From Pseudomonadota bacterium (lineage in GTDB: Bacteria; Pseudomonadota; Gammaproteobacteria; Burkholderiales; Burkholderiaceae_E), in assembly GCA_029779435.1 (NCBI GenBank), contig JAKPAM010000047.1, positions 1 through 64,000 on the forward strand: a stretch of DNA of 64,000 bases, in the 5' to 3' direction. Of this stretch, positions 1-64,000 are shown in pieces. The first letter of the stretch is position 1. The number at the start of each line of letters is the position of its first letter. Under the pieces are notes generated by a model. It ran no database searches. It saw only the letters and a program-made list of their open reading frames with translations, and was not told where the DNA came from. Made by a program: the position numbers and the translations under genes.

Positions 1-163
1 GCACCGGTCTCGTCGTTGTTGAATCGCGCATCGAGCCGGCTCAAGTCCAGATCCGTGTCGACAAGCCGGTCAAGGGCGAACTCGAACGTGCCAGGCTGGA
101 TCTGCTCCTCGAGCACGATCGGCAGAAACTTCGGACTGCGATCTACAGGCTTGTAGCGCGCCA
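1..163 (-). CDS. Transposase N-terminus, IS1182/DUF772-like, runs off the left window edge
   Basis: Reverse-strand translation from ATG at 163: MARYKPVDRSPKFLPIVLEEQIQPGTFEFALDRLVDTDLDLSRLDARFNNDETG; open to the window edge. Resembles the N-terminus of IS1182-type transposases (recall, not searched). Confidence 0.7.
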
Positions 164-223
164 TCTCTACCTCCTCGTTGAGAGCCCCAATTTTTGTCGA
201 GGTGGAGGTTTTTGCACAGCCTC

Positions 224-293
224 AACGTCGGAATTCAGCGGACGTCCAAGCGGCGCCAGCCGTTTGGACGTCCGCTGCAATGACTTGTTAGGC
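224..293 (-). other. attC recombination site (cassette 1), 3' end broken at GTT by adjacent IS sequence
   Basis: Minus strand: GCCTAACAAGTCATTGCAGCGGACGTCCAAACGGCTGGCGCCGCTTGGACGTCCGCTGAATTCCGACGTT|GAGGCTGTGCAAAAACC. R''-type GCCTAAC, imperfect palindrome AGCGGACGTCCAA/TTGGACGTCCGCT; the expected GTTAGGC is interrupted after GTT. Confidence 0.7.
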
Positions 294-1187
294 CTCTGCG
301 GCACCGGGCTTGGGGCTGGCAATACTCTTTGCACCTGAACATGCAGCGGACAGCCTGCCGAGCACCTCGGCTGGCTCCTGCAGCAGCAACTGATTGTTCT
401 CCAACTCGACCATCTCGATCTGCGTGAGCGTTCGCGCCTGCACGACCGGACCCTTGGGTGTTGTGAGTTTGACGACCAACACCGAGCCAGCCTGCACTGC
501 GGCATTCGGAACCTTGTCTAGTGCTTTGATCAGCTTCGCGATTGCGCTCGCCTGCTTGTCATCTACGTCTGCCTGGGGTTTGTCGATTGCCTTCAGCTCG
601 ACGGCGCGTTCGACTTTCTCAAGGCGCTCGACGACTTCAGGCTGCGACAAAGCTTCCTTGCTCTTGGCGAACCACTTCTTGAACCACGACCCGCGAATCT
701 CTGGGAACTCATCTGCCACCGCGAACCCGTAGGCACTGAGAACATCTGCTATCGCAGCTGAGATTGCGGAGATGGCACCCTCGGGCGTCTGATCGATGTA
801 GGCGCGAACAGGAATGAACCGGGTCAACCGCACCTGGTCATCGGGCAGCCCAAGCGCCTGAATCGCCATGAGCGCGTGAGCCTCGTGCTGGACAGTCGAG
901 GTCTTCTGGCTCAGGTTGTGCACGTCGCTTTCGAGTCGCTCGATCTGGCGTAAGACCGACTCAGGCTGTTCGCGGCGGCGCCTGTCTGCCATCCGATCAA
1001 GGAAGAAGCGAAACTCGGGATAGTCGAAGAAGGGGCGATCGCGGTCTCTTCTAAAGAGGTGCCGCAGTTCGAACCACATGTCTTCGTCGTACCCCTCATC
1101 ACCAAGCGAGGCGACAAGGGTGAAGAACAGCATCTCAAGGCGGCGAAGGCGTTCGGCGAGATTTCTTGGGTCTTCTGGCGCAACCAT
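288..1187 (-). CDS. Integron cassette ORF, hypothetical protein (299 aa)
   Basis: ORF ends with TAA embedded in the attC GCCTAAC core; sits between two attC sites; no confident family. Confidence 0.8.
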   Translation of the reverse strand: MVAPEDPRNLAERLRRLEMLFFTLVASLGDEGYDEDMWFELRHLFRRDRDRPFFDYPEFRFFLDRMADRRRREQPESVLRQIERLESDVHNLSQKTSTVQHEAHALMAIQALGLPDDQVRLTRFIPVRAYIDQTPEGAISAISAAIADVLSAYGFAVADEFPEIRGSWFKKWFAKSKEALSQPEVVERLEKVERAVELKAIDKPQADVDDKQASAIAKLIKALDKVPNAAVQAGSVLVVKLTTPKGPVVQARTLTQIEMVELENNQLLLQEPAEVLGRLSAACSGAKSIASPKPGAAEA

Positions 1188-1203
1188 ATTTCTCCTTTCA
1201 GAG

Positions 1204-1300
1204 GCCTAACTCCGGAGCTCAGCGGCGCTTGATGCAGACGACCGCGTGCGGCAGCGCGCGGGCGGCTGGGTCAAGCGTCCGTTGCAGCGATCTGTTAGGC
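1204..1300 (-). other. attC recombination site (cassette 2)
   Basis: Minus strand GCCTAACAGATCGCTGCAACGGACGCTTGA...TCAAGCGCCGCTGAGCTCCGGAGTTAGGC: complementary GCCTAAC/GTTAGGC ends, TCAAGCG/CGCTTGA inner boxes, ~97 bp. Confidence 0.88.
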
Positions 1301-1831
1301 CGCATGCGCCACCGTGCGACGGAGCAGTCGATTTATCCAAGACAACGCGATTACAGGTAGAACCGCCGCAAGTTTGACATCACCACGGTAATGTATGGCC
1401 GCCAGAACGGCAAAACCTACTGCGGCGAGTAGACCGAGAGATGCCAAGACCACGTTTCGACGGGGGCCAACCACCCCTACGAACCATGCCGCTGACATTG
1501 CCGTAGTTAGCACTCCGACGACCGCCATGGCAACGAACAGACTGGCTTCACCAATCTGCTGATACCCCTTAAGCCACCACCACTGTTCTGTGAAGGCGGC
1601 CAGCCCACCAGCAACCAGCCAGAGATTGGCGCCTACTATTAGACGATTGGCCGGCGCCCCTCGCCGGAGGAGAACTGCAATCTCGGCGGCAGCGAGCGGC
1701 GCAGCAGCCTTGAATGCGAACAGCAAGCGGTCATCGTTCGTTGGCGCGCTGCCGAAAGCGAGAAACGCAAAGAAGGCAAGTGCCAGAAAGCCGAGCAAAT
1801 ACTCAATGACTGCAAAGAAGAAGCGGCTCAT
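1295..1831 (-). CDS. Integron cassette ORF, multi-pass membrane protein (178 aa)
   Basis: Several hydrophobic segments; TAA stop embedded in the attC core at 1294-1300; start is 7 nt inside a GTTAGGC core site. Confidence 0.75.
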   Translation of the reverse strand: MSRFFFAVIEYLLGFLALAFFAFLAFGSAPTNDDRLLFAFKAAAPLAAAEIAVLLRRGAPANRLIVGANLWLVAGGLAAFTEQWWWLKGYQQIGEASLFVAMAVVGVLTTAMSAAWFVGVVGPRRNVVLASLGLLAAVGFAVLAAIHYRGDVKLAAVLPVIALSWINRLLRRTVAHAA

Positions 1832-1837
1832 CTTGTG

Positions 1838-1887
1838 GCCTAACTCAATTTAGATAGACGAGACCCACCAACACTCGCCATCTAACT
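1838..1887 (-). other. Integron simple sites (GTTAGGC and GTTAGAT), remnant attC or attI-like end of array
   Basis: Plus strand GCCTAAC at 1838-1844 and ATCTAAC at 1881-1887; no matching inner boxes of a full attC were found. Confidence 0.4.
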
Positions 1888-2164
1888 CGGCCATTTCTCG
1901 TCTGAGGATCACTGCGTTCACTGAGCTTGTCCATCAAATTCAGGCATTTGCGTTTGAAGCTTCGAAATACGCACGCCATGTAACGCAGCAAGATAACTCG
2001 CCGCACACTATCGAGCAATCGCCTCGACGCAACGAGTCGTATCGCATTCGCAAATGGTGACTGAACCCAAGCTTGAACTATCCGATACCGCCCTCCGGAA
2101 TCCCCCATTCGCGTTATATCGCCAAACCGCGTCAATTCACTCCATGATCACCGATACCCTGAAC

Positions 2165-3292
2165 TCAACCCCTCAACAACGCATCATCCTCCCGCCAAGG
2201 CGACAACTGCCCCTTATAAACCTCCGCCCCCTTCCGAAAATGCGCCGCCTCCTCCAACGTCTCGACAAACGGCATATCAATCGGATAGAGCCGATCCCCG
2301 CGCGGCCGCGGCCCGGCCTTTGACACATGCCCCCACAGCGGATGGCCAACGACCTCCTCCGCAATCGCGGCGGCTTCGATCAACTTGTCCAGGTCATAAC
2401 CCGTCTCCACACCCATCTCATGGCACAGGTCGACGAAATCCTCGGTAGGCACATGACCAGCCGCACGGCCGTTGCCGCAATACGGGCAGCCGCCCATGCC
2501 GCCGATCGACGTGTCGAACTCGGTCGCGCCCAGTTGCAGCGCTTCGTAGTAGCTGGCCAGTGACGCGCCGCGCTGGTTGTGCAGGTGCATGTGCCAGGTC
2601 GTGATGCCGGGCCAGCGGTCGTGGATCGCGATCATCGTCTCGCGCACCAGATGGGGCAGGTTCCAGCCCATCGCTTCGAGGAATGACACGCGCGTGACCG
2701 AGATGCCCGCCGACTCCCACTTGCCGATCATCAGCGCCAGCAGATCCAGCCGCTGCGCCAGCGTGTACGGTCCCTCGAAATTGCAGCCGAACGGGTTGCC
2801 GAGCGCGACCGCCCCCTCGGTGACGCCGCGTTCGCGCGCCGCCGCGACGGTGGCGTCCATCGCGGCGATCTGCTGCGCCTGGCTGCGGTTGTAGTTGCGG
2901 CGCGCGAACGCGTCGCTCATCTCGACGTGCAGGCTGGGGCGGCGCTGGCGGCGGCGCACGTCGAGCTTCGGATAGTAAGCGTCGGCGCGGTCGAAGCCGC
3001 GCTTGTTGAACACCGCGGCCGTGTAGACGACGCCGGGCTTGGGCACGAAGCGCTGCGCGATCTCGTCGATGCACGCCATCTGGGGCGTCCACTTCGGATG
3101 CGCGAACGAGCCGATCGAGATCACCTTGGCGCCGGTCTCGCCGAGCGCGTCGAGCAACCGCAGCTTGGCGTCGACCGGAATGTCGGCGCTTTCGATCTGC
3201 AGGCCCTCGCGCATCGTGTCGTCGGTGATCGTGACGGCGGCGGGCAGGCGGCCGAAAACGCCGGGCGTGGTGGGACTGGCTTCTTGGGTCAT
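2165..3292 (-). CDS. HMG-CoA lyase-like / pyruvate carboxyltransferase family protein
   Basis: TITDDTMREGLQ..., GNPFGCNFEGPYT, HLHNQRGASLASYYEAL, GGMGGCPYCGNGRAAGHVPTED. Confidence 0.85.
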   Translation of the reverse strand: MTQEASPTTPGVFGRLPAAVTITDDTMREGLQIESADIPVDAKLRLLDALGETGAKVISIGSFAHPKWTPQMACIDEIAQRFVPKPGVVYTAAVFNKRGFDRADAYYPKLDVRRRQRRPSLHVEMSDAFARRNYNRSQAQQIAAMDATVAAARERGVTEGAVALGNPFGCNFEGPYTLAQRLDLLALMIGKWESAGISVTRVSFLEAMGWNLPHLVRETMIAIHDRWPGITTWHMHLHNQRGASLASYYEALQLGATEFDTSIGGMGGCPYCGNGRAAGHVPTEDFVDLCHEMGVETGYDLDKLIEAAAIAEEVVGHPLWGHVSKAGPRPRGDRLYPIDMPFVETLEEAAHFRKGAEVYKGQLSPWREDDALLRG

Positions 3293-3355
3293 GGCGAGTC
3301 TCCTGTGCTCGGCGTTCCCGGAACTCGGGATTGTGACGGCTGTGTCGATAAAAAG

Positions 3356-4417
3356 CTAAGCCGCCACCGGCTGCGCGACCTCCACCGAATGCAAATGGCA
3401 AGCCACCGCCCGTCCGTCACCCATCGTCACCAGCGCCGGGTCCTCGGTCTTGCAGCGCGGCATCGCGTGCGGGCAGCGCGTGTGGAAGCGGCAGCCCGAC
3501 GGGGGCTTCATCACGCTGGGCACCTCGCCCTTGACCTCCACCCGCGCGCGCTGCGCCTCGGCGCGGGGATCGGCGATCGGGATCGCCGCCAGCAGCGCCT
3601 GCGTGTACGGATGCAGCGGTTCGCGGTACAGGTCGTCGCGCGTGGCGATCTCGACGATGCGGCCCAGGTACATGACGGCGATGCGGTCGCTGATGTGGCG
3701 GACTACCGCCAGGTCGTGGGCGATGAAGATGTACGTCAACCCCATGCGCTTCTGCAGGTCCATCAGCAGGTTGACGACCTGCGCCTGGATCGATACGTCC
3801 AGCGCCGAGACCGGTTCGTCGCAGATGATCAGGTTGGGCTCGAGCATCAGCGAGCGCGCGATGCCGATGCGCTGGCGCTGGCCGCCGGAGAACTCGTGCG
3901 GATAACGGTCGGCCATGTCGGGCAGCAGGCCGACGGTGGCGAGCATCTGGGCGATCTTCTCGCGCGTGGCGGCCTTGTCCCCGTCCAGGTTGTGCACTTC
4001 GAGCGGCTCGCGCACGATGTCGCTGACCTTCATCCGCGGGTTCAGCGAGCCATAAGGATCCTGGTACACCATCTGCACGTGGCGGCGGAATTCGCGCAAC
4101 TGGCTCGGCGCCCAGTGGGTGACGTCCTGGTTCTCGTAGATGATCTTGCCGCCGGTGGCGGTCAGCATGCGCAGAATGGCCAGGCCGGTCGTCGACTTGC
4201 CGCAGCCGCTCTCGCCGACCAGGCCGAGCGTTTCACCACGCCGCAGGCTGAATGACACGCCATCGACGGCCTTGACCGCGCTGACCTGCCGACGGCGGAT
4301 GACGCCGGCATAGATCGGGAAGTGCACCTGCAGATCCTCGATCTTCAGGATCAGGTCTTCGCCGGACTGGCCTGTCGACGGGCGGGAGGCGGAGGGGGGC
4401 GGCGTTGCGGAGGCCAT
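3356..4417 (-). CDS. Oligopeptide/dipeptide ABC transporter ATP-binding protein (OppF/DppF type)
   Basis: Walker [10 protein letters not shown], signature LSGGQ-like [16 protein letters not shown]-terminal oligo_HPY region [15 protein letters not shown]. Confidence 0.93.
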
Positions 4418-4450
4418 GCTTTCGGTTCCTTCGATGTCGCTCGTCAGTGA

Positions 4451-5476
<1,026 letters not shown>

Positions 5477-5477
5477 T

Positions 5478-7301
5478 TCAATATCCCATTTTCTTCTTGA
5501 GCGCCTGGTCGATCCAGATCCGCGCATAGATCGGCCCGGGCCGATCGCCGCCGGCGCGCAGTTCGCCGCCGTAGTTCTTCACCCACGGCCACCACAGCGT
5601 GTAGATGTACTGCGTCGGCAGCCAGATGTACGGCGCGCTGTCGATGATCTCGCGCGTGACCGCCTTGACCATCTGCTGCCGCTTCGGCTCGTCGCGCTCG
5701 TTGAGGATCGCGTCGATCTTGCGGTCGATCTCCGGATTGGCGTACATCGACGGGTTCCACGTCTGGCCGGTCGCGAAGCTCTTGCGCAGCGTGGTCGTCG
5801 GGTTCGTGTGGCCGTTGTCCATCATGTAGCCGGCCGCGTGTTTCTTGGTCGTCATCCCCGACAGGAACGACGCGTACTCCATCGGCTGCAGTTCGAGCTT
5901 GACGCCGACCTGCTCGAGGTAAGCGGCGACCAGCGGCAGCAGGTCGGTGTGGGTCGGGCTGCACGAACAGTACTGCACCTTGAACGAGAAGCCGTTCGGG
6001 TAACCGGCTTCGGCCAGCAGCTTCTTGGCCTTGTCGGGGTTGTACGCGTACAGCTCCTTGATCGAGTCGGGCATCTGCTCGAGCGGCTCGTAGTACCCGA
6101 TGTAGTCCGGATGCTGCGGGTAACCGAAGATGTCGGCGTTGCCGCCGTAGAAGGACCTGACGATCTCCTTCTTGTCGACGGCCAGGTTCAGTGCGCGGCG
6201 CACGCGCACGTCATCGAACGGCTTGGTGTCCATCCGCATCGCGAGGAACGTGCCGCGCACGTTCAACCACTTGTTGGACTTGATCTGCGGATTGCCCTTG
6301 AGCAGATCCTCGGCGGCGCTCCAGCGCACCTGTTCCAGCAGGTCGACCTTTCCGGTGCGGAACGCGGCGTGCAGCGTCGACTCGTCCTTGATCGTGCGAT
6401 AGGCGATCTTGTCGACGAACGGCAGCTTGTAATCCTTGCCGCCTATCGTGACCTTGTCCCAATAGTTGGGGTTCTTGTCGTAGGTGTTGGACGTGCCCTG
6501 GATGAAGTCGGTCAACATGAACGGGCCGGTGCCGTTGGCGTTCTTCCAGTTGGCCATGCCGGCCTCGGCGACCTCGCGCGGGAAGATCCCCGAGTAATAA
6601 CCCCAGCCGAAGCGGTAGTCCCACTCGGCGTTGTATTGCTTGAACGTGAAGACCACCGTGTGCTTGTCCGGCGCCTCGATCTTCTCGATGTGATCGAAAT
6701 AGCCCGGAACGCGCTTCGGGCTCTTGTTCATCCTGTCGAGCGTGAAGAGCACGTCGTCGGCGACCAGTTCGCGTGCCTTCATCACGCCGGGCTTGTCCGG
6801 GAACATCACGCCTTTGCGCAGCTTGACCTCCAGCCGCAGCGGGTTTTCCTTCCATTCCCATGATTCGGCCAGCTCGCCGCGCATCGCGTCCGACGGGATC
6901 CAGCCGTCGGCGGTGAAGCCGTACTTGCCGCCGAAGCGCTTGGCCTTGGTCAGGTCGCCGGCGAACAGTTGCTCGTAGATCTGGCCGTCGTCCTGGTTGT
7001 ATTTCCAGTTCCAGTCGGCATGGTCCCAGGTCAGCGCGCTGATCGTCGGGTTGGCGGTGCTGGTGGTCAGCGTGCCGCCGTACTGGGGCGTTTCTTGCGC
7101 GACGGCGGGCGCGGTGAATGCGGCGAACGCGCCGACCACGGCGGCCAGCGCCAGGCTCGCGGTCCCGGCGAGGGCTCGCGAGCGGTGCCGGGATGTCGAG
7201 CGCGCGGCGGTCCGGTGAAGCTCGGGGACCGGGCGATCATGCCAAGTGGTGCGGCATGGAGAATGCAGCGTCGGGGCAAGCATGGAGGTCTCCTCGTTCA
7301 T
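5478..7301 (-). CDS. ABC transporter substrate-binding protein, family 5 (paralog 1)
   Basis: YGGTLTTSTANPTISALTWDHADWNWKYNQDDGQIYEQLFAGDL...; signal-like N-terminus; ends KKKMGY. Confidence 0.92.
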   Translation of the reverse strand: MNEETSMLAPTLHSPCRTTWHDRPVPELHRTAARSTSRHRSRALAGTASLALAAVVGAFAAFTAPAVAQETPQYGGTLTTSTANPTISALTWDHADWNWKYNQDDGQIYEQLFAGDLTKAKRFGGKYGFTADGWIPSDAMRGELAESWEWKENPLRLEVKLRKGVMFPDKPGVMKARELVADDVLFTLDRMNKSPKRVPGYFDHIEKIEAPDKHTVVFTFKQYNAEWDYRFGWGYYSGIFPREVAEAGMANWKNANGTGPFMLTDFIQGTSNTYDKNPNYWDKVTIGGKDYKLPFVDKIAYRTIKDESTLHAAFRTGKVDLLEQVRWSAAEDLLKGNPQIKSNKWLNVRGTFLAMRMDTKPFDDVRVRRALNLAVDKKEIVRSFYGGNADIFGYPQHPDYIGYYEPLEQMPDSIKELYAYNPDKAKKLLAEAGYPNGFSFKVQYCSCSPTHTDLLPLVAAYLEQVGVKLELQPMEYASFLSGMTTKKHAAGYMMDNGHTNPTTTLRKSFATGQTWNPSMYANPEIDRKIDAILNERDEPKRQQMVKAVTREIIDSAPYIWLPTQYIYTLWWPWVKNYGGELRAGGDRPGPIYARIWIDQALKKKMGY

Positions 7302-7325
7302 GGTGGGGCCGCGCGCGGCCGGCGT

Positions 7326-9113
7326 TCAATATCCCATCTTCTTCTTCAGGGCCTGGTCGATCCAGATACGTGCGTAGATCGGGCCGGGGCGTTCGGCGCC
7401 GGCGCGCAGCTCGCCGTCATAGTTCTTCACCCACGGCCACCACGCGGTGTACACATAAGGCGTCGGCAGCCAGATGTACGGGGCCTTGTCGATGATCTCG
7501 CGCGTCATCGCCTTGAGCATCGTCTGACGCTTACCCTCGTCGCGTTCGGCATAGACGGCGGCCATCTGCTTGTCGTACTCCGGATCGGCGTACATCGACG
7601 GGTTCCACGTCTGGCCGCTGACGAAGCTCTTGCGGATCGTCGTCGTCGGATTGGTGTGGCCGTTATCCATGAAGTAGCCGGCCGTATGCTTCTTGGTCGT
7701 CATCGCCGACAGGAAGGCGGCGTACTCCATCGGCACCAGCTCTGCCTTGACGCCGACCTGTTCGAGGTAAGCGGCGATCAGCGGCAGCAGGTCGACGTGA
7801 TGCGGCGCGCACGAGCAGTACTGGACCTTGAAGCTGAAGCCGTTCGGGTAGCCGGCCTCGGCCAGCAGCTTCTTCGCCTTGTCGGGGTTATAGGTGAACA
7901 GCTCCTTGACCGAGTCGGGCATCTGGTCCAGCGGCTCGTAGTAGCCGATATAGTCCGGATGCTGCGGGTAGCCGAGGATGTCGGCTTCGCCGTTGTAGAA
8001 GGACTTGATGATCTCCTTCTTGTCGACGGCCATGTTCAGCGCGCGGCGCACGCGCACGTCGTCGAACGGCTTGGTGTCGACGCGCAGCGAGAGGAAGTTG
8101 CCGCGCGCGCTCAGCCACTTGGACCATTTGAGCTGCGGGGCGCTCTTCTTCAGTTCGTCGACGGCGTTCCAGCGGATCGCTTCGACGAGGTCGATCTTGC
8201 CGGTGCGCAGCGCGGCGTGCAGTGTCGACTCGTCCTTGATCAGCCGGTAGACGATCTTGTCGACGAACGGCAGCTTGTAGTCCTTGCCGTTCAGCGTGAT
8301 CTTGTCCCAGTAGTTGGGATTCTTGTCATAGGTGTTGGACGTGCCCTGGATGAAGTCGGTCAACATGAACGGACCGGTGCCGTTGGCGTTCTTCCAGTTC
8401 GCCATGCCGGCGTCGACGACTTCCTTCGGCACGATGCCCGAGTAATAGCCCCAGCCGAAGCGATAGTCCCACTCGGCGTTGTATTGCTTGAACGTGAAGA
8501 CCACCGTGTGCTTGTCGGTCGCCTCGACCTTCTCGACGTGGTCGAAGTAGGTCGGCACCTTCTTCGGGCTCTTGTCCAGCCGGTAGTAGCTGAAGACGAC
8601 GTCGTCGGCGACCAGTTCACGCGCCTTCATCACACCGGGCTTGTCGGGGAACATCACGCCCTTGCGCAGCTTGACCTCGATGCGTGTCGGGTTGTCCTTC
8701 AAGGCCCACGATTCGGCCAGTTCGCCGCGCATCGCGTCGGTCGGCAGCCAGGCATCGGCGGTGAACGCGTGCTTGCCCCCGAAACGCTTGGCCTTGGTCA
8801 GGTCGGCCGCGAACAGTTGCTCGTAGACCTGACCGTCGTCCTGGTTGTACTTCCAGTTCCAGTCGGCGTGGTCCCAGGTCAGCGCGCTGATCGTCGGGTT
8901 GATCGTCGTCGTGGTCAGCGTGCCGCCGTATTGGGGGACTTCCTGCGCGAACGCCGGCGTGGCGGTCAGCATTGCGGCGCCGGCCAGCAGCGCGAAGGCG
9001 CCGCGGGGCAGGCGTGCCCGGCCGGCGGGACCGGGGCGTTGAGGGTGGGTGTCGGGCATCGTCGTCTCCGGTTTCGGATTCGCGTGCCCGCGGCATCGAC
9101 ACCGGGAGGGCAC
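7326..9113 (-). CDS. ABC transporter substrate-binding protein, family 5 (paralog 2)
   Basis: Closely similar full-length to the neighbouring paralogs; signal peptide ALLAGAAMLTATPAFAQE. Confidence 0.92.
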   Translation of the reverse strand: MPSRCRCRGHANPKPETTMPDTHPQRPGPAGRARLPRGAFALLAGAAMLTATPAFAQEVPQYGGTLTTTTINPTISALTWDHADWNWKYNQDDGQVYEQLFAADLTKAKRFGGKHAFTADAWLPTDAMRGELAESWALKDNPTRIEVKLRKGVMFPDKPGVMKARELVADDVVFSYYRLDKSPKKVPTYFDHVEKVEATDKHTVVFTFKQYNAEWDYRFGWGYYSGIVPKEVVDAGMANWKNANGTGPFMLTDFIQGTSNTYDKNPNYWDKITLNGKDYKLPFVDKIVYRLIKDESTLHAALRTGKIDLVEAIRWNAVDELKKSAPQLKWSKWLSARGNFLSLRVDTKPFDDVRVRRALNMAVDKKEIIKSFYNGEADILGYPQHPDYIGYYEPLDQMPDSVKELFTYNPDKAKKLLAEAGYPNGFSFKVQYCSCAPHHVDLLPLIAAYLEQVGVKAELVPMEYAAFLSAMTTKKHTAGYFMDNGHTNPTTTIRKSFVSGQTWNPSMYADPEYDKQMAAVYAERDEGKRQTMLKAMTREIIDKAPYIWLPTPYVYTAWWPWVKNYDGELRAGAERPGPIYARIWIDQALKKKMGY

Positions 9114-9179
9114 GTGGCGGGCCGTCTGGGGGCGCTCATCGGCGGCCCGTCGGTGGCCCGTCGGTGTCGTAAGGGCGTG

Positions 9180-10919
9180 TCAGTAACCCATCTTCTTCTT
9201 CAGCGCCTGATCGATCCAGATCCGCGCGTAGATCGGACCGGGGCGCTCGGCGCCGGCGCGCAGTTCGCCGTCATAGTTCTTCACCCATGGCCACCACGCG
9301 GTGTACACGTAGCGGGTCGGCAGCCAGATGTACGGTGCCTTGTCGATGATCTCGCGCGTCATCGTCTTGAGCAGGGCCTGGCGCTTGGTCTCGTCGCGCT
9401 CGGCGTACGCGGCTTCGAGCTTCTTGTCGAACTCGGGATCGGCGTACATCGACGGATTCCACGTCTGGCCCGAGCCGAAGCTCTTGCGCAGCGTGGTCGT
9501 CGGGTTCGTGTGCCCGTTGTCCATGAAGTAGCCGGCCGTGTGCTTCTTGGTCGTCATCGCCGACAGGTACGCCGCGTATTCCATCGGCTGCAACTCCATC
9601 GTGACGCCGACCTGCTCGAGGTAGGCGGCGATCAGCGGAATCACGTCGACGTGATCGGGATTGCCGGCGAAGTACTGGACCTTGAACGAAAAGCCTTTCG
9701 GGTAGCCGGCCTCGGCCAGCAGCTTCTTGGCCTTGTCGGGGTTGTACGTGTACAGCTCCTTGACCGAGTCGGGCATCTTGTCCAGCGGTTCGTAGTACCC
9801 GACGTAATCCGGGTGCTGCGGGTAACCGAAGATGTCGGCGTTGCCGTTGTAGTAGGACTTGACGATTTCCTGCTTGTTGACGGCCATGTTCAGCGCGCGG
9901 CGCACGCGGATGTCGTCGAACGGCTTCTGGTCGACGCGCATCGCGAGGAACGTGCCGCGCGTGTTCAGCCACTTGGACCACTTGAGCTGCGGGGCGCTCT
10001 TCTTCAGTTCGTCGACGGCGCTCCAGCGGACCGCTTCGACGAGGTCGATCTTGCCGGTGCGCAGCGCGGCCAGCAGCGTCGATTCGTCCTTGATCAGCCG
10101 GTAGACGATCTTGTCGACGAACGGCAGCTTGTATTCGGCCCCGTCGATCTTGACCTTGTCCCAGTAGTTGGGATTCTTGTCATAGGTGTTGGACGTGCCC
10201 TGGATGACATCGGTCAGCAGGAACGGGCCGGTGCCGTTGGCGTTCTTCCAGTTGGCCATGCCGGCGTCGGAGACCTCCTTCGGCGCGATGCCCGAGTAGT
10301 AGCCCCAACCGAATCGGTAGTCCCACTCGGCGTTGTACTGCTTGAACGTGAAGACGACCGTGTGCTTGTCCGGCGCCTCGACCTTCTCGATGTGGTCGAA
10401 GTATTGCGGCAGGCGCTTGGGGCTCTTGTCCAGCCGGTTGTAGCTGAAGACGACGTCGTCGGCGACCAGTTCGCGCGCCTTCATCACGCCGGGCTTGTCC
10501 GGAAACATCACGCCCTTGCGCAGCTTGATCTCGATGCGCAGCGGTTTTTCCTTCCATTCCCACGACTCGGCCAGCTCGCCGCGGATCGCGTCGGTCGGCA
10601 GCCAGGCATCGGCGATGAACGTGTACTTACCGCCGAAGCGCTTGGCCTTGGTCAGGTCGGCCGCGAACAGTTGCTCGTAGATCTGGCCGTCGTCCTGGTT
10701 GTATTTCCAGTTCCAGTCGGCGTGATCCCACGTCAGCGCGCTGACGGTCGGGTTGACGGTGCTCGTCGTCAGCGTGCCGCCGTATTGCGGCTTGTCCTGC
10801 GCCTGAACGATCGACGAGCACAGGCTCAGCGCGGTCGTCACGACGAGGCCGGCGCCCAGCGTCAGCGCGACGGGCAATCGGCGGCGACTCGAACGTCGGG
10901 CCTGGGGGCGGATCAACAT
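9180..10919 (-). CDS. ABC transporter substrate-binding protein, family 5 (paralog 3)
   Basis: Closely similar full-length to paralogs 1 and 2; ends WIDQALKKKMGY. Confidence 0.92.
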   Translation of the reverse strand: MLIRPQARRSSRRRLPVALTLGAGLVVTTALSLCSSIVQAQDKPQYGGTLTTSTVNPTVSALTWDHADWNWKYNQDDGQIYEQLFAADLTKAKRFGGKYTFIADAWLPTDAIRGELAESWEWKEKPLRIEIKLRKGVMFPDKPGVMKARELVADDVVFSYNRLDKSPKRLPQYFDHIEKVEAPDKHTVVFTFKQYNAEWDYRFGWGYYSGIAPKEVSDAGMANWKNANGTGPFLLTDVIQGTSNTYDKNPNYWDKVKIDGAEYKLPFVDKIVYRLIKDESTLLAALRTGKIDLVEAVRWSAVDELKKSAPQLKWSKWLNTRGTFLAMRVDQKPFDDIRVRRALNMAVNKQEIVKSYYNGNADIFGYPQHPDYVGYYEPLDKMPDSVKELYTYNPDKAKKLLAEAGYPKGFSFKVQYFAGNPDHVDVIPLIAAYLEQVGVTMELQPMEYAAYLSAMTTKKHTAGYFMDNGHTNPTTTLRKSFGSGQTWNPSMYADPEFDKKLEAAYAERDETKRQALLKTMTREIIDKAPYIWLPTRYVYTAWWPWVKNYDGELRAGAERPGPIYARIWIDQALKKKMGY

Positions 10920-11100
10920 CGGGTGGATCTCCTGTAAGAGCCGGCATGGGGCCGGCGGTACTTAGGTGTGTTGCCGGGATGCGGTCGGGCGAGGCGGCCG
11001 TGCCTGCTCGCCCTCGGATGCCGCGGTGCGCGGGCGGCCGCCGGTAGCTGTCGCCCGAGGGCCGCCTGCCGCGGCCCCGGCCCGGCTGCCGGCGCCGGGC

Positions 11101-11997
11101 TCAACGCGAGCCGCGCATCCGCGGATCGAGCAGGTCGCGCAGCGCGTCGCCGAACACGTTGGTCGCGTAGACGACGATCGTCAGGCACAGCCCGGGCGCG
11201 ATGACGAGCCACGGACCCTGGAACATGTACGTGCGTCCGCTGCCGGACAGCAGGCCGCCCCACGTGGGCGCCGGCGGCGGTACGCCCAGGCCCAGGAACG
11301 CGAGGCCCGATTCGGCCAGGATCACGGCACCGACGCGGGTCGTGAACAGCACGATGATCGGCGGCATCACGTTCGGCAGGATGTGCTTCCACAGGATGCG
11401 CCACGTGGACGCGCCGATCGACTGCGCGGCGTGCACGTACATGTTCTCGCGCACGGACAGGACCGCGCCGCGGATGATCCGCGAGCCGGCGATGCCCAGC
11501 AGCAACCCGAGCGTGCCGATGATCTGCGGCATGCCGGGGCCGAGCACCGAGACGACGACGATCAGGATGACGAGGTCCGGAAAGCTCATCCACGCGTCGA
11601 CGAGGCGCTGCGTGATCATGTCGGTCTTGCCGCCCGCGTAGCCGGTGAAGATGCCGATGGCCGTCGAGATGACCGTGGCCAGGGCCGCGGCCGACAGCCC
11701 GATGATGACCGACAGTTGCGCGCCGTACAGGCAGCGCGAGAACAGGTCGCGGCCCAGATGGTCGGTGCCGAACCAGAACTGCGCGGACGGCGGCTTCAGG
11801 CGATTGATCGGGCTGATCTGGTTGTAGCCATAAGGCGCCAGGAAGTCCGCGAAGATGCCGCAGAACAGAAAGACCAGGAAGATGACCGCGCCGACCGCGC
11901 CCAGACGCTTGTCGCGGAACAGCCGGCGCATGAAGACGCGGAAGGGCCGCGGCTTGGCCACGGGTGCGGGAAGCAGGTCGTCGGCGACGGTAGCCAT
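11101..11997 (-). CDS. ABC transporter permease (OppC/DppC type)
   Basis: FGTDHLGRDLFSRCLYGAQLSVIIGL, EAA-like ARSIGAS..ILWKHILPNVMPPI motif (AAQSIGASTWRILWKHILPNVMPPII). Confidence 0.92.
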   Translation of the reverse strand: MATVADDLLPAPVAKPRPFRVFMRRLFRDKRLGAVGAVIFLVFLFCGIFADFLAPYGYNQISPINRLKPPSAQFWFGTDHLGRDLFSRCLYGAQLSVIIGLSAAALATVISTAIGIFTGYAGGKTDMITQRLVDAWMSFPDLVILIVVVSVLGPGMPQIIGTLGLLLGIAGSRIIRGAVLSVRENMYVHAAQSIGASTWRILWKHILPNVMPPIIVLFTTRVGAVILAESGLAFLGLGVPPPAPTWGGLLSGSGRTYMFQGPWLVIAPGLCLTIVVYATNVFGDALRDLLDPRMRGSR

Positions 11998-11998
11998 G

Positions 11999-12967
11999 TC
12001 AGCGGAACCTCACCTTGGGATCGAGCAGGCCGTAGCTGAGGTCGACCAGCAGGTTGATGAGCATCACCGCCACGCCTACGACGAGGAACACACCGGTGAC
12101 GATCGGATAGTCGCGCTGGCTGACCGCTTCGAGCAGCAGCATCCCCATGCCGGGAATCACGAAGATCTGTTCGAGAATCACGGTGCCGCCGATCAGGATC
12201 GGCGCTTGCAGGCCGATCAGCGTGACGACCGGGATCAGCGCGTTGCGCAGCGCGTGGCGGACGATGACCAGCCATTCGTTCAGGCCCTTGGCCCAGGCGG
12301 TGCGGATGTAATCCTGCCGCAGCACCTCGAGCATCATCGTGCGCATCATCCGCATCGTGACGGCCGACAGCGCGGCGCCCAGGATCAGTGCGGGCAGCCA
12401 CATCTGGTTCAGGTTGTGCAGCGGGTCCTGCAGGAACGGCACGTAGCTGGTCTCGGGCGACCAGCCCCACAGGATCGACGGGATCACCATCACCATCGTG
12501 CCCATCCAGAAGCTGGGCACGGCCAGCATCAGGATCGAGAACGAGCGGGTGATGTAGTCGCCGGCGGTGTCCTGGCGGATCGCCGAGTAGATGCCGATCG
12601 GGATCGCGAAGACCAGCGCGACCACCAGCGACAGCGCGCCCAGTTCGAGCGTCACGGGTAAGCGTTCGGCCAGCACTTCGGACACCGGGGTGCCGCGCCA
12701 TAGCGACGTGCCGAAGTCGCCGTGCAGCACGATCGCGCCGATCCAGTGCAGGTACTGCTCCCACATCGGCTTGTCCAGGCCCAGCGCCTGCATCAACTGG
12801 TCGCGGGTCATCTTGTCCGCGCCGATGTCGTTCTGGGACAGCATCAGGTCGATGATGTCGCCCGGAATCAGCCGGACCGTGATGAACACGATGAGGCTGG
12901 CGAAGAACAGCGTGGGCAGTAGCGCCAGCAGGCGGCGCGCGATATAGGCGTTCATCGCGTGCTCCAT
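11999..12967 (-). CDS. ABC transporter permease (OppB/DppB type)
   Basis: YIARRLLALLPTLFFASLIVF, DYIRTAWAKGLNEWLVIVRHALRNALIPVVT, GLLDPKVRFR end. Confidence 0.93.
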   Translation of the reverse strand: MEHAMNAYIARRLLALLPTLFFASLIVFITVRLIPGDIIDLMLSQNDIGADKMTRDQLMQALGLDKPMWEQYLHWIGAIVLHGDFGTSLWRGTPVSEVLAERLPVTLELGALSLVVALVFAIPIGIYSAIRQDTAGDYITRSFSILMLAVPSFWMGTMVMVIPSILWGWSPETSYVPFLQDPLHNLNQMWLPALILGAALSAVTMRMMRTMMLEVLRQDYIRTAWAKGLNEWLVIVRHALRNALIPVVTLIGLQAPILIGGTVILEQIFVIPGMGMLLLEAVSQRDYPIVTGVFLVVGVAVMLINLLVDLSYGLLDPKVRFR

Positions 12968-13267
12968 ACTGGGGGTTCGATTCGGCTGGTGCCGACTCGC
13001 ATGGCGTCTCCTCGGTTCGTGGTCGCCGATCTTTCGATGCTTTTATTTCGAAACTATGATGTTCGAAACCGGCCGATATCGTCCGGCGCATCGAACCGAC
13101 GCCTATTCCAAGTCGAGTCTACATACCCGGAATTCGAAAGGGAGCTAGGGATATCCCCCTCGTCGCCGTGGGGATGGCGATCGTGTCAGCGTGCGGCGAG
13201 TAAAGGATGCGCCGCGCGGGTGTGGCGCGAGTGTTCGGCACGCGCGGGCGTGCCCGGCCGCGGCGGC

Positions 13268-14050
13268 TCACAGGCCGGCGGCGCGCTCCCAGAACGAGAA
13301 CAGCGCGGACGTGATCACCATGCAGATGAACCCGGCCAACAGCAGCAGCAGGCCGCGCTTGATCAGGCGTGGCGTGATGACCGGCATCCGCGGGCCCAGC
13401 GAGCCCATCCATGGGCCGTTATCGACCCCGCTCGCCGACGCACGCGTCGCGCGCGCCGGCAGCAGGCGCGTCAGCCGGGCGGTTTCGGTGCGTGCCGCCG
13501 CCGCGATGTTCAAGGCGCGCGCGTTCTCGCACTTGAACGGCAGCACGCCCGGATGGATCGTGCGCGCGGCGGACAGGTTGCCGAGGATTTCCTTGACCGG
13601 CGGCATATCGAGGATGTCCATCTCCTCGGCCATCCGATGCACGATCTGGTAACCCTGCTGGCAGACCGCGCGGGCTTCGTCCGCCTCGCCGCGCGCGGCC
13701 GACAGCCGGCTCTGCACGTCGTCGATCTTCGCCTGGGCGGCCAGTTCGACCGGCGTCAACCCGCTCGCGTCCTTGACTTGCTGTTCGCGCGCGGCCTGCG
13801 CGACCGCGATCGTCAACGGGTCGGCGTCGCGGGGGCCTCGCGTCTCGAGCAGCATCACGCCACGCGTCGGCACGTCGGCCGGGCGCCAGATCAGCTTGCA
13901 CTTGGCGCATCGGTGGGACAGGTGAGGCGGGTTGGTCCAGCCCCTGGCTTCATCCGGCGCGTCGATGTGCTGGAACAGGCAGCGGGGGCAGTAGAGCACC
14001 ATCCGGATCGATTCGGACGGCGTCTCGGTGGGGGTTACGGCTTCAGTCAT
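13268..14050 (-). CDS. Phage-type zinc-ribbon domain protein with C-terminal transmembrane helix
   Basis: YCPRCLFQHIDAPDEARGWTNPPHLSHRCAKCKLIWRPADVPTRGV (CxxC...CxxC); C-terminal GLLLLLAGFICMVITSALF. Confidence 0.7.
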   Translation of the reverse strand: MTEAVTPTETPSESIRMVLYCPRCLFQHIDAPDEARGWTNPPHLSHRCAKCKLIWRPADVPTRGVMLLETRGPRDADPLTIAVAQAAREQQVKDASGLTPVELAAQAKIDDVQSRLSAARGEADEARAVCQQGYQIVHRMAEEMDILDMPPVKEILGNLSAARTIHPGVLPFKCENARALNIAAAARTETARLTRLLPARATRASASGVDNGPWMGSLGPRMPVITPRLIKRGLLLLLAGFICMVITSALFSFWERAAGL

Positions 14051-14158
14051 TGCCCGATCGATTCTAGGAGCGAGCGACCGGACGGGAAGATGGGAGCCGA
14101 CCGTCGGTGGACGGTCGACGGTCGGCGGCGCGAGGCTCCGCCGGCCGATGGCGGTCGT

Positions 14159-15157
14159 TCACTGCGGCTTGACGCCCGCCCGTTCGGCAACGCCCTTCAT
14201 CTGCTTGAGCTCGACGTCGACGCGTTGGGCGGCCGCGGGGCCGTCCAGGTAGGCGGGGACGATGTTGGCGTCGAGGATCTTCTGCTTGACGTCCGGTCGC
14301 CTGGTCGCGGCGGCCAGCGCCTCCGACAGGCGCTGCTCGACGTCGCGAGGCAGGTTGGCGGGCGCGAGGAACAGCAGCCACGTGTCGATGGTGGCGCCCG
14401 GGTAGCCGGCTTCGCCGATCGTCGGGACGTCGGGCAGGCTCGGCAGCCGCTTGTCCGAGAACGTCGCCAGGGCCTTGACCTTGCCGGCGCGTACTTGCGG
14501 TACCGAGGCCAGCGCGGTATCGACGGCCATCGGGATGTGGCCGCCGATCAGCGCGGTCAGGTTGGGGGAACTGCCGCTGTGCGGCACGTGCGTGACGGCG
14601 ATCTTCGCTTCGGCGTTCAGCAGTTCACCGGCGAAGTGGCCGGCGTTGCCCAATCCGTACGAGCCGAACGACCATTTCTGCGGTTCGGCCCTGGCCTTGT
14701 CGACGAGCGCGGCCACCGACGACGGCCCGTCGGGCGTCGTCAGCAGGAGCAGCGGCATGGCGGCGACCATGCCCAGCTGCGTGAAGCTCGTGCGCGGGTC
14801 GTAGGGCAGCGACTTGAACGTGTACGGGTTGATCGTCAGCGTGGAGTTGCCGGTGAAGAAGATCGTGTAGCCGTCGGCGGGGGCCGAGACGACCTGCTGG
14901 GCGGCGACCACGGCACCGGCGCCCGGACGGTTCTCGACGACGACGGGCTGGCCGAGCTGTTCGGACAGCGGGCCCGCGAATAGACGGGCCACGGTGTCGC
15001 CGGCGCCGCCCGGCGGATAGCCGACGACCAGCTTGATCGGTTTGTCGGGGTAAGCGGCGGCGGCGCTCGCGCCGAACAGGGTCAGGCCGAGGGCGGCCAC
15101 GGTGGTGAGGGTAGCCGTGGCCAGGGCGGTGGCAAGGCGGGGCAGGCGGAAGGTCAC
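14159..15157 (-). CDS. Bug family / tripartite tricarboxylate transporter substrate-binding protein
   Basis: YPDKPIKLVVGYPPGGAGDTVARLFAGPLSEQLGQPVVVENRPGAGAVVAAQQV. Confidence 0.95.
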   Translation of the reverse strand: MTFRLPRLATALATATLTTVAALGLTLFGASAAAAYPDKPIKLVVGYPPGGAGDTVARLFAGPLSEQLGQPVVVENRPGAGAVVAAQQVVSAPADGYTIFFTGNSTLTINPYTFKSLPYDPRTSFTQLGMVAAMPLLLLTTPDGPSSVAALVDKARAEPQKWSFGSYGLGNAGHFAGELLNAEAKIAVTHVPHSGSSPNLTALIGGHIPMAVDTALASVPQVRAGKVKALATFSDKRLPSLPDVPTIGEAGYPGATIDTWLLFLAPANLPRDVEQRLSEALAAATRRPDVKQKILDANIVPAYLDGPAAAQRVDVELKQMKGVAERAGVKPQ

Positions 15158-15178
15158 GCGACGTCTCCTTATGGGCGC

Positions 15179-15204
15179 GCGGCCCGCCTGAGGTGGCGGG
15201 CCGC
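15179..15204. terminator. GC-rich hairpin between 15157(-) and 15250(-)
   Basis: gcggcccgcc-tgaggt-ggcgggccgc, perfect 10-bp stem. Confidence 0.5.
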
Positions 15205-15249
15205 GTCGTCCGGGATCTTAGCGTGAACGGGGCTTAGCTTGAATCGGTG

Positions 15250-16236
15250 CTAGATCGTCGGCCAGCCCGCCAGCAATCCTCGGATTCCCGCGACGAACGC
15301 CAGCGGCTGGTCGAGCATCAGGTGGTGGGCGGCATCGGGAATCGCCAGCATCGGCGAGCCGGCCGGTGCCTGCGAACGCAGGAAGTCGAGCGCGCCATTG
15401 TCGATCAGCGTCGAGCGTTCGCCCCAAACGACCGCGAGCGGACAGCGCGCGCCGGCCAGGTCGGCGGCGGCGTCGCTCATCCGGTAATCGCGCCACATGA
15501 ATGGATCGAAGCGCCAGGTCCAGCCCATGCCGGCGGGTCGGCTGGCCGAGTCCGAGGGATCGGCCGCGACCGGCAGTGGCGCTTGCTTCAGCGAGCCGCG
15601 GGCGATGTGCTCGACGATGAAGCGGTGTTCGCACGATTGTTCGGGCACGAAGCGAAAACGCTGTATCGCTTCGTCCAGCGTCGCGTAGACGCGGGTCTCG
15701 CGCGGTTCGGGCGTCGGCGGACGTTCGGCCCGGCGCGCCGCGCGCATCGCCGACGACATGATCGGCGAGTCGGCGATGATGACTCCGCCCAGCGTATCGC
15801 CGTGCCGCGCCGCGGTGGCGACGGTCGGAAAGCCTCCGAACGAATGGCCGAGCACGATCGGCTTCACGTGCGGATGCTCGCGCAGACCGCCGGCCTCGAT
15901 CGCGCCCATCACCTCGCCGACGAAGTCGTCGATCGCGTACTTCGCGCGCCAGCCCGAGCCGCCCATGCCGGACCACGAGATCGCGGCGACGCGATGGTCG
16001 TTGGCGAACAGCGGCGCGATGAACTCCCACCAGCCGGCGTGCGCGCGATTGCCGTGCAGCAGCAGAAGGCCGGGTTTGCCGCGCTCGCCCCACGTCAGCA
16101 GCTCGATGTCGGTGCCGGCGGCGTCGAAGCGGGAGCGCTCGGGCGCCTGCGCGAGCGCCCGCTGGAACCAACTCGGGGGTTCCGGCGGCGCGACGCCTTC
16201 CGGCAGCGGCGCGAGCAGCGGTGCCCGGCCGGCCAT
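15250..16236 (-). CDS. Alpha/beta hydrolase
   Basis: GHSFGG nucleophile elbow, LLLHGNRAHAGWWE; start likely 16236 (ATGA overlap with thiolase stop). Confidence 0.9.
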   Translation of the reverse strand: MAGRAPLLAPLPEGVAPPEPPSWFQRALAQAPERSRFDAAGTDIELLTWGERGKPGLLLLHGNRAHAGWWEFIAPLFANDHRVAAISWSGMGGSGWRAKYAIDDFVGEVMGAIEAGGLREHPHVKPIVLGHSFGGFPTVATAARHGDTLGGVIIADSPIMSSAMRAARRAERPPTPEPRETRVYATLDEAIQRFRFVPEQSCEHRFIVEHIARGSLKQAPLPVAADPSDSASRPAGMGWTWRFDPFMWRDYRMSDAAADLAGARCPLAVVWGERSTLIDNGALDFLRSQAPAGSPMLAIPDAAHHLMLDQPLAFVAGIRGLLAGWPTI

Positions 16237-17438
16237 CAGAAGATCTCGAACAGGCCGGCACCACCCATGCCGCCGCCGATGCACATCGTGACGATGCCGT
16301 ACTTGGCGCCGCGGCGCTTACCCTCGATCAGCACGTGGCCGGTCATGCGCGCTCCCGACATGCCATAAGGATGACCGATCGAGATCGCGCCGCCGTTGAC
16401 GTTGAGCAGCTCGTTCGGGATGCCCAGCTTGTCGCGGCAGTACAGCGCCTGCGAAGCGAACGCCTCGTTCAATTCCCAGATGCCGATGTCGTCGATCTTC
16501 AGGCCGTGCAGCTTGAGCAGCTTGGGAATCGCGAACACCGGGCCGATGCCCATCTCGTCCGGATCGCAGCCCGCTACCGCCATGCCGCGATAAGCGCCGA
16601 GCGGCTTCAGGCCGCGGCGCTCGGCTTCCTTGGCTTCCATCAGCACGCAGGCCGACGCGCCGTCGGACAACTGCGAGGCGTTGCCGGCGGTGATGAACTT
16701 GCCTTCCTTGATCTTCTGGCCGCCCTTGAACACCGGCTGCAGCTTGGTCAGGTCCTCGAGCGTGGTGCTGGGGCGGTTGCCTTCGTCCTTGGTGAGCTTG
16801 ACGGTCTTCTCGGACACCTGGCCGGTGGCCTTGTCGGTGACCAGCATCACGGATTCGAGCGGAACGATCTCGTCGTCGAACTTGCCGGCGGCCTGCGCGG
16901 CGGCCGTGCGCTGCTGCGACTGGAACGCGAACGCGTCCTGCTGCTCGCGGGTGATGCCATAGCGCTCGGCGACGATCTCGGCGGTCTCGAGCATCGTCAT
17001 GTACAGCGCCGGGATGTTCTTGACGAGCCACGGATCCTGCGCGCGGAAGCGGTTGGCGTGCTCGTTCTGGCACAGCGAGATCTGCTCGAGGCCGCCGCCG
17101 ACGGCGATCTGCAGGCCGTCGTGCATGATTTCCTTGGCGGCGGTGGCGATGGCCATCAGGCCCGACGAGCACTGGCGGTCGAGCGTCATCGCCGAGACCG
17201 ACGTCGGCAGGCCGGCACGCAGCGCGCACTGGCGGGCGGTGTTGCCGCCGGTCGTGCCCTGCTGGACCGCGGCGCCCATGATGACGTCCTCGATCAGGCC
17301 GGGCTCGATGCCGGCGCGGCGCACGGCTTCGGCGATCGCGTGGCCCCCCAGCGTTTGCGCCTGCGTATTGTTGAACGCGCCGCGATGGGCCTTGCCGATC
17401 GGGGTGCGGGCGGTTGAAACGATGACGGCTTCACGCAT
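16236..17438 (-). CDS. Acetyl-CoA C-acyltransferase (thiolase)
   Basis: [62 protein letters not shown]. Confidence 0.95.
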
Positions 17439-17647
17439 GAGGTTCTCCTTGGATCGCCGCCCGAGTACCGTCGGACGAGACCTTCTGAATATGTGGTATG
17501 GTTTCCGAGCACCTTAAGTGCAGCCCAGATCATATCCTTTCGGGCTGCATTCCGAAAAATTCAAATCTTCGGTCTGTGGTCTGGCGGGTGGCGCGCCGAT
17601 CGGCTGCCGCGTCCCGCCGCGACGCTGATCGACACGGAGATCCCTCG

Positions 17648-18841
17648 ATGGTGGCGACACTCGACACGAGCTTCCGGCAGGAAGTGCGGGCCTGGCTCGA
17701 AGCCAACTGCCCGCCGGAAATGCGCACGCCCGAAACCGGCGATGACGATACCTGCTGGGGCGGGCGCAACTTCCGGTTCAAATCCGAAGCGCAGCGCGTG
17801 TGGATGCAACGGATGGCCGAGAAGGGCTGGACGGTGCCCGACTGGCCCAAGGCGTATGGCGGCGGCGGGCTGACGTCCGAAGAGACGGCGATCCTGCGCC
17901 AGGAGATGCGCGCGCTCAAGTGCCGCGTGCCGCTGTCGAGCTTCGGCATCTGGATGCTGGGGCCGGCGCTGCTCAAGTACGGCTCCGAGGAGCAGAAGCG
18001 GCATTACCTGCCGCAGATCGCGCGCGGCGAGATCCGCTGGTGCCAGGGCTATTCGGAGCCGAACGCCGGCTCGGACCTGGCGTCGCTGCAGACGCGCGCC
18101 GAACTTCAAGGCGATCACTTCATCGTCAACGGCAGCAAGATCTGGACGTCGTACGCGGACAAGGCCGACTGGATCTTCTGCCTGGTGCGGACCGATCCGG
18201 GCGCCAAGAAGCACACCGGCATCAGCTTCCTGCTGTTCGACATGGCGTCGCCGGGCGTGTCGACGCGGCCGATCACGCTGATCTCCGGTGCGTCGCCGTT
18301 CTGCCAGACGTTCTTCGAGGACGTGCGGGTGCCGGCTTCGCAACTCGTCGGCGAGATGAACGGCGGCTGGGAGATCGCCAAGTACCTGCTGGGCCACGAA
18401 CGCACGATGATCAGCTCGATCGGCGACCGCTCGGCCGGCGGCCCGACGGTGTCGCAGCAGGTGGTCGCGGCCACCGGCCTCGACGCGCAGGGACGGCTGG
18501 ACAACCCGGGGCTGCGCAAGCGGCTGGCGACGCTGGAGATCGACGAGTACGCGTTCCGGCTCGCGCAGCAGCGCGCCGCCGAGCTGGCGCGCACGGGCGG
18601 CGGCGATGGCGGCGCGCCGTCGATGCTCAAGTACTACGGGTCGGAACTGAACAAGCGCCGGCACGAGACGCTGATGTCCGGTGGCGGCATCGATGCCCTC
18701 GAATGGGAAGGCGAACGCTCGGCCGAGGGCGCGCGGGCGCGCGCGTGGTTGCGTACCAAGGCCAATTCGATCGAGGGCGGCACGAGCGAAGTGCAGTTGA
18801 ACATATTGGTCAAACGCGTGCTCGGCCTGCCGGGCGCCTGA
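17648..18841 (+). CDS. Acyl-CoA dehydrogenase
   Basis: WCQGYSEPNAGSDLASLQTRAE, TSYADKADWIFCLVRT, GGTSEVQLNILVKRVLGLP. Confidence 0.94.
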   Translation: MVATLDTSFRQEVRAWLEANCPPEMRTPETGDDDTCWGGRNFRFKSEAQRVWMQRMAEKGWTVPDWPKAYGGGGLTSEETAILRQEMRALKCRVPLSSFGIWMLGPALLKYGSEEQKRHYLPQIARGEIRWCQGYSEPNAGSDLASLQTRAELQGDHFIVNGSKIWTSYADKADWIFCLVRTDPGAKKHTGISFLLFDMASPGVSTRPITLISGASPFCQTFFEDVRVPASQLVGEMNGGWEIAKYLLGHERTMISSIGDRSAGGPTVSQQVVAATGLDAQGRLDNPGLRKRLATLEIDEYAFRLAQQRAAELARTGGGDGGAPSMLKYYGSELNKRRHETLMSGGGIDALEWEGERSAEGARARAWLRTKANSIEGGTSEVQLNILVKRVLGLPGA

Positions 18842-18944
18842 TACGGATTCGCCTCCGGCCGGATAACGTCGTTGGTCCGCCTCGCCGTGCAACCGCACTG
18901 TCTTCGGCGTCCCGCCTAGTTCTCCGGCCGGAGGCGAATCCGTA
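18842..18944. repeat. Long inverted repeat (22-bp perfect arms) between the acyl-CoA dehydrogenase genes
   Basis: tacggattcgcctccggccgga (18842-18863) and tccggccggaggcgaatccgta (18923-18944). Confidence 0.9.
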
Positions 18945-18977
18945 GGTAATCTGATACCGCTTAGGAGACAGACGAAC

Positions 18978-20150
18978 ATGGCTTTGGTGTGGGATGAGCA
19001 GCAGCAGATGCTGCAGGACAGCGCGAGCGTCTTCATCAACGAGAACGCGCCGGTGTCGCACCTGCGCGAGTTGCGCGACCGGCATGATGCCGATGGCTTT
19101 TCGCGGCCGCTGTGGAAGCGGTTCGGCGAGATGGGTTTCGCCGGCGTGCTGGTGCCCGAACCGTTCGGCGGGCTGGGCCTGGGACAGGCCGAGGCCGGCG
19201 TGCTGATGCAGGCGCTGGGCCATACGATCGCGCCGTCGCCGCTGTGGTCGACCGGCGTGGTCGCGGCCAGCGCGATCGGCGCGGCGGGCAGCGACGAGCA
19301 GAAGCAGGCGTGGCTGCCGCGGATCGCCGCGGCCGACTGCGTGATCGCGTTCGCCGTCGATGAGGGCGCCAAGCATCGGCCCGACCGGATCGCGACCCGG
19401 ATCGGCCGCGCGGCCAACGGTCAGGGATGGGTGCTGAGCGGGCAGAAGTCGTTCGTCGTCGACGGACACGTGGCCGATCTGCTGATCGTCGTGGCCGCCG
19501 GACCCGACGATGGCGCGGTGACGCTGGTACTGGTCGATCCGAAGGCCAAGGGCGTGGCGATCGAGCGCACGATCATGGCCGACGCGCACAACGCGGCGCG
19601 CGTGCGCTTCGACGGCGTGGCGCTGCCGGCCGATGCGGTGCTCGGCGGCGCCGCGCGGGTCGGGCAGGGCGCCGCGACGCTGGCGCGCGTACTGGACATC
19701 GGGCGCGCCGCGGTCGCGGCCGAATTGCAGGGCCTGTCGGACGAAGTGTTCGCGCGGACCGTCGCCTACCTGAAGGAGCGCAAGCAGTTCGGGCGGCTGA
19801 TCGGTGAATACCAGGCGCTGCAGCACCGCGCGGCGATCGTGTACACCGAGAACGAGGTGTCGCGGGCTGCCGTGCTGAACGCCGCGCGGCAACTCGATGC
19901 GACGCGTGCCGATGCGCAGCCGGGCACGCAGGCGGTGGCGGCCGCGTCGAAGGCGGTGATGGTCGCCAAGGCTCGCGCGGGAGCGAGCGCGACGCTGGCC
20001 GTGCAGGAAGGCGTGCAGATGCACGGCGGCATGGGCATGACCGAAGACCTGGACTTCGGTCTGTTCATGAAACGCGCGCGCGTGCTGCAGGAACTGTTCG
20101 GCGATGACGAGTACCAGGCCGACCGCTTCGCGGTACAGGCCGGTTATTGA
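18978..20150 (+). CDS. Acyl-CoA dehydrogenase
   Basis: FGEMGFAGVLVPEPFGGLGLGQAEAGVLMQALG, YLKERKQFGRLIGEYQALQHRAA, GGMGMTEDLDFGLFMKRARVL. Confidence 0.94.
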   Translation: MALVWDEQQQMLQDSASVFINENAPVSHLRELRDRHDADGFSRPLWKRFGEMGFAGVLVPEPFGGLGLGQAEAGVLMQALGHTIAPSPLWSTGVVAASAIGAAGSDEQKQAWLPRIAAADCVIAFAVDEGAKHRPDRIATRIGRAANGQGWVLSGQKSFVVDGHVADLLIVVAAGPDDGAVTLVLVDPKAKGVAIERTIMADAHNAARVRFDGVALPADAVLGGAARVGQGAATLARVLDIGRAAVAAELQGLSDEVFARTVAYLKERKQFGRLIGEYQALQHRAAIVYTENEVSRAAVLNAARQLDATRADAQPGTQAVAAASKAVMVAKARAGASATLAVQEGVQMHGGMGMTEDLDFGLFMKRARVLQELFGDDEYQADRFAVQAGY

Positions 20151-20197
20151 TCGTGGTCAGTGGCCGCGATCGCATGCCGTGGCCACCGACCTCGCTG

Positions 20198-20993
20198 TCA
20201 TTCGCCCTTGAACGCGGGCTTGCGCTTATCGACGAACGCGCGCGACGCTTCGCGATGATCGTCGGTGCCCATGCTGCGTACCTGCAGCGTCGCCTCGCCT
20301 TCGATCGACGCGGTCAGGCTCGACGTGGCGGCCTGGTTGATGTTGCGCTTGATGTGGCCGAGCGCGACGGACGGGCCCTGCGCCAGCGACTGCACGAAAG
20401 CGTCTGCCTGCGCATCGATCGCCGCGTCGGCGAACACGCGATGCACGAGCCCCAGCGCCAGCGCATCGTTGGCGGTCAGCACCGGCGACAGCATCATCAG
20501 TTCGCGCGCGCGCGACGGGCCGACGATCTGCGTCAGGAAATAGCTGGCGCCATAGTCGCCCGACAGGCCGACCTTGGCGAACGCGGTGGTCAGCTTGGCC
20601 GATTCGTTGGCCAGGCGGAAGTCGCAGGCCATCGCCAGCGCCAGGCCCGCGCCGGCGGCCGCGCCGCGCAGCACGGCGATCGTCGGCTTGGCCATCGTGT
20701 GCAGCAGCCGCGATGCTTCGGCGCGATGGATCAGGCTCTGCGTGCGCGTTTCGAAATTCTGGGGCTTGTCTTGAGCAGCCATGTTCTTGACGTCGCCGCC
20801 GGCGCAGAATGCCTGGCCGGCGCCCGTCAGCACGACCGCGCGGATGCCCGAGTCGTTGGCTGCGCGCGTGAGTGCCGCGGTCAGCGCGGCCGACATGTCG
20901 AGCGACAGCGCGTTGCGCCGGTCGGGCCGGTTCATCGTCAGCGTCATCACGCCGCGGTCGATCGATTCGAGCAGGTCGGGGGAAGATGTCATC
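20198..20993 (-). CDS. Enoyl-CoA hydratase/isomerase
   Basis: MTLTMNRPDRRNALSLDM, AVVLTGAGQAFCAGGDVKNM, AAAGAGLALAMACDFRLA. Confidence 0.93.
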
Positions 20994-21170
20994 GTGTCTC
21001 CATCGTCGATGAATGGGAAAGCCGGTGAACGAATCAGCCACGTCCGATTCGTTCGCTGGTTCTGAACGGGTTTCGTCCGGAGATTGTATGCGCAGGTCCG
21101 ATGTCGATCCGGCGGCGGCCGATGGGGTTGCAGCGGGCGAAACCGGCATGGGCGCGAAGGGCGCAAGCAC

Positions 21171-22607
21171 GTGAAGGAAACGCGGGACGTGAAAGACCCA
21201 GCCGACGCTGATCGGACAAAGGGGGGCGGGGCGGACGCGATGGCGGCGCTGGATGCCGGCCTGCCGCCCGGACGGCGCGGGCTGGCGACGTTCGGCCTGC
21301 TGATGGCTTTGTTGATGACGGTGCTCGATGCGGTACTCGTCAACATCGCGCTGCCGACGATGGCAAGCGATCTCGGCGTGACGCCGGCGCGCGCGGTATG
21401 GATCGTGACGACGTATCAGTTGACGGCGGTCATCGGTCTGCTGCCGTTCGCGTCGCTGGGCGAGATCTACGGTTACCGGCGCGTGATGCTGATCGGCCTG
21501 GTCGTGTTCACGCTGATGTCGCTGTTCTGCGCGTTCGCGCCGACGATCGAACTGCTGACACTGGGGCGCGCGATCGAGGGGCTGGCGTCGGCCGCGGTGA
21601 TGAGCGTGTTTCCGGCGCTGATCCGCTTCGTGCATCCGCCGCATCTGCTGGGCCGCGCGATCGGCCTGAACGCGATGACGGTGGCGGTCGGGTCGGCGCT
21701 GGGACCGACCGTCGCGTCGACGATCCTCGCTTTCAAGCCCTGGCCGTGGCTGTTCGGCGTCAACGTGCCGGTCGGCCTGCTGGCGCTGGCGATCTGCTGG
21801 CGGATGCTGCCGCGCGTGCCTCTGGTCGCGCACCGGTTCGACGTGCGCAGTGCGATCGTCAACGCGCTGGCCGTCGGCTTGCTGGTATTCAGCGCCAATG
21901 CGCTGGTGACGGCGCCCGCGCGCTTGTCGTGGTCGCTGCCGCTGGTCGTGGCGCTCGGCTGGTGGCTGGTGCGCCGCGCGGCGACCCAGACCGCGCCGCT
22001 GGTGCCGTTGGACCTGTTGCGACTGCCGCCGATCGCGTTCGCGGTGGGCACGTCGGTCGCCACGTTCGCCGCCTATGCCGGCGCGTACGTGTCGCTGCCG
22101 TTCCACCTGCAGCACTTCTTCGGGCGCACGCAATTCGCCACCGGCATGCTGATGACGGCCTGGCCGGCTGCCGCGGGAATCGCCGCGCCGCTGGCCGGAC
22201 GGCTGTCGGACCGGATCGCCGCGTGGAAGCTGTGTTCACTGGGCGCGGCGATGATGGGCTTCGGACTGCTGGGGCTGCGGTCGCTGCCGGCCGATGCGAC
22301 CGACCCGATGCTGGTCGCCTGCTTGATGCTGACAGGCGCCGGTTTCGGCTGCTTCCAGGCGCCGAACAATCGGACGATGTTGCAAAGCGCGCCGCGCGAG
22401 CGAAGCGGCAGCGCCGGCGGCATGCAGGCGATGGCGCGCCAGTTCGGGATCATGTGGGGATCGACGACGGTCGCGTTGATCTTCGCGATGCTGGCGCAGC
22501 AGGACCCGGACCGGCAGGTGCTGTCGGCGATGGCGGTGGGCATCTGCTATGCGTTCGCCGGGGCGGCGGTCAGCCTGGCGCGCGGCTGGGTGCGCCGCGA
22601 CGCGTAG
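21171..22607 (+). CDS. MFS transporter, DHA2 (EmrB/QacA-like) drug exporter
   Basis: TVLDAVLVNIALPTMASDLGVTPARAVWIVTTYQL; 14-TM-like hydrophobic pattern; GTG start at 21171 or a later ATG. Confidence 0.88.
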   Translation: MKETRDVKDPADADRTKGGGADAMAALDAGLPPGRRGLATFGLLMALLMTVLDAVLVNIALPTMASDLGVTPARAVWIVTTYQLTAVIGLLPFASLGEIYGYRRVMLIGLVVFTLMSLFCAFAPTIELLTLGRAIEGLASAAVMSVFPALIRFVHPPHLLGRAIGLNAMTVAVGSALGPTVASTILAFKPWPWLFGVNVPVGLLALAICWRMLPRVPLVAHRFDVRSAIVNALAVGLLVFSANALVTAPARLSWSLPLVVALGWWLVRRAATQTAPLVPLDLLRLPPIAFAVGTSVATFAAYAGAYVSLPFHLQHFFGRTQFATGMLMTAWPAAAGIAAPLAGRLSDRIAAWKLCSLGAAMMGFGLLGLRSLPADATDPMLVACLMLTGAGFGCFQAPNNRTMLQSAPRERSGSAGGMQAMARQFGIMWGSTTVALIFAMLAQQDPDRQVLSAMAVGICYAFAGAAVSLARGWVRRDA

Positions 22608-23121
22608 TACCTCGGTACCTCGACACCCGAGTCACGTGACGTTCGTTCGGTCCAGCAGTGACCGGGACGGGCGCTGGCCTGCCGCGCGTGCATGGGGACA
22701 CCATTTGTCAAATTGTCAGCGACTGTGACGAGTCGCTGCGCCTGACCGCGCCTGGCGCCGTTCGATCGCCTGGATCACGCGTGGTTGCTGGCGCTGCCTC
22801 TGCCGCGTGGGCATATGGTCCGTGACGACGCATGTCGCTGACCATATGGATAGGTCGTTCGGATGAGTTGATCGATGGGGTTAGACGCGTCAAGGTGCGT
22901 GAAACTTCTCGACAACGGGTGCGGGCCGGCCATTGCACGACGCGGGGGTTGGGGTGTTCGCCCTGCCCGAATCCCGCGATCACGACGGCGACGAGGGGCG
23001 GCATCCGGCATGACGGCGTGTGGCCCCCGCGTTGCACGAACGCTCGCTCCATCTTCGAATCCCGACCGTCCGTGAATTTGTCGATCGGCGGATCTCGGAC
23101 GTTGTCGTAGCTTGATCGCTG

Positions 23122-26100
23122 ATGTCCTTGGATAGCCTGGAGATTCCTTTGCATTCGAAGGCCGAGTCGGTCCCCGCGGTGGTCGCCGAGGCCCCGTCGG
23201 ACGGGTGGCAGGCATGGGCGTGGCTGCCCGATGCGCCGACGCTGCTCGACCTGGTGGTCGGCGGCGAAGCGGGCGGCGGGGCGCCGGGCGCTCCGGCGGC
23301 GCGTGCCTGCGTGCCGTTGGTCGGCGACGAACGGGCGGGAATGGCGGCGCAGTCGGTATCGGACCTGGCGCCGGACGGCGTTGCGGCGCCGCTCGCGGCG
23401 TGGCTGCTGCTGCAGGCGCGCTGGCTGGGCGTGCGCCGCGTGACCGAGGTCGTGCGCGGCTTGGCGACGACCGATGCGGGGGGCGGGCCGGACGAGTGCG
23501 TGGTGACGCTGGATCTCGCCGAGGCGGGGTTTCCCGGTCTGGGCTGGGATGCGTGGCTCGCGCGGGTCCATGACGCGTGGCGGACCGCCGCGCGCAGGGC
23601 CGCCGCCGAAAGCGGCGATGCGGCGCTCCGGCTGATCGCGCCCGATGGCCCGTCGGGCGGATGGCGGCTCGACTATCCCGCCAACCGGGTCGCGCCGTCG
23701 ATCATCGATGGATGGCGGAACGCGGTCGCGCGGATCCTGGCGAGTGCCGGCCGCGATCCGGCCGCGCCGCTGCAAACACTGGCGGGGGTCGACGCGGCCA
23801 CGCAAGCGGCGCTGCGGGCGCTCGGACGCGGTCGGCGGGTCGCGATCGGTGACGACGAGACCCTCGTGTCGGCGTTCGATGCGCAGGCGGTCGCGACGCC
23901 GTCCGCGCCGGCCGTGACCGATGCGGGCGGGACGCTCGCTTATGCCGAACTGGCCGAGCGCAGTTGCCGAGGCGCCGATGCGTTGCGCGCGCAGGGCGTA
24001 CGGGACGGCGACGTCGTGGCGCTCGACCTGAGGGCCGGCGACGCCCGCGGGGCCGACGCGATCATCGCGATGCTGGCGGTGCTGCGCGCGGGCGCGGTGT
24101 ACCTGCCGCTGGACGAGCGCCTGGGCGAAGCGCGGCTGGCGCAGATGTGGACCGATGCGGCGCCGCGCGGCGTGCTGCGCGACGCCGCGCGATGGACGCT
24201 CGAACGGGCGCTCGAACGGACGCGCGTTGGGGCGCACGATGGGGCGCGCGACGGAGCGGACGGCTCCGCACGCGGCGAAACCGGCGGCGTCAGCGGCGCG
24301 CGCGGTGCCTACCTGATGTATTCGTCGGGGTCGACCGGCGGGCCCAAGGGCATCCTGGTGCCGCACCGGGCGGTGCTGCGCCTCGTGCGCTCGGCCGACT
24401 TCCTGGCGCTGGGCGCGGGCGAACGGATCCTCCAGGCGGCGCCCCTGGGTTTCGATGCGTCGACGCTCGAGATCTGGGGACCGCTGCTCAACGGCGGCTG
24501 CTGCGTCGTGCACGACGAGCCGGCGATAAGCGTCGCCGGACTGCGCCGCACGCTGGCCGATCACCGGGTGACCGGCGCATGGTTGACGGCCGCGCTGTTC
24601 AACCAGATCGTCGACGACGATCCGCAGGCGCTGGCGCCGCTGCGCCGGCTGGTGACCGGCGGTGAGGCGCTGTCGGTCGCGCACGTCGAGCGGGCGCTGG
24701 ACGCGCTGCCGGGGATCACGCTGGTCAACGGCTACGGCCCGACCGAGAACACGACGTTCACGACCACGCATCGGATCGATCGTCCGCTCGATCGTCCATT
24801 GCCGCGGTCGGTGCCGATCGGCCGGCCGATCACCAATACCGACTGTCTGGTGTGCGGGCCCGACCGGCGACCGCTGCCGGTCGGCATGATCGGCGAGCTG
24901 TACACGGCCGGTGATGGCCTGGCGATCGGCTATGCCGGACAGCCGGCATTGACGGCGGCGTCGTTCATCGATGCGGCGCGCATGCCCGAGCTGCCGGCGT
25001 TCGTATCGGCCTTCGATGGGGCGCCGGCGGGGCGCTGGTACCGTACCGGCGACCTGGCGCGGTGGCTGCCGGACGGCACGCTGGACTACGTCGGCCGCGT
25101 CGACAGCCAGGTCAAGATCCGGGGCTTTCGCGTCGAACTCGATGGCATCGAGGCGCGGCTGCGGCGCGAGCCCGGCATCGATGCCTGCGCGGTCATCGCT
25201 TATCGCCATCCGGTGCGCGGCACGACGCTGTGCGCTTATGTCGTCGGCGAGCACGCGTCGCACACGGCCGCGTTGCGTGCGGCGTTGGCCGCCGACCTGC
25301 CCGACTACATGGTGCCGGCCCAGTTCGTAGCGCTGCCGCGGCTGCCGCTGACGACCAACGGCAAGCTCGATCGCCGCGCGTTGCCGCCGCCCGGCGATGC
25401 GCGGCCGGACCTGGCCGTACCGTACCAGGCGCCGCAGGGCGCGATCGAGCAGGCGATCGCCGCGGTGTTCGCGCGCGTGCTGGCGATCGATCGCGTGGGG
25501 CGTGACGACAATTTCTTCGATCTGGGCGGCGATTCGCTGCTGGTCGCGCGCGCGCTCGATGCGCTGCGTGCGGATGCGGGCCTGCAGGCAGCCTTGGTGG
25601 CATCGGCGGCATTGATGACGCCGGTCGATGGATCTCCGGCGTCCGCCTCGTCTTCGCTCTCATCGTCGCTAAGTGTCGCGGACTTCTTCGGTGACGCGAC
25701 CCCGCGGGCGTTGGCGCATGGTCTGCGGCGTCGCGATGAGGGGCGTCCAGCCGGGCGTCGCGGTGAATCCGGCAATGGCGAATCCGGCAGCGGTGAACGC
25801 GGCGAGCCTGGAGAACCGGCTGGCCCGGCGCCGGTCGACGGGGCCGAGCCGATCGCGATCATCGGCATGGCCGGACGCCTGCCGGGCGCCGACACGATCG
25901 AGTCGTTCTGGACGCTGTTGTGCGAGGGACGCGACGCGATCAGGCATTTCACGCCAGCAGAACTGGACCCGTCGATACCGATCGACCTGCGCGCCGATCC
26001 GGCCTATGTGCCGGCGCGCGGCGTGCTCGACGACGTCGATCTGTTCGACGCGGCGTTCTTCGGCATCAGCGCGCGCGAGGCCGCGCTGATGGATCCGCAG

Positions 26101-29100
26101 CAGCGCCTGTTCCTCGAGATCTGCTGGCAGTGCCTGGAGCGCGCCGGCGAACTGCCCGGCGGCCGTATCGGCGTGTTCGCGGGCATGCACAACGCGACGT
26201 ATTTCCAGCGGCACCTGAGCGCGCATCCGCAGGCCGTCGAGCGGCTCGGCGAGTTCGCGGTGATGCTGGCCAACGAGAAGGACTACGTGGCGTCGCGCGT
26301 GGCCAACCGCCTGAACCTGCGCGGACCGGCGATCAGCCTGAACACCGCCTGCTCGACGTCGCTAGTGGCGATCGCGCAGGCGTTCGACAGCGTGCGCGCC
26401 GGGCATTGCGACATGGCGCTGGCCGGCGGCGTGGCGATCAACTGCCCGCCCAACAGCGGTTACCTGTACCAGGAAGGCTCGATGCTGTCGCCCGACGGGC
26501 GCACGCGCAGCTTCGATGCCGCGTCGCAGGGCACGGTGTTCAGCGACGGGGCGGCCGTCGTGCTGCTCAAGCCGCTATCGGCCGCGATCCGCGATGGCAA
26601 TACCGTCTATGCGGTGATTCGCAGCGTGGCCGTCAACAACGATGGCGGCGAGAAGGCCAGCTTCACGGCGCCCAGCGTCGATGGCCAGGCCGCCGTCGTC
26701 GGCGAGGCGCTGCGCCGGGCGGCGATCCCGGCCGACACGATGTCGTACATCGAGGCGCACGGCACGGCGACGCCGCTGGGCGATCCGGTCGAGGTCGAGG
26801 CGCTGCGGCGCGCTTATGAGCCGCTGACCGATCGCCGCGGTTTCTGCGGCATCGGGTCGGTCAAGAGCAACGTCGGCCATACGGTAATGGCCGCCGGCGC
26901 CACCAGCGTCATCAAGACCGCGCTGGCGCTGCATCATGAATGCCTGCCGGCGACCATCCATTTCGAGCGGCCGAATCCCAAGATCGATTTTTCGCGCACG
27001 CCGTTCCACGTGATCGACCGGCACACGCCGTGGCCGCGCTCGGCGGTGGCGCGCCGCGCCGGGGTCAGCTCGTTCGGCGTCGGCGGCACCAACGCGCACG
27101 TGATCCTCGAGGAAGCGCCGGCGATGGCCTGCCGTGTCGGTGAGTCCGTCGATCCCGCCGAACCCGATAAGTCCGCCAAGTCCTCTTCCGGTCCGCATTG
27201 GCTGCGCTTGTCGGCACGCACGCCGACGGCGCTCGCGGCCTCGGCCGCACGGCTGTCGCAATGGCTGGCCGAGCGGCCGTCGCTGGCGTTGGCCGACGTC
27301 GCGTTCACGCTGGACGCCGGGCGCAGCCGGTTCACGCATCGGTTGGCGGTGATCGCCGATGACCGTGACCAGGCGGTCGCCCTGCTCGCCGATCCGGCCG
27401 CCGCGCAGCGCCGCGGCCGCGCCGTCGCGCGCGAGCAGGATACGGCGGGACGCGAGGCGGTCTGGCTGTTTCCGGGCCAGGGCGCGCAGTACCTGGGCAT
27501 GGGACGCGAGCGGGCACGGCGTGATCCGGCATTCGCGCGCGCGCTCGACGATGCGCTGCGAGCGACCGGTATCGCCGATCTGCGCGATCGCGTCTGGGGA
27601 CGGGACCCGGATGCGTTGAACGATACGGCGACGACGCAGCCGGCTATGTTCTGCATCGAGTACGCGTTGGCGCGGTCGTGGCTGGCGCGCGGCTTGCGGC
27701 CGGCAGCGGTGGTCGGGCACAGCATCGGCGAATTCGCCGCCGCGGTCGTCGCCGGTGTGATGTCGCTGGACGACGCGGCGCGGCTGGTGGCGACGCGTGG
27801 TGCGTTGATGCAGGCGCAGCCGCGCGGCAGCATGCTGTCGGTGATGCTGCCCGCCGTCGAGCTGGAGCCGTTGTTGCCGGACGGTGTGTCGTTGGCGGCG
27901 ATCAACGCGCCGCAGGCCTGCGTGGTCGCCGGGCCGACGGCCGCGGTGCAGGCGTTCGATGCGGACTTGCAGCAGCGCGGCGTCGCCACGCGGCTGCTGC
28001 GCACGTCGCATGCATTCCACTCGGCGATGATGGACGATGCCGTCGAGCCGTTCGCGCGGCACGTGGCGGCGGTCACGCTGCATGCGCCGCAGGTGCCGTT
28101 CTATTCGACGGTGCGCGGCGCGCGCGTCGACGGCGCGGTGCTGACCGATCCGATGTACTGGGCCGCGCACCTGCGCGAACCGGTGCGCTTCGCGCCGGCT
28201 TTGCAGGCGTTGCTGCGCGATCTGCCTGATGCGCTGCTCGTCGAGATGGGGCCGCGCGCGCAGCTCGGTGCGCTCGCGCGCCAGCGCGCCAGCGCCGGTG
28301 GCACGGCGCCGCTGACCATCGCGACGCTCGGCGAGTCGCCGGATGACGAAGCCGCCGCCGATCTGCTGGTGCGCGCGACGCTGTGGACGCTCGGCGACGA
28401 GCGCGACAGCGCGCCGCGCCAGGCGGGCGGAAGGAGGCAGGCCGACGCGGCGGATGCCGCCGCGGCGCGGGACGGCGATGGAGAGGGCGAGCCCGCCATC
28501 GGCCGGCGGCGTGTCGTTCTGCCCACTTACCCGTTCGAGCGGCAGCGCCATTGGCTCGATGCCGTTCCATCCGTCTCCCTGCCCTCCTCTGCCGCTTCGG
28601 CCATGGAATCATCAGCGATGAACTCGCCTGCCGTCTCGACTCCCGTTTCCGCCTCTGCCAGTACGCCGCCGCGCCGCGACCGCGTGCTCGCCGAGCTGCG
28701 CACCGTGTTCGAGGACACCAGCGGCCTGGACCTGGCGCAGGCCGACGCGTCGGCCGGGTTCGTCGAACTGGGCCTCGATTCGCTGATGCTGACCCAGGTC
28801 GCATTGCAGGTGAAGAAGCATTTCTCGGTGCCGGTGACGTTCCGCCAGTTGATGGAAAGCCTGCGCAGTTTCGATGCGCTGGCGACGTATCTGGACGGGC
28901 AGTTGCCGCCCGATGTCCCACCGGTGGCCGCGCCGGCTGCTGTCGCGACGGTGGGGGCGATTCCCGTACCGGCGACCTCGCTCGCGATGGCGATGGATGC
29001 GATGACGCCGGCCGCGTTCGCCGCCGGAGTGCTCACCGCGGGAGCGCCAGCCGCAGCGATGTCCGCGATGCCGGCTGGTGTGCCGGCCGATGCCGGCCTG

Positions 29101-30909
29101 GTGCGGCAGGTGATCGCCGCGCAGATGCAGTTGATGTCGCAGCAACTGGCGCTGTTGTCGGGCAGCTCGATGGCGCCCGCGGCGGTCGCGGCATCGACGG
29201 CGGCATTGCCCGCGCCGACGGCACCGGCATCGGTTGCCGCACCGGCGGCGCCCACGGTCGCTCCCGGCGCTTCCGCCATCGGGGCGGTGGCATCCTCTCC
29301 GTCGCAGGCGACTGCTCCGGTAGCCACGTCGGCGCCCGCCGATGCGCCGGCCGAGGGCAAGGCCGTCTACGACGTGAAGAAGGCGTTCGGCGCGATCGCG
29401 AGGATCCGCAAGCAGGACGCCGAGCTGACCGATCTGCAGCGCGTGCGGCTCGATGCGTTGATCCGCCGCTATGTCGAGCGCACGCGCAAGAGCAAGGCCT
29501 ATACGGAGCAGCATCGTCCGCACCTGGCCGACCCGCGGGTCGTCAATGGCTTCAGCCCGCGGCTCAAGGAGATGATCTACCAGATCGTCGTCGAGCGGTC
29601 GAAGGGCGCGCACCTGTGGGATCTCGACGGCAACCAGTACGTCGACGTGCTCAACGGCTTCGGGATGAGCCTGTTCGGCTGGCAGCCGGAGTTCGTGCTC
29701 GACGCCGTGCGCCGTCAGCTCGACGACGGTTATGAGATTGGTCCGCAGCATCCGCTGGCCGGCGAGGTCGCGCAATTGCTGTGCGAGCTGACCGGCTTCG
29801 ACCGCGCCGCGCTGTGCAATACCGGATCGGAGGCGGTGATGGCCGCCGTGCGGATGGCGCGTACGGTGACCGGCCGCGATACCGTGGTGCTGTTCAGCGG
29901 CTCCTATCACGGCACGTTCGACGAGGTCGTCGTGCGCCAGGGCCGGCAGCAGAAAGGCCTGCCGGCGGCGCCCGGCATCATGCCCGGGATGTTCGGTGAC
30001 GTGCGCGTGCTGGAATACGGCACCGACGAGTCGCTGGCCTGGATCCGCGCGCACGCGGACGAACTGGCCGCCGTGCTGGTCGAGCCCGTGCAGAGCCGCC
30101 GGCCCGACCTGCAGCCCAAGGAGTTCCTGCGCGCGCTGCGCGAGATCACGCTGGCCCATGGCGCGTGCCTGATCTTCGACGAGGTGATCACCGGGTTCCG
30201 CTCGCACCTGGGCGGCGTGCAGGCGCTGTTCGGCATCCGTGCCGACCTGGCCACTTATGGCAAGGTGATCGGCGGCGGCTATCCGATCGGCGCGGTGGCC
30301 GGCCGGCGCGAGTTCATGGACGCGCTCGACGGCGGCGCATGGCGGTACGGCGACGATTCGGTGCCGACCGTCGGCGTCACGTACTTCGCCGGCACCTTCG
30401 TCCGGCATCCGCTCGCGCTGGCGGCCTGCAAGGCCTCGCTGCTGCACCTGAAGGCCGGCGGCCAGGCGTTGCAGACCCAATTGAACCTGCACACGGCAGG
30501 CCTGGCCGACGAGCTGAACGCTTATTGCCGCGAGGTCGGGGCGCCGCTGCAGATCCGTCATTTCTCGTCGCTGTGGCGGATCACGATGCTCGAAGAGCAT
30601 CCGATGCAGGACCTGCTGTTCGCGATGATGCGCACGCGCGGCGTGCACATCCTCGACAACTTCCCGTGCTTCCTGACGACCGCGCACACGCCGTCCGACA
30701 TCGCGCTGATCAAGCAGGCGTTCAAGGAATCGGTGGCTGAAATGCAGGCGGCCGACTTCCTGCCGCGCCGCGTGGATGCGTCGGTCGTGTTCGATGCTTC
30801 GCGTCCGCCGGTGCCCGAGGCGCGGCTCGGGCGCGGCAAGGACGGCCGGCCGGCGTGGTTCGTGCCCGACCCCGATCATGCCGGCCGCTTCAAGCGTTTG
30901 AACGCGTGA
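23122..30909 (+). CDS. Hybrid NRPS-PKS-aminotransferase: (C remnant)-A-PCP-KS-AT-ACP-AMT
   Basis: A: YSSGSTGGPKGILVPH, GYGPTENTTF, TNGKLDRR; PCP: FFDLGGDSLL; KS: NTACSTSLVAIAQ, EAHGTATPLGDP, NVGHT; AT: FPGQGAQY, GHSIGEFAAA, HAFH (malonyl-type); ACP: ELGLDSLM; class-III aminotransferase: LCNTGSEAVMAAVRMAR, FDEVITGFR, ATYGKVIGGGYPIGAVAG. Confidence 0.97.
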   Translation: MSLDSLEIPLHSKAESVPAVVAEAPSDGWQAWAWLPDAPTLLDLVVGGEAGGGAPGAPAARACVPLVGDERAGMAAQSVSDLAPDGVAAPLAAWLLLQARWLGVRRVTEVVRGLATTDAGGGPDECVVTLDLAEAGFPGLGWDAWLARVHDAWRTAARRAAAESGDAALRLIAPDGPSGGWRLDYPANRVAPSIIDGWRNAVARILASAGRDPAAPLQTLAGVDAATQAALRALGRGRRVAIGDDETLVSAFDAQAVATPSAPAVTDAGGTLAYAELAERSCRGADALRAQGVRDGDVVALDLRAGDARGADAIIAMLAVLRAGAVYLPLDERLGEARLAQMWTDAAPRGVLRDAARWTLERALERTRVGAHDGARDGADGSARGETGGVSGARGAYLMYSSGSTGGPKGILVPHRAVLRLVRSADFLALGAGERILQAAPLGFDASTLEIWGPLLNGGCCVVHDEPAISVAGLRRTLADHRVTGAWLTAALFNQIVDDDPQALAPLRRLVTGGEALSVAHVERALDALPGITLVNGYGPTENTTFTTTHRIDRPLDRPLPRSVPIGRPITNTDCLVCGPDRRPLPVGMIGELYTAGDGLAIGYAGQPALTAASFIDAARMPELPAFVSAFDGAPAGRWYRTGDLARWLPDGTLDYVGRVDSQVKIRGFRVELDGIEARLRREPGIDACAVIAYRHPVRGTTLCAYVVGEHASHTAALRAALAADLPDYMVPAQFVALPRLPLTTNGKLDRRALPPPGDARPDLAVPYQAPQGAIEQAIAAVFARVLAIDRVGRDDNFFDLGGDSLLVARALDALRADAGLQAALVASAALMTPVDGSPASASSSLSSSLSVADFFGDATPRALAHGLRRRDEGRPAGRRGESGNGESGSGERGEPGEPAGPAPVDGAEPIAIIGMAGRLPGADTIESFWTLLCEGRDAIRHFTPAELDPSIPIDLRADPAYVPARGVLDDVDLFDAAFFGISAREAALMDPQQRLFLEICWQCLERAGELPGGRIGVFAGMHNATYFQRHLSAHPQAVERLGEFAVMLANEKDYVASRVANRLNLRGPAISLNTACSTSLVAIAQAFDSVRAGHCDMALAGGVAINCPPNSGYLYQEGSMLSPDGRTRSFDAASQGTVFSDGAAVVLLKPLSAAIRDGNTVYAVIRSVAVNNDGGEKASFTAPSVDGQAAVVGEALRRAAIPADTMSYIEAHGTATPLGDPVEVEALRRAYEPLTDRRGFCGIGSVKSNVGHTVMAAGATSVIKTALALHHECLPATIHFERPNPKIDFSRTPFHVIDRHTPWPRSAVARRAGVSSFGVGGTNAHVILEEAPAMACRVGESVDPAEPDKSAKSSSGPHWLRLSARTPTALAASAARLSQWLAERPSLALADVAFTLDAGRSRFTHRLAVIADDRDQAVALLADPAAAQRRGRAVAREQDTAGREAVWLFPGQGAQYLGMGRERARRDPAFARALDDALRATGIADLRDRVWGRDPDALNDTATTQPAMFCIEYALARSWLARGLRPAAVVGHSIGEFAAAVVAGVMSLDDAARLVATRGALMQAQPRGSMLSVMLPAVELEPLLPDGVSLAAINAPQACVVAGPTAAVQAFDADLQQRGVATRLLRTSHAFHSAMMDDAVEPFARHVAAVTLHAPQVPFYSTVRGARVDGAVLTDPMYWAAHLREPVRFAPALQALLRDLPDALLVEMGPRAQLGALARQRASAGGTAPLTIATLGESPDDEAAADLLVRATLWTLGDERDSAPRQAGGRRQADAADAAAARDGDGEGEPAIGRRRVVLPTYPFERQRHWLDAVPSVSLPSSAASAMESSAMNSPAVSTPVSASASTPPRRDRVLAELRTVFEDTSGLDLAQADASAGFVELGLDSLMLTQVALQVKKHFSVPVTFRQLMESLRSFDALATYLDGQLPPDVPPVAAPAAVATVGAIPVPATSLAMAMDAMTPAAFAAGVLTAGAPAAAMSAMPAGVPADAGLVRQVIAAQMQLMSQQLALLSGSSMAPAAVAASTAALPAPTAPASVAAPAAPTVAPGASAIGAVASSPSQATAPVATSAPADAPAEGKAVYDVKKAFGAIARIRKQDAELTDLQRVRLDALIRRYVERTRKSKAYTEQHRPHLADPRVVNGFSPRLKEMIYQIVVERSKGAHLWDLDGNQYVDVLNGFGMSLFGWQPEFVLDAVRRQLDDGYEIGPQHPLAGEVAQLLCELTGFDRAALCNTGSEAVMAAVRMARTVTGRDTVVLFSGSYHGTFDEVVVRQGRQQKGLPAAPGIMPGMFGDVRVLEYGTDESLAWIRAHADELAAVLVEPVQSRRPDLQPKEFLRALREITLAHGACLIFDEVITGFRSHLGGVQALFGIRADLATYGKVIGGGYPIGAVAGRREFMDALDGGAWRYGDDSVPTVGVTYFAGTFVRHPLALAACKASLLHLKAGGQALQTQLNLHTAGLADELNAYCREVGAPLQIRHFSSLWRITMLEEHPMQDLLFAMMRTRGVHILDNFPCFLTTAHTPSDIALIKQAFKESVAEMQAADFLPRRVDASVVFDASRPPVPEARLGRGKDGRPAWFVPDPDHAGRFKRLNA

Positions 30910-30964
30910 ACGGGCTCCTTGCGTGCCCGCTTCGCGCGGTGAACTTCCTTAGTCGAAAAGTGCC

Positions 30965-33900
30965 ATGACCCCAGCTTCTCCGATTTCGCACAACCCGCCG
31001 ACCTTCGACGAATCCGCCGGCTCGCAGGCCGAGACCGTGGATTTCGATCCGTTCGCCGATGCCGTGGTCGAGCGCGTCGTGCCCAGCACCGAGGCGCAGC
31101 GCGAGGTGTGGCTGGCCGGCGAGCTGTCCACGCAGGCGTCGCTGGCGTTCAACGAATCGGTGTGCCTGCGGCTCGACGGCCCGCTGGACCGGGACGCGCT
31201 GCGCGCCGCGCTCGGCGCGCTGGTGGCGCGGCATGATGCGCTGCGCGCCCGGATCGGACCCGACGGCAGCGAACTGATCATCTATGCGGCCGGTGACGAG
31301 GCGCTGCCGGTGCTGGACCTGCGCGGCGGCGACGCGGCGGTGCGCGAGGACGGGCTGGCCCGCGCGATGGCCGACGAAGTATCGACGTGCTTCGACCTGG
31401 CGCAGGGGCCGCTGTTCCGTGCGCGGCTGGTGGCGCTGGCCGATGACGCGCATGCGCTGCTGATGACCGCGCACCACATCGTCTGCGACGGGTGGTCGTG
31501 GGGGGTGATCGTGCGCGAGTTGGGCCGGCTCTATGACGCGCGGTTGCGGGGCGGTGCCGACGCGCTGCCGCAGGCGCCGGGGTTCGGCGAGTACGTGGCG
31601 TGGGAGATCGCGCACCATCGCGAGGACGAGTACGCGGCCAGCGAGCGCTACTGGCTGGGCCGGTTCGGCGGCGGGGCGCTGCCGGCGCTCGACCTGCCTG
31701 CCGACCGCCATCGTCCGGCGGTGCGCACCTTCGATTCGCGGCGCATCGATCACGTGCTGGATGCCGCGCTGGTCGACGCGCTGCGCAAGCTGGCCGGCAA
31801 GCTCGGCGTCAGTTACTACGGATTGATGTTCGGTGCGTTCGCGGTGCTGCTGAACCGCCTGAGCGGCCATAGCGACGTGGTGATCGGCGTACCGGCGGCC
31901 GGGCAGTCGGCCAGCGGCCTGACGGGGCTCGTCGGCCACTGCGTGAACCTGCTGCCGGTGCGAGTGGGGCTGGACCCGGCCGCGTCGTTCGAGCGGTTCG
32001 CGCGCGACGCTGGAGCGCGGCTGCTGGATGCTTTTGAGCACCAGACGCTCACTTATGGGTCTTTGCTCAAGAAGCTCCCGGTGCAGCGCGAGCCGAGCCG
32101 CCTGCCGCTGGTGTCGGTGATGTTCAACGTCGATTCGGCGGTCGATGGCGCGCTGCCGGGCTTCACGGGTCTGGCGACGCGCTTCGCCTCGAATCCGCGG
32201 CTGTACGAGAACTTCGAGTTGTTCGTCAACGCGACGCCGGCGCCCGACGGCGCTTATCGCGTCGAATGGCAGTTCAATACCGGATTGTTCGACGACGCGA
32301 CGATCGCGCGATGGAACCGCTGCTACGAAGCGCTGCTACGCGGCCTCGTGGCGCGCGGCGCCGACGGCTCGATCGCGTCGATGCCGCTGTCGCGGCTCGA
32401 CATGCTGGGTGCCGACGATCGCGCGGCGCTGTATGCGTTGCAGCCCGCGCCGGTGCCCTACCCGCGCGACCAGACGATGGTCGCCGGCTTCGTGCGCCAG
32501 GCTGCGGCCACGCCGACGCGGATCGCGGCCGAGTGGCGCGATCGGTCGATGACGTATGCCGAACTGGACGCCGAGACCAACCGGCTGGCGCGCGCGCTGC
32601 GCGCGCAGGGCGTGGGCCGCGACGTGCGCGTCGGGCTGTGCGTCGAGCGTGGTCTGGACATGTTGGTATCGGTGCTGGCGGTCCTGAAGGCCGGCGGCGT
32701 CTACGTGCCGCTGGACCCGGCGTTTCCGTCGGCGCGGCTCGCTTATTACGCGCAGGACGCCGGCATGGCGTTGCTGCTGACCAGCTCGACGGTGGCCAAC
32801 GCGCCCCGCGACTGGCGACCGGACGGCGCGGCGCGCACGATCGAGCTCGATCGCGACCAGCAATGGCGCGACGGCGACGCGTCGCCGCTGCCGTCCACCC
32901 CGCAGGACGCGGGCGCCGATGATCCGGCATACATCATCTACACGTCGGGTTCGACGGGTAAGCCCAAGGGCGTGTGCGTGCCGCACCGTGCGGCGGTCAG
33001 CTTCCTGGCCGGCATGCTCGCGTCGCCGGGCATGAAGCCCGACGACCGGCTGGCGGCGGTGACCACGCTGTCGTTCGATCCGTCGGTGCTCGAGATGTTC
33101 ATGCCGCTGGCGGTCGGGGCCCGGCTTATCATCGTCGACAAGGACACGATGATGGACGGCCCGGCGCTGGGCGAACTGCTCGATCGCAGCGGCGCGACCG
33201 TGATGCAGGCGACGCCGACGCTGTGGCGGCTGCTGCTGGACGCGGGCTGGCGCGCCAAGGGGCCGTTCACCGCCTACATCGGCGCCGAGCCGCTGGCGCC
33301 GAGCCTGGCCGGCGAACTGCTGGCCGCCGTCGACGCGTTGTGGAACCTGTACGGACCGACCGAGACCACGGTGTGGGCCACGGTGTGGAAGGTCGACCGC
33401 GAGCAGATCCGGCGCCGCGGCGTGTCGGTGGGCCGGCCGATCGGCAACGTCTGCGTCTGGGTACTGGACGAGAACGGTCAGCCCTGTCCGATCGGCGTGC
33501 CCGGCGAGCTGTGCATCGGCGGCGACAACATCACGTTCGGCTACGTCGACCGGCCCGAGCTGAATGCCGATCGCTTCATCGTCGATCCGATGCGCGAGGC
33601 GCTGGCCGGGCGCGGCCCGCTGCCGGCGCAGACCGATGCGCGCGATCGCTGGCTGGTCGGCCAGGACGGCGCGGTCTGGCCGCCGGTCGTCTACCGCACC
33701 GGGGACCTGGGACGCTGGGCCAACGACGGGCAGCTCGATCATCTGGGCCGGATGGATTTCCAGGTCAAGGTGCGGGGGTTCCGGATCGAGCTGGGCGAGA
33801 TCGAGGCGGCGTGCAACGAGGTCGCGGGCGTGGCGCGCAGCGTCGTGCTGGCGCGCGAGGACCGGCCCGGCGACGTGCGACTGGTCGCTTATCTGGTGCT

Positions 33901-36178
33901 CAAGCCCGAGGGCGGCTACGGCGAGCGCGCGCTGCGCGAGCATCTGCGCGGCAAGCTGCCCGAGTACATGCTGCCCGCGTTCATCGTCGTGCTCGACGTG
34001 TTTCCGACGATGCCCAACGGCAAGATCGATCGCAAGGCGCTGCCCGCGCCCGACATGCGCGCTCGAGCCGGATCGGGCGAGCGGGCCGGCCCGCGCAACG
34101 CGATGGAGACCGCCGTGCTGGCGGCCACCGAGCGCGTGCTGAACCTGCCCGGCATCGGTATCGACGACGACTTCTTCGCGTTGGGCGGGCATTCGCTGCT
34201 GGGCGCGCGGCTGATCGCGCAGATCAATCGCGAGTTCGATACGCAGCTGTCGCTGCGCGCGTTGTTCGAATCGCCGACCGTCGCGCGCCTGTCCGCCGAG
34301 GTCGAGAAGGCGCGCAGCGGCGGCGCGTCGCAGCGGCCGCGGCTGCTGGCCGATCCGACGCGGCGCGAGGCGCCGCCGACCGTGATGCAGGAGCGCATCC
34401 GCTTCGTCGAGGAACTGCTGCCGGGCCGCTCGGTCTATCACGAGCCATCCGCGCATCGCCTGAGCGGGCCGTTCGATCGCGCGGTGTTCGATCGCGCGCT
34501 GAAGACCGTGTTCGCGCGCCAGTCGACGCTGCGCACGGCGTTCGGCGTCGATGCGCACGGTGCCAGCGTGCAGGTGATCGCGCCCGAAGTGGCCGTCGAC
34601 ATGCCGTTCGAGGATTTGAGCGGCGTGCCGGCCGACGCGCTCGAAGCCGAGCTGTATCGCCGGATGCAGGCCGTGATCGAGACGCCGATGAACCTGGCGG
34701 TGCCGCCGCTGTGCCATCTGCGCCTGTACCGGCTGGCGGACGACGATCACGTGTTCCTGTTCGTGCCGCACCACCTGATCTGGGACGGCTGGTCGTTCGA
34801 CCTGCTGTACAACGAGATGGCGATGGTCTACCAAGCGATCGCCGACGGCACCGTCGACGCGCTGCCGCCGCTGCCGGTGTCCTATGCCGACTATGCGGTC
34901 TGGCACCAGCAGTTCCTGCAGAGCGACGAGTACCGCGGGCAACTGACGTACTGGAAGGGGCGGATGCTCGACGCGCCGGTGCCGCGGCCCTGGCCCGCCA
35001 ATCGCCTGCATCGCCAGTCGGCCAACGACATCGGCGGTTCGGAATGGGTGCATGTCGACAAGGCGCTGACCGAGCGCTTGCGCGAGATCGCGCGCGAATT
35101 CGACGTGACGCCCAGCATGCTGTGCCTGGCCGTCTATGCGGCGCTGACGCAGCGGATGGCCGACGACAGCGCGGTCGTCATCGGATTGCCGGTGCGGGGC
35201 CGGCAGATGCCCGAGATCGAATCGGTGATGGGGTTCTTCAACAACCTGGTCACCGTGCAGTTGCCGTCGCGCGACGACGAGCCGGTCGGCGCGTTCCTGG
35301 CGCGCGTGCGCGCCGAGATGCTCGAGGTGTTCAGCCATCAGGACGTGCCGTTCGAAACGCTGGTCAAGGAGCCGGAACTGATGCCGCGCATGCAGCGCGC
35401 CGGGCTCTACCAGGTGATGTTCTCGTTCCAGGACACGCGCGAACGCAAGCGCCAATGGGGGCCGCTGAGCCATCGCAACGTGCTCGTCCATCACCAGGGC
35501 GCGTCCAACGACATGGGGCTGTGGCTGATGGAAGTGCCCGAGGGCCTCGAGGGCGCGGTCGTCTACAACGCGAGCCTGTTCGCGCGCGAGGCGGTCGTCC
35601 GGATCCGCGAACAGTACCTGCGGATGCTGCGTCGGCTGGCCGAGCGGCCGGCGCTGACGGTCGGCGAACTGATCGGCGAGTTCGGCGCCGGCGATGCCGT
35701 GCTGACCGGCGATGCGGCCGAGGGCGTGCGCGGCCACGCGGCGCCGCGCACGGAGACGACCGTCGCCGCGGCACCCGTCGCCTCCGTGGCTGCCGCGACC
35801 GTGGCGAACGCCGGCTCGGCCGGCCTGACGCCGACCGAACAGATGCTGGCCGAGGTGTGGCGCAAGCTGCTGGACGTGCATCCGATCGAGCGGCAGGACA
35901 ACTTCTTCGACCTGGGCGGCAACTCGCTGCTGGCGATCCAGGCGGTCGAACTCATCGCCGCGCGCAGCGGCCGGCGCATCAAGGCCGGCGCGTTCGCGTT
36001 CGAGACATTGGCGCAGATCGGGCGATCGATCGACGAGGCGCCGACGGACGCCGGCGCCGCCGCGTCGCCCGCTTCGGCTCCTGCTTCGGCGCCCGCCTCG
36101 GGAAGCGGCTCCGTCGAAGGGGCGGCCGAGCGCAAGGGGGGCCTGCTGCGCAAGCTCGGATCGGTGTTCCGGCGATGA
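30965..36178 (+). CDS. Nonribosomal peptide synthetase C-A-PCP-C-PCP, no thioesterase
   Basis: C1: HHIVCDGWS; A: YTSGSTGKPKGVCVPH, LYGPTETTVW, PNGKIDRKALP; PCP: ALGGHSLLG; C2: HHLIWDGWS; PCP: DLGGNSLLAI; the protein then ends without a TE. Confidence 0.97.
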   Translation: MTPASPISHNPPTFDESAGSQAETVDFDPFADAVVERVVPSTEAQREVWLAGELSTQASLAFNESVCLRLDGPLDRDALRAALGALVARHDALRARIGPDGSELIIYAAGDEALPVLDLRGGDAAVREDGLARAMADEVSTCFDLAQGPLFRARLVALADDAHALLMTAHHIVCDGWSWGVIVRELGRLYDARLRGGADALPQAPGFGEYVAWEIAHHREDEYAASERYWLGRFGGGALPALDLPADRHRPAVRTFDSRRIDHVLDAALVDALRKLAGKLGVSYYGLMFGAFAVLLNRLSGHSDVVIGVPAAGQSASGLTGLVGHCVNLLPVRVGLDPAASFERFARDAGARLLDAFEHQTLTYGSLLKKLPVQREPSRLPLVSVMFNVDSAVDGALPGFTGLATRFASNPRLYENFELFVNATPAPDGAYRVEWQFNTGLFDDATIARWNRCYEALLRGLVARGADGSIASMPLSRLDMLGADDRAALYALQPAPVPYPRDQTMVAGFVRQAAATPTRIAAEWRDRSMTYAELDAETNRLARALRAQGVGRDVRVGLCVERGLDMLVSVLAVLKAGGVYVPLDPAFPSARLAYYAQDAGMALLLTSSTVANAPRDWRPDGAARTIELDRDQQWRDGDASPLPSTPQDAGADDPAYIIYTSGSTGKPKGVCVPHRAAVSFLAGMLASPGMKPDDRLAAVTTLSFDPSVLEMFMPLAVGARLIIVDKDTMMDGPALGELLDRSGATVMQATPTLWRLLLDAGWRAKGPFTAYIGAEPLAPSLAGELLAAVDALWNLYGPTETTVWATVWKVDREQIRRRGVSVGRPIGNVCVWVLDENGQPCPIGVPGELCIGGDNITFGYVDRPELNADRFIVDPMREALAGRGPLPAQTDARDRWLVGQDGAVWPPVVYRTGDLGRWANDGQLDHLGRMDFQVKVRGFRIELGEIEAACNEVAGVARSVVLAREDRPGDVRLVAYLVLKPEGGYGERALREHLRGKLPEYMLPAFIVVLDVFPTMPNGKIDRKALPAPDMRARAGSGERAGPRNAMETAVLAATERVLNLPGIGIDDDFFALGGHSLLGARLIAQINREFDTQLSLRALFESPTVARLSAEVEKARSGGASQRPRLLADPTRREAPPTVMQERIRFVEELLPGRSVYHEPSAHRLSGPFDRAVFDRALKTVFARQSTLRTAFGVDAHGASVQVIAPEVAVDMPFEDLSGVPADALEAELYRRMQAVIETPMNLAVPPLCHLRLYRLADDDHVFLFVPHHLIWDGWSFDLLYNEMAMVYQAIADGTVDALPPLPVSYADYAVWHQQFLQSDEYRGQLTYWKGRMLDAPVPRPWPANRLHRQSANDIGGSEWVHVDKALTERLREIAREFDVTPSMLCLAVYAALTQRMADDSAVVIGLPVRGRQMPEIESVMGFFNNLVTVQLPSRDDEPVGAFLARVRAEMLEVFSHQDVPFETLVKEPELMPRMQRAGLYQVMFSFQDTRERKRQWGPLSHRNVLVHHQGASNDMGLWLMEVPEGLEGAVVYNASLFAREAVVRIREQYLRMLRRLAERPALTVGELIGEFGAGDAVLTGDAAEGVRGHAAPRTETTVAAAPVASVAAATVANAGSAGLTPTEQMLAEVWRKLLDVHPIERQDNFFDLGGNSLLAIQAVELIAARSGRRIKAGAFAFETLAQIGRSIDEAPTDAGAAASPASAPASAPASGSGSVEGAAERKGGLLRKLGSVFRR

Positions 36179-36188
36179 GCGGGCGAGC

Positions 36189-38201
36189 GTGACGCGCATG
36201 GCTTGGATCGGAGGGCTGCTGGCGCTCGGCGTGCTGGCCGCGGCGGCGGCGGCCGTCGCGTGGTGGGCCGAGCATCAGCCGGCGGGCCGGGTAATGGCCG
36301 GCCGCATCGTCGCGAAGCTGGCGTCCGTCGATGTACGCCGCGACGTGTCGATCCCGATGTCCGATGGCGTCGCGCTGGCGGCCGACCTGTACCTGCCGTC
36401 CGGCGGCGCGCGGCGCGTGCCGACGATCCTGATGCGCACACCGTACGCGCGCGAGACGTCGATGGAGCGCGGCAGCGAGGCCCATCACCTGGCCCGGCAC
36501 GGATTCGCGGTCGTCGTGCAGAGCATGCGCGGGCGGTTCGGCTCGGGCGGCGAGTTCGCGCCTTATGCGATGTCGGCCGAAGACGGGACCGCGACGCTCG
36601 ACTGGATCGTCGCGCAGCCATGGTCGAACGGTCGCGTCGGCACTTATGGCTGCTCGGCGCTCGGCGAGACGCAGCTGATGCTGGGCGCGACCCGTCATCC
36701 GGCGCTGCGCGCGATGGTGCCGCAGAGCGCCGGCGGGGGCGTCGGCAGCGCGGGGGGACGCTATCGGTACTTCGGCATCTTCGAAGGCGGCATTCCGCTG
36801 CTGTCGTCGGCGGCGGGCTGGTTCTTCGAGAACGGCGCCAAGACCTCGGAGGACTCGCGCGCGCAGATCGCCCGTCCGCCGCGCGGCCGCGGGCCCGACG
36901 GCGCGTTGTCGCTGCAGGCGCTGCCGGTCGTCGACCTGGTGCGCAGCCAGAGTCCTTACCCCACCGACTTCGAGCGTTTGATGGGCCTGCCGCTGGCCAG
37001 CCCCGAATGGGAGCGCCTCGGCTACCTGAAGGACGGCGATCGGTTCGCCGCGCCGGCGCTGCACGTCAATAGCTGGTTCGACCAGGGCGTGTCGTCGACG
37101 CTGTTCGCCGCGCGGTTCATGGCCGAGAATGCGCAGACGCCCGAGGCGCGTCGCCAGCCGGTCATCATCGGTCCCGGCATGCATTGCACGGCGGGCATCA
37201 ACCGCGTGACCGATCGCGTCGGCGACCTGCCGGTCAGCGGGTCGCACGATCGCCTGTTCGGCACGTATCTGGCGTGGTTCGACCGATGGCTGCGCGATGC
37301 GCCGGCGGACGGCGGGGCCGAGGGCGAAGCCGCTGCCGCGCCGTTGTCCGCGACCTCGCCGCGCGCCGCGGCTTCCGTTTCGGCGCCTGCCTCGTCGGCA
37401 TACGCCTCGGCGTCTGCCCCGGCGTCCGCCCCGGCGTCCGCCCCGATGTCGCGAACGGCGATCGACGCCCTGCCCGCTTACCGCTTCTACGTGCTGCGCG
37501 AAGACCGCTGGCGGGATGCCGACGCCTGGCCGCCGCCGCAAGCCCGGCCGCGCCGCTGGTACCTGGACAGCCAGGGCCACGCGAATACCGCGGCCGGCGA
37601 CGGCCGCCTGGTCGACGCACCGCGTACCGGGCAGGCGATGGACCGGTTCACTTATGACCCGGCCGATCCGGTGCCCACGCGCGGCGGCACGTTCTGCTGC
37701 ACCAGCGACGAGCAGGCGCGCGAGGGTTCGGTCGACCAGCGCGACATCGAAACCCGCCGCGACGTGCTCGTCTACACGTCGGCTCCGCTGGCCGCGCCGC
37801 TGCGCATCACCGGTACCGTGCGGGCGCGGCTGCACGTGGCCACGTCGGCGCGCGACACCGATTTCGTCGCGCGGCTGGTCGACGTGGCACCCGACGGCCT
37901 GGCGCTGAACATCCGCGACAGCGGCTTGCGGCTGCGTTATCGCGACGGCTTCGATCGGCCGGCGCTGGCCGAGCCCGGCGCCGTCTATCCGATCGACATC
38001 GAGCTGGGCGACATCGCATGGCAAGTGCCGGCCGGCCATCGGCTGCGGCTGCAGGTATCGAGCAGCAACTTCCCGCGTTTCGAGCGCAACCTGAACACCG
38101 GCGGACGCAACGTCGACGAGGCGGTAAGTGTGACAGCGGTCAACGACGTGCGGCATGGATCTGCGTATCCTTCGTGGATCGAATTTCCGGTGCTCGAATG
38201 A
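36189..38201 (+). CDS. CocE/NonD family hydrolase (X-Pro dipeptidyl-peptidase superfamily)
   Basis: VSIPMSDGVALAADLYLPSG, SMRGRFGSGGEF, GRVGTYGCSALGETQ; C-terminal jelly-roll-like region ending in HRLRLQVSSSNFPRFERNLNTG. Confidence 0.9.
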   Translation: MTRMAWIGGLLALGVLAAAAAAVAWWAEHQPAGRVMAGRIVAKLASVDVRRDVSIPMSDGVALAADLYLPSGGARRVPTILMRTPYARETSMERGSEAHHLARHGFAVVVQSMRGRFGSGGEFAPYAMSAEDGTATLDWIVAQPWSNGRVGTYGCSALGETQLMLGATRHPALRAMVPQSAGGGVGSAGGRYRYFGIFEGGIPLLSSAAGWFFENGAKTSEDSRAQIARPPRGRGPDGALSLQALPVVDLVRSQSPYPTDFERLMGLPLASPEWERLGYLKDGDRFAAPALHVNSWFDQGVSSTLFAARFMAENAQTPEARRQPVIIGPGMHCTAGINRVTDRVGDLPVSGSHDRLFGTYLAWFDRWLRDAPADGGAEGEAAAAPLSATSPRAAASVSAPASSAYASASAPASAPASAPMSRTAIDALPAYRFYVLREDRWRDADAWPPPQARPRRWYLDSQGHANTAAGDGRLVDAPRTGQAMDRFTYDPADPVPTRGGTFCCTSDEQAREGSVDQRDIETRRDVLVYTSAPLAAPLRITGTVRARLHVATSARDTDFVARLVDVAPDGLALNIRDSGLRLRYRDGFDRPALAEPGAVYPIDIELGDIAWQVPAGHRLRLQVSSSNFPRFERNLNTGGRNVDEAVSVTAVNDVRHGSAYPSWIEFPVLE

Positions 38202-38905
38202 CAGAATTGCGGGGAATGCGGCGCCTCGACTCGCAGCCTGCCTGCTGGCAGATCGATCTCGATGAGCCGGCGCTGGACGCGACCGGGGCGCTGCTGGCCG
38301 ACGATGAGCGGGCGCGCGCCGCACGCTTCGTCCGGCCGCTGCTGGCCGAGCGCTACCGGCGCGCGCATGGCGCGCTGCGCTGGCTGCTGGGCCGGCATTG
38401 CGGCGTCGACGGCGGCGGCCTGCGCTTCGACGCGAATGCGCACGGCAAGCCGTCGCTGCGCGAGGCACCCGGCATGCCGCGCCCGTCGGCGGCGCTGCCG
38501 CATTTCAACCTCAGCCACAGCGATCGCCATGCGCTGGTGGCGATCTGCGACGACGCGCCGGTGGGCGTGGACATCGAGGCGCTGCGCGAGATTCGCGACC
38601 TGGACGGCTGGGCCGTCGCGCAACTGAGCGAACGCGAGCGCGCGCAATGGCGGGCGCTGCCCGACGCGGATCGCACGACGGCGTTCCTGTACGGGTGGAC
38701 CCGCAAGGAAGCGGCGCTCAAGGCCTTGGGCGTCGGTCTCGCGCAGGTGGCGCCCGCGCAGATCGACGTCGGACTCGAACCGTTGGCCGGACCGGTGACG
38801 CTGGGGCCGGCGCAGTGGCGCCTGCGCTGGCTGGGGCCGCTCGATTGCGACGGAGCGGTGGTGGCGTCGCTGGCCGTGGCCGACACGGGAGCGGATGCAC
38901 GGTGA
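38198..38905 (+). CDS. 4'-phosphopantetheinyl transferase (Sfp-type)
   Basis: NLSHSDRHALVAICDDAPVGVDIEALRE, WTRKEAALKALGVGL; ATGA overlap with the CocE gene. Confidence 0.95.
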   Translation: MTELRGMRRLDSQPACWQIDLDEPALDATGALLADDERARAARFVRPLLAERYRRAHGALRWLLGRHCGVDGGGLRFDANAHGKPSLREAPGMPRPSAALPHFNLSHSDRHALVAICDDAPVGVDIEALREIRDLDGWAVAQLSERERAQWRALPDADRTTAFLYGWTRKEAALKALGVGLAQVAPAQIDVGLEPLAGPVTLGPAQWRLRWLGPLDCDGAVVASLAVADTGADAR

Positions 38906-39786
38906 GGCCGCTGCACGTCGACCACGACGGGCGCCGCCTGGCGGCGATCCTGCACGAGCGCGCCACGGCGACCGGCGAGCGCGGCGTCACGGCGGCGGGT
39001 GGTGCGGCCATGCCGGCCGCTGCGGCCGCGCCGGCGGCGCTGCTGGTCTGCAATCCGTTCGGTCAGGAAGCCGTCCGCGTCCATCGGATGCAGCGGGTGT
39101 TGTGTGAGCAATTGCTGCGCGGCGGCCTGCCGTCGCTGCGTTTCGACTACTACGGCGCCGGCGAGTCGCTCGGCGATGACGAGCAGGCCGACCCGGCCGG
39201 ATGGGTCGGCGACATCCTGGCAGCCGACCGGGCGCTGCGCGCGCAGACCGGGGCCACGCGCGTCGTGTGGCTCGGTGCGCGGCTCGGCGCGACGCTGGCG
39301 TTGCTGGCATCGGTCTCGGCGCGGCCCGCCGACCGGCCGGCGGGCCTCGTGTTGTGGGAGCCGGTGATCGATGGCGCCGCCTATGCGCGCAGCCTGTCCT
39401 GCGATCACGAGCGCGCGCTGCGATCGAGCTTCGGCCCGTTCCTGCGCCGTGCCCGGCGGCGGGATCGCCCGCAGTGGATCGGATTCGGCGTCGGGCCCGC
39501 GATGCGCGAGCAACTCGAGGCGCTGCGCGCACCGCTGCCGCCGGCCGGTCTGCCGGTGGCCGTGGTCGGCTCGCCGTCGGCCGACGATGCGGCACGCTTC
39601 GAGCCGCCGTTGCAGGCGTGGTGCGAGCGCGCCGTGGCGCAGGCCGTGCAGGCGGGCCTGCCGGTACCGAGGCGCGTCACGCTGAGCCACCAGTTCGACT
39701 GGACCGCCGAGGATGCGTTGAACACCGCGCTGGTGCCGGCGCCCGCGGTGCGCCTGCTGCGCGCCGAGATCGAAGCGATGCGATGA
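38902..39786 (+). CDS. Alpha/beta hydrolase-fold protein, exosortase-associated 'hydrolase 2'-like (copy 1)
   Basis: CNPFGQEAVRVHRMQRVL, RFDYYGAGESLGDD, elbow WLGARLGATLA (GxRxG); GTGA overlap with the PPTase stop. Confidence 0.82.
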   Translation: MRPLHVDHDGRRLAAILHERATATGERGVTAAGGAAMPAAAAAPAALLVCNPFGQEAVRVHRMQRVLCEQLLRGGLPSLRFDYYGAGESLGDDEQADPAGWVGDILAADRALRAQTGATRVVWLGARLGATLALLASVSARPADRPAGLVLWEPVIDGAAYARSLSCDHERALRSSFGPFLRRARRRDRPQWIGFGVGPAMREQLEALRAPLPPAGLPVAVVGSPSADDAARFEPPLQAWCERAVAQAVQAGLPVPRRVTLSHQFDWTAEDALNTALVPAPAVRLLRAEIEAMR

Positions 39787-40682
39787 CCGAGCCCCTGCTT
39801 TCTCCTGTCGATGCCGGAGGCGATGCCGTACGCGAATCGCTGTGCCAGTTCGGTAATGCCGGGCAGCTGATCGGCACGCTCACGCACGGTACCGACCTGG
39901 GCGAACGTACTCCCGATGTCGGCGTGCTGCTGTTCAATGCGGGCGTCGTCGCGCGCATGGGGCCGCACCGCTTCAACGTGAAGCTGGCGCGCCGGCTGGC
40001 GCGGCTCGGTCATTCGAGCCTGCGCTTCGACCTGTCCGGCCAGGGTGACAGCGGCGCGGCGCCGGGCACGCTCGACTATCACGGCCAGACGGCGCAGGAC
40101 ATACGCGACGCGACCGAACGGTTGGCGAGCGAGACCGGCGCGCGGCGCTTCGTCATCGTGGGCATCTGCTCGGCGGCGCAGGCCGGCTGGCACGCGGCGC
40201 TGCGGGATCCGCGGATCGTCGGCCTGACGATGATCGACGGCCACGTGTATCCGACGCGCTGGACGCCGCTCGCGCATCGCTGGCAGCGCTGGCGCGAGCG
40301 ATCGATCGGCGAGCAGATCGCGTTCATCGGCCGCAAGCTGCGCAGCGTGCTGCCGGGCGGCACGCCGATCGTCGACCCGATCCCGTCGGCAGACGGGCCG
40401 CCGATCGATGACGACGTGCCGGTCGCGCCGACCTCCCGCGACGAGTACGCGCGCGGCATGCAGGCGCTGGCCGATCGCGGTACGCGATCGATGGTCGTGT
40501 TCACCAGCGGATGGATGCGCTACTACAGCTATACGGGGCAGTTCGCGGCCACGTTCGGCCGGTATCCGTTCTGCCGGTCGGTGCAGCTGGAATTCGCGCC
40601 GCAGTTCGACCACACGCTGACGCTGCTCGAAAGCCAGGACACGATGATGGAATGGATCGAACAATGGATCGCCAAGTGTTGA
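39783..40682 (+). CDS. Alpha/beta hydrolase-fold protein, exosortase-associated 'hydrolase 1'-like (copy 1)
   Basis: LLFNAGVVARMGPHRFNVKLAR, RFDLSGQGDS, elbow VGICSAAQAGW (Cys at the nucleophile position). Confidence 0.82.
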   Translation: MTEPLLSPVDAGGDAVRESLCQFGNAGQLIGTLTHGTDLGERTPDVGVLLFNAGVVARMGPHRFNVKLARRLARLGHSSLRFDLSGQGDSGAAPGTLDYHGQTAQDIRDATERLASETGARRFVIVGICSAAQAGWHAALRDPRIVGLTMIDGHVYPTRWTPLAHRWQRWRERSIGEQIAFIGRKLRSVLPGGTPIVDPIPSADGPPIDDDVPVAPTSRDEYARGMQALADRGTRSMVVFTSGWMRYYSYTGQFAATFGRYPFCRSVQLEFAPQFDHTLTLLESQDTMMEWIEQWIAKC

Positions 40683-41575
40683 ACGCCAAAGTGCCGCGGG
40701 CCGCGTCGGAGCCGCCGTCGCCCTCGATCGAGGCCGCGCCGCCGGTCGGGGGCTGGTGGCGCCGGCGATGGGCGTCGATGACGGGGGCGCCGGCCGCTGG
40801 ATCGCCGGCCGCCGACCCCCGCGCGGCGGTCTCCGACTATGAACGGCGCTTCACCGAGAACACCAGCGAAAACCTGTTTCGCGGCGTATTCGACTCGGCC
40901 GAGGCGGCGCGCCGGTCGGCACCCGATACGCGGCCGATCGGTTATGACAACCCGGAGTCGGCGGCGCTGTACTTCGGCCGGATGCGGCACGAGCAGTACG
41001 ACTACCCGGCGATGTTCTGGATGCAGCAGGCGCTGCAGGCCGGCATGCGCTCGATCTTCGACGTCGGCGGCCACGTCGGCATCAAGTTCTATGCGTTCTC
41101 CGAACCGCTGGCCCTGCCCGCCGATACGCGCTGGCTGGTGTGCGACGTGCCGGCCGTCGTCGAGCGCGGCACGGCCGTCGCGGCGCGGCGTGCGGTCAAC
41201 GAGCGCCTGTCGTTCACGCCGCGCTACGAGGCGCTGGACGGGCACGACCTGCTGTTCGCCTCGGGCGCGCTGCAGTACCTGCCGATGACGCTCGCGCAGT
41301 GGCTCGATACGATCGCGCGCCGGCCGCGGCGGATCGTCATCAACACGACGCCGGTCCATCCGCAGTTCGATTTCCATACGCTCAACGGCATCGGCACGGC
41401 CTACTGTCCTTATCACGTGTTCGCCGAGACGCCGTTCCTCGAAGGACTCGCGCAGCGCGGCTATGTGCTGCGCGACCGCTGGATCAATCCGGACAAGCGC
41501 TTGACGCTGCCCGGCGATCCGGCGCACAGCCTCGACCACTACAGCGGGTTCTGCTTCGATCTGAACGCCGGCTGA
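40664..41575 (+). CDS. Methyltransferase, TIGR04325-like family
   Basis: SIFDVGGHVGIKFYAF, YEALDGHDLLFASGALQYLP, INTTPVHPQFDFHTLNGIGTAYCPYHVF, HSLDHYSGFCFDL. Confidence 0.75.
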   Translation: MDRQVLNAKVPRAASEPPSPSIEAAPPVGGWWRRRWASMTGAPAAGSPAADPRAAVSDYERRFTENTSENLFRGVFDSAEAARRSAPDTRPIGYDNPESAALYFGRMRHEQYDYPAMFWMQQALQAGMRSIFDVGGHVGIKFYAFSEPLALPADTRWLVCDVPAVVERGTAVAARRAVNERLSFTPRYEALDGHDLLFASGALQYLPMTLAQWLDTIARRPRRIVINTTPVHPQFDFHTLNGIGTAYCPYHVFAETPFLEGLAQRGYVLRDRWINPDKRLTLPGDPAHSLDHYSGFCFDLNAG

Positions 41576-41699
41576 GGCCATCCGGCGGGCCGGTGTCCGC
41601 GCCGGTCCCGTCGGCCGCCGTCCGGCGGCTTCGGGTGGACGCCTCGATGCGCGGGCTCGCACATTGCCTGTCGATGACACTCGTTCAGGTAATGGTTCG

Positions 41700-42476
41700 A
41701 TGCGCGCGTTCCGGTTCCAGGCCAATGGTAGAGAGTTGGCGGCAGTCTTCCATGGAGCCGACGGTCAGTGCGGGGTGCTGTTCTGCAATCCGTTCGGCCA
41801 GGAAGCGGTGCGCGTCCATCGGATGCAGCGCGTGCTGGCCGAGCGCCTGAGCCGCGCGGGCTTGCCGGTGCTGCGCGTCGACTGGTTCGGCTGCGGCGAT
41901 TCGCTCGGCGACGATGCCGAAGGCGACCTGCTCGGCTGGCGCGACGATCTGCTGGCCGCCGATCAGCGGCTGCGCCGGATGGGCGGCTGCACGCGCACGA
42001 TCTGGATCGGCATGCGGCTGGGCGCGACGCTGGCCGTGCTGGCATCGATGGACGCGCGGCCCGCGCCCGCCGGCCTCGTGCTATGGGAGCCGGTCACCGA
42101 CGGTGCGGTCTATCTCGAACAACTGCGGCTCGATCACCGACGCGCGCTGGCCACGGCGTACGGGCCATGGCTGCGCGATCCGTCGGTGCCCGCATCCGGC
42201 GCCGACGAGGCGATCGGTTTCGCGATCGGCGACAGGCTGAGCCGGCAATTGGTGAGCCTGTCGCTGTTCGGATCGGTGCTGCGCGTGCCGGCCGTCATCA
42301 TCGCGCCGCCCGGGCATCCGGCGCTGGCCTGGCGTGCCGCGCCCGACGTGCCGCCGCCGCGCGTCGTGCCGTTCGCGCACCGGTTCGACTGGACCGCCGA
42401 GGAGGCGATCAACACGGCGCTGGTGCCGGCCGACGCGGTCGCGCTGCTGCTGCAAGCCGTCGAGGGCCTGCGATGA
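41700..42476 (+). CDS. Alpha/beta hydrolase-fold protein, 'hydrolase 2'-like (copy 2)
   Basis: CNPFGQEAVRVHRMQRVL, RVDWFGCGDSLGDD, elbow WIGMRLGATLA; paralogous to 38902-39786. Confidence 0.82.
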   Translation: MRAFRFQANGRELAAVFHGADGQCGVLFCNPFGQEAVRVHRMQRVLAERLSRAGLPVLRVDWFGCGDSLGDDAEGDLLGWRDDLLAADQRLRRMGGCTRTIWIGMRLGATLAVLASMDARPAPAGLVLWEPVTDGAVYLEQLRLDHRRALATAYGPWLRDPSVPASGADEAIGFAIGDRLSRQLVSLSLFGSVLRVPAVIIAPPGHPALAWRAAPDVPPPRVVPFAHRFDWTAEEAINTALVPADAVALLLQAVEGLR

Positions 42477-43483
42477 GCGAAGAACGCGTCGGCGCGCTGA
42501 CCGAGTCGGTGCTGGCCTTCGGAGGCGGCGAGCATTTGTCGGGCGTATTGACACGGGTTAGCGGGCCGGCCTGCGTGCAGGGGGCCGGCATCGCCTCGAT
42601 GTCGTCGCCGGAACGGGGCGGCCTGGGCGTGCTGCTGCTGAACGCGGGCGTCATCGCGCGCACCGGACCGCATCGCTTCAACGTGAAGCTGGCGCGCGCG
42701 CTGGCGAACCACGGGCTGCCGGTGCTGCGGTTCGACGTATCGGGGCAGGGCGACAGCGGCACGACGGCCGATGCGCTGCCGCAGTCACAACAAGTGACGA
42801 ATGACATCGTCGGCGCGATCGACGTAATGGAGCGCATGGCGGGTGTCGAGCAGGTGCTGATCGTCGGCCTGTGTTCGGGCGCGAACCAGGGATGGATCGC
42901 CGCGCTGGTCGATCCACGCATAGCCGGTCTGGTGATGATCGATCCGTTCGCGTATCCGACGGGAAAGACGCTGGCTAAGTATCATTGGCGCCGCATCCGG
43001 CTGCGCGGTGCGCGCGGGAATCTGTCGCTTGCCGGAAGGTCGCTGCGCAAGGCGGCTGGATATTTGTTGCAAGAGGTGTCTAGGCGTCTCAAGCAATCGA
43101 GCAATGTGTCGATGAGTGAGGAATCCGACTACGAATCACGCCTGCCACTAAGCGAATATGTGCAAGGCATGCAACGGCTCGTCGACCGTGGTGTCAATCT
43201 ATTGCTGATCTACACGGGATCATGGTCTCGCCACTATAGTTATCCCGAGCAGTTTTCCGATCTTTTCGGCCCTTACCCTTTCGCCGCGCAAATCCAGTGC
43301 GAGTACGTCCCTCAGTTCGATCACACGCTGACCTTGGTCTCGACCCAGCAAAAGATGATTCGTCGGATCGAATCGTGGATCGAACTCGTCCTGGCCCAGC
43401 ACCAGCTGTCGCGGTCGGACCGGGTGCGCGTCGCGGCGTCCCGTCCGGCGTGCCCGACCGAGCTGCTGGCCGCCGGCCGATGA
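42473..43483 (+). CDS. Alpha/beta hydrolase-fold protein, 'hydrolase 1'-like (copy 2)
   Basis: LLNAGVIARTGPHRFNVKLARAL, RFDVSGQGDSG, elbow VGLCSGANQGW; paralogous to 39783-40682; ATGA overlap. Confidence 0.82.
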   Translation: MSEERVGALTESVLAFGGGEHLSGVLTRVSGPACVQGAGIASMSSPERGGLGVLLLNAGVIARTGPHRFNVKLARALANHGLPVLRFDVSGQGDSGTTADALPQSQQVTNDIVGAIDVMERMAGVEQVLIVGLCSGANQGWIAALVDPRIAGLVMIDPFAYPTGKTLAKYHWRRIRLRGARGNLSLAGRSLRKAAGYLLQEVSRRLKQSSNVSMSEESDYESRLPLSEYVQGMQRLVDRGVNLLLIYTGSWSRHYSYPEQFSDLFGPYPFAAQIQCEYVPQFDHTLTLVSTQQKMIRRIESWIELVLAQHQLSRSDRVRVAASRPACPTELLAAGR

Positions 43484-44883
43484 CGCAGGTTCCGACACGC
43501 GACGCGGGTCCGGTGGATTTCCGGCGGGACGTCTATTGCGTGTTGGGCCTGCCGTTCGATGCCGCCGGCACCGAGGCGGTGCTGGCGCGGCTGCGCGATG
43601 CGGCCGAGACGCGCACGCGCTGCGTGCTGACCACGCCCAACGTCAATTTCATCGCGGCCGCGATGCGCAACGAACGCTTTCGCGACGATGTGCTCAAGAG
43701 CGACCTGTGCGTGCCCGATGGCATGCCGATCGTATGGCTGGCGTGGCTGTTGCGGATTCCGCTGCGCGATCGCGTCTCGGGGTCGGATTTGTTCGAGCGG
43801 CTGGCGCAGCCGGGCGCGTACAAGCCGATGCGCGTGTTCCTGTTCGGCGGACAGGGCGGCGTGGCCGCGCGGGCGCGCAAGCGGATCAACGAGCAGGTCG
43901 GCGGCGTGCATTGCGTCGGCTACGTCGAGCCGGCCGTCGGGTCGGTCGACACGCTGAGCGATCCGGCGCTGATCGCGCGGATCAACGCGCAGCGCAGCGA
44001 CTTCCTGATCCTGTCGCTGGGCGCCGAGAAGGCGCAGGCCTGGATCGAGCGCAATCTCGCCGCGCTGCAGCCGCCGATCATCAGCCACCTGGGGGCGGTG
44101 CTCAAGTTCGCGGCGGGCACGATCCGGCGTGCGCCGCGGTGGGCGCAATCGATCGGACTCGAATGGGTCTGGCGGATGAAGGAAGAACCTCATCTGTGGC
44201 GGCGCTACTTCGACGACGGCCGTGCGCTGCTCGGCGTGCTGCTGCGTCGCCAACTGCCGCAGTTGCTGCGCGCCGCGTACTCGCGTCCCGGGCGCCAGGC
44301 GCCGGAGGTCGTCATCGAGACGCGCGTCGACGCGCGGATCCTGCGGTTGCGCGGCGCCTGGCGCGCGCCGGACCTGTTGCCGCTGCGCGAAGCCTTCGAG
44401 CAGGTCGCGGCGACGCGGCTGCGCGTGGGGCTGGACCTGTCGAAGGTCACGCACATGGACAGCGCGGCGATCGGCCTGCTGCTGCTGTTGCGCGGGCATT
44501 GCCTGCGGTTCGGATTGACGATGCAGATCATCGGCGCGTCGGACGCGGTGACGCGGTGCTTCGATTTCCACTGCGTCGGATACCTGCTCGACACGATGGA
44601 ATCGATCGCTCCGATCACGCGCGTGAACCTGGCCGCGTTCGTCGACAGCCGGATGCAGGTGCCGGCGGGCCCCGGCGACACGATGATGCGCACGGACGCC
44701 CGCACGTTGCCCGATGCGATGACGGACGCGGTGGCGAATTCGACGCCGGCTGCGGTGGCTGGCGCGCCGGCCAGTCCGGTCGCGGGTCCGGTCGCCGCTC
44801 CGGCGGCCGAGGCATCGGCCGGCGCGGCCGCCGATGTCTCGGAACGCGCGCCGACGCCCGCCGAACGCGTATCCACGCGTTGA
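43480..44883 (+). CDS. WecG/TagA/CpsF glycosyltransferase fused to a C-terminal STAS domain
   Basis: TTPNVNFIAAAMRNERFRDDVLKSDLCVPDGMPIVW, SHLGAVLKFAAGTIRRAPRWAQSIGLEWVWRMKEEP; C-terminal LRVGLDLSKVTHMDSAAIGLLLLLRG (STAS-like). Confidence 0.9.
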   Translation: MTQVPTRDAGPVDFRRDVYCVLGLPFDAAGTEAVLARLRDAAETRTRCVLTTPNVNFIAAAMRNERFRDDVLKSDLCVPDGMPIVWLAWLLRIPLRDRVSGSDLFERLAQPGAYKPMRVFLFGGQGGVAARARKRINEQVGGVHCVGYVEPAVGSVDTLSDPALIARINAQRSDFLILSLGAEKAQAWIERNLAALQPPIISHLGAVLKFAAGTIRRAPRWAQSIGLEWVWRMKEEPHLWRRYFDDGRALLGVLLRRQLPQLLRAAYSRPGRQAPEVVIETRVDARILRLRGAWRAPDLLPLREAFEQVAATRLRVGLDLSKVTHMDSAAIGLLLLLRGHCLRFGLTMQIIGASDAVTRCFDFHCVGYLLDTMESIAPITRVNLAAFVDSRMQVPAGPGDTMMRTDARTLPDAMTDAVANSTPAAVAGAPASPVAGPVAAPAAEASAGAAADVSERAPTPAERVSTR

Positions 44884-44885
44884 CG

Positions 44886-46346
44886 ATGCACGCGGCCGAC
44901 ATGGACCAGGACTCCCCCGGACGTTCGCTGGCGCGGCTGGCAGCCGTGCTGCTGCTCGGCTCCGTGCTGGGCGGGTTGGCGGTGATGCTGACCGGCCACC
45001 AGGGGCTCGATCCGATGATCGGGTTCGCGGTGCCGATCCTCGTGGGCGGGCTGTTCCTGCTGCTGACGCGTTTCGACTGGCTGCTGATCGCCGTGATGGT
45101 GACGCGCGCCTCGCTCGAACCGCTGCTGTCGGCGATCAAGGGCGGCTCCGAAGGCATGGGCCCGGGGGCGGCGATCAATGCGGTCGTGCTGATGCTCGGC
45201 GCGCTGTACCTGCTGCGCAAGCCGCGGGTGTTCGCGCGGCCGCACCTGCTGCTGTGGGGGCTGTTCCTGGCGCTGGCCTTCTCGGCCAGCCGCTATGCGC
45301 CCGACGTCGGCAAGGCCATTCGCTTGCTGATGGTCTACCTGACGTACTTCGCGATGTTCGCGATGCCGGTGGCGGTGATCGGCGATCGTGCCGATGCGCG
45401 GTTTTGGGTGCGCGTGCTTCTGGCCGCTTCGATCGTGCCGACGCTGGCGGGGCTGTTCGACATGGCCACCGGCGGCATCGCGCCCATCGATCCGGAACTG
45501 ATGGATCCGAGCGAAGTGCTGGCGGGGATGCCCGAGTACACGGGCTTCCGGATCCAGGGCGCATTCACGCATCCGAACATCTTCGCGTTCTACCTGGTGA
45601 CGCTGATCGCGACGATCCTTTATGCGCTGCGGATCGGCGTGTTCACCGGGCGCCGGCGATGGCTGGGCGTCGCTTACCTGGCCGTGCAGGTCGCGCTGCT
45701 GGTGGCCACGCAGACGCGCGGTGCGTGGGCGGCCGCGGCGGTGGTGATGCTCGCCTACGGGATGTTCGTCGATCGGCGCCTGCTGTTGTGGGGCGCGATC
45801 GGCTGCATTCCGCTGTTCCTGGTGCCGGTCGTGCAGGACCGGATCCTGGATGTGCTGGGCTATGGTCCGCCGCGGCTCGACAATGCGTTGAACTCCTACC
45901 AATGGCGGCTGGCGATGTGGAAGTCGGCGTTGCCTTGGATCGCCGACCGCTGGCTGCTCGGCTGGGGGCTGGACTCGTATACCGAGTATTCGACGATCTT
46001 CTTCCCGCTCGAGTATCTGGTCGGCTTCGACGCGCACAACGTGTACGTGCAGCTCGCGTTCGAGATGGGTGTGCCCGGGGTGATCGCGTTCGTCTCGATC
46101 TTCGTCGGGCTGATCGTGATGGCGTTCACCTGGCGGCGGCGGCATCCGCTCGAGGCGGTGTTGCTGATCGCCCTGTCGATCGCCTACCTGATGGTCTGCT
46201 ACTCGGACAACATGCATCGCTACCTGATCTCGAACTGGTATACGTTCTTCTTCATGGGTCTGCTGGCGGCGCTGGCGACCGGCGGCGACCGGACCGAGGG
46301 CGGAGCCGGCGCCCCACAGCCGAAGCCGAGGGCGGCTACGCGATGA
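44886..46346 (+). CDS. O-antigen ligase / Wzy-type polymerase
   Basis: Multi-TM; GAFTHPNIFAFYLVTLIATILYAL, TQTRGAWAAAAVVMLAYG, GWGLDSYTEYS..., FDAHNVYVQLAFEMGVPG. Confidence 0.88.
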   Translation: MHAADMDQDSPGRSLARLAAVLLLGSVLGGLAVMLTGHQGLDPMIGFAVPILVGGLFLLLTRFDWLLIAVMVTRASLEPLLSAIKGGSEGMGPGAAINAVVLMLGALYLLRKPRVFARPHLLLWGLFLALAFSASRYAPDVGKAIRLLMVYLTYFAMFAMPVAVIGDRADARFWVRVLLAASIVPTLAGLFDMATGGIAPIDPELMDPSEVLAGMPEYTGFRIQGAFTHPNIFAFYLVTLIATILYALRIGVFTGRRRWLGVAYLAVQVALLVATQTRGAWAAAAVVMLAYGMFVDRRLLLWGAIGCIPLFLVPVVQDRILDVLGYGPPRLDNALNSYQWRLAMWKSALPWIADRWLLGWGLDSYTEYSTIFFPLEYLVGFDAHNVYVQLAFEMGVPGVIAFVSIFVGLIVMAFTWRRRHPLEAVLLIALSIAYLMVCYSDNMHRYLISNWYTFFFMGLLAALATGGDRTEGGAGAPQPKPRAATR

Positions 46347-47545
46347 AGATCGGTTATTTCACCAACCAGTATCCGAAGGTCAGCCACAGCTTCATCCGGC
46401 GCGAGATCCTGGCGGTCGAGCGCCAGGGGATGCGGGTCGAACGCTATGCGCTGCGCGGCTGGGACGCCGAGCTGGCCGACGTCGAGGACCTGTCCGAGCG
46501 CACGCGCACGCACTATCTGCTGCGCGACGGCATCCGGCCGCTGCTGGGGGCCGCGCTGGGCGAATGCCTGAACCACCCCGGCGCGTTCGCGCGCGCGGTC
46601 GTGGCGGCCGTGCGGCAGTGGCGCGGCGGCGATCGTTCACTGCCGCACAACCTGATCACGCTCGCCGAGGCCTGCCAACTCAAGGAATGGCTGCGCCGCG
46701 ACGGCATCGAGCACCTGCACGTGCACTTCGCGACCAACGGCGCGCAAGTGGCGCGGCTGATGCGGCTGCTCGGCGGCCCGCCGTACAGCATGACCGTGCA
46801 TGGACCCGAAGAGTGGGATGCGCCGAAGTCGCTGGGCCTGCTCGACAAGGTGCGCCAGTCGACATTCTCGATCGCGATCAGCAGCTTCACGCGGTCGCAG
46901 CTTTGCCGCTGGTCGCACCGCGACGACTGGGACAAGATCGCCGTCGTGCATTGCGGGCTCGACGCGAGTTTCCAAGGGGCGCCGCCACCAGTCCCCGACA
47001 ACCGCCGGCTCGTCTGTGTCGGTCGCCTGTGCGCCGAGAAGGCGCAGGTGTTGCTGGTCGCGGCGGTCGCGCAACTGGCCCGGCGCGGCATCGCGCTCGA
47101 ACTGGTGCTGGCCGGCGACGGCGACATGCGCCCGCAGGTCGAGGCCGCCATCGCCGTGCACGGGCTCGGGCACTGCGTGCGGATCACCGGCTGGCTCAGC
47201 GGCGAGCAGGTGCGCGAAGAACTGCTGGCCGCGCGCGCGATGGTGCTGCCCAGCTTCAACGAAGGGCTGCCCGTGGTCATCATGGAGGCCATGGCGGTGA
47301 CGCGCCCGGTGATCAGCACCTACGTGGCCGGCATTCCCGAACTCGTGCGCGACGGCCGCGACGGCTGGCTGGTGCCGGCCGGCTCGGTCGACGCGCTGGC
47401 GCAGGCGATCGAGCGCTGCCTGGCCACGCCGGTCGACGAGTTGCGGCGCATGGGGGCGCAGGGCCGCGAGCGTGTGCTCGGCCGCCATTCGGTCGACGAG
47501 GGCGCGCGGCGCATCGCGAGCCTGATCCGGGGGGGCCGGGCGTGA
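46343..47545 (+). CDS. Glycosyltransferase family 4 (EPS type)
   Basis: MKIGYFTNQYPKVSHSFIRREI, LVCVGRLCAEKAQVLLV, LPSFNEGLPVVIMEAMAVTRPVISTYVAGIPELV. Confidence 0.93.
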   Translation: MKIGYFTNQYPKVSHSFIRREILAVERQGMRVERYALRGWDAELADVEDLSERTRTHYLLRDGIRPLLGAALGECLNHPGAFARAVVAAVRQWRGGDRSLPHNLITLAEACQLKEWLRRDGIEHLHVHFATNGAQVARLMRLLGGPPYSMTVHGPEEWDAPKSLGLLDKVRQSTFSIAISSFTRSQLCRWSHRDDWDKIAVVHCGLDASFQGAPPPVPDNRRLVCVGRLCAEKAQVLLVAAVAQLARRGIALELVLAGDGDMRPQVEAAIAVHGLGHCVRITGWLSGEQVREELLAARAMVLPSFNEGLPVVIMEAMAVTRPVISTYVAGIPELVRDGRDGWLVPAGSVDALAQAIERCLATPVDELRRMGAQGRERVLGRHSVDEGARRIASLIRGGRA

Positions 47546-48855
47546 GCGTCGTCGCCACGCTGAGCGCCGTGCTGTCGCTGGCGGCGGCGCTGCTGTGCGT
47601 GCCGGCGGCGATGCTGCTGCTCGAAGTGCTGGCGGCGCTCGCGGCGATGCGGCGCGGTACGGTCGGTGTGGGCGGTGTGGGCGGCGTGGCGGGGGTCGAT
47701 GCCGGCGTCGGCTCCGGCCCCGGCCCCGGCCCTGCCGGCGACGGGCTCGGTGACGATGATGCCGGGGCCCCCCGCGGCGCGGTCGCGGTCCTGATCCCCG
47801 CGCACGACGAGGCTGGTGGCATCGGCGCGACGCTGGCGAGCGTGCGTGCGCAGTTGCGCGACGGGGACCGCCTGCTGGTCGTGGCCGACAACTGCACCGA
47901 CGACACCGCGGCGGTCGCGCGCGCTGCCGGCGCCGAGGTCGTCGAGCGGCGCGATCCGCAGCGGCGTGGCAAAGGATATGCGCTGGATTTCGGCGTCCGC
48001 CACCTGGCGTCGTCGTCGTTCGCCGCCGCCCCCGTCGTGCTGATCGTCGATGCCGACTGCGAGGTCGGGCCCGGCGCCGTCGACGCGCTGGCACGTGCGT
48101 GCCGGCGTACCGGCCGGCCCGCGCAGGCCTGTTACCTGATGCACTATCCGCCGGCCGCTCGCACGCTGGGCGCGCGCATCGCCGAGTTCGCGTTCGTCGT
48201 CAAGAACCGCGTGCGACCGCTCGGGCTCGTCACGCTCGGCTGGCCGTGCCCGCTGCTGGGATCGGGGATGGCGTTTCCCTTCGCGCTGATCGTCGACGCG
48301 CCGTTGGCCAACGGCCACCTGGTCGAAGACATGAAACTGGGCGTGGACCTGAGCGCGCGCGGGCAGGGGCCGCTGTACGTGCCCCAGGCCCTGGTCACCA
48401 GCACGTTCCCGAGCAGCGAGCAGGGCCAGCGCACGCAGCGCGAGCGCTGGGAACACGGCCATCTGCAGACGATCGCCACGCAGATGCCGGCGCTGCTGCT
48501 GGCCGGGCTGCGGCGCGGCGATCGCGGCGCGGTGGCGCTGGCTTTCGACCTGGCGATCCCGCCGCTGGCGCTGCTGGTGATGTCGACGGTGGCCGTCGCG
48601 CTGGCCGCGGCGCTCGCGTGGGCACTGGGCGGCGCCGCGCTGCCGGCGGGGCTGGCCGCGCTGGCGCTCGCGATGCTGGGCGGTGCCGTGCTGCTCGCGT
48701 GGCGGGCCGTGGCGCGCGAACTGCTGCCGTTCTCGATGCTGTGCCGCGTGCCCGGCTACGTGCTGGGCAAGCTGCCGCTGTATCGCGGTTTCATCGGCGC
48801 ACGGCAGACGACGTGGGTGCGCTCCCGGCGCGACCACGAGCGGGACCAGCCGTGA
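47542..48855 (+). CDS. Glycosyltransferase family 2 (membrane)
   Basis: AVLIPAHDEAGGIGATLASVR, VVADNCTDDTAAVARAAGAEVVERRDPQRRGKGYALDFG, VEDMKLGVDL, QRERWEHGHL. Confidence 0.92.
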   Translation: MSVVATLSAVLSLAAALLCVPAAMLLLEVLAALAAMRRGTVGVGGVGGVAGVDAGVGSGPGPGPAGDGLGDDDAGAPRGAVAVLIPAHDEAGGIGATLASVRAQLRDGDRLLVVADNCTDDTAAVARAAGAEVVERRDPQRRGKGYALDFGVRHLASSSFAAAPVVLIVDADCEVGPGAVDALARACRRTGRPAQACYLMHYPPAARTLGARIAEFAFVVKNRVRPLGLVTLGWPCPLLGSGMAFPFALIVDAPLANGHLVEDMKLGVDLSARGQGPLYVPQALVTSTFPSSEQGQRTQRERWEHGHLQTIATQMPALLLAGLRRGDRGAVALAFDLAIPPLALLVMSTVAVALAAALAWALGGAALPAGLAALALAMLGGAVLLAWRAVARELLPFSMLCRVPGYVLGKLPLYRGFIGARQTTWVRSRRDHERDQP

Positions 48856-48892
48856 TCGCGGCCGGTCGCGCGCGATCGCCGGGGCGTGCCTG

Positions 48893-50398
48893 ATGGCCAT
48901 GGCCGGTTCGACGTCGCCCGGCGCGCAGGACGTGCGCAAGACGATCCTGTCGCTGGGCGCGGTCAACGCGCTGGACATGGTGCTGCAGGCCGCGCTGCCG
49001 ATGCTGCTCGTGCGCCTGCTCGGCGACGAGGACTTCGGTGTCTATCGGACGCTGTGGCTGATCGTGACGACGGCGTTGTGCCTGCTGCCGATGGCGATGC
49101 CGACCAGCCTGTTCTACTTCCTGCCGCGATCGGCGGGCGCCGAGCGCAGCGCCTACCTGCTGCAGGCCGCGCTGACGATGGCCGGCGCCGCGCTGCTCGG
49201 CGGCGCGGCCGTGTTGCTGACGACTGGCGGGCTGGACCTGCACGACGACCATCGCCTGCCGATCGCGGCGTTCGTCGCATTGTGGACGTTCGCATCGCTG
49301 CTCGATTCGCTGTTCAACGCGATGCAGCGCGGTCCGACCCAGGCGCGCGTGAACCTGGTGTTCGCGCTGCTGCGTTTCGGTGCCGTGGCGGGCGTGGCGG
49401 CGGCCACGCATGCGATCGAGCCGGTACTGATCGCGCACCTGGCGTTCGGCGCGGCCAAGGCGCTGACCTGCGCGGCGCTGGTGGTGCGCAACGCGCGCGC
49501 GAACGGCGGCTGGCGGGCCGCCAGCATCGCGCGCTGGCGCGAGCAGTGCCGCTATGCGCTGCCGTTCGGCGGCTCCGCGGCCCTTTACCTGTTGCGCGCG
49601 CGGATCGACCAGTGGCTGGTCGCGTCGATGTTCTCGACCGCACAGTTCGGGCTGTACTCGGTCGCGGCGGTGTTCTCGCCGGTGCAGGGCCTGGTGCGGT
49701 CGACCGTCAGCAACGTCGTGCTGCCCGAGCTCAATCGCCTGCAGGCCCATGACGACGTCGAGCGGATGCTGGCGCTGAACCGCCGCGGCAACCTCGCTGT
49801 GTCGCTGCTGATGTTTCCGGTGCTGGCCTATCTGTTCGCGGCCGCCACGCCGTTGTTGACGCTGCTGTTCACCGCCGACTATCGCGGCGCGGCGCCGGTG
49901 GTGCGCTGGTATTGCGCGGCGCTGATGGTCGAGACGATCGAAGTGACGACGCTGCTGTACGCGTTTCGGCAGGGGCGGTTCCTGATCGCGTGGGACGGCG
50001 TGTTGCTGGTGGTCAGCGTGGCTGTCTGCGCGGCCGGTGCGCGGATGTTCGGCCTGTCGGGCGCCGCGCTGGGCGGACTGGTCGGCGGGGCGATCGCGCA
50101 GGCCGTCAGCCTGGCGCGCTGCGCGAAGCTGGCACGCGTGCCCGTGGCCGCGCTGCAACCGTGGGGGCTGTTCGGGCGCGTGCTGCTGGCCGCGGTGGGT
50201 GCGGGGCTGGTCGCTTATGGCGTGCTGGCCGTCATGGCGAACGTCTCCGGCGTCTCCGGCGCGCCGGGCATGCTCACGCTGGCGGTGGGCGCGTTGGCGT
50301 TTTGCGCCGCCTACTGGCTGGGGTTGCGCCTGTTGCGGATGGCGCCGGTCGTGCGCGACGTGATGGGCATCCGGATGGCCCGCCTGATGGGATTCTGA
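48893..50398 (+). CDS. Polysaccharide flippase (Wzx/MATE-like oligosaccharide exporter)
   Basis: ~12 TM pattern; YALPFGGSAALYLLRARIDQWLVASMFSTAQFGLYSVAAVF. Confidence 0.85.
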   Translation: MAMAGSTSPGAQDVRKTILSLGAVNALDMVLQAALPMLLVRLLGDEDFGVYRTLWLIVTTALCLLPMAMPTSLFYFLPRSAGAERSAYLLQAALTMAGAALLGGAAVLLTTGGLDLHDDHRLPIAAFVALWTFASLLDSLFNAMQRGPTQARVNLVFALLRFGAVAGVAAATHAIEPVLIAHLAFGAAKALTCAALVVRNARANGGWRAASIARWREQCRYALPFGGSAALYLLRARIDQWLVASMFSTAQFGLYSVAAVFSPVQGLVRSTVSNVVLPELNRLQAHDDVERMLALNRRGNLAVSLLMFPVLAYLFAAATPLLTLLFTADYRGAAPVVRWYCAALMVETIEVTTLLYAFRQGRFLIAWDGVLLVVSVAVCAAGARMFGLSGAALGGLVGGAIAQAVSLARCAKLARVPVAALQPWGLFGRVLLAAVGAGLVAYGVLAVMANVSGVSGAPGMLTLAVGALAFCAAYWLGLRLLRMAPVVRDVMGIRMARLMGF

Positions 50399-50489
50399 AC
50401 GCGTGGCCGGGCTATCGAGAACCTGCGGACGAGTCAGCCGCGCCCGCTCGTCGCGCCGGGCCAACGCCGCTCGAGCGCGTCCGGTGCGT

Positions 50490-51335
50490 TCACGGGTTCT
50501 GACGCGACATCGCGCGGCGGGCGTACTGCGACTTGCGCAGCCGGATCAACCGCGCCAGCAGCGGATGCAAGCCGTGCTTGCGCGCGATCCGCTCGTCTTC
50601 GCGAAAGCAGTCGAGCAAGCGGTTGGACGACAGGCCGCCGAGCCGGAAGCGGGCCAGCGGCGCGTCGACATAAGTGCCGCGCTGTCCGCTGCTGATCAGC
50701 CGCGCGACGAAGTCGTGGTCGGCCGCCAGCCGGAACGACAGGTCATAATCGCCGAGCCGTTCGTACACCGATCGCCTGACGAACAGCGCCGGATGCGGCA
50801 GCCCGATGTTCATCCGCCAGTCGCGGCCGAACCGGTCGCGGCGCCCGTCGATCCATTGGGTCTCGGCGCGCTGCACGCGTACCGGCCGCCCGTCTTCGTC
50901 CATGATCGTCAGGTCCGAGCACACGTAGTCGGCGCCGGTGCGCATGAGCGCGTCGGCCACGCGATGCAGCGCGCCGGGCTCGAGCACGTCGTCGGCGTTG
51001 ATGATGCCGATGATCTCGCCAGTGGCGCGCGCGATGCCCTTGTTCATCGCGTCGTACAGGCCGCGATCCTTTTCGCAGACGTAGTCGGTGATCAGATCGC
51101 GGTGCCGCGCGACGATCTGCGGGGTGTCGTCGGTCGACAGCGCATCGACGACGATGTACTGCAGGCCCGCGACGCGTTGCTCGCGCACCGATGCGATCGT
51201 CTGTTCGATCGTGCCGGCGGCGTTGAAGACGGGCGTGATCATCGTGATCGACAACGGCGGCGCGTAAGCGGCGTCTTGCCGGTCATCGGCATCATGGGCG
51301 GAAAGGCGTGCGCGGGTCGTGGGCGAAGCAGACAT
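50490..51335 (-). CDS. Glycosyltransferase family 2 (WcaA-like)
   Basis: SITMITPVFNAAGTIEQTIASV, YIVVDALSTDDTPQI, EKDRGLYDAMNKGIARATGEIIGIINADDVL. Confidence 0.92.
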   Translation of the reverse strand: MSASPTTRARLSAHDADDRQDAAYAPPLSITMITPVFNAAGTIEQTIASVREQRVAGLQYIVVDALSTDDTPQIVARHRDLITDYVCEKDRGLYDAMNKGIARATGEIIGIINADDVLEPGALHRVADALMRTGADYVCSDLTIMDEDGRPVRVQRAETQWIDGRRDRFGRDWRMNIGLPHPALFVRRSVYERLGDYDLSFRLAADHDFVARLISSGQRGTYVDAPLARFRLGGLSSNRLLDCFREDERIARKHGLHPLLARLIRLRKSQYARRAMSRQNP

Positions 51336-51741
51336 GGGAGTGGGTCCAGCGTGATCGGCACGGTGCCGCAGGTGCACCGCGCGGGTCGCGAGCAGAGCAG
51401 GCAGGCCGCTTATCGTGGTGGAGGCGGAAGTCGATGCGGTAATGAATGCGCAGCCGTATTCGAGATCGTTTTCGGTGTCGTATCGGGCGACGCACTGGGT
51501 CGTGCATCGGGACACGATTCAGCGAGTGTAAAGAAGCCCCGTGTCCCCGAGGTTGCGAAATGCAACATTCCGGTGAACTTCATCGTTGCGATCACGGGCC
51601 GGAGTTCGTGGCCATCACACTACTCGACACGAAAAGGCCGGCGGATTCGCACGGTAGTCTTCCCCCATTCGGGGGACAATGGCGCGGACGAGCGCGTGGA
51701 CGGCGCCATGGCGGGTCGGACACAAAGCAAGAGAATTCGAT

Positions 51742-52269
51742 ATGCGTGACGAAAACTGGTTGGCGGATCTGGATCGCTATAGTTCGCGTGCGTTGCTGCG
51801 CGAACAGGGCCTGTGGGCGACGGCCGTCTATCGCTTTGGCCGCCGCAACGACTTGCGGCCCGATTCGTTCGTCAAGCGCGCGCGCAACCGCCTGTACTGG
51901 GCGATGTTCCGGATCACCGAAACGCTGCTGGGCATCAGCATTCCGAAGTCGGTCGACGTCGGACCGGGGCTGCGCATCTGGCACTTCGGCGGCATCTTCA
52001 TCCATGAGCGCGTGCGCATCGGCGCGCATTGCACGTTGCGCCAGGGCGTGACGCTGGGCAACCGCCATGCCGAGGACGACGTGCCGGTCATTGGCGACAA
52101 CGTGGATTTCGGTGCGTACAGCCAGGTACTGGGGCGCGTGCGCATCGGCAACAACTGCCGGATCGGCGCGATGTCGCTGGTGCTGACCGACGTGCCCGAC
52201 GGCGCGACGGCGGTCGGCGTTCCCGCGCGCATCGTGATGCCGCAAGTGCAGGAAACGACCGACGCTTAG
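51742..52269 (+). CDS. Serine acetyltransferase-like hexapeptide-repeat acyltransferase
   Basis: SVDVGPGLRIWHFGGIFIHERVRIGAHCTLRQGVTLGNRH, GVPARIV. Confidence 0.88.
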   Translation: MRDENWLADLDRYSSRALLREQGLWATAVYRFGRRNDLRPDSFVKRARNRLYWAMFRITETLLGISIPKSVDVGPGLRIWHFGGIFIHERVRIGAHCTLRQGVTLGNRHAEDDVPVIGDNVDFGAYSQVLGRVRIGNNCRIGAMSLVLTDVPDGATAVGVPARIVMPQVQETTDA

Positions 52270-52336
52270 GGGACTGGTCCGGACGCGGAGTCGAACCCGC
52301 GCCGGGGAGTTCCCGGCGGGGAGTTCCAAATGATTC

Positions 52337-52368
52337 GGGCCAGGATCGGATGTGTCCGATCCTGGCCC
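52337..52368. terminator. Strong bidirectional hairpin between convergent genes
   Basis: gggccaggatcgga-tgtg-tccgatcctggccc: perfect 14-bp stem, 4-nt loop. Confidence 0.75.
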
Positions 52369-52456
52369 TGGGTCCGATGTGCGGTGGCTGCCTGCCCGCC
52401 GTTCCGCCGATCAGGTCTTGCGGCGGGGGTTCGGTCTTAGCGTGAACAGGACGACA

Positions 52457-54685
52457 CTAGCTCGGCTCGGGCAGGAACATCGTCACGCCCTCTTCTTCCT
52501 CGGCCGCGTACGGGTAGCCGCGTTTTTGCTGCGGCGGCAGCTCGGCATGGTTCAGCGCGATGCCGAGCACCTTGGTGCCGGTACGGCGGATCCGCTCGAC
52601 GCTTTTCTGGATGTCGGGGTAAGGCGTGGTCTTCGATTTGACCACCAGCAGCGTGTTGGGCACGATCGACGACAGCACCAGCGCGTCGCTGAGCGGTTCG
52701 ACCGGCGGCGAGTCGATGACGATCATGTCGAACTTGCGACTCAGGCCCGTCAGCAGTTGCCGGAAGTGACGCGACAGCAACAGCTCCTGCGGATTGGGTG
52801 CCGGTTCACCGGCCGGCAGCACGTACAGCCGCGACCCCTTGACCGCATGCACGCATTCGCGCGGTGCCGCGCCGGCCAGCAGGTTGGTCAGGCCCTTGCG
52901 TTGGCGCGAGATGCCCAGCCGCATGCCGACCTGCGGGCTGCGCAGATCGCAGTCGATCAGCAGCGTGCGGCCAGTGTGCGCATTGGCCAGCGCCAGGTTG
53001 GCGGCGACCGTGGTCTTGCCTTCGCCGCGCTGCGTCGACGTGACCAACACGATCTTGCACGCGCTGTCGATGCAGCCCAGCAGCACGCCGGTGCGCACGG
53101 TGCGCAGCGATTCGGCGTACAGTGAATCCGGCTCCTTGAGCATCAGGTACGCGGCCGTCTCGTGTTTGTCCGACGGCAGCACCGGCAGCGCGCCGAGCAC
53201 CGGCAATTGCAGTTTCTGTTCGGCCGAGTCCTGGCCCTTGATCGTCTTGTCGAGCGCGTGGCGGATCAACACGAAGAACGCGCCCAGGCTCGTGGCCAGC
53301 ACGAATGCGAGCAGCACGATCGGGCCGCGCTTGGGACCGACCGGCTTGCGCGGCACGACGGCCGGATCGATGACGCGTGCCGCCGTGTCGTGGACTTCGG
53401 CGGCCACGCTGGTTTCCTTGGCGCGCGTCAGGAACATGTCGTAGAGCTGCCGGTTCATCTCGACCTCGCGCTCGAGGCCGGCGAGCTGGAACTCCTCGCG
53501 GTTGACGTCGGCGGCCGAGCCGCGCGCCTTGTCGAGCTGCGCGCTGAGCTCGCGTTCGGTGGCCATCGCCGACGTGTATTCGCGATTGATGCCGTCGATG
53601 ACGGCGCGCTGCTGATGGGCCAGCGCGCGCTGCGCGTCGCCGAGCTGGGCGACCGCTTCCTTCAGCGTCGAGTGTTCGCGGCCGTACTTGAGCGAGTACT
53701 CGGCCACGCGCGATTTGTTCTGGTTGACGCGCGTCTGGGCCTCGATGACGCTGGGATCGCGCTGCACGGCCGCCACGCCCGCATAGTCGCCTTCGCGCAG
53801 ATTGCGCAACTGCATCGACGTGCCTTCGAGTTCGGCGCGGCGCGCGCGCGCGGCCACGAGCCGGTCGGTCAGCGCGTTGAGCTGCTGGGTTGCCATCGCC
53901 TCGGCCGAGCCGCCGAGCTTGACGATGCCTTTCTTCTCGCGATAAGCCTGCAATTCCGCCTCGGAGCGCTCGAGCTTGTCGCGCAGCGAACTGAGCTTTT
54001 CCTGCAGCATCGCCGAGGCGTTGCGGGCGACGGCCAGGTGGGCCTCGTTGTCGGCCTCTTCGTACTGTGCGGCGTAGGTATTGGCGATGCGAGCCGCCAG
54101 CGCCGCGTCGGTCGACTCGACGCTGAGCTTGGCGACGCCGCTGGCGCGCAACGCCTCGATGCGCGTCGCGTCCATCAGTTGTTCGGTGGTGGCGTCGATC
54201 AGTTCCTGTTCGGTCCAGACCTTGTCCGAGCCGGTCAGCCCCAGCGTGGACTTGGCCCATCCCACGGGTCCGTGACCTGGCAGGCGCGGGTCGAACGTCG
54301 GATCATCCCAGAGCTGCAGCGCCCGCACGGTGCGGACCGCCAGGTCCCGCGACTGCAGGATCTCGACCTGCGCCTGGAAGTATTCGCGGTTGTCTCCGCC
54401 CTGGCGCACGTCCTCGATCGACAGGATCTTGGATTTACCGGGCTCGACCAGCAGCGACACCGTCGAACGGTACGTCGACGGCAGCATGAAGGTCAGTACC
54501 GCGGCGACGGCGGCGGCGCTCAGACCCAGGATCAGCAGGGACTTGCGATGCTGCGCCAGCACGCCCCACAGATTGAGCAGTTCCTGCGCGTCGGCCGCCG
54601 GCCGCAGCGGCTCGGTCCGAGGCTCGGGCCGGTTGGCCGAAGCCTGGATCGAATCGGACGGGGATAGCGGAGAAAGCTCGTTCAT
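52457..54685 (-). CDS. Polysaccharide co-polymerase with BY-kinase domain (Wzz/Wzc-like)
   Basis: N-terminal Wzz-like with GNVR-like coiled coil; Walker A VTSTQRGEGKTTVAANLA, Walker A' LLIDCDLRSP, Walker B MIVIDSPP. Confidence 0.93.
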   Translation of the reverse strand: MNELSPLSPSDSIQASANRPEPRTEPLRPAADAQELLNLWGVLAQHRKSLLILGLSAAAVAAVLTFMLPSTYRSTVSLLVEPGKSKILSIEDVRQGGDNREYFQAQVEILQSRDLAVRTVRALQLWDDPTFDPRLPGHGPVGWAKSTLGLTGSDKVWTEQELIDATTEQLMDATRIEALRASGVAKLSVESTDAALAARIANTYAAQYEEADNEAHLAVARNASAMLQEKLSSLRDKLERSEAELQAYREKKGIVKLGGSAEAMATQQLNALTDRLVAARARRAELEGTSMQLRNLREGDYAGVAAVQRDPSVIEAQTRVNQNKSRVAEYSLKYGREHSTLKEAVAQLGDAQRALAHQQRAVIDGINREYTSAMATERELSAQLDKARGSAADVNREEFQLAGLEREVEMNRQLYDMFLTRAKETSVAAEVHDTAARVIDPAVVPRKPVGPKRGPIVLLAFVLATSLGAFFVLIRHALDKTIKGQDSAEQKLQLPVLGALPVLPSDKHETAAYLMLKEPDSLYAESLRTVRTGVLLGCIDSACKIVLVTSTQRGEGKTTVAANLALANAHTGRTLLIDCDLRSPQVGMRLGISRQRKGLTNLLAGAAPRECVHAVKGSRLYVLPAGEPAPNPQELLLSRHFRQLLTGLSRKFDMIVIDSPPVEPLSDALVLSSIVPNTLLVVKSKTTPYPDIQKSVERIRRTGTKVLGIALNHAELPPQQKRGYPYAAEEEEGVTMFLPEPS

Positions 54686-54772
54686 GATCAACGGATCCGA
54701 TGCTGCCACGGCGCCCGCGCCGGGGTCGTCTGCGAATGATCTACCTTAACAGGGAGGGGGCGAATGGGACGT

Positions 54773-54807
54773 GCACGATTGCACGATCGATCGTGCGGTC
54801 ATCGTGC
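54773..54807. promoter_or_regulatory. Array of four GCACGAT heptamers (two direct, two inverted) upstream of the BY-kinase gene
   Basis: GCACGAT-T-GCACGAT-CG-ATCGTGC-GGTC-ATCGTGC. Confidence 0.5.
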
Positions 54808-54963
54808 CTGCGGCCGCCGGGCCGGTCATCGGCCGGCGGCCGGCCGGAGGCTGGCGCGGGCCAGGGGGCGGGTGCAGGGTTATTGCCTGCGACATTCGGC
54901 CCAGCGTCCCAGTGCCTCTTTTCCACTTTGCCACAGGCCATGCGGAAATCGCCCTCGCGGTGG

Positions 54964-54989
54964 TGCCAACAATGTTGCATCTGTTGGCA
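54964..54989. promoter_or_regulatory. Inverted-repeat operator candidate between the BY-kinase gene and sodC
   Basis: TGCCAACA-ATGTTGCATC-TGTTGGCA, perfect 8-bp arms. Confidence 0.4.
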
Positions 54990-55077
54990 TGAACGGACCG
55001 CGGCGGGCCGAGAAAGCAATCGATCACCGATCAGACAGGTGGAGGAGGACACACTTCATCAGGAAAGGGTACGGATC

Positions 55078-55662
55078 ATGCGATCGGAACGAGTGACGAA
55101 ACGAAGGGTTTTCTCGCTGGCCGGCGTTGCCGCGTTCGCCTGGCTGGCGGCCGGCAGCGTCGCCGCGCAGACCGCCGCGACCACGCAAGGCGCCACGCAG
55201 GGGGCCGAGGCGATCAAGATGTATCGCGTCGATGCGAACGGCGTGGGCCAGGAACTGGGCCAGGTCAGCATCGTCCAGACGCAGTACGGCGTGGTGCTGA
55301 CGCCGTCGCTGAGCGGCCTGCCGCCGGGGCTGCATGGCTTCCATCTGCATGAGAACGGTAGTTGCGAGACCAAGGAACAGGACGGCAAGCCGGTGGCGGC
55401 GCTGGCGGCCGGCGGCCACTACGATCCGAAGGTGTCGCGCCAGCACGGCACGCCCTGGGGCGAGGGCCACTTGGGCGACCTGCCGGCGCTGTACGTCGAC
55501 GCGCATGGCAAGGCCGAGCAGCCGGTGCTGGCGCCGCGGCTCAAGACCAGCGATTTTCCGCACCACGCGCTGATGATCCATGCGGGGGGCGATAACCATG
55601 CGGACCACCCGGCGCCGCTGGGCGGCGGGGGCGCGCGCATCGCCTGCGGCGTAATGAAATAA
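55078..55662 (+). CDS. sodC: Superoxide dismutase [Cu-Zn] family, exported
   Basis: [54 protein letters not shown]; signal peptide. Confidence 0.93.
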
Positions 55663-55757
55663 GCGCGCCGAGGCGTCGTCGCGGACTCATGACGTACCAA
55701 CCGGTACGCGGCTCCGCCCGCGCTCGGTGACAGAGCTTCGGGCTCCTCGGCCCGGGT

Positions 55758-57173
55758 TCAAGCCTGCATGAAGCCCAGGTCCTGCGTCGGGAACCGGTCC
55801 AGGTTGGGCAGGATCTGCGTCAGGCGGCCGCCCAGTTCGGGCGCGAACCAGCGCGTCAGCGTCGCCGCGTACTGGTCCACCGACAGGCCGGGGATCCAGC
55901 GGCCCTGGAATTCCCATACATCCTTGCCGGCCTCGTCCGGGCCGCCCAGCAGCAGCGAGGGGTAAGCGCCGTAGCTGGCGCCGCCGCGGACTGCGCCGCC
56001 GATCACCAGGTGTTCATTGCCCCACGCATGGTCGGTGCCGCCCGAGCTGTTGGGCTTGAACGTGCGACCGAAGTCCGATTCGGTGAACGCGGTGACCGAC
56101 TCGGCGACGCCCAGCGCCTGCGTGGCCCGGTAGAACGCCGCCAACGAGTCGCCGAGCGTGCGCATCAGCGGTGCGTGCAGCGCGAGCTGGTTGTCGTGGT
56201 GATCGAAGCCGCCGAGCGACACGAAGAACAGATGGCGATCGCCGCCGACCGTGGTCCGGTGCTTGATCATCTTGGCCACCTGGTAGAGCTGGCGCGCCAG
56301 GTCGTTGGCCATCGCGCCCGACAGGTGGCCGAATGCGGCCGACAGTTCCGGGTTGTCCGCATCGGCGGCGCCGCTGCCGCTGGGCGCCTGGCTCAGCAGC
56401 GTCGACAGGCGCGCGCCGACCGCGAAGGCATCGGCCTGCATGCCCGCATACGCCCGGTGCAGCAGGCTGGACGACGAGGCACCGACCAGCGACGTCAACG
56501 CGGCGCGGCGCGCGTTCGGCTGCGTTCCGCCTCCATAGCCGTTCAGGTCGAACGTGCGGCCTGGTCCGGGCAGAACGAGGCTTTGCGTCAGCGCACCCGC
56601 GCCGAAGCGCGAGCTGCCCGCGAACGACATCACCGGTGAGCCTCCGGCCAGTGCCTCCATCACACGGCCGCCCCAGCCGGCGCGCGTGACCTTGGCGGCG
56701 GTCGCCGTTTCCCACAGCGCCTGCTGGTCGGCGTGCGAGAACAAGGATTCGGGGACGCGGGCCGCGTCGTGCGCATCGCGCCACGCCAGGTAGTCGGCGC
56801 GTGTCAGCGGTCGCGCGAGCGGTCCCACGTTGAACAGCAGCGCCAGCCGGTTCTCGTTCCAGATCGGCGCGAGCGCGGCCAGGCCCGGATGCAGGCCATG
56901 TGTGGCATCGAGCGAGAGGATGTCGCCGCGGGGCAGCGCGACGTGCCGGCGCACGGCCGCATAGCGCGCATAGCCGTCGTCGTCGGCTGGCGGCACCATG
57001 TTCAGCCCGTCGTTGCCGCCGTACAGGAAGATGCAGACCAGCGCGCGATAAGAACCGGCCTGGGCATGGGCCGGGCCGGCCGTGCCCATCAGCGCGGCCG
57101 TGCCGGCGCCGCCGAGAACCGGCAGTGCGCGCAGCAGCCGGCGGCGGGTGATCATGTACGTGGCGTTCGTCAT
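55758..57173 (-). CDS. DUF1501 domain-containing protein
   Basis: Tat-like RRRLLRALPVLGG, LVCIFLYGGNDGLNMVPP, TESDFGRTFKPNSSGGTDHAWGN. Confidence 0.92.
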   Translation of the reverse strand: MTNATYMITRRRLLRALPVLGGAGTAALMGTAGPAHAQAGSYRALVCIFLYGGNDGLNMVPPADDDGYARYAAVRRHVALPRGDILSLDATHGLHPGLAALAPIWNENRLALLFNVGPLARPLTRADYLAWRDAHDAARVPESLFSHADQQALWETATAAKVTRAGWGGRVMEALAGGSPVMSFAGSSRFGAGALTQSLVLPGPGRTFDLNGYGGGTQPNARRAALTSLVGASSSSLLHRAYAGMQADAFAVGARLSTLLSQAPSGSGAADADNPELSAAFGHLSGAMANDLARQLYQVAKMIKHRTTVGGDRHLFFVSLGGFDHHDNQLALHAPLMRTLGDSLAAFYRATQALGVAESVTAFTESDFGRTFKPNSSGGTDHAWGNEHLVIGGAVRGGASYGAYPSLLLGGPDEAGKDVWEFQGRWIPGLSVDQYAATLTRWFAPELGGRLTQILPNLDRFPTQDLGFMQA

Positions 57174-57279
57174 GGCATTGCCGGGGTAAGGGATCTTGCC
57201 GCGATGGATCCTGCCGCGACGGGCTTCGCGGCAATGGAGACTGCCGTAGCGGACGCAGCGGAAGACATCACCGCCCGAG

Positions 57280-59208
57280 TCATCGCTGCACCTGGTAGTG
57301 AGGCGACGACAGGATCAGGTATACCGCGGTCTTGACGCGCTCGCGCTTCCAGTTCGAGCCGTTGCCGGCGTTGGCCAGCCAGGTGTCCTTGGTGGTGTAG
57401 GCATCCATCGCCGTGATGATCGCCTGCTTGTCCGCCGCGCTCAGGCGACCCGCGGTCAACAGCTCGGACAGGCGTTCGACGACGACGGCCGAGTTGCCGC
57501 CCGAATCGTCGATCGAGCTCTCCCAGGCCGCGTACGACACGCGCGTGCCGATGGCATTGGGGATCGACGTATCGGGGCTCAGGCCCTGGCCCTTGTTGTA
57601 CCACCAGTAGACGAGGTCATTGGCGAAGTTGATCCGCGCCATCGCGGTGTTGGCGTTGGCGACGCCGAACTGCGGCGCGACCAGCGTGGTGCCGGGCAAT
57701 GGGAAGTCCGGCGGATAGAAGTTGAACACCGACGGCGGCGTGAAAGTCGGCTGCCCCATGTCGGCGGCGCTGCCCCACGGGCCGAAGCGCGCGCCGTCGG
57801 TGACGCCGTCGAGCGCGCGGATCGACGCGAGGATCGTCTGGATCGGGTCCTTGAGGCGACCGTGAGTCGGCGAGGTGGCCTGCAACAGGTCGCGCGCCTC
57901 GGGGTCGAGCAGGATCGCGGCCAGCGTTGCTTGCAGGTCGCCCTTGGAACCGCTGCCGATCGTGCCGGCGGCGTCGGCATAAGTGCCGCTGTCGAACGCG
58001 GCCGTCACGCGTCCGACGTAGGCGGGCGATGGGTTGCTGGTGACCAGGTGCTGGATCAGTTGCCGGCCGAGGAATGGGCCGAGGTTCGGATGCGCGACGA
58101 TCGAGTCGAGCACCGCGTCGAGCCCTTTCTGCGGCGTGCGGCCGGCCGGCGCGACGACCCCCGACAGCAGCGCCCGCTCGGCCTGGTCGTGCTGCGCGGC
58201 TACCGGCTGCATCTCGCCGGCCGCGTGGCGCGGATTCTTCCAGCCGTTGCAGACACCACTGCACCACGGACTCGTTCCACCGGCGGGGTAAGTCCATCCG
58301 GTCAGCGCGTATGCGTAATTGCGGACGATCGTATTGTCATAAGTGGGCACGCATTGCCCGGTCGCCAGCGTGCCGTCCGGCGCGAGCTGGCAGGTGCCGA
58401 TCGTGAACAGTTGCAGCAGTTCTCGCGCGAAGTTTTCGTTCGGGTCGACCGCCGCGTTGTCGACCATGTTCAGGTAGCGGCCCATCATCGGCGAAAGCAT
58501 GACCTGGCGCAGCAGCGAGCGCATGTTGCCGAACGCGTTGTCGCGCAACATCTGGTGATAGCGGGCCAGCCCATAAGTGCCGTCCAGTTCGTTGGCCGAG
58601 ATCACGAAGATCTGGCTCAGCGCGAACGCGACGCGCTGGCGGAGCTGGTCGCGGTTGGCGGTCGCTTGGCGATAGAAGTCCCAGGTGACCGGCAGCGACG
58701 AGTACCAGTCGCGCCAGCAGTTGTCGGCCTGTGCGCCGCCGAAGCGGCCGCAGAAGTCCTTCAGGCCCAGCGTGTCGATCTCGGCGCGGTACGCGTTGGT
58801 CGGCAGCGCGTACGTATAGCGGGAGGCAGGCTCGGCGAACTCGATCAGCAACTGCTTGCGCACGCCGCGCCGCGCGGTTTCCGCCACGCTGGCTTCGCTG
58901 GGGCCGAAGCCGGCCTGTTCGAGGAATCGGACGGCGTCCAGCCGGTGCGTCGGTACGTCCGGCTGCGACTTCTCGACCGCGTAGATCGCGGCCGCGCGTT
59001 CGACCGGGTTGCCGGATGCATCGACACTGCCGTTGACGGTGGCGACGATGACGCCGCTCGTGCCGCTGTCGCCGGGTGCATTGGTGATCGCGCCGTCGAT
59101 GACGCCGCTGCTGCCGTTCGTCGCACCGTTGCCGCTACCCCCGCCCCCACCTCCTCCTCCGCACGCGGCCAGCAACAGGCCGAACGCCAACGCCGCCGCC
59201 GCGCGCAT
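57280..59208 (-). CDS. DUF1800 domain-containing lipoprotein
   Basis: Lipobox GLLLAACGGG; RFLEQAGFGPSEASV, NENFARELLQLFTIG, PPSVFNFYPPDFP. Confidence 0.92.
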   Translation of the reverse strand: MRAAAALAFGLLLAACGGGGGGGGSGNGATNGSSGVIDGAITNAPGDSGTSGVIVATVNGSVDASGNPVERAAAIYAVEKSQPDVPTHRLDAVRFLEQAGFGPSEASVAETARRGVRKQLLIEFAEPASRYTYALPTNAYRAEIDTLGLKDFCGRFGGAQADNCWRDWYSSLPVTWDFYRQATANRDQLRQRVAFALSQIFVISANELDGTYGLARYHQMLRDNAFGNMRSLLRQVMLSPMMGRYLNMVDNAAVDPNENFARELLQLFTIGTCQLAPDGTLATGQCVPTYDNTIVRNYAYALTGWTYPAGGTSPWCSGVCNGWKNPRHAAGEMQPVAAQHDQAERALLSGVVAPAGRTPQKGLDAVLDSIVAHPNLGPFLGRQLIQHLVTSNPSPAYVGRVTAAFDSGTYADAAGTIGSGSKGDLQATLAAILLDPEARDLLQATSPTHGRLKDPIQTILASIRALDGVTDGARFGPWGSAADMGQPTFTPPSVFNFYPPDFPLPGTTLVAPQFGVANANTAMARINFANDLVYWWYNKGQGLSPDTSIPNAIGTRVSYAAWESSIDDSGGNSAVVVERLSELLTAGRLSAADKQAIITAMDAYTTKDTWLANAGNGSNWKRERVKTAVYLILSSPHYQVQR

Positions 59209-59511
59209 GACGGTCGTGGTGTGGGGCGGCGGCGCGGCCAAGCGGAATCCGCGACCGGAACGAAGGGCGGCGCTGGAGCGGAAACGGGATCGGGATCGGG
59301 ATCGGGCCGGGCGGAGCATGGGCGCGTGTGCGGGTCGGAGCGGCGGGAGGAGATGCCGTCCTGCGGATTAGAGAAGGAACTCGCGCACACGCTTAGCGCC
59401 GAAAGATCGGCGGCTGGTGCATGCCGATGGCCGGGTGTATCTTTGAGCGACGTGCTTGCGCGCCGTCGACGCAAGCCCCAGCAAAGCCGCGCCAGGAGAT
59501 CTCGCCGGATC

Positions 59512-60159
59512 ATGGACCCTCGCCTTCGCAATCCGATTCCGACGCTGTTCGTCGACACGCAGTTCGTCAGTCCTTATGCGTTGTCGGCATTCGTCGCGCT
59601 GACCGAGAAGCGCGTCGAGTTCGAGCTGCAGCGGGTCGACCTGACCGCCCAGCAGAACCAGCAGCCGCCGTTCCAGCAGTTGTCGTTGACCGCCCGGGTG
59701 CCGACGCTGGACTACGATGGATTTTCGTTGTCGGAATCGTCGGCGATCGTCGAGTTCGTCGAGGAAGAGTTCGCGCCGCCCCGGTACCGCAGCGTGTTTC
59801 CGGCCGACCGGCGGCATCGCGCGCGGGCGCGCCAATTGCAGGCGTGGCTGCGCAGCGACCTGATGGCGTTGCGGGCCGAGCGGCCGACGACGGTATTCTT
59901 CGCGACCGAGCCGGCGCCGCCGTTGACCAGCGACGGCAAGGACGCCGCGGGCAAGCTGCTGCGCGTGGCGGCCAGCCTGCTGCGCGACGGCTCGCAGGAC
60001 CTGTTCGGCGCGTGGTCGATCGCCGATACCGACCTGGCCGTGATGCTGAACCGGCTGGTGGCCGGCGGCGATCGCGTGCCCGAGGCGGTGCGCGTGTATG
60101 TCGGCCGCCAGTGGGAGCGGCCGTCCATGCAGAAGTGGCGCGAGCTGGTAAGGCTTTGA
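59512..60159 (+). CDS. Glutathione S-transferase (YfcF-like)
   Basis: FVSPYALSAFVALTEKRVEFELQRVDLTAQQNQQPPFQQLSLTARVPTLDYDGFSLSESSAIVEFVEE. Confidence 0.9.
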   Translation: MDPRLRNPIPTLFVDTQFVSPYALSAFVALTEKRVEFELQRVDLTAQQNQQPPFQQLSLTARVPTLDYDGFSLSESSAIVEFVEEEFAPPRYRSVFPADRRHRARARQLQAWLRSDLMALRAERPTTVFFATEPAPPLTSDGKDAAGKLLRVAASLLRDGSQDLFGAWSIADTDLAVMLNRLVAGGDRVPEAVRVYVGRQWERPSMQKWRELVRL

Positions 60160-60241
60160 AGTCGCTTTGAAGCGGCTCGCGGGCCGTTCGCGCGGCGGGC
60201 GGGCGGCCGGGGGCTGACGGCGGGCGCGTGCGGCGGCGGCG

Positions 60242-60742
60242 TTAGCGCCGCGATCCCTTGGGCCGGGCCAGGTAGTCTGTCGTCGCCGGCTTGTCCAGCA
60301 GCCAGCCGGCCCAGCGCCGGCACACCTTGGCGATGCGCTCGGCGTCGACGCCGAGCTGCACCATCGCGACGCCGCCGTTGACCGACTCGAAGTACTCGGC
60401 GATCAGCCCGTCGCGCAGCCGGAACCGGCTCATGCCGTCGATGACGATCTGGCGGCCGGCGAAGGCCGGGATCGTCGACGTGAAGCTCGACAGCGACCAC
60501 GCATACCCGGTATCGCCGGCACACACCGGATCGAACATCTCCCACCGGTAGTCGGGACCGGCGTCGCGGTGGAACATCTCGCCCATCATGTGGGCGATCT
60601 CGGCGCGACCGGTGTGCGGGCCGTAGATGTAGTCGTGATACGTCGCGTCCTCGGTGAAGCAGGCCGCGAACGCCTCGCCGTCGCCGGCTTCGGCGGCGCG
60701 CGTGAAGCGTTCGAGCAGCGCGACGAATTCCTGTTCGGTCAT
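60242..60742 (-). CDS. Nuclear transport factor 2 / SnoaL-like protein
   Basis: LLERFTRAAEAGDGEAFAACFTEDATYHDYIYGPHTGRAEIAHMM. Confidence 0.85.
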   Translation of the reverse strand: MTEQEFVALLERFTRAAEAGDGEAFAACFTEDATYHDYIYGPHTGRAEIAHMMGEMFHRDAGPDYRWEMFDPVCAGDTGYAWSLSSFTSTIPAFAGRQIVIDGMSRFRLRDGLIAEYFESVNGGVAMVQLGVDAERIAKVCRRWAGWLLDKPATTDYLARPKGSRR

Positions 60743-60773
60743 CGGGTTCTCCCGTGCGCCGGGGCGCGGGCGG

Positions 60774-61994
60774 TCATCCCTTGATCATCGGGCAACCGCC
60801 CTCGTTGATCGGCCGGAATGCTTCATTGGCCGGGATCACCGAGATGATCTTGTAGTAATCGTACGGCTTCTTCGATTCCTCGGGCTTCTTGACCTCGACC
60901 AGCAGCATCGGATGAATCGCGCGGCCATCGGCACGCACGGTGGTTTGGCCGAACAGCGGATCGTCGAAGGTGCCGGCGTCGCGCATCGCCTTGACGACGG
61001 CCGCGCCGTCCTTGGCGCTGCCCAGCTTGCTGACCGCGCGCAGGTAGGCGATCGTGCCCGAGTACGCGCCAGCCTGCGTCATCGACGGGTAGCGGCCGTT
61101 GTTGCGCTTGGCGAAGCGATCGCCGAACGCGCGCGTCTTGTCGTTCTGGTCCCAGTAGAACGCGGTCGTCAGCATCAGCCCTTGCGCGGTCTTCAGGCCC
61201 AGCGAGTGGATGTCGGAAATGAACAGCAGCATGCCGGCCAGCTTCTGCCCGCCCTGGACGAGGCCGAACTCGGCGGCGGTCTTGATCGCCGTCGTCGTGT
61301 CGCTGCCGCCGTTGGCCAGGCCGATGATCTGCGCCTTGGACGCCTGCGCCTGCAGGATGAACGACGAGAAGTCCTTCGAATCGAGCGGATGGCGCACCGA
61401 GCCGAGGACCTGGCCGCCGTTGGCCTTGACGACCGCGCTGGCATCGCGCTCGAGCGCGTGGCCGAACGCGTAGTCGGCGGTCAGGAAGAACCACTTCTTG
61501 CCGCCGCTCTTGGTGATCGCCGCGGCGGTGCCGTGAGACAGCGCCCACGTGTCATACGTCCAGTGGACGGTGTTCGGGTTGCAGGCCTTGCCGCTGATGT
61601 CCGAGCTGGCTGCCGCCGTCACCAGCGAGACCTTGTTCTTCTCGACGGAGATCGTGTTGACGGCCAGCGCGACGGCGCTGGTCGGCAGGTCGACGATCGC
61701 GTCGACGCTTTCGGTGTCGTACCAGCGGCGCACGAGCGCCGACGAGACATCGGGCTTGTTCTGCGCGTCGGCGGAAACCAGTTCGACCTTGAGCTTGGGA
61801 TCGATGGCCTTGTAGTCCTCGATTGCCATCTTCGTCGCCTCGATGGCGCCGGCACCGCCAATGTCGGAGTAGAGGCCGCCCATGTCGGCCAGCACGCCGA
61901 TCTTGACCGTGGTCTGCGCGTGCACGGGCAGCGCGGCGCTCAGGCCGAGGGCGACGGCGAGCAGGGTCTTGCGCAGGGGGAAATGTCTCTTCAT
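60774..61994 (-). CDS. Branched-chain amino acid-type ABC transporter substrate-binding protein (LivK-like)
   Basis: VKIGVLADMGGLYSDIGGAGAIEATKMAIEDY; FFLTADYAFGHALERDASAVVKANGGQVLG; signal peptide. Confidence 0.92.
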   Translation of the reverse strand: MKRHFPLRKTLLAVALGLSAALPVHAQTTVKIGVLADMGGLYSDIGGAGAIEATKMAIEDYKAIDPKLKVELVSADAQNKPDVSSALVRRWYDTESVDAIVDLPTSAVALAVNTISVEKNKVSLVTAAASSDISGKACNPNTVHWTYDTWALSHGTAAAITKSGGKKWFFLTADYAFGHALERDASAVVKANGGQVLGSVRHPLDSKDFSSFILQAQASKAQIIGLANGGSDTTTAIKTAAEFGLVQGGQKLAGMLLFISDIHSLGLKTAQGLMLTTAFYWDQNDKTRAFGDRFAKRNNGRYPSMTQAGAYSGTIAYLRAVSKLGSAKDGAAVVKAMRDAGTFDDPLFGQTTVRADGRAIHPMLLVEVKKPEESKKPYDYYKIISVIPANEAFRPINEGGCPMIKG

Positions 61995-62267
61995 GGCAAT
62001 CGCTTGGGTTCTTGGATGGGTGGCGCTGGTACTGCCGCGACGGGGCGCACAGTAGCACGGGGGTCGGGGTCGTTCCATCAGGGTTTACGACGCGGGGCGT
62101 CCGTCGCCGGCGGGGGCCGGCCATCGTCTGGCTGGCGCCACGGCCCGCGGAGCGCGCGGGGCGCTGAGGTAAGATCGATGCCGTCCGCGTCGCCGTCGGA
62201 TCTCCACCCCGGCCAGCGATGCGCCGGGCCTTGCCCCGCCTCCTACCGACCATGAGGATTGCTCCCG

Positions 62268-62558
62268 ATGACGTTCTCTCCGTCCCGCGTTTGGGTGATT
62301 GCCGCCTCGCTGGCCTGCGTCGCCGCCCCGGCGTTGGCCGGCCCCGGCGCCGCCAAGGAAGCCGTGCAGGCACGCCCCGGCCAATCGATCGAAGCCAGCG
62401 CGCGTGAGCGCGCGCGCGAACTGAACCACGACAGCGCGCTGCGCGGCGCCGGCCAGGCGAAGGCGGCGCATGCCGAGATGGCGCGGGGCCAGGCCAGCAC
62501 GGGCGGGATGGTGCCGGCCTCGGCGGCCGCCCCGCAGGCCACCGGCAAGAGCCGCTAA
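62268..62558 (+). CDS. Small exported hypothetical protein
   Basis: Signal peptide VIAASLACVAAPALAGPG; 97 aa. Confidence 0.6.
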   Translation: MTFSPSRVWVIAASLACVAAPALAGPGAAKEAVQARPGQSIEASARERARELNHDSALRGAGQAKAAHAEMARGQASTGGMVPASAAAPQATGKSR

Positions 62559-62574
62559 GGACGCGGACACGAGG

Positions 62575-63513
62575 ATGCCGTCGATGCTTGAGTCGTTGTC
62601 GTCCGGTCGCGTGCTCCGCGCGATCGTGTGGGTCTGCGTGCTGGCCGGCGTCGCGCCGGCGGTGCATGCGCAGGCCGGTTTCGCGTCTCCCGAAGCCGCC
62701 GCGCAGGCGCTGGTCGATGCGATCGCGACCACCGATGCGTCGGCGGTCGAGAAAGTCCTGGGCAAGGACGCGAAGCGGCTGGTGCCGGTCGGTGTCGACG
62801 ATGCGACGCTGCGCGCCGATACGCTGCGCTTCCTGTCGGCGTGGTCCGAAGGACATCGGATCGTCGAGACGGGCGACGGCTGGGCCCATCTGGACGTGGG
62901 CCGCGACCACTGGCGGTTTCCGGTGCCGCTCGCGCGTCGCGCCGGCGCGTCGGCCGATGCAGCGTGGGCGTTCGACACGAAGGCCGGCGAGAACGTGCTG
63001 CGGCTGCGGCGCATCGGCCGCAACGAGTTGGCGACGATGTACAGCCTGCTCGACTATGTCGACGCGCAGCAGTATTACCGCGAAGTGCGCATCAAGGCCG
63101 GGCAGTCGCCCGAATTCGCCAGCAAGCTGTACAGCGCGCCGGGCCAGCGCGACGGCCTGTACTGGGACAAGCGGCCCGGCTGGCCCGACAGCCCGCTGGG
63201 GCCATTGACCGCGAGCATGGGCGAGAAGGTCACCGAGGGCGACGCGTTCTTCGGCTATCGCTACAAGCCGCTGGAAGGGCAGGGGCCGCACGCGAAGGAT
63301 GGCGCGAAGGCATATCGCGTCAAGGGGCGGCTGGTCGAGGGCTTCGCGATGATCGCGTGGCCGGCGCGCTACGGCGACACGGGCGTGATGACGTTCATCG
63401 TCAACCAGGACGGCAAGATCTATCAGCGCAACCTGGGTCCGCGCACGGCCGCGATCGCCGCGGCGATCCGAACGTTCAACCCCGAAGGCGGGTGGGAGCC
63501 GGCGCGGCCCTAG
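62575..63513 (+). CDS. DUF2950 family exported protein
   Basis: FASPEAAAQALVDAIATTDASAVEKVLGKDAKRLV, YYREVRIKAGQSPEFASKLYSAPGQRDGLYW, FFGYRYKPLEGQGPHAKDGAKAY, MTFIVNQDGKIYQRNLG. Confidence 0.9.
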   Translation: MPSMLESLSSGRVLRAIVWVCVLAGVAPAVHAQAGFASPEAAAQALVDAIATTDASAVEKVLGKDAKRLVPVGVDDATLRADTLRFLSAWSEGHRIVETGDGWAHLDVGRDHWRFPVPLARRAGASADAAWAFDTKAGENVLRLRRIGRNELATMYSLLDYVDAQQYYREVRIKAGQSPEFASKLYSAPGQRDGLYWDKRPGWPDSPLGPLTASMGEKVTEGDAFFGYRYKPLEGQGPHAKDGAKAYRVKGRLVEGFAMIAWPARYGDTGVMTFIVNQDGKIYQRNLGPRTAAIAAAIRTFNPEGGWEPARP

Positions 63514-63780
63514 GGCCTTTTAACGCTAAGATCGCCCCCGCGCCGAGGGGCGTCAAGCGCTGTGGCTAGGCACGGGCGAAGTGGCGTACCCGAGGTACGT
63601 AATGAGCCTGCAACGACGCCACAGCGCTTGACGCCCCTTGGCCCGAAGGGTGAAGCCCTGTTCGAGCCCGCCGCCGCGTTGCAAATGCTCGCCATAGCCC
63701 CGCTATGGCTGTGCTTTGCGCCTTGCTGCAGGCTCGAACAGGGCTTCACGCGGGGGCGATCTTAGCGTTAACAGGCCCTA
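63511..63780. repeat. Nested inverted-repeat element, 32-bp outer arms enclosing two long hairpins
   Basis: Outer arms 63511-63542 / 63749-63780 (31/32 complementary); inner hairpins 63546-63566/63618-63638 (21 bp perfect) and 63651-63668/63731-63748 (18 bp). Confidence 0.93.
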
Positions 63781-63993
63781 GGCTTGGCCGGGTCGATCGG
63801 ACCGGCCGGACCCGCCATCGGCCGGCGGGGCCGATTCGAAGCGGCCCGCGTCGCGGTTCTTGCGCACCGCATTCCACGGCCATGTCCGGCCGTTCATCGC
63901 GACGTAGACGCCCGGCGATGCGTGCGTGGCCGCGGCGATCGCATAGCCGAGGTTGAACATCGCATCGGAACGCGCGACGCGGTAAGGGACCAT
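63778..63993 (-). CDS. Hypothetical protein C-terminus, may continue past the right window edge
   Basis: ORF open toward the edge: FNLGYAIAAATHASPGVYVAMNGRTWPWNAVRKNRDAGRFESA; TAG stop at 63778. Confidence 0.4.
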   Translation of the reverse strand: MVPYRVARSDAMFNLGYAIAAATHASPGVYVAMNGRTWPWNAVRKNRDAGRFESAPPADGGSGRSDRPGQA

Positions 63994-64000
63994 CGCCCCG

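Follow-up and report, generated by a model that had tools for sequence, protein, structure and literature searches.

A probable MITE-like foldback element with a multi-branched fold between two convergent genes

The window, which is the whole stretch of 64,000 nucleotides that was analysed, ends in a convergent gene pair, a DUF2950 gene on the plus strand (62470..63513; PF11453, E 8.6e-95) and the 3′ part of an asparaginase gene on the minus strand (63778..64000, continuing beyond the window; PF00710, E 1.6e-23), separated by a set of nested inverted repeats at 63,509-63,782. Both genes stop at the edges of this structure. The PF11453 match ends four amino acids before the DUF2950 stop codon, TAG at 63511-63513, which is completed by the first base of the intervening element, and CTA at 63778-63780 is the stop of the minus-strand asparaginase gene. 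A reading made previously from the sequence alone (the sequence-only reading) had described the interval 63,511-63,780 as a repeat filling a convergent junction from TAG to TAG, and the identities and end points of the two genes bear this out. The element proper, GGGCC...GGCCC, as delimited by sequence, folding and homologues, occupies 63513..63778 (266 bp) and has no coding sequence of its own, no element-encoded gene being found among the listed reading frames. It is bordered on the left by a TA (63511..63512), which together with the element's first base makes up the DUF2950 stop, and on the right by a second TA (63779..63780), part of the CTA (TAG) at which the facing gene stops; we take the two to be a presumed target-site duplication on the basis of empty sites at three other loci, described below.

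The nested repeats consist of outer arms enclosing two long hairpins with inner loop hairpins. An inverted-repeat search returned outer arms of 34 nt that are 97% complementary (63509-63542/63749-63782), within which the left (63513..63542, plus strand) and right (63749..63778, minus strand) terminal inverted repeats of the element lie; the outer arm includes the hexamer GTTAAC. Hairpin 1 (63543..63641, plus strand) has a stem of 28 nt, 93% complementary (63539-63566/63618-63645), and hairpin 2 (63651..63748, plus strand) a stem of 25 nt, 92% complementary (63650-63674/63725-63749). These values agree with the 32-bp arms (31 of 32 positions complementary) and with the two inner hairpins (63546/63638 and 63651/63748) that had been claimed from the letters, and the loop hairpins claimed inside both long hairpins are likewise present. 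Hairpin 2 carries a conserved tip, CGTTGCAAATSCTCGC-stem-loop-CTGYGSTTTGCGCC (63670..63730, plus strand), which recurs across the order (a match to our tip model R1; alignment A3, 70 distinct tips), and the tip of hairpin 1 (about 63567-63617) is related to it in the opposite orientation. Between both long hairpins is a mini-hairpin that the sequence-only reading had not mentioned, CCC-GAA-GGG (63642-63650, plus strand), whose CCCNNNGGG pattern is kept in most relatives and which we describe for the architecture in general as CCC-NNN-GGG. The junction is therefore four-way rather than three-way, being made up of the outer arms, hairpin 1, the mini-hairpin and hairpin 2. The predicted folding energy of the element is −121.1 kcal/mol as DNA (z −17.5) and −210.2 kcal/mol as RNA (z −19.6), values equalled by none of 200 dinucleotide shuffles in either case.

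The element is dispersed in its own genome and in those of relatives. A BLAST search of the own genome with a 274-bp query gave 77 matches. Several of its contigs break off within the element, as is usual where an assembly meets a repeat, and the arm core gave 61 matches at three or fewer mismatches where the reversed control gave 0. Within the host's family the element is carried by 21 of 74 genomes, in 5 of 16 genera; in one of these, G088, at least 17 full-length copies could be aligned, with a median pairwise identity of 96.3% and flanks that are mostly unrelated. The BLAST comparison with host genome and relatives, as proposed in the sequence-only reading, thus identified a multi-copy family in place of the single-copy sequence devoid of compensatory changes that the reading had named as the contrary case. 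Partial forms also occur in the own genome, namely arms only (L027), arms with hairpin 2 (L006, L007) and decayed ends. One probable decayed end lies in the window itself, at 52432..52452 on the minus strand, with three mismatches to the arm. The suggestion that the junction harbours the full-length version of ends seen at 15.2 and 52.4 kb is accordingly plausible for the second of these positions and weak for the first, where the match is limited to CGCTAAGA and scattered flanking bases. Searches of phages and viral contigs gave no match to the element, and in the plasmid search the tip was the sole part matched, in Cupriavidus, Variovorax and Mitsuaria. Two copies in genome G005 (L069, L072) contain homopolymer C/G runs, probably assembly or sequencing errors at a strong hairpin.

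Three G088 copies could be set against empty counterparts. At the first locus the empty site of G075 reads ..CC-TA-TTGCGGG and the filled site ..CG-TA[GGG..CCC]TA-CTGCGGG; at the second the empty sites of G075, G078 and G081 read ..TTC-TA-GCCGG and the filled site TTC-TA[GGG..CCC]T-CGCC, and at both loci the insertion boundary is exact. At the third locus a gene ends in TGA in relatives where G088 reads CGA-TA[GGG..CCC]TA-AGCG; insertion into a TAA stop, turned TAG, would give this arrangement, the TAA ancestor being our reconstruction. Judged from these alignments of filled and empty sites, the three loci show that the element family inserts precisely at TA, which is duplicated. Among 54 elements without an abutting IS110 element, the base to the left is T in 39 and the base to the right A in 33, often as CT...AG, against a T frequency of 0.156; some element flanks are not TA. 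At the locus that is empty in G075, G078 and G081, an apparent decayed partial copy (L220) was also seen in G084, at the same site.

Insertion at TA has a direct consequence for gene ends. Since the first base of the element is G, the duplicated TA followed by it always reads as a TAG stop, and both genes of the window would thereby have kept a TAG stop. When flanking frames that read toward an element were followed by a simple heuristic, 16 of 36 terminated precisely at the edge TAG. From the geometry of the locus, with both genes ending at the element, the target in the window was probably a CTAG in which the DUF2950 and asparaginase stops overlapped; no empty DUF2950-asparaginase junction was found in relatives, the two genes not being neighbours in the other genera searched. 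If this is right, insertion at TA by an element beginning with G remakes the TAG stop and would be harmless at gene ends.

We examined whether the fold is kept as the sequence changes in an alignment of 34 full-length copies from several genera, in which 109 pairs were predicted. Standard pairs account for 96.7% (calculated over 14 representatives below 95% identity), whereas slid controls pair at 34-40%, and two-sided changes occur in 70 of the 109 pairs, which is the compensatory change that the sequence-only reading had suggested looking for. A copy from another family of the order (L266) is 270 bp long and can be aligned over its full length, interrupted by few small gaps, its ends, junction and tips kept and its stems changed. 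Another family is also represented by G097, in which elements of ~271 bp (L253, L251, L254) fold into the same four-way layout; for two further copies of this genome (L250, L255) the minimum-energy fold is a single long hairpin with both tips pairing with each other, so that not every copy has the four-way layout as its predicted optimum. Taken together, these alignments and predicted folds suggest that a four-way layout at about 270 bp is kept while most letters differ, across genera and families of the order.

A conserved fold could be selected at the level of RNA, the element being a bidirectional terminator or structured RNA that spread secondarily. The very stable RNA fold, the position between convergent genes and the two-sided changes would all be expected of such an element. 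Selection on a one-strand RNA is, however, expected to tolerate G-U over A-C, and the three long stems contain 20 G-U against 16 A-C, while the variable part of the tip stem contains 2 against 10 in 490 cells. The conserved part of tip 2 does have 33 G-U against 4 A-C, which speaks for RNA, but the structure there was chosen with G-U allowed. In one copy (L138) hairpin 1 has an unchanged stem and a tip that runs in the opposite orientation to that of other copies. The lack of G-U bias in the stems, together with this inverted tip, favours DNA over one-strand RNA. Moreover, there is no U-tract at the ends of the element, the single weak terminator-like hit, at an internal hairpin tip, compares with 0.4 expected by chance, and 0 Rfam matches above the gathering score were obtained in the window. 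We therefore consider selection as RNA unlikely, and we find no support for the earlier proposal that the element is primarily a bidirectional terminator or structured RNA; it may still have an incidental effect on transcripts.

The two-sided changes themselves could instead reflect template-switch correction of a quasi-palindrome rather than structural selection, an explanation that we regard as a serious possibility though not the probable one. It accounts for arms that change together within one genome (in G088, AGGGCC..GGCCCT versus AGGGCG..CGCCCT) and for the near absence of G-T intermediates. Template switching alone predicts neither the conserved unpaired bases of the tip (columns 17, 21 and 44) nor the length and layout kept across families. 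The conserved unpaired bases and fixed layout suggest that correction is not the whole story, and it can act together with a MITE-like origin.

The tip extends well beyond this element family. A model (R1) built from 13 sequences detected it in 29 of 121 genera of the order (39 of the 249 genomes sampled). Across 70 distinct tips 95.4% of cells pair, with two-sided changes in 12 of 17 pairs (0 of 500 shuffles), and the unpaired bases at columns 17, 21 and 44 are conserved in more than 90%. Both tips of the G097 elements match the model, on opposite strands. Where they were read, tips sit in palindromes with different ends, many of them TA-flanked (GGGCCTGTT, GAGCCTGTT, GGGTCTGTTTGCA, GTGTAGTGTTTCAC, GAACGTGTTTACG, GGGAAACGCTGAAC), and on Burkholderiales plasmids they are located between genes. 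A second, single-hairpin element family with ends AGAACCTGTGAACG (L022, L024, L025, L073, L075) has the same tip, and in genome G255 Neisseria-type uptake sequences (TTCAGACGGC) occur near tip-bearing elements (L249, L256-L260). On the strength of these uptake sequences and of the plasmid hosts, we take the order to be Burkholderiales as GTDB defines it. The folding of palindromes that have extrahelical bases, and the GTTAAC of the arm, also recall integron-type attC recombination sites scattered through the genome. The elements lie outside cassette arrays and between unrelated genes, with near-perfect arms of 30 bp and a TA duplication, which makes this reading scarcely credible. We tentatively propose, as a possibility about which we remain doubtful, that the tip is a transferable unit of DNA structure. 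A factor of this order would recognise its hairpin in extruded or single-stranded form, several unrelated TA-targeting element families would have acquired it, and the four-way fold would be a DNA architecture under selection, its geometry fixed at about 270 bp. If so, many intergenic palindromes in one order (those of the 39 among 249 sampled genomes) would constitute one superfamily defined by a shared tip, with a DNA fold retained as the letters change. The present element would then be a tractable system in which to ask whether selection acts on the cruciform or single-stranded shape of DNA in mobile elements.

Two related tips inverted within one element, with conserved unpaired bases, also resemble REPINs and REP hairpins. 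On this reading the element would be of REP/REPIN type, its inverted hairpin pair recognised as single-stranded DNA and moved by a RAYT, a Y1 tyrosine transposase. A search for Y1_Tnp (PF01797) in four genomes with many copies (G000, G088, G076, G078) gave no match. REPs, for their part, are not characterised by long terminal inverted repeats, by TA duplication or by a size of 270 bp, and mobilisation of this kind is in our judgement very unlikely. To find an autonomous copy, in which the same ends would enclose a transposase, we looked in the drafts G088, G078, G076 and G005 for arms paired at a distance of more than 400 bp; none was found, the arm pairs of G088, G078 and G005 all being short. 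G000 and G088 are 84% and 88% complete, so that absence of an autonomous copy is not proven. The 3.7-kb arm pair of G076 (L146) was rejected as an autonomous element; it comprises two decayed element ends around a single host gene, an apparent housekeeping gene that is by translation indolepyruvate ferredoxin oxidoreductase-like and not a transposase. The transposases of the IS630 (PF13358) and DDE_Tnp_1 (PF01609) types whose ends were checked were also set aside as candidate mobilisers, their detected terminal repeats being different. The GRGCCTGTT-type ends and YTAR target recall IS5-family elements, which we treat as a lead.

Insertion sequences do occur at the element ends. Near-identical copies of an IS110-family element (Transposase_20, PF02371, E 2.6e-8) abut the end of five G088 copies at the same position (L107, L113, L135, L137, L138), which suggests that this element targets the end of the foldback element site-specifically. 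Two insertion sequences of DDE_Tnp_1 type lie at the CTAG of element ends, in G088 (L200) and G005 (L191).

In conclusion, the structure in the window is very probably a single copy of a MITE-like foldback transposable element, non-autonomous and about 266 bp long. Like a MITE, it is short and without a transposase gene, with terminal inverted repeats of 30-34 nt that are 97% complementary, TA duplication with empty sites, and dispersed similar copies; no autonomous partner with matching ends was found in the draft genomes. The 'structured non-autonomous mobile repeat' of the sequence-only reading is upheld by these dispersed copies with unrelated flanks, by the empty sites and TA duplication, by the lack of an open reading frame and by the compensatory changes. 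In the mechanism that we envisage, a DDE transposase acting in trans would recognise the arms, cut at TA and mobilise the element, the remainder would fold as DNA, either as a cruciform or as a single strand exposed by replication, into the four-way structure, and the two related tips may serve many such element families of the order as a module for recognition or protection. Searches of the open-access literature for the tip and arm strings and for related repeats returned no description, and in that literature the combination of a conserved multi-branched fold with a tip common to element families with different ends is apparently undescribed.

Several known repeats offer comparisons. The Correia/NEMIS elements of Neisseria are short, non-coding and dispersed, with terminal inverted repeats and TA ends, and their transcripts form stem-loops (PMC2229807, PMC2649163). 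Other bacterial MITEs, ERIC/IRU among them, are intergenic with terminal inverted repeats, and several have TA termini (PMC2229807, PMC10969869). Our element resembles Correia/NEMIS in its short size, non-coding nature, terminal inverted repeats, TA ends and dispersal, and a text search for putative Correia core strings gave no match. Correia/NEMIS elements have one inverted-repeat pair with a short core, and we know of no two-hairpin four-way layout among them, nor, to our knowledge, do ERIC/IRU and other MITEs have a conserved multi-branched architecture with tips common to unrelated end types. RUP of Streptococcus pneumoniae is a non-autonomous element with a TA target that is thought to be moved in trans by IS630-Spn1 (PMC2229807); RUP is 107 bp long with 9-bp terminal repeats, whereas no matching insertion sequence was found for the present element. 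REPINs of the REP-RAYT system are inverted pairs of related hairpins, intergenic and present in many copies (PMC3116915, PMC2817692), in contrast to which our element, at 270 bp, has terminal inverted repeats and a TA duplication, and no RAYT was found in its main carriers. Insertion sequences of the IS110, IS4 and IS5 families are known to target REPs (PMC1525189), and in this the two kinds of repeat are alike, both REPs and the present element serving as targets of insertion sequences.
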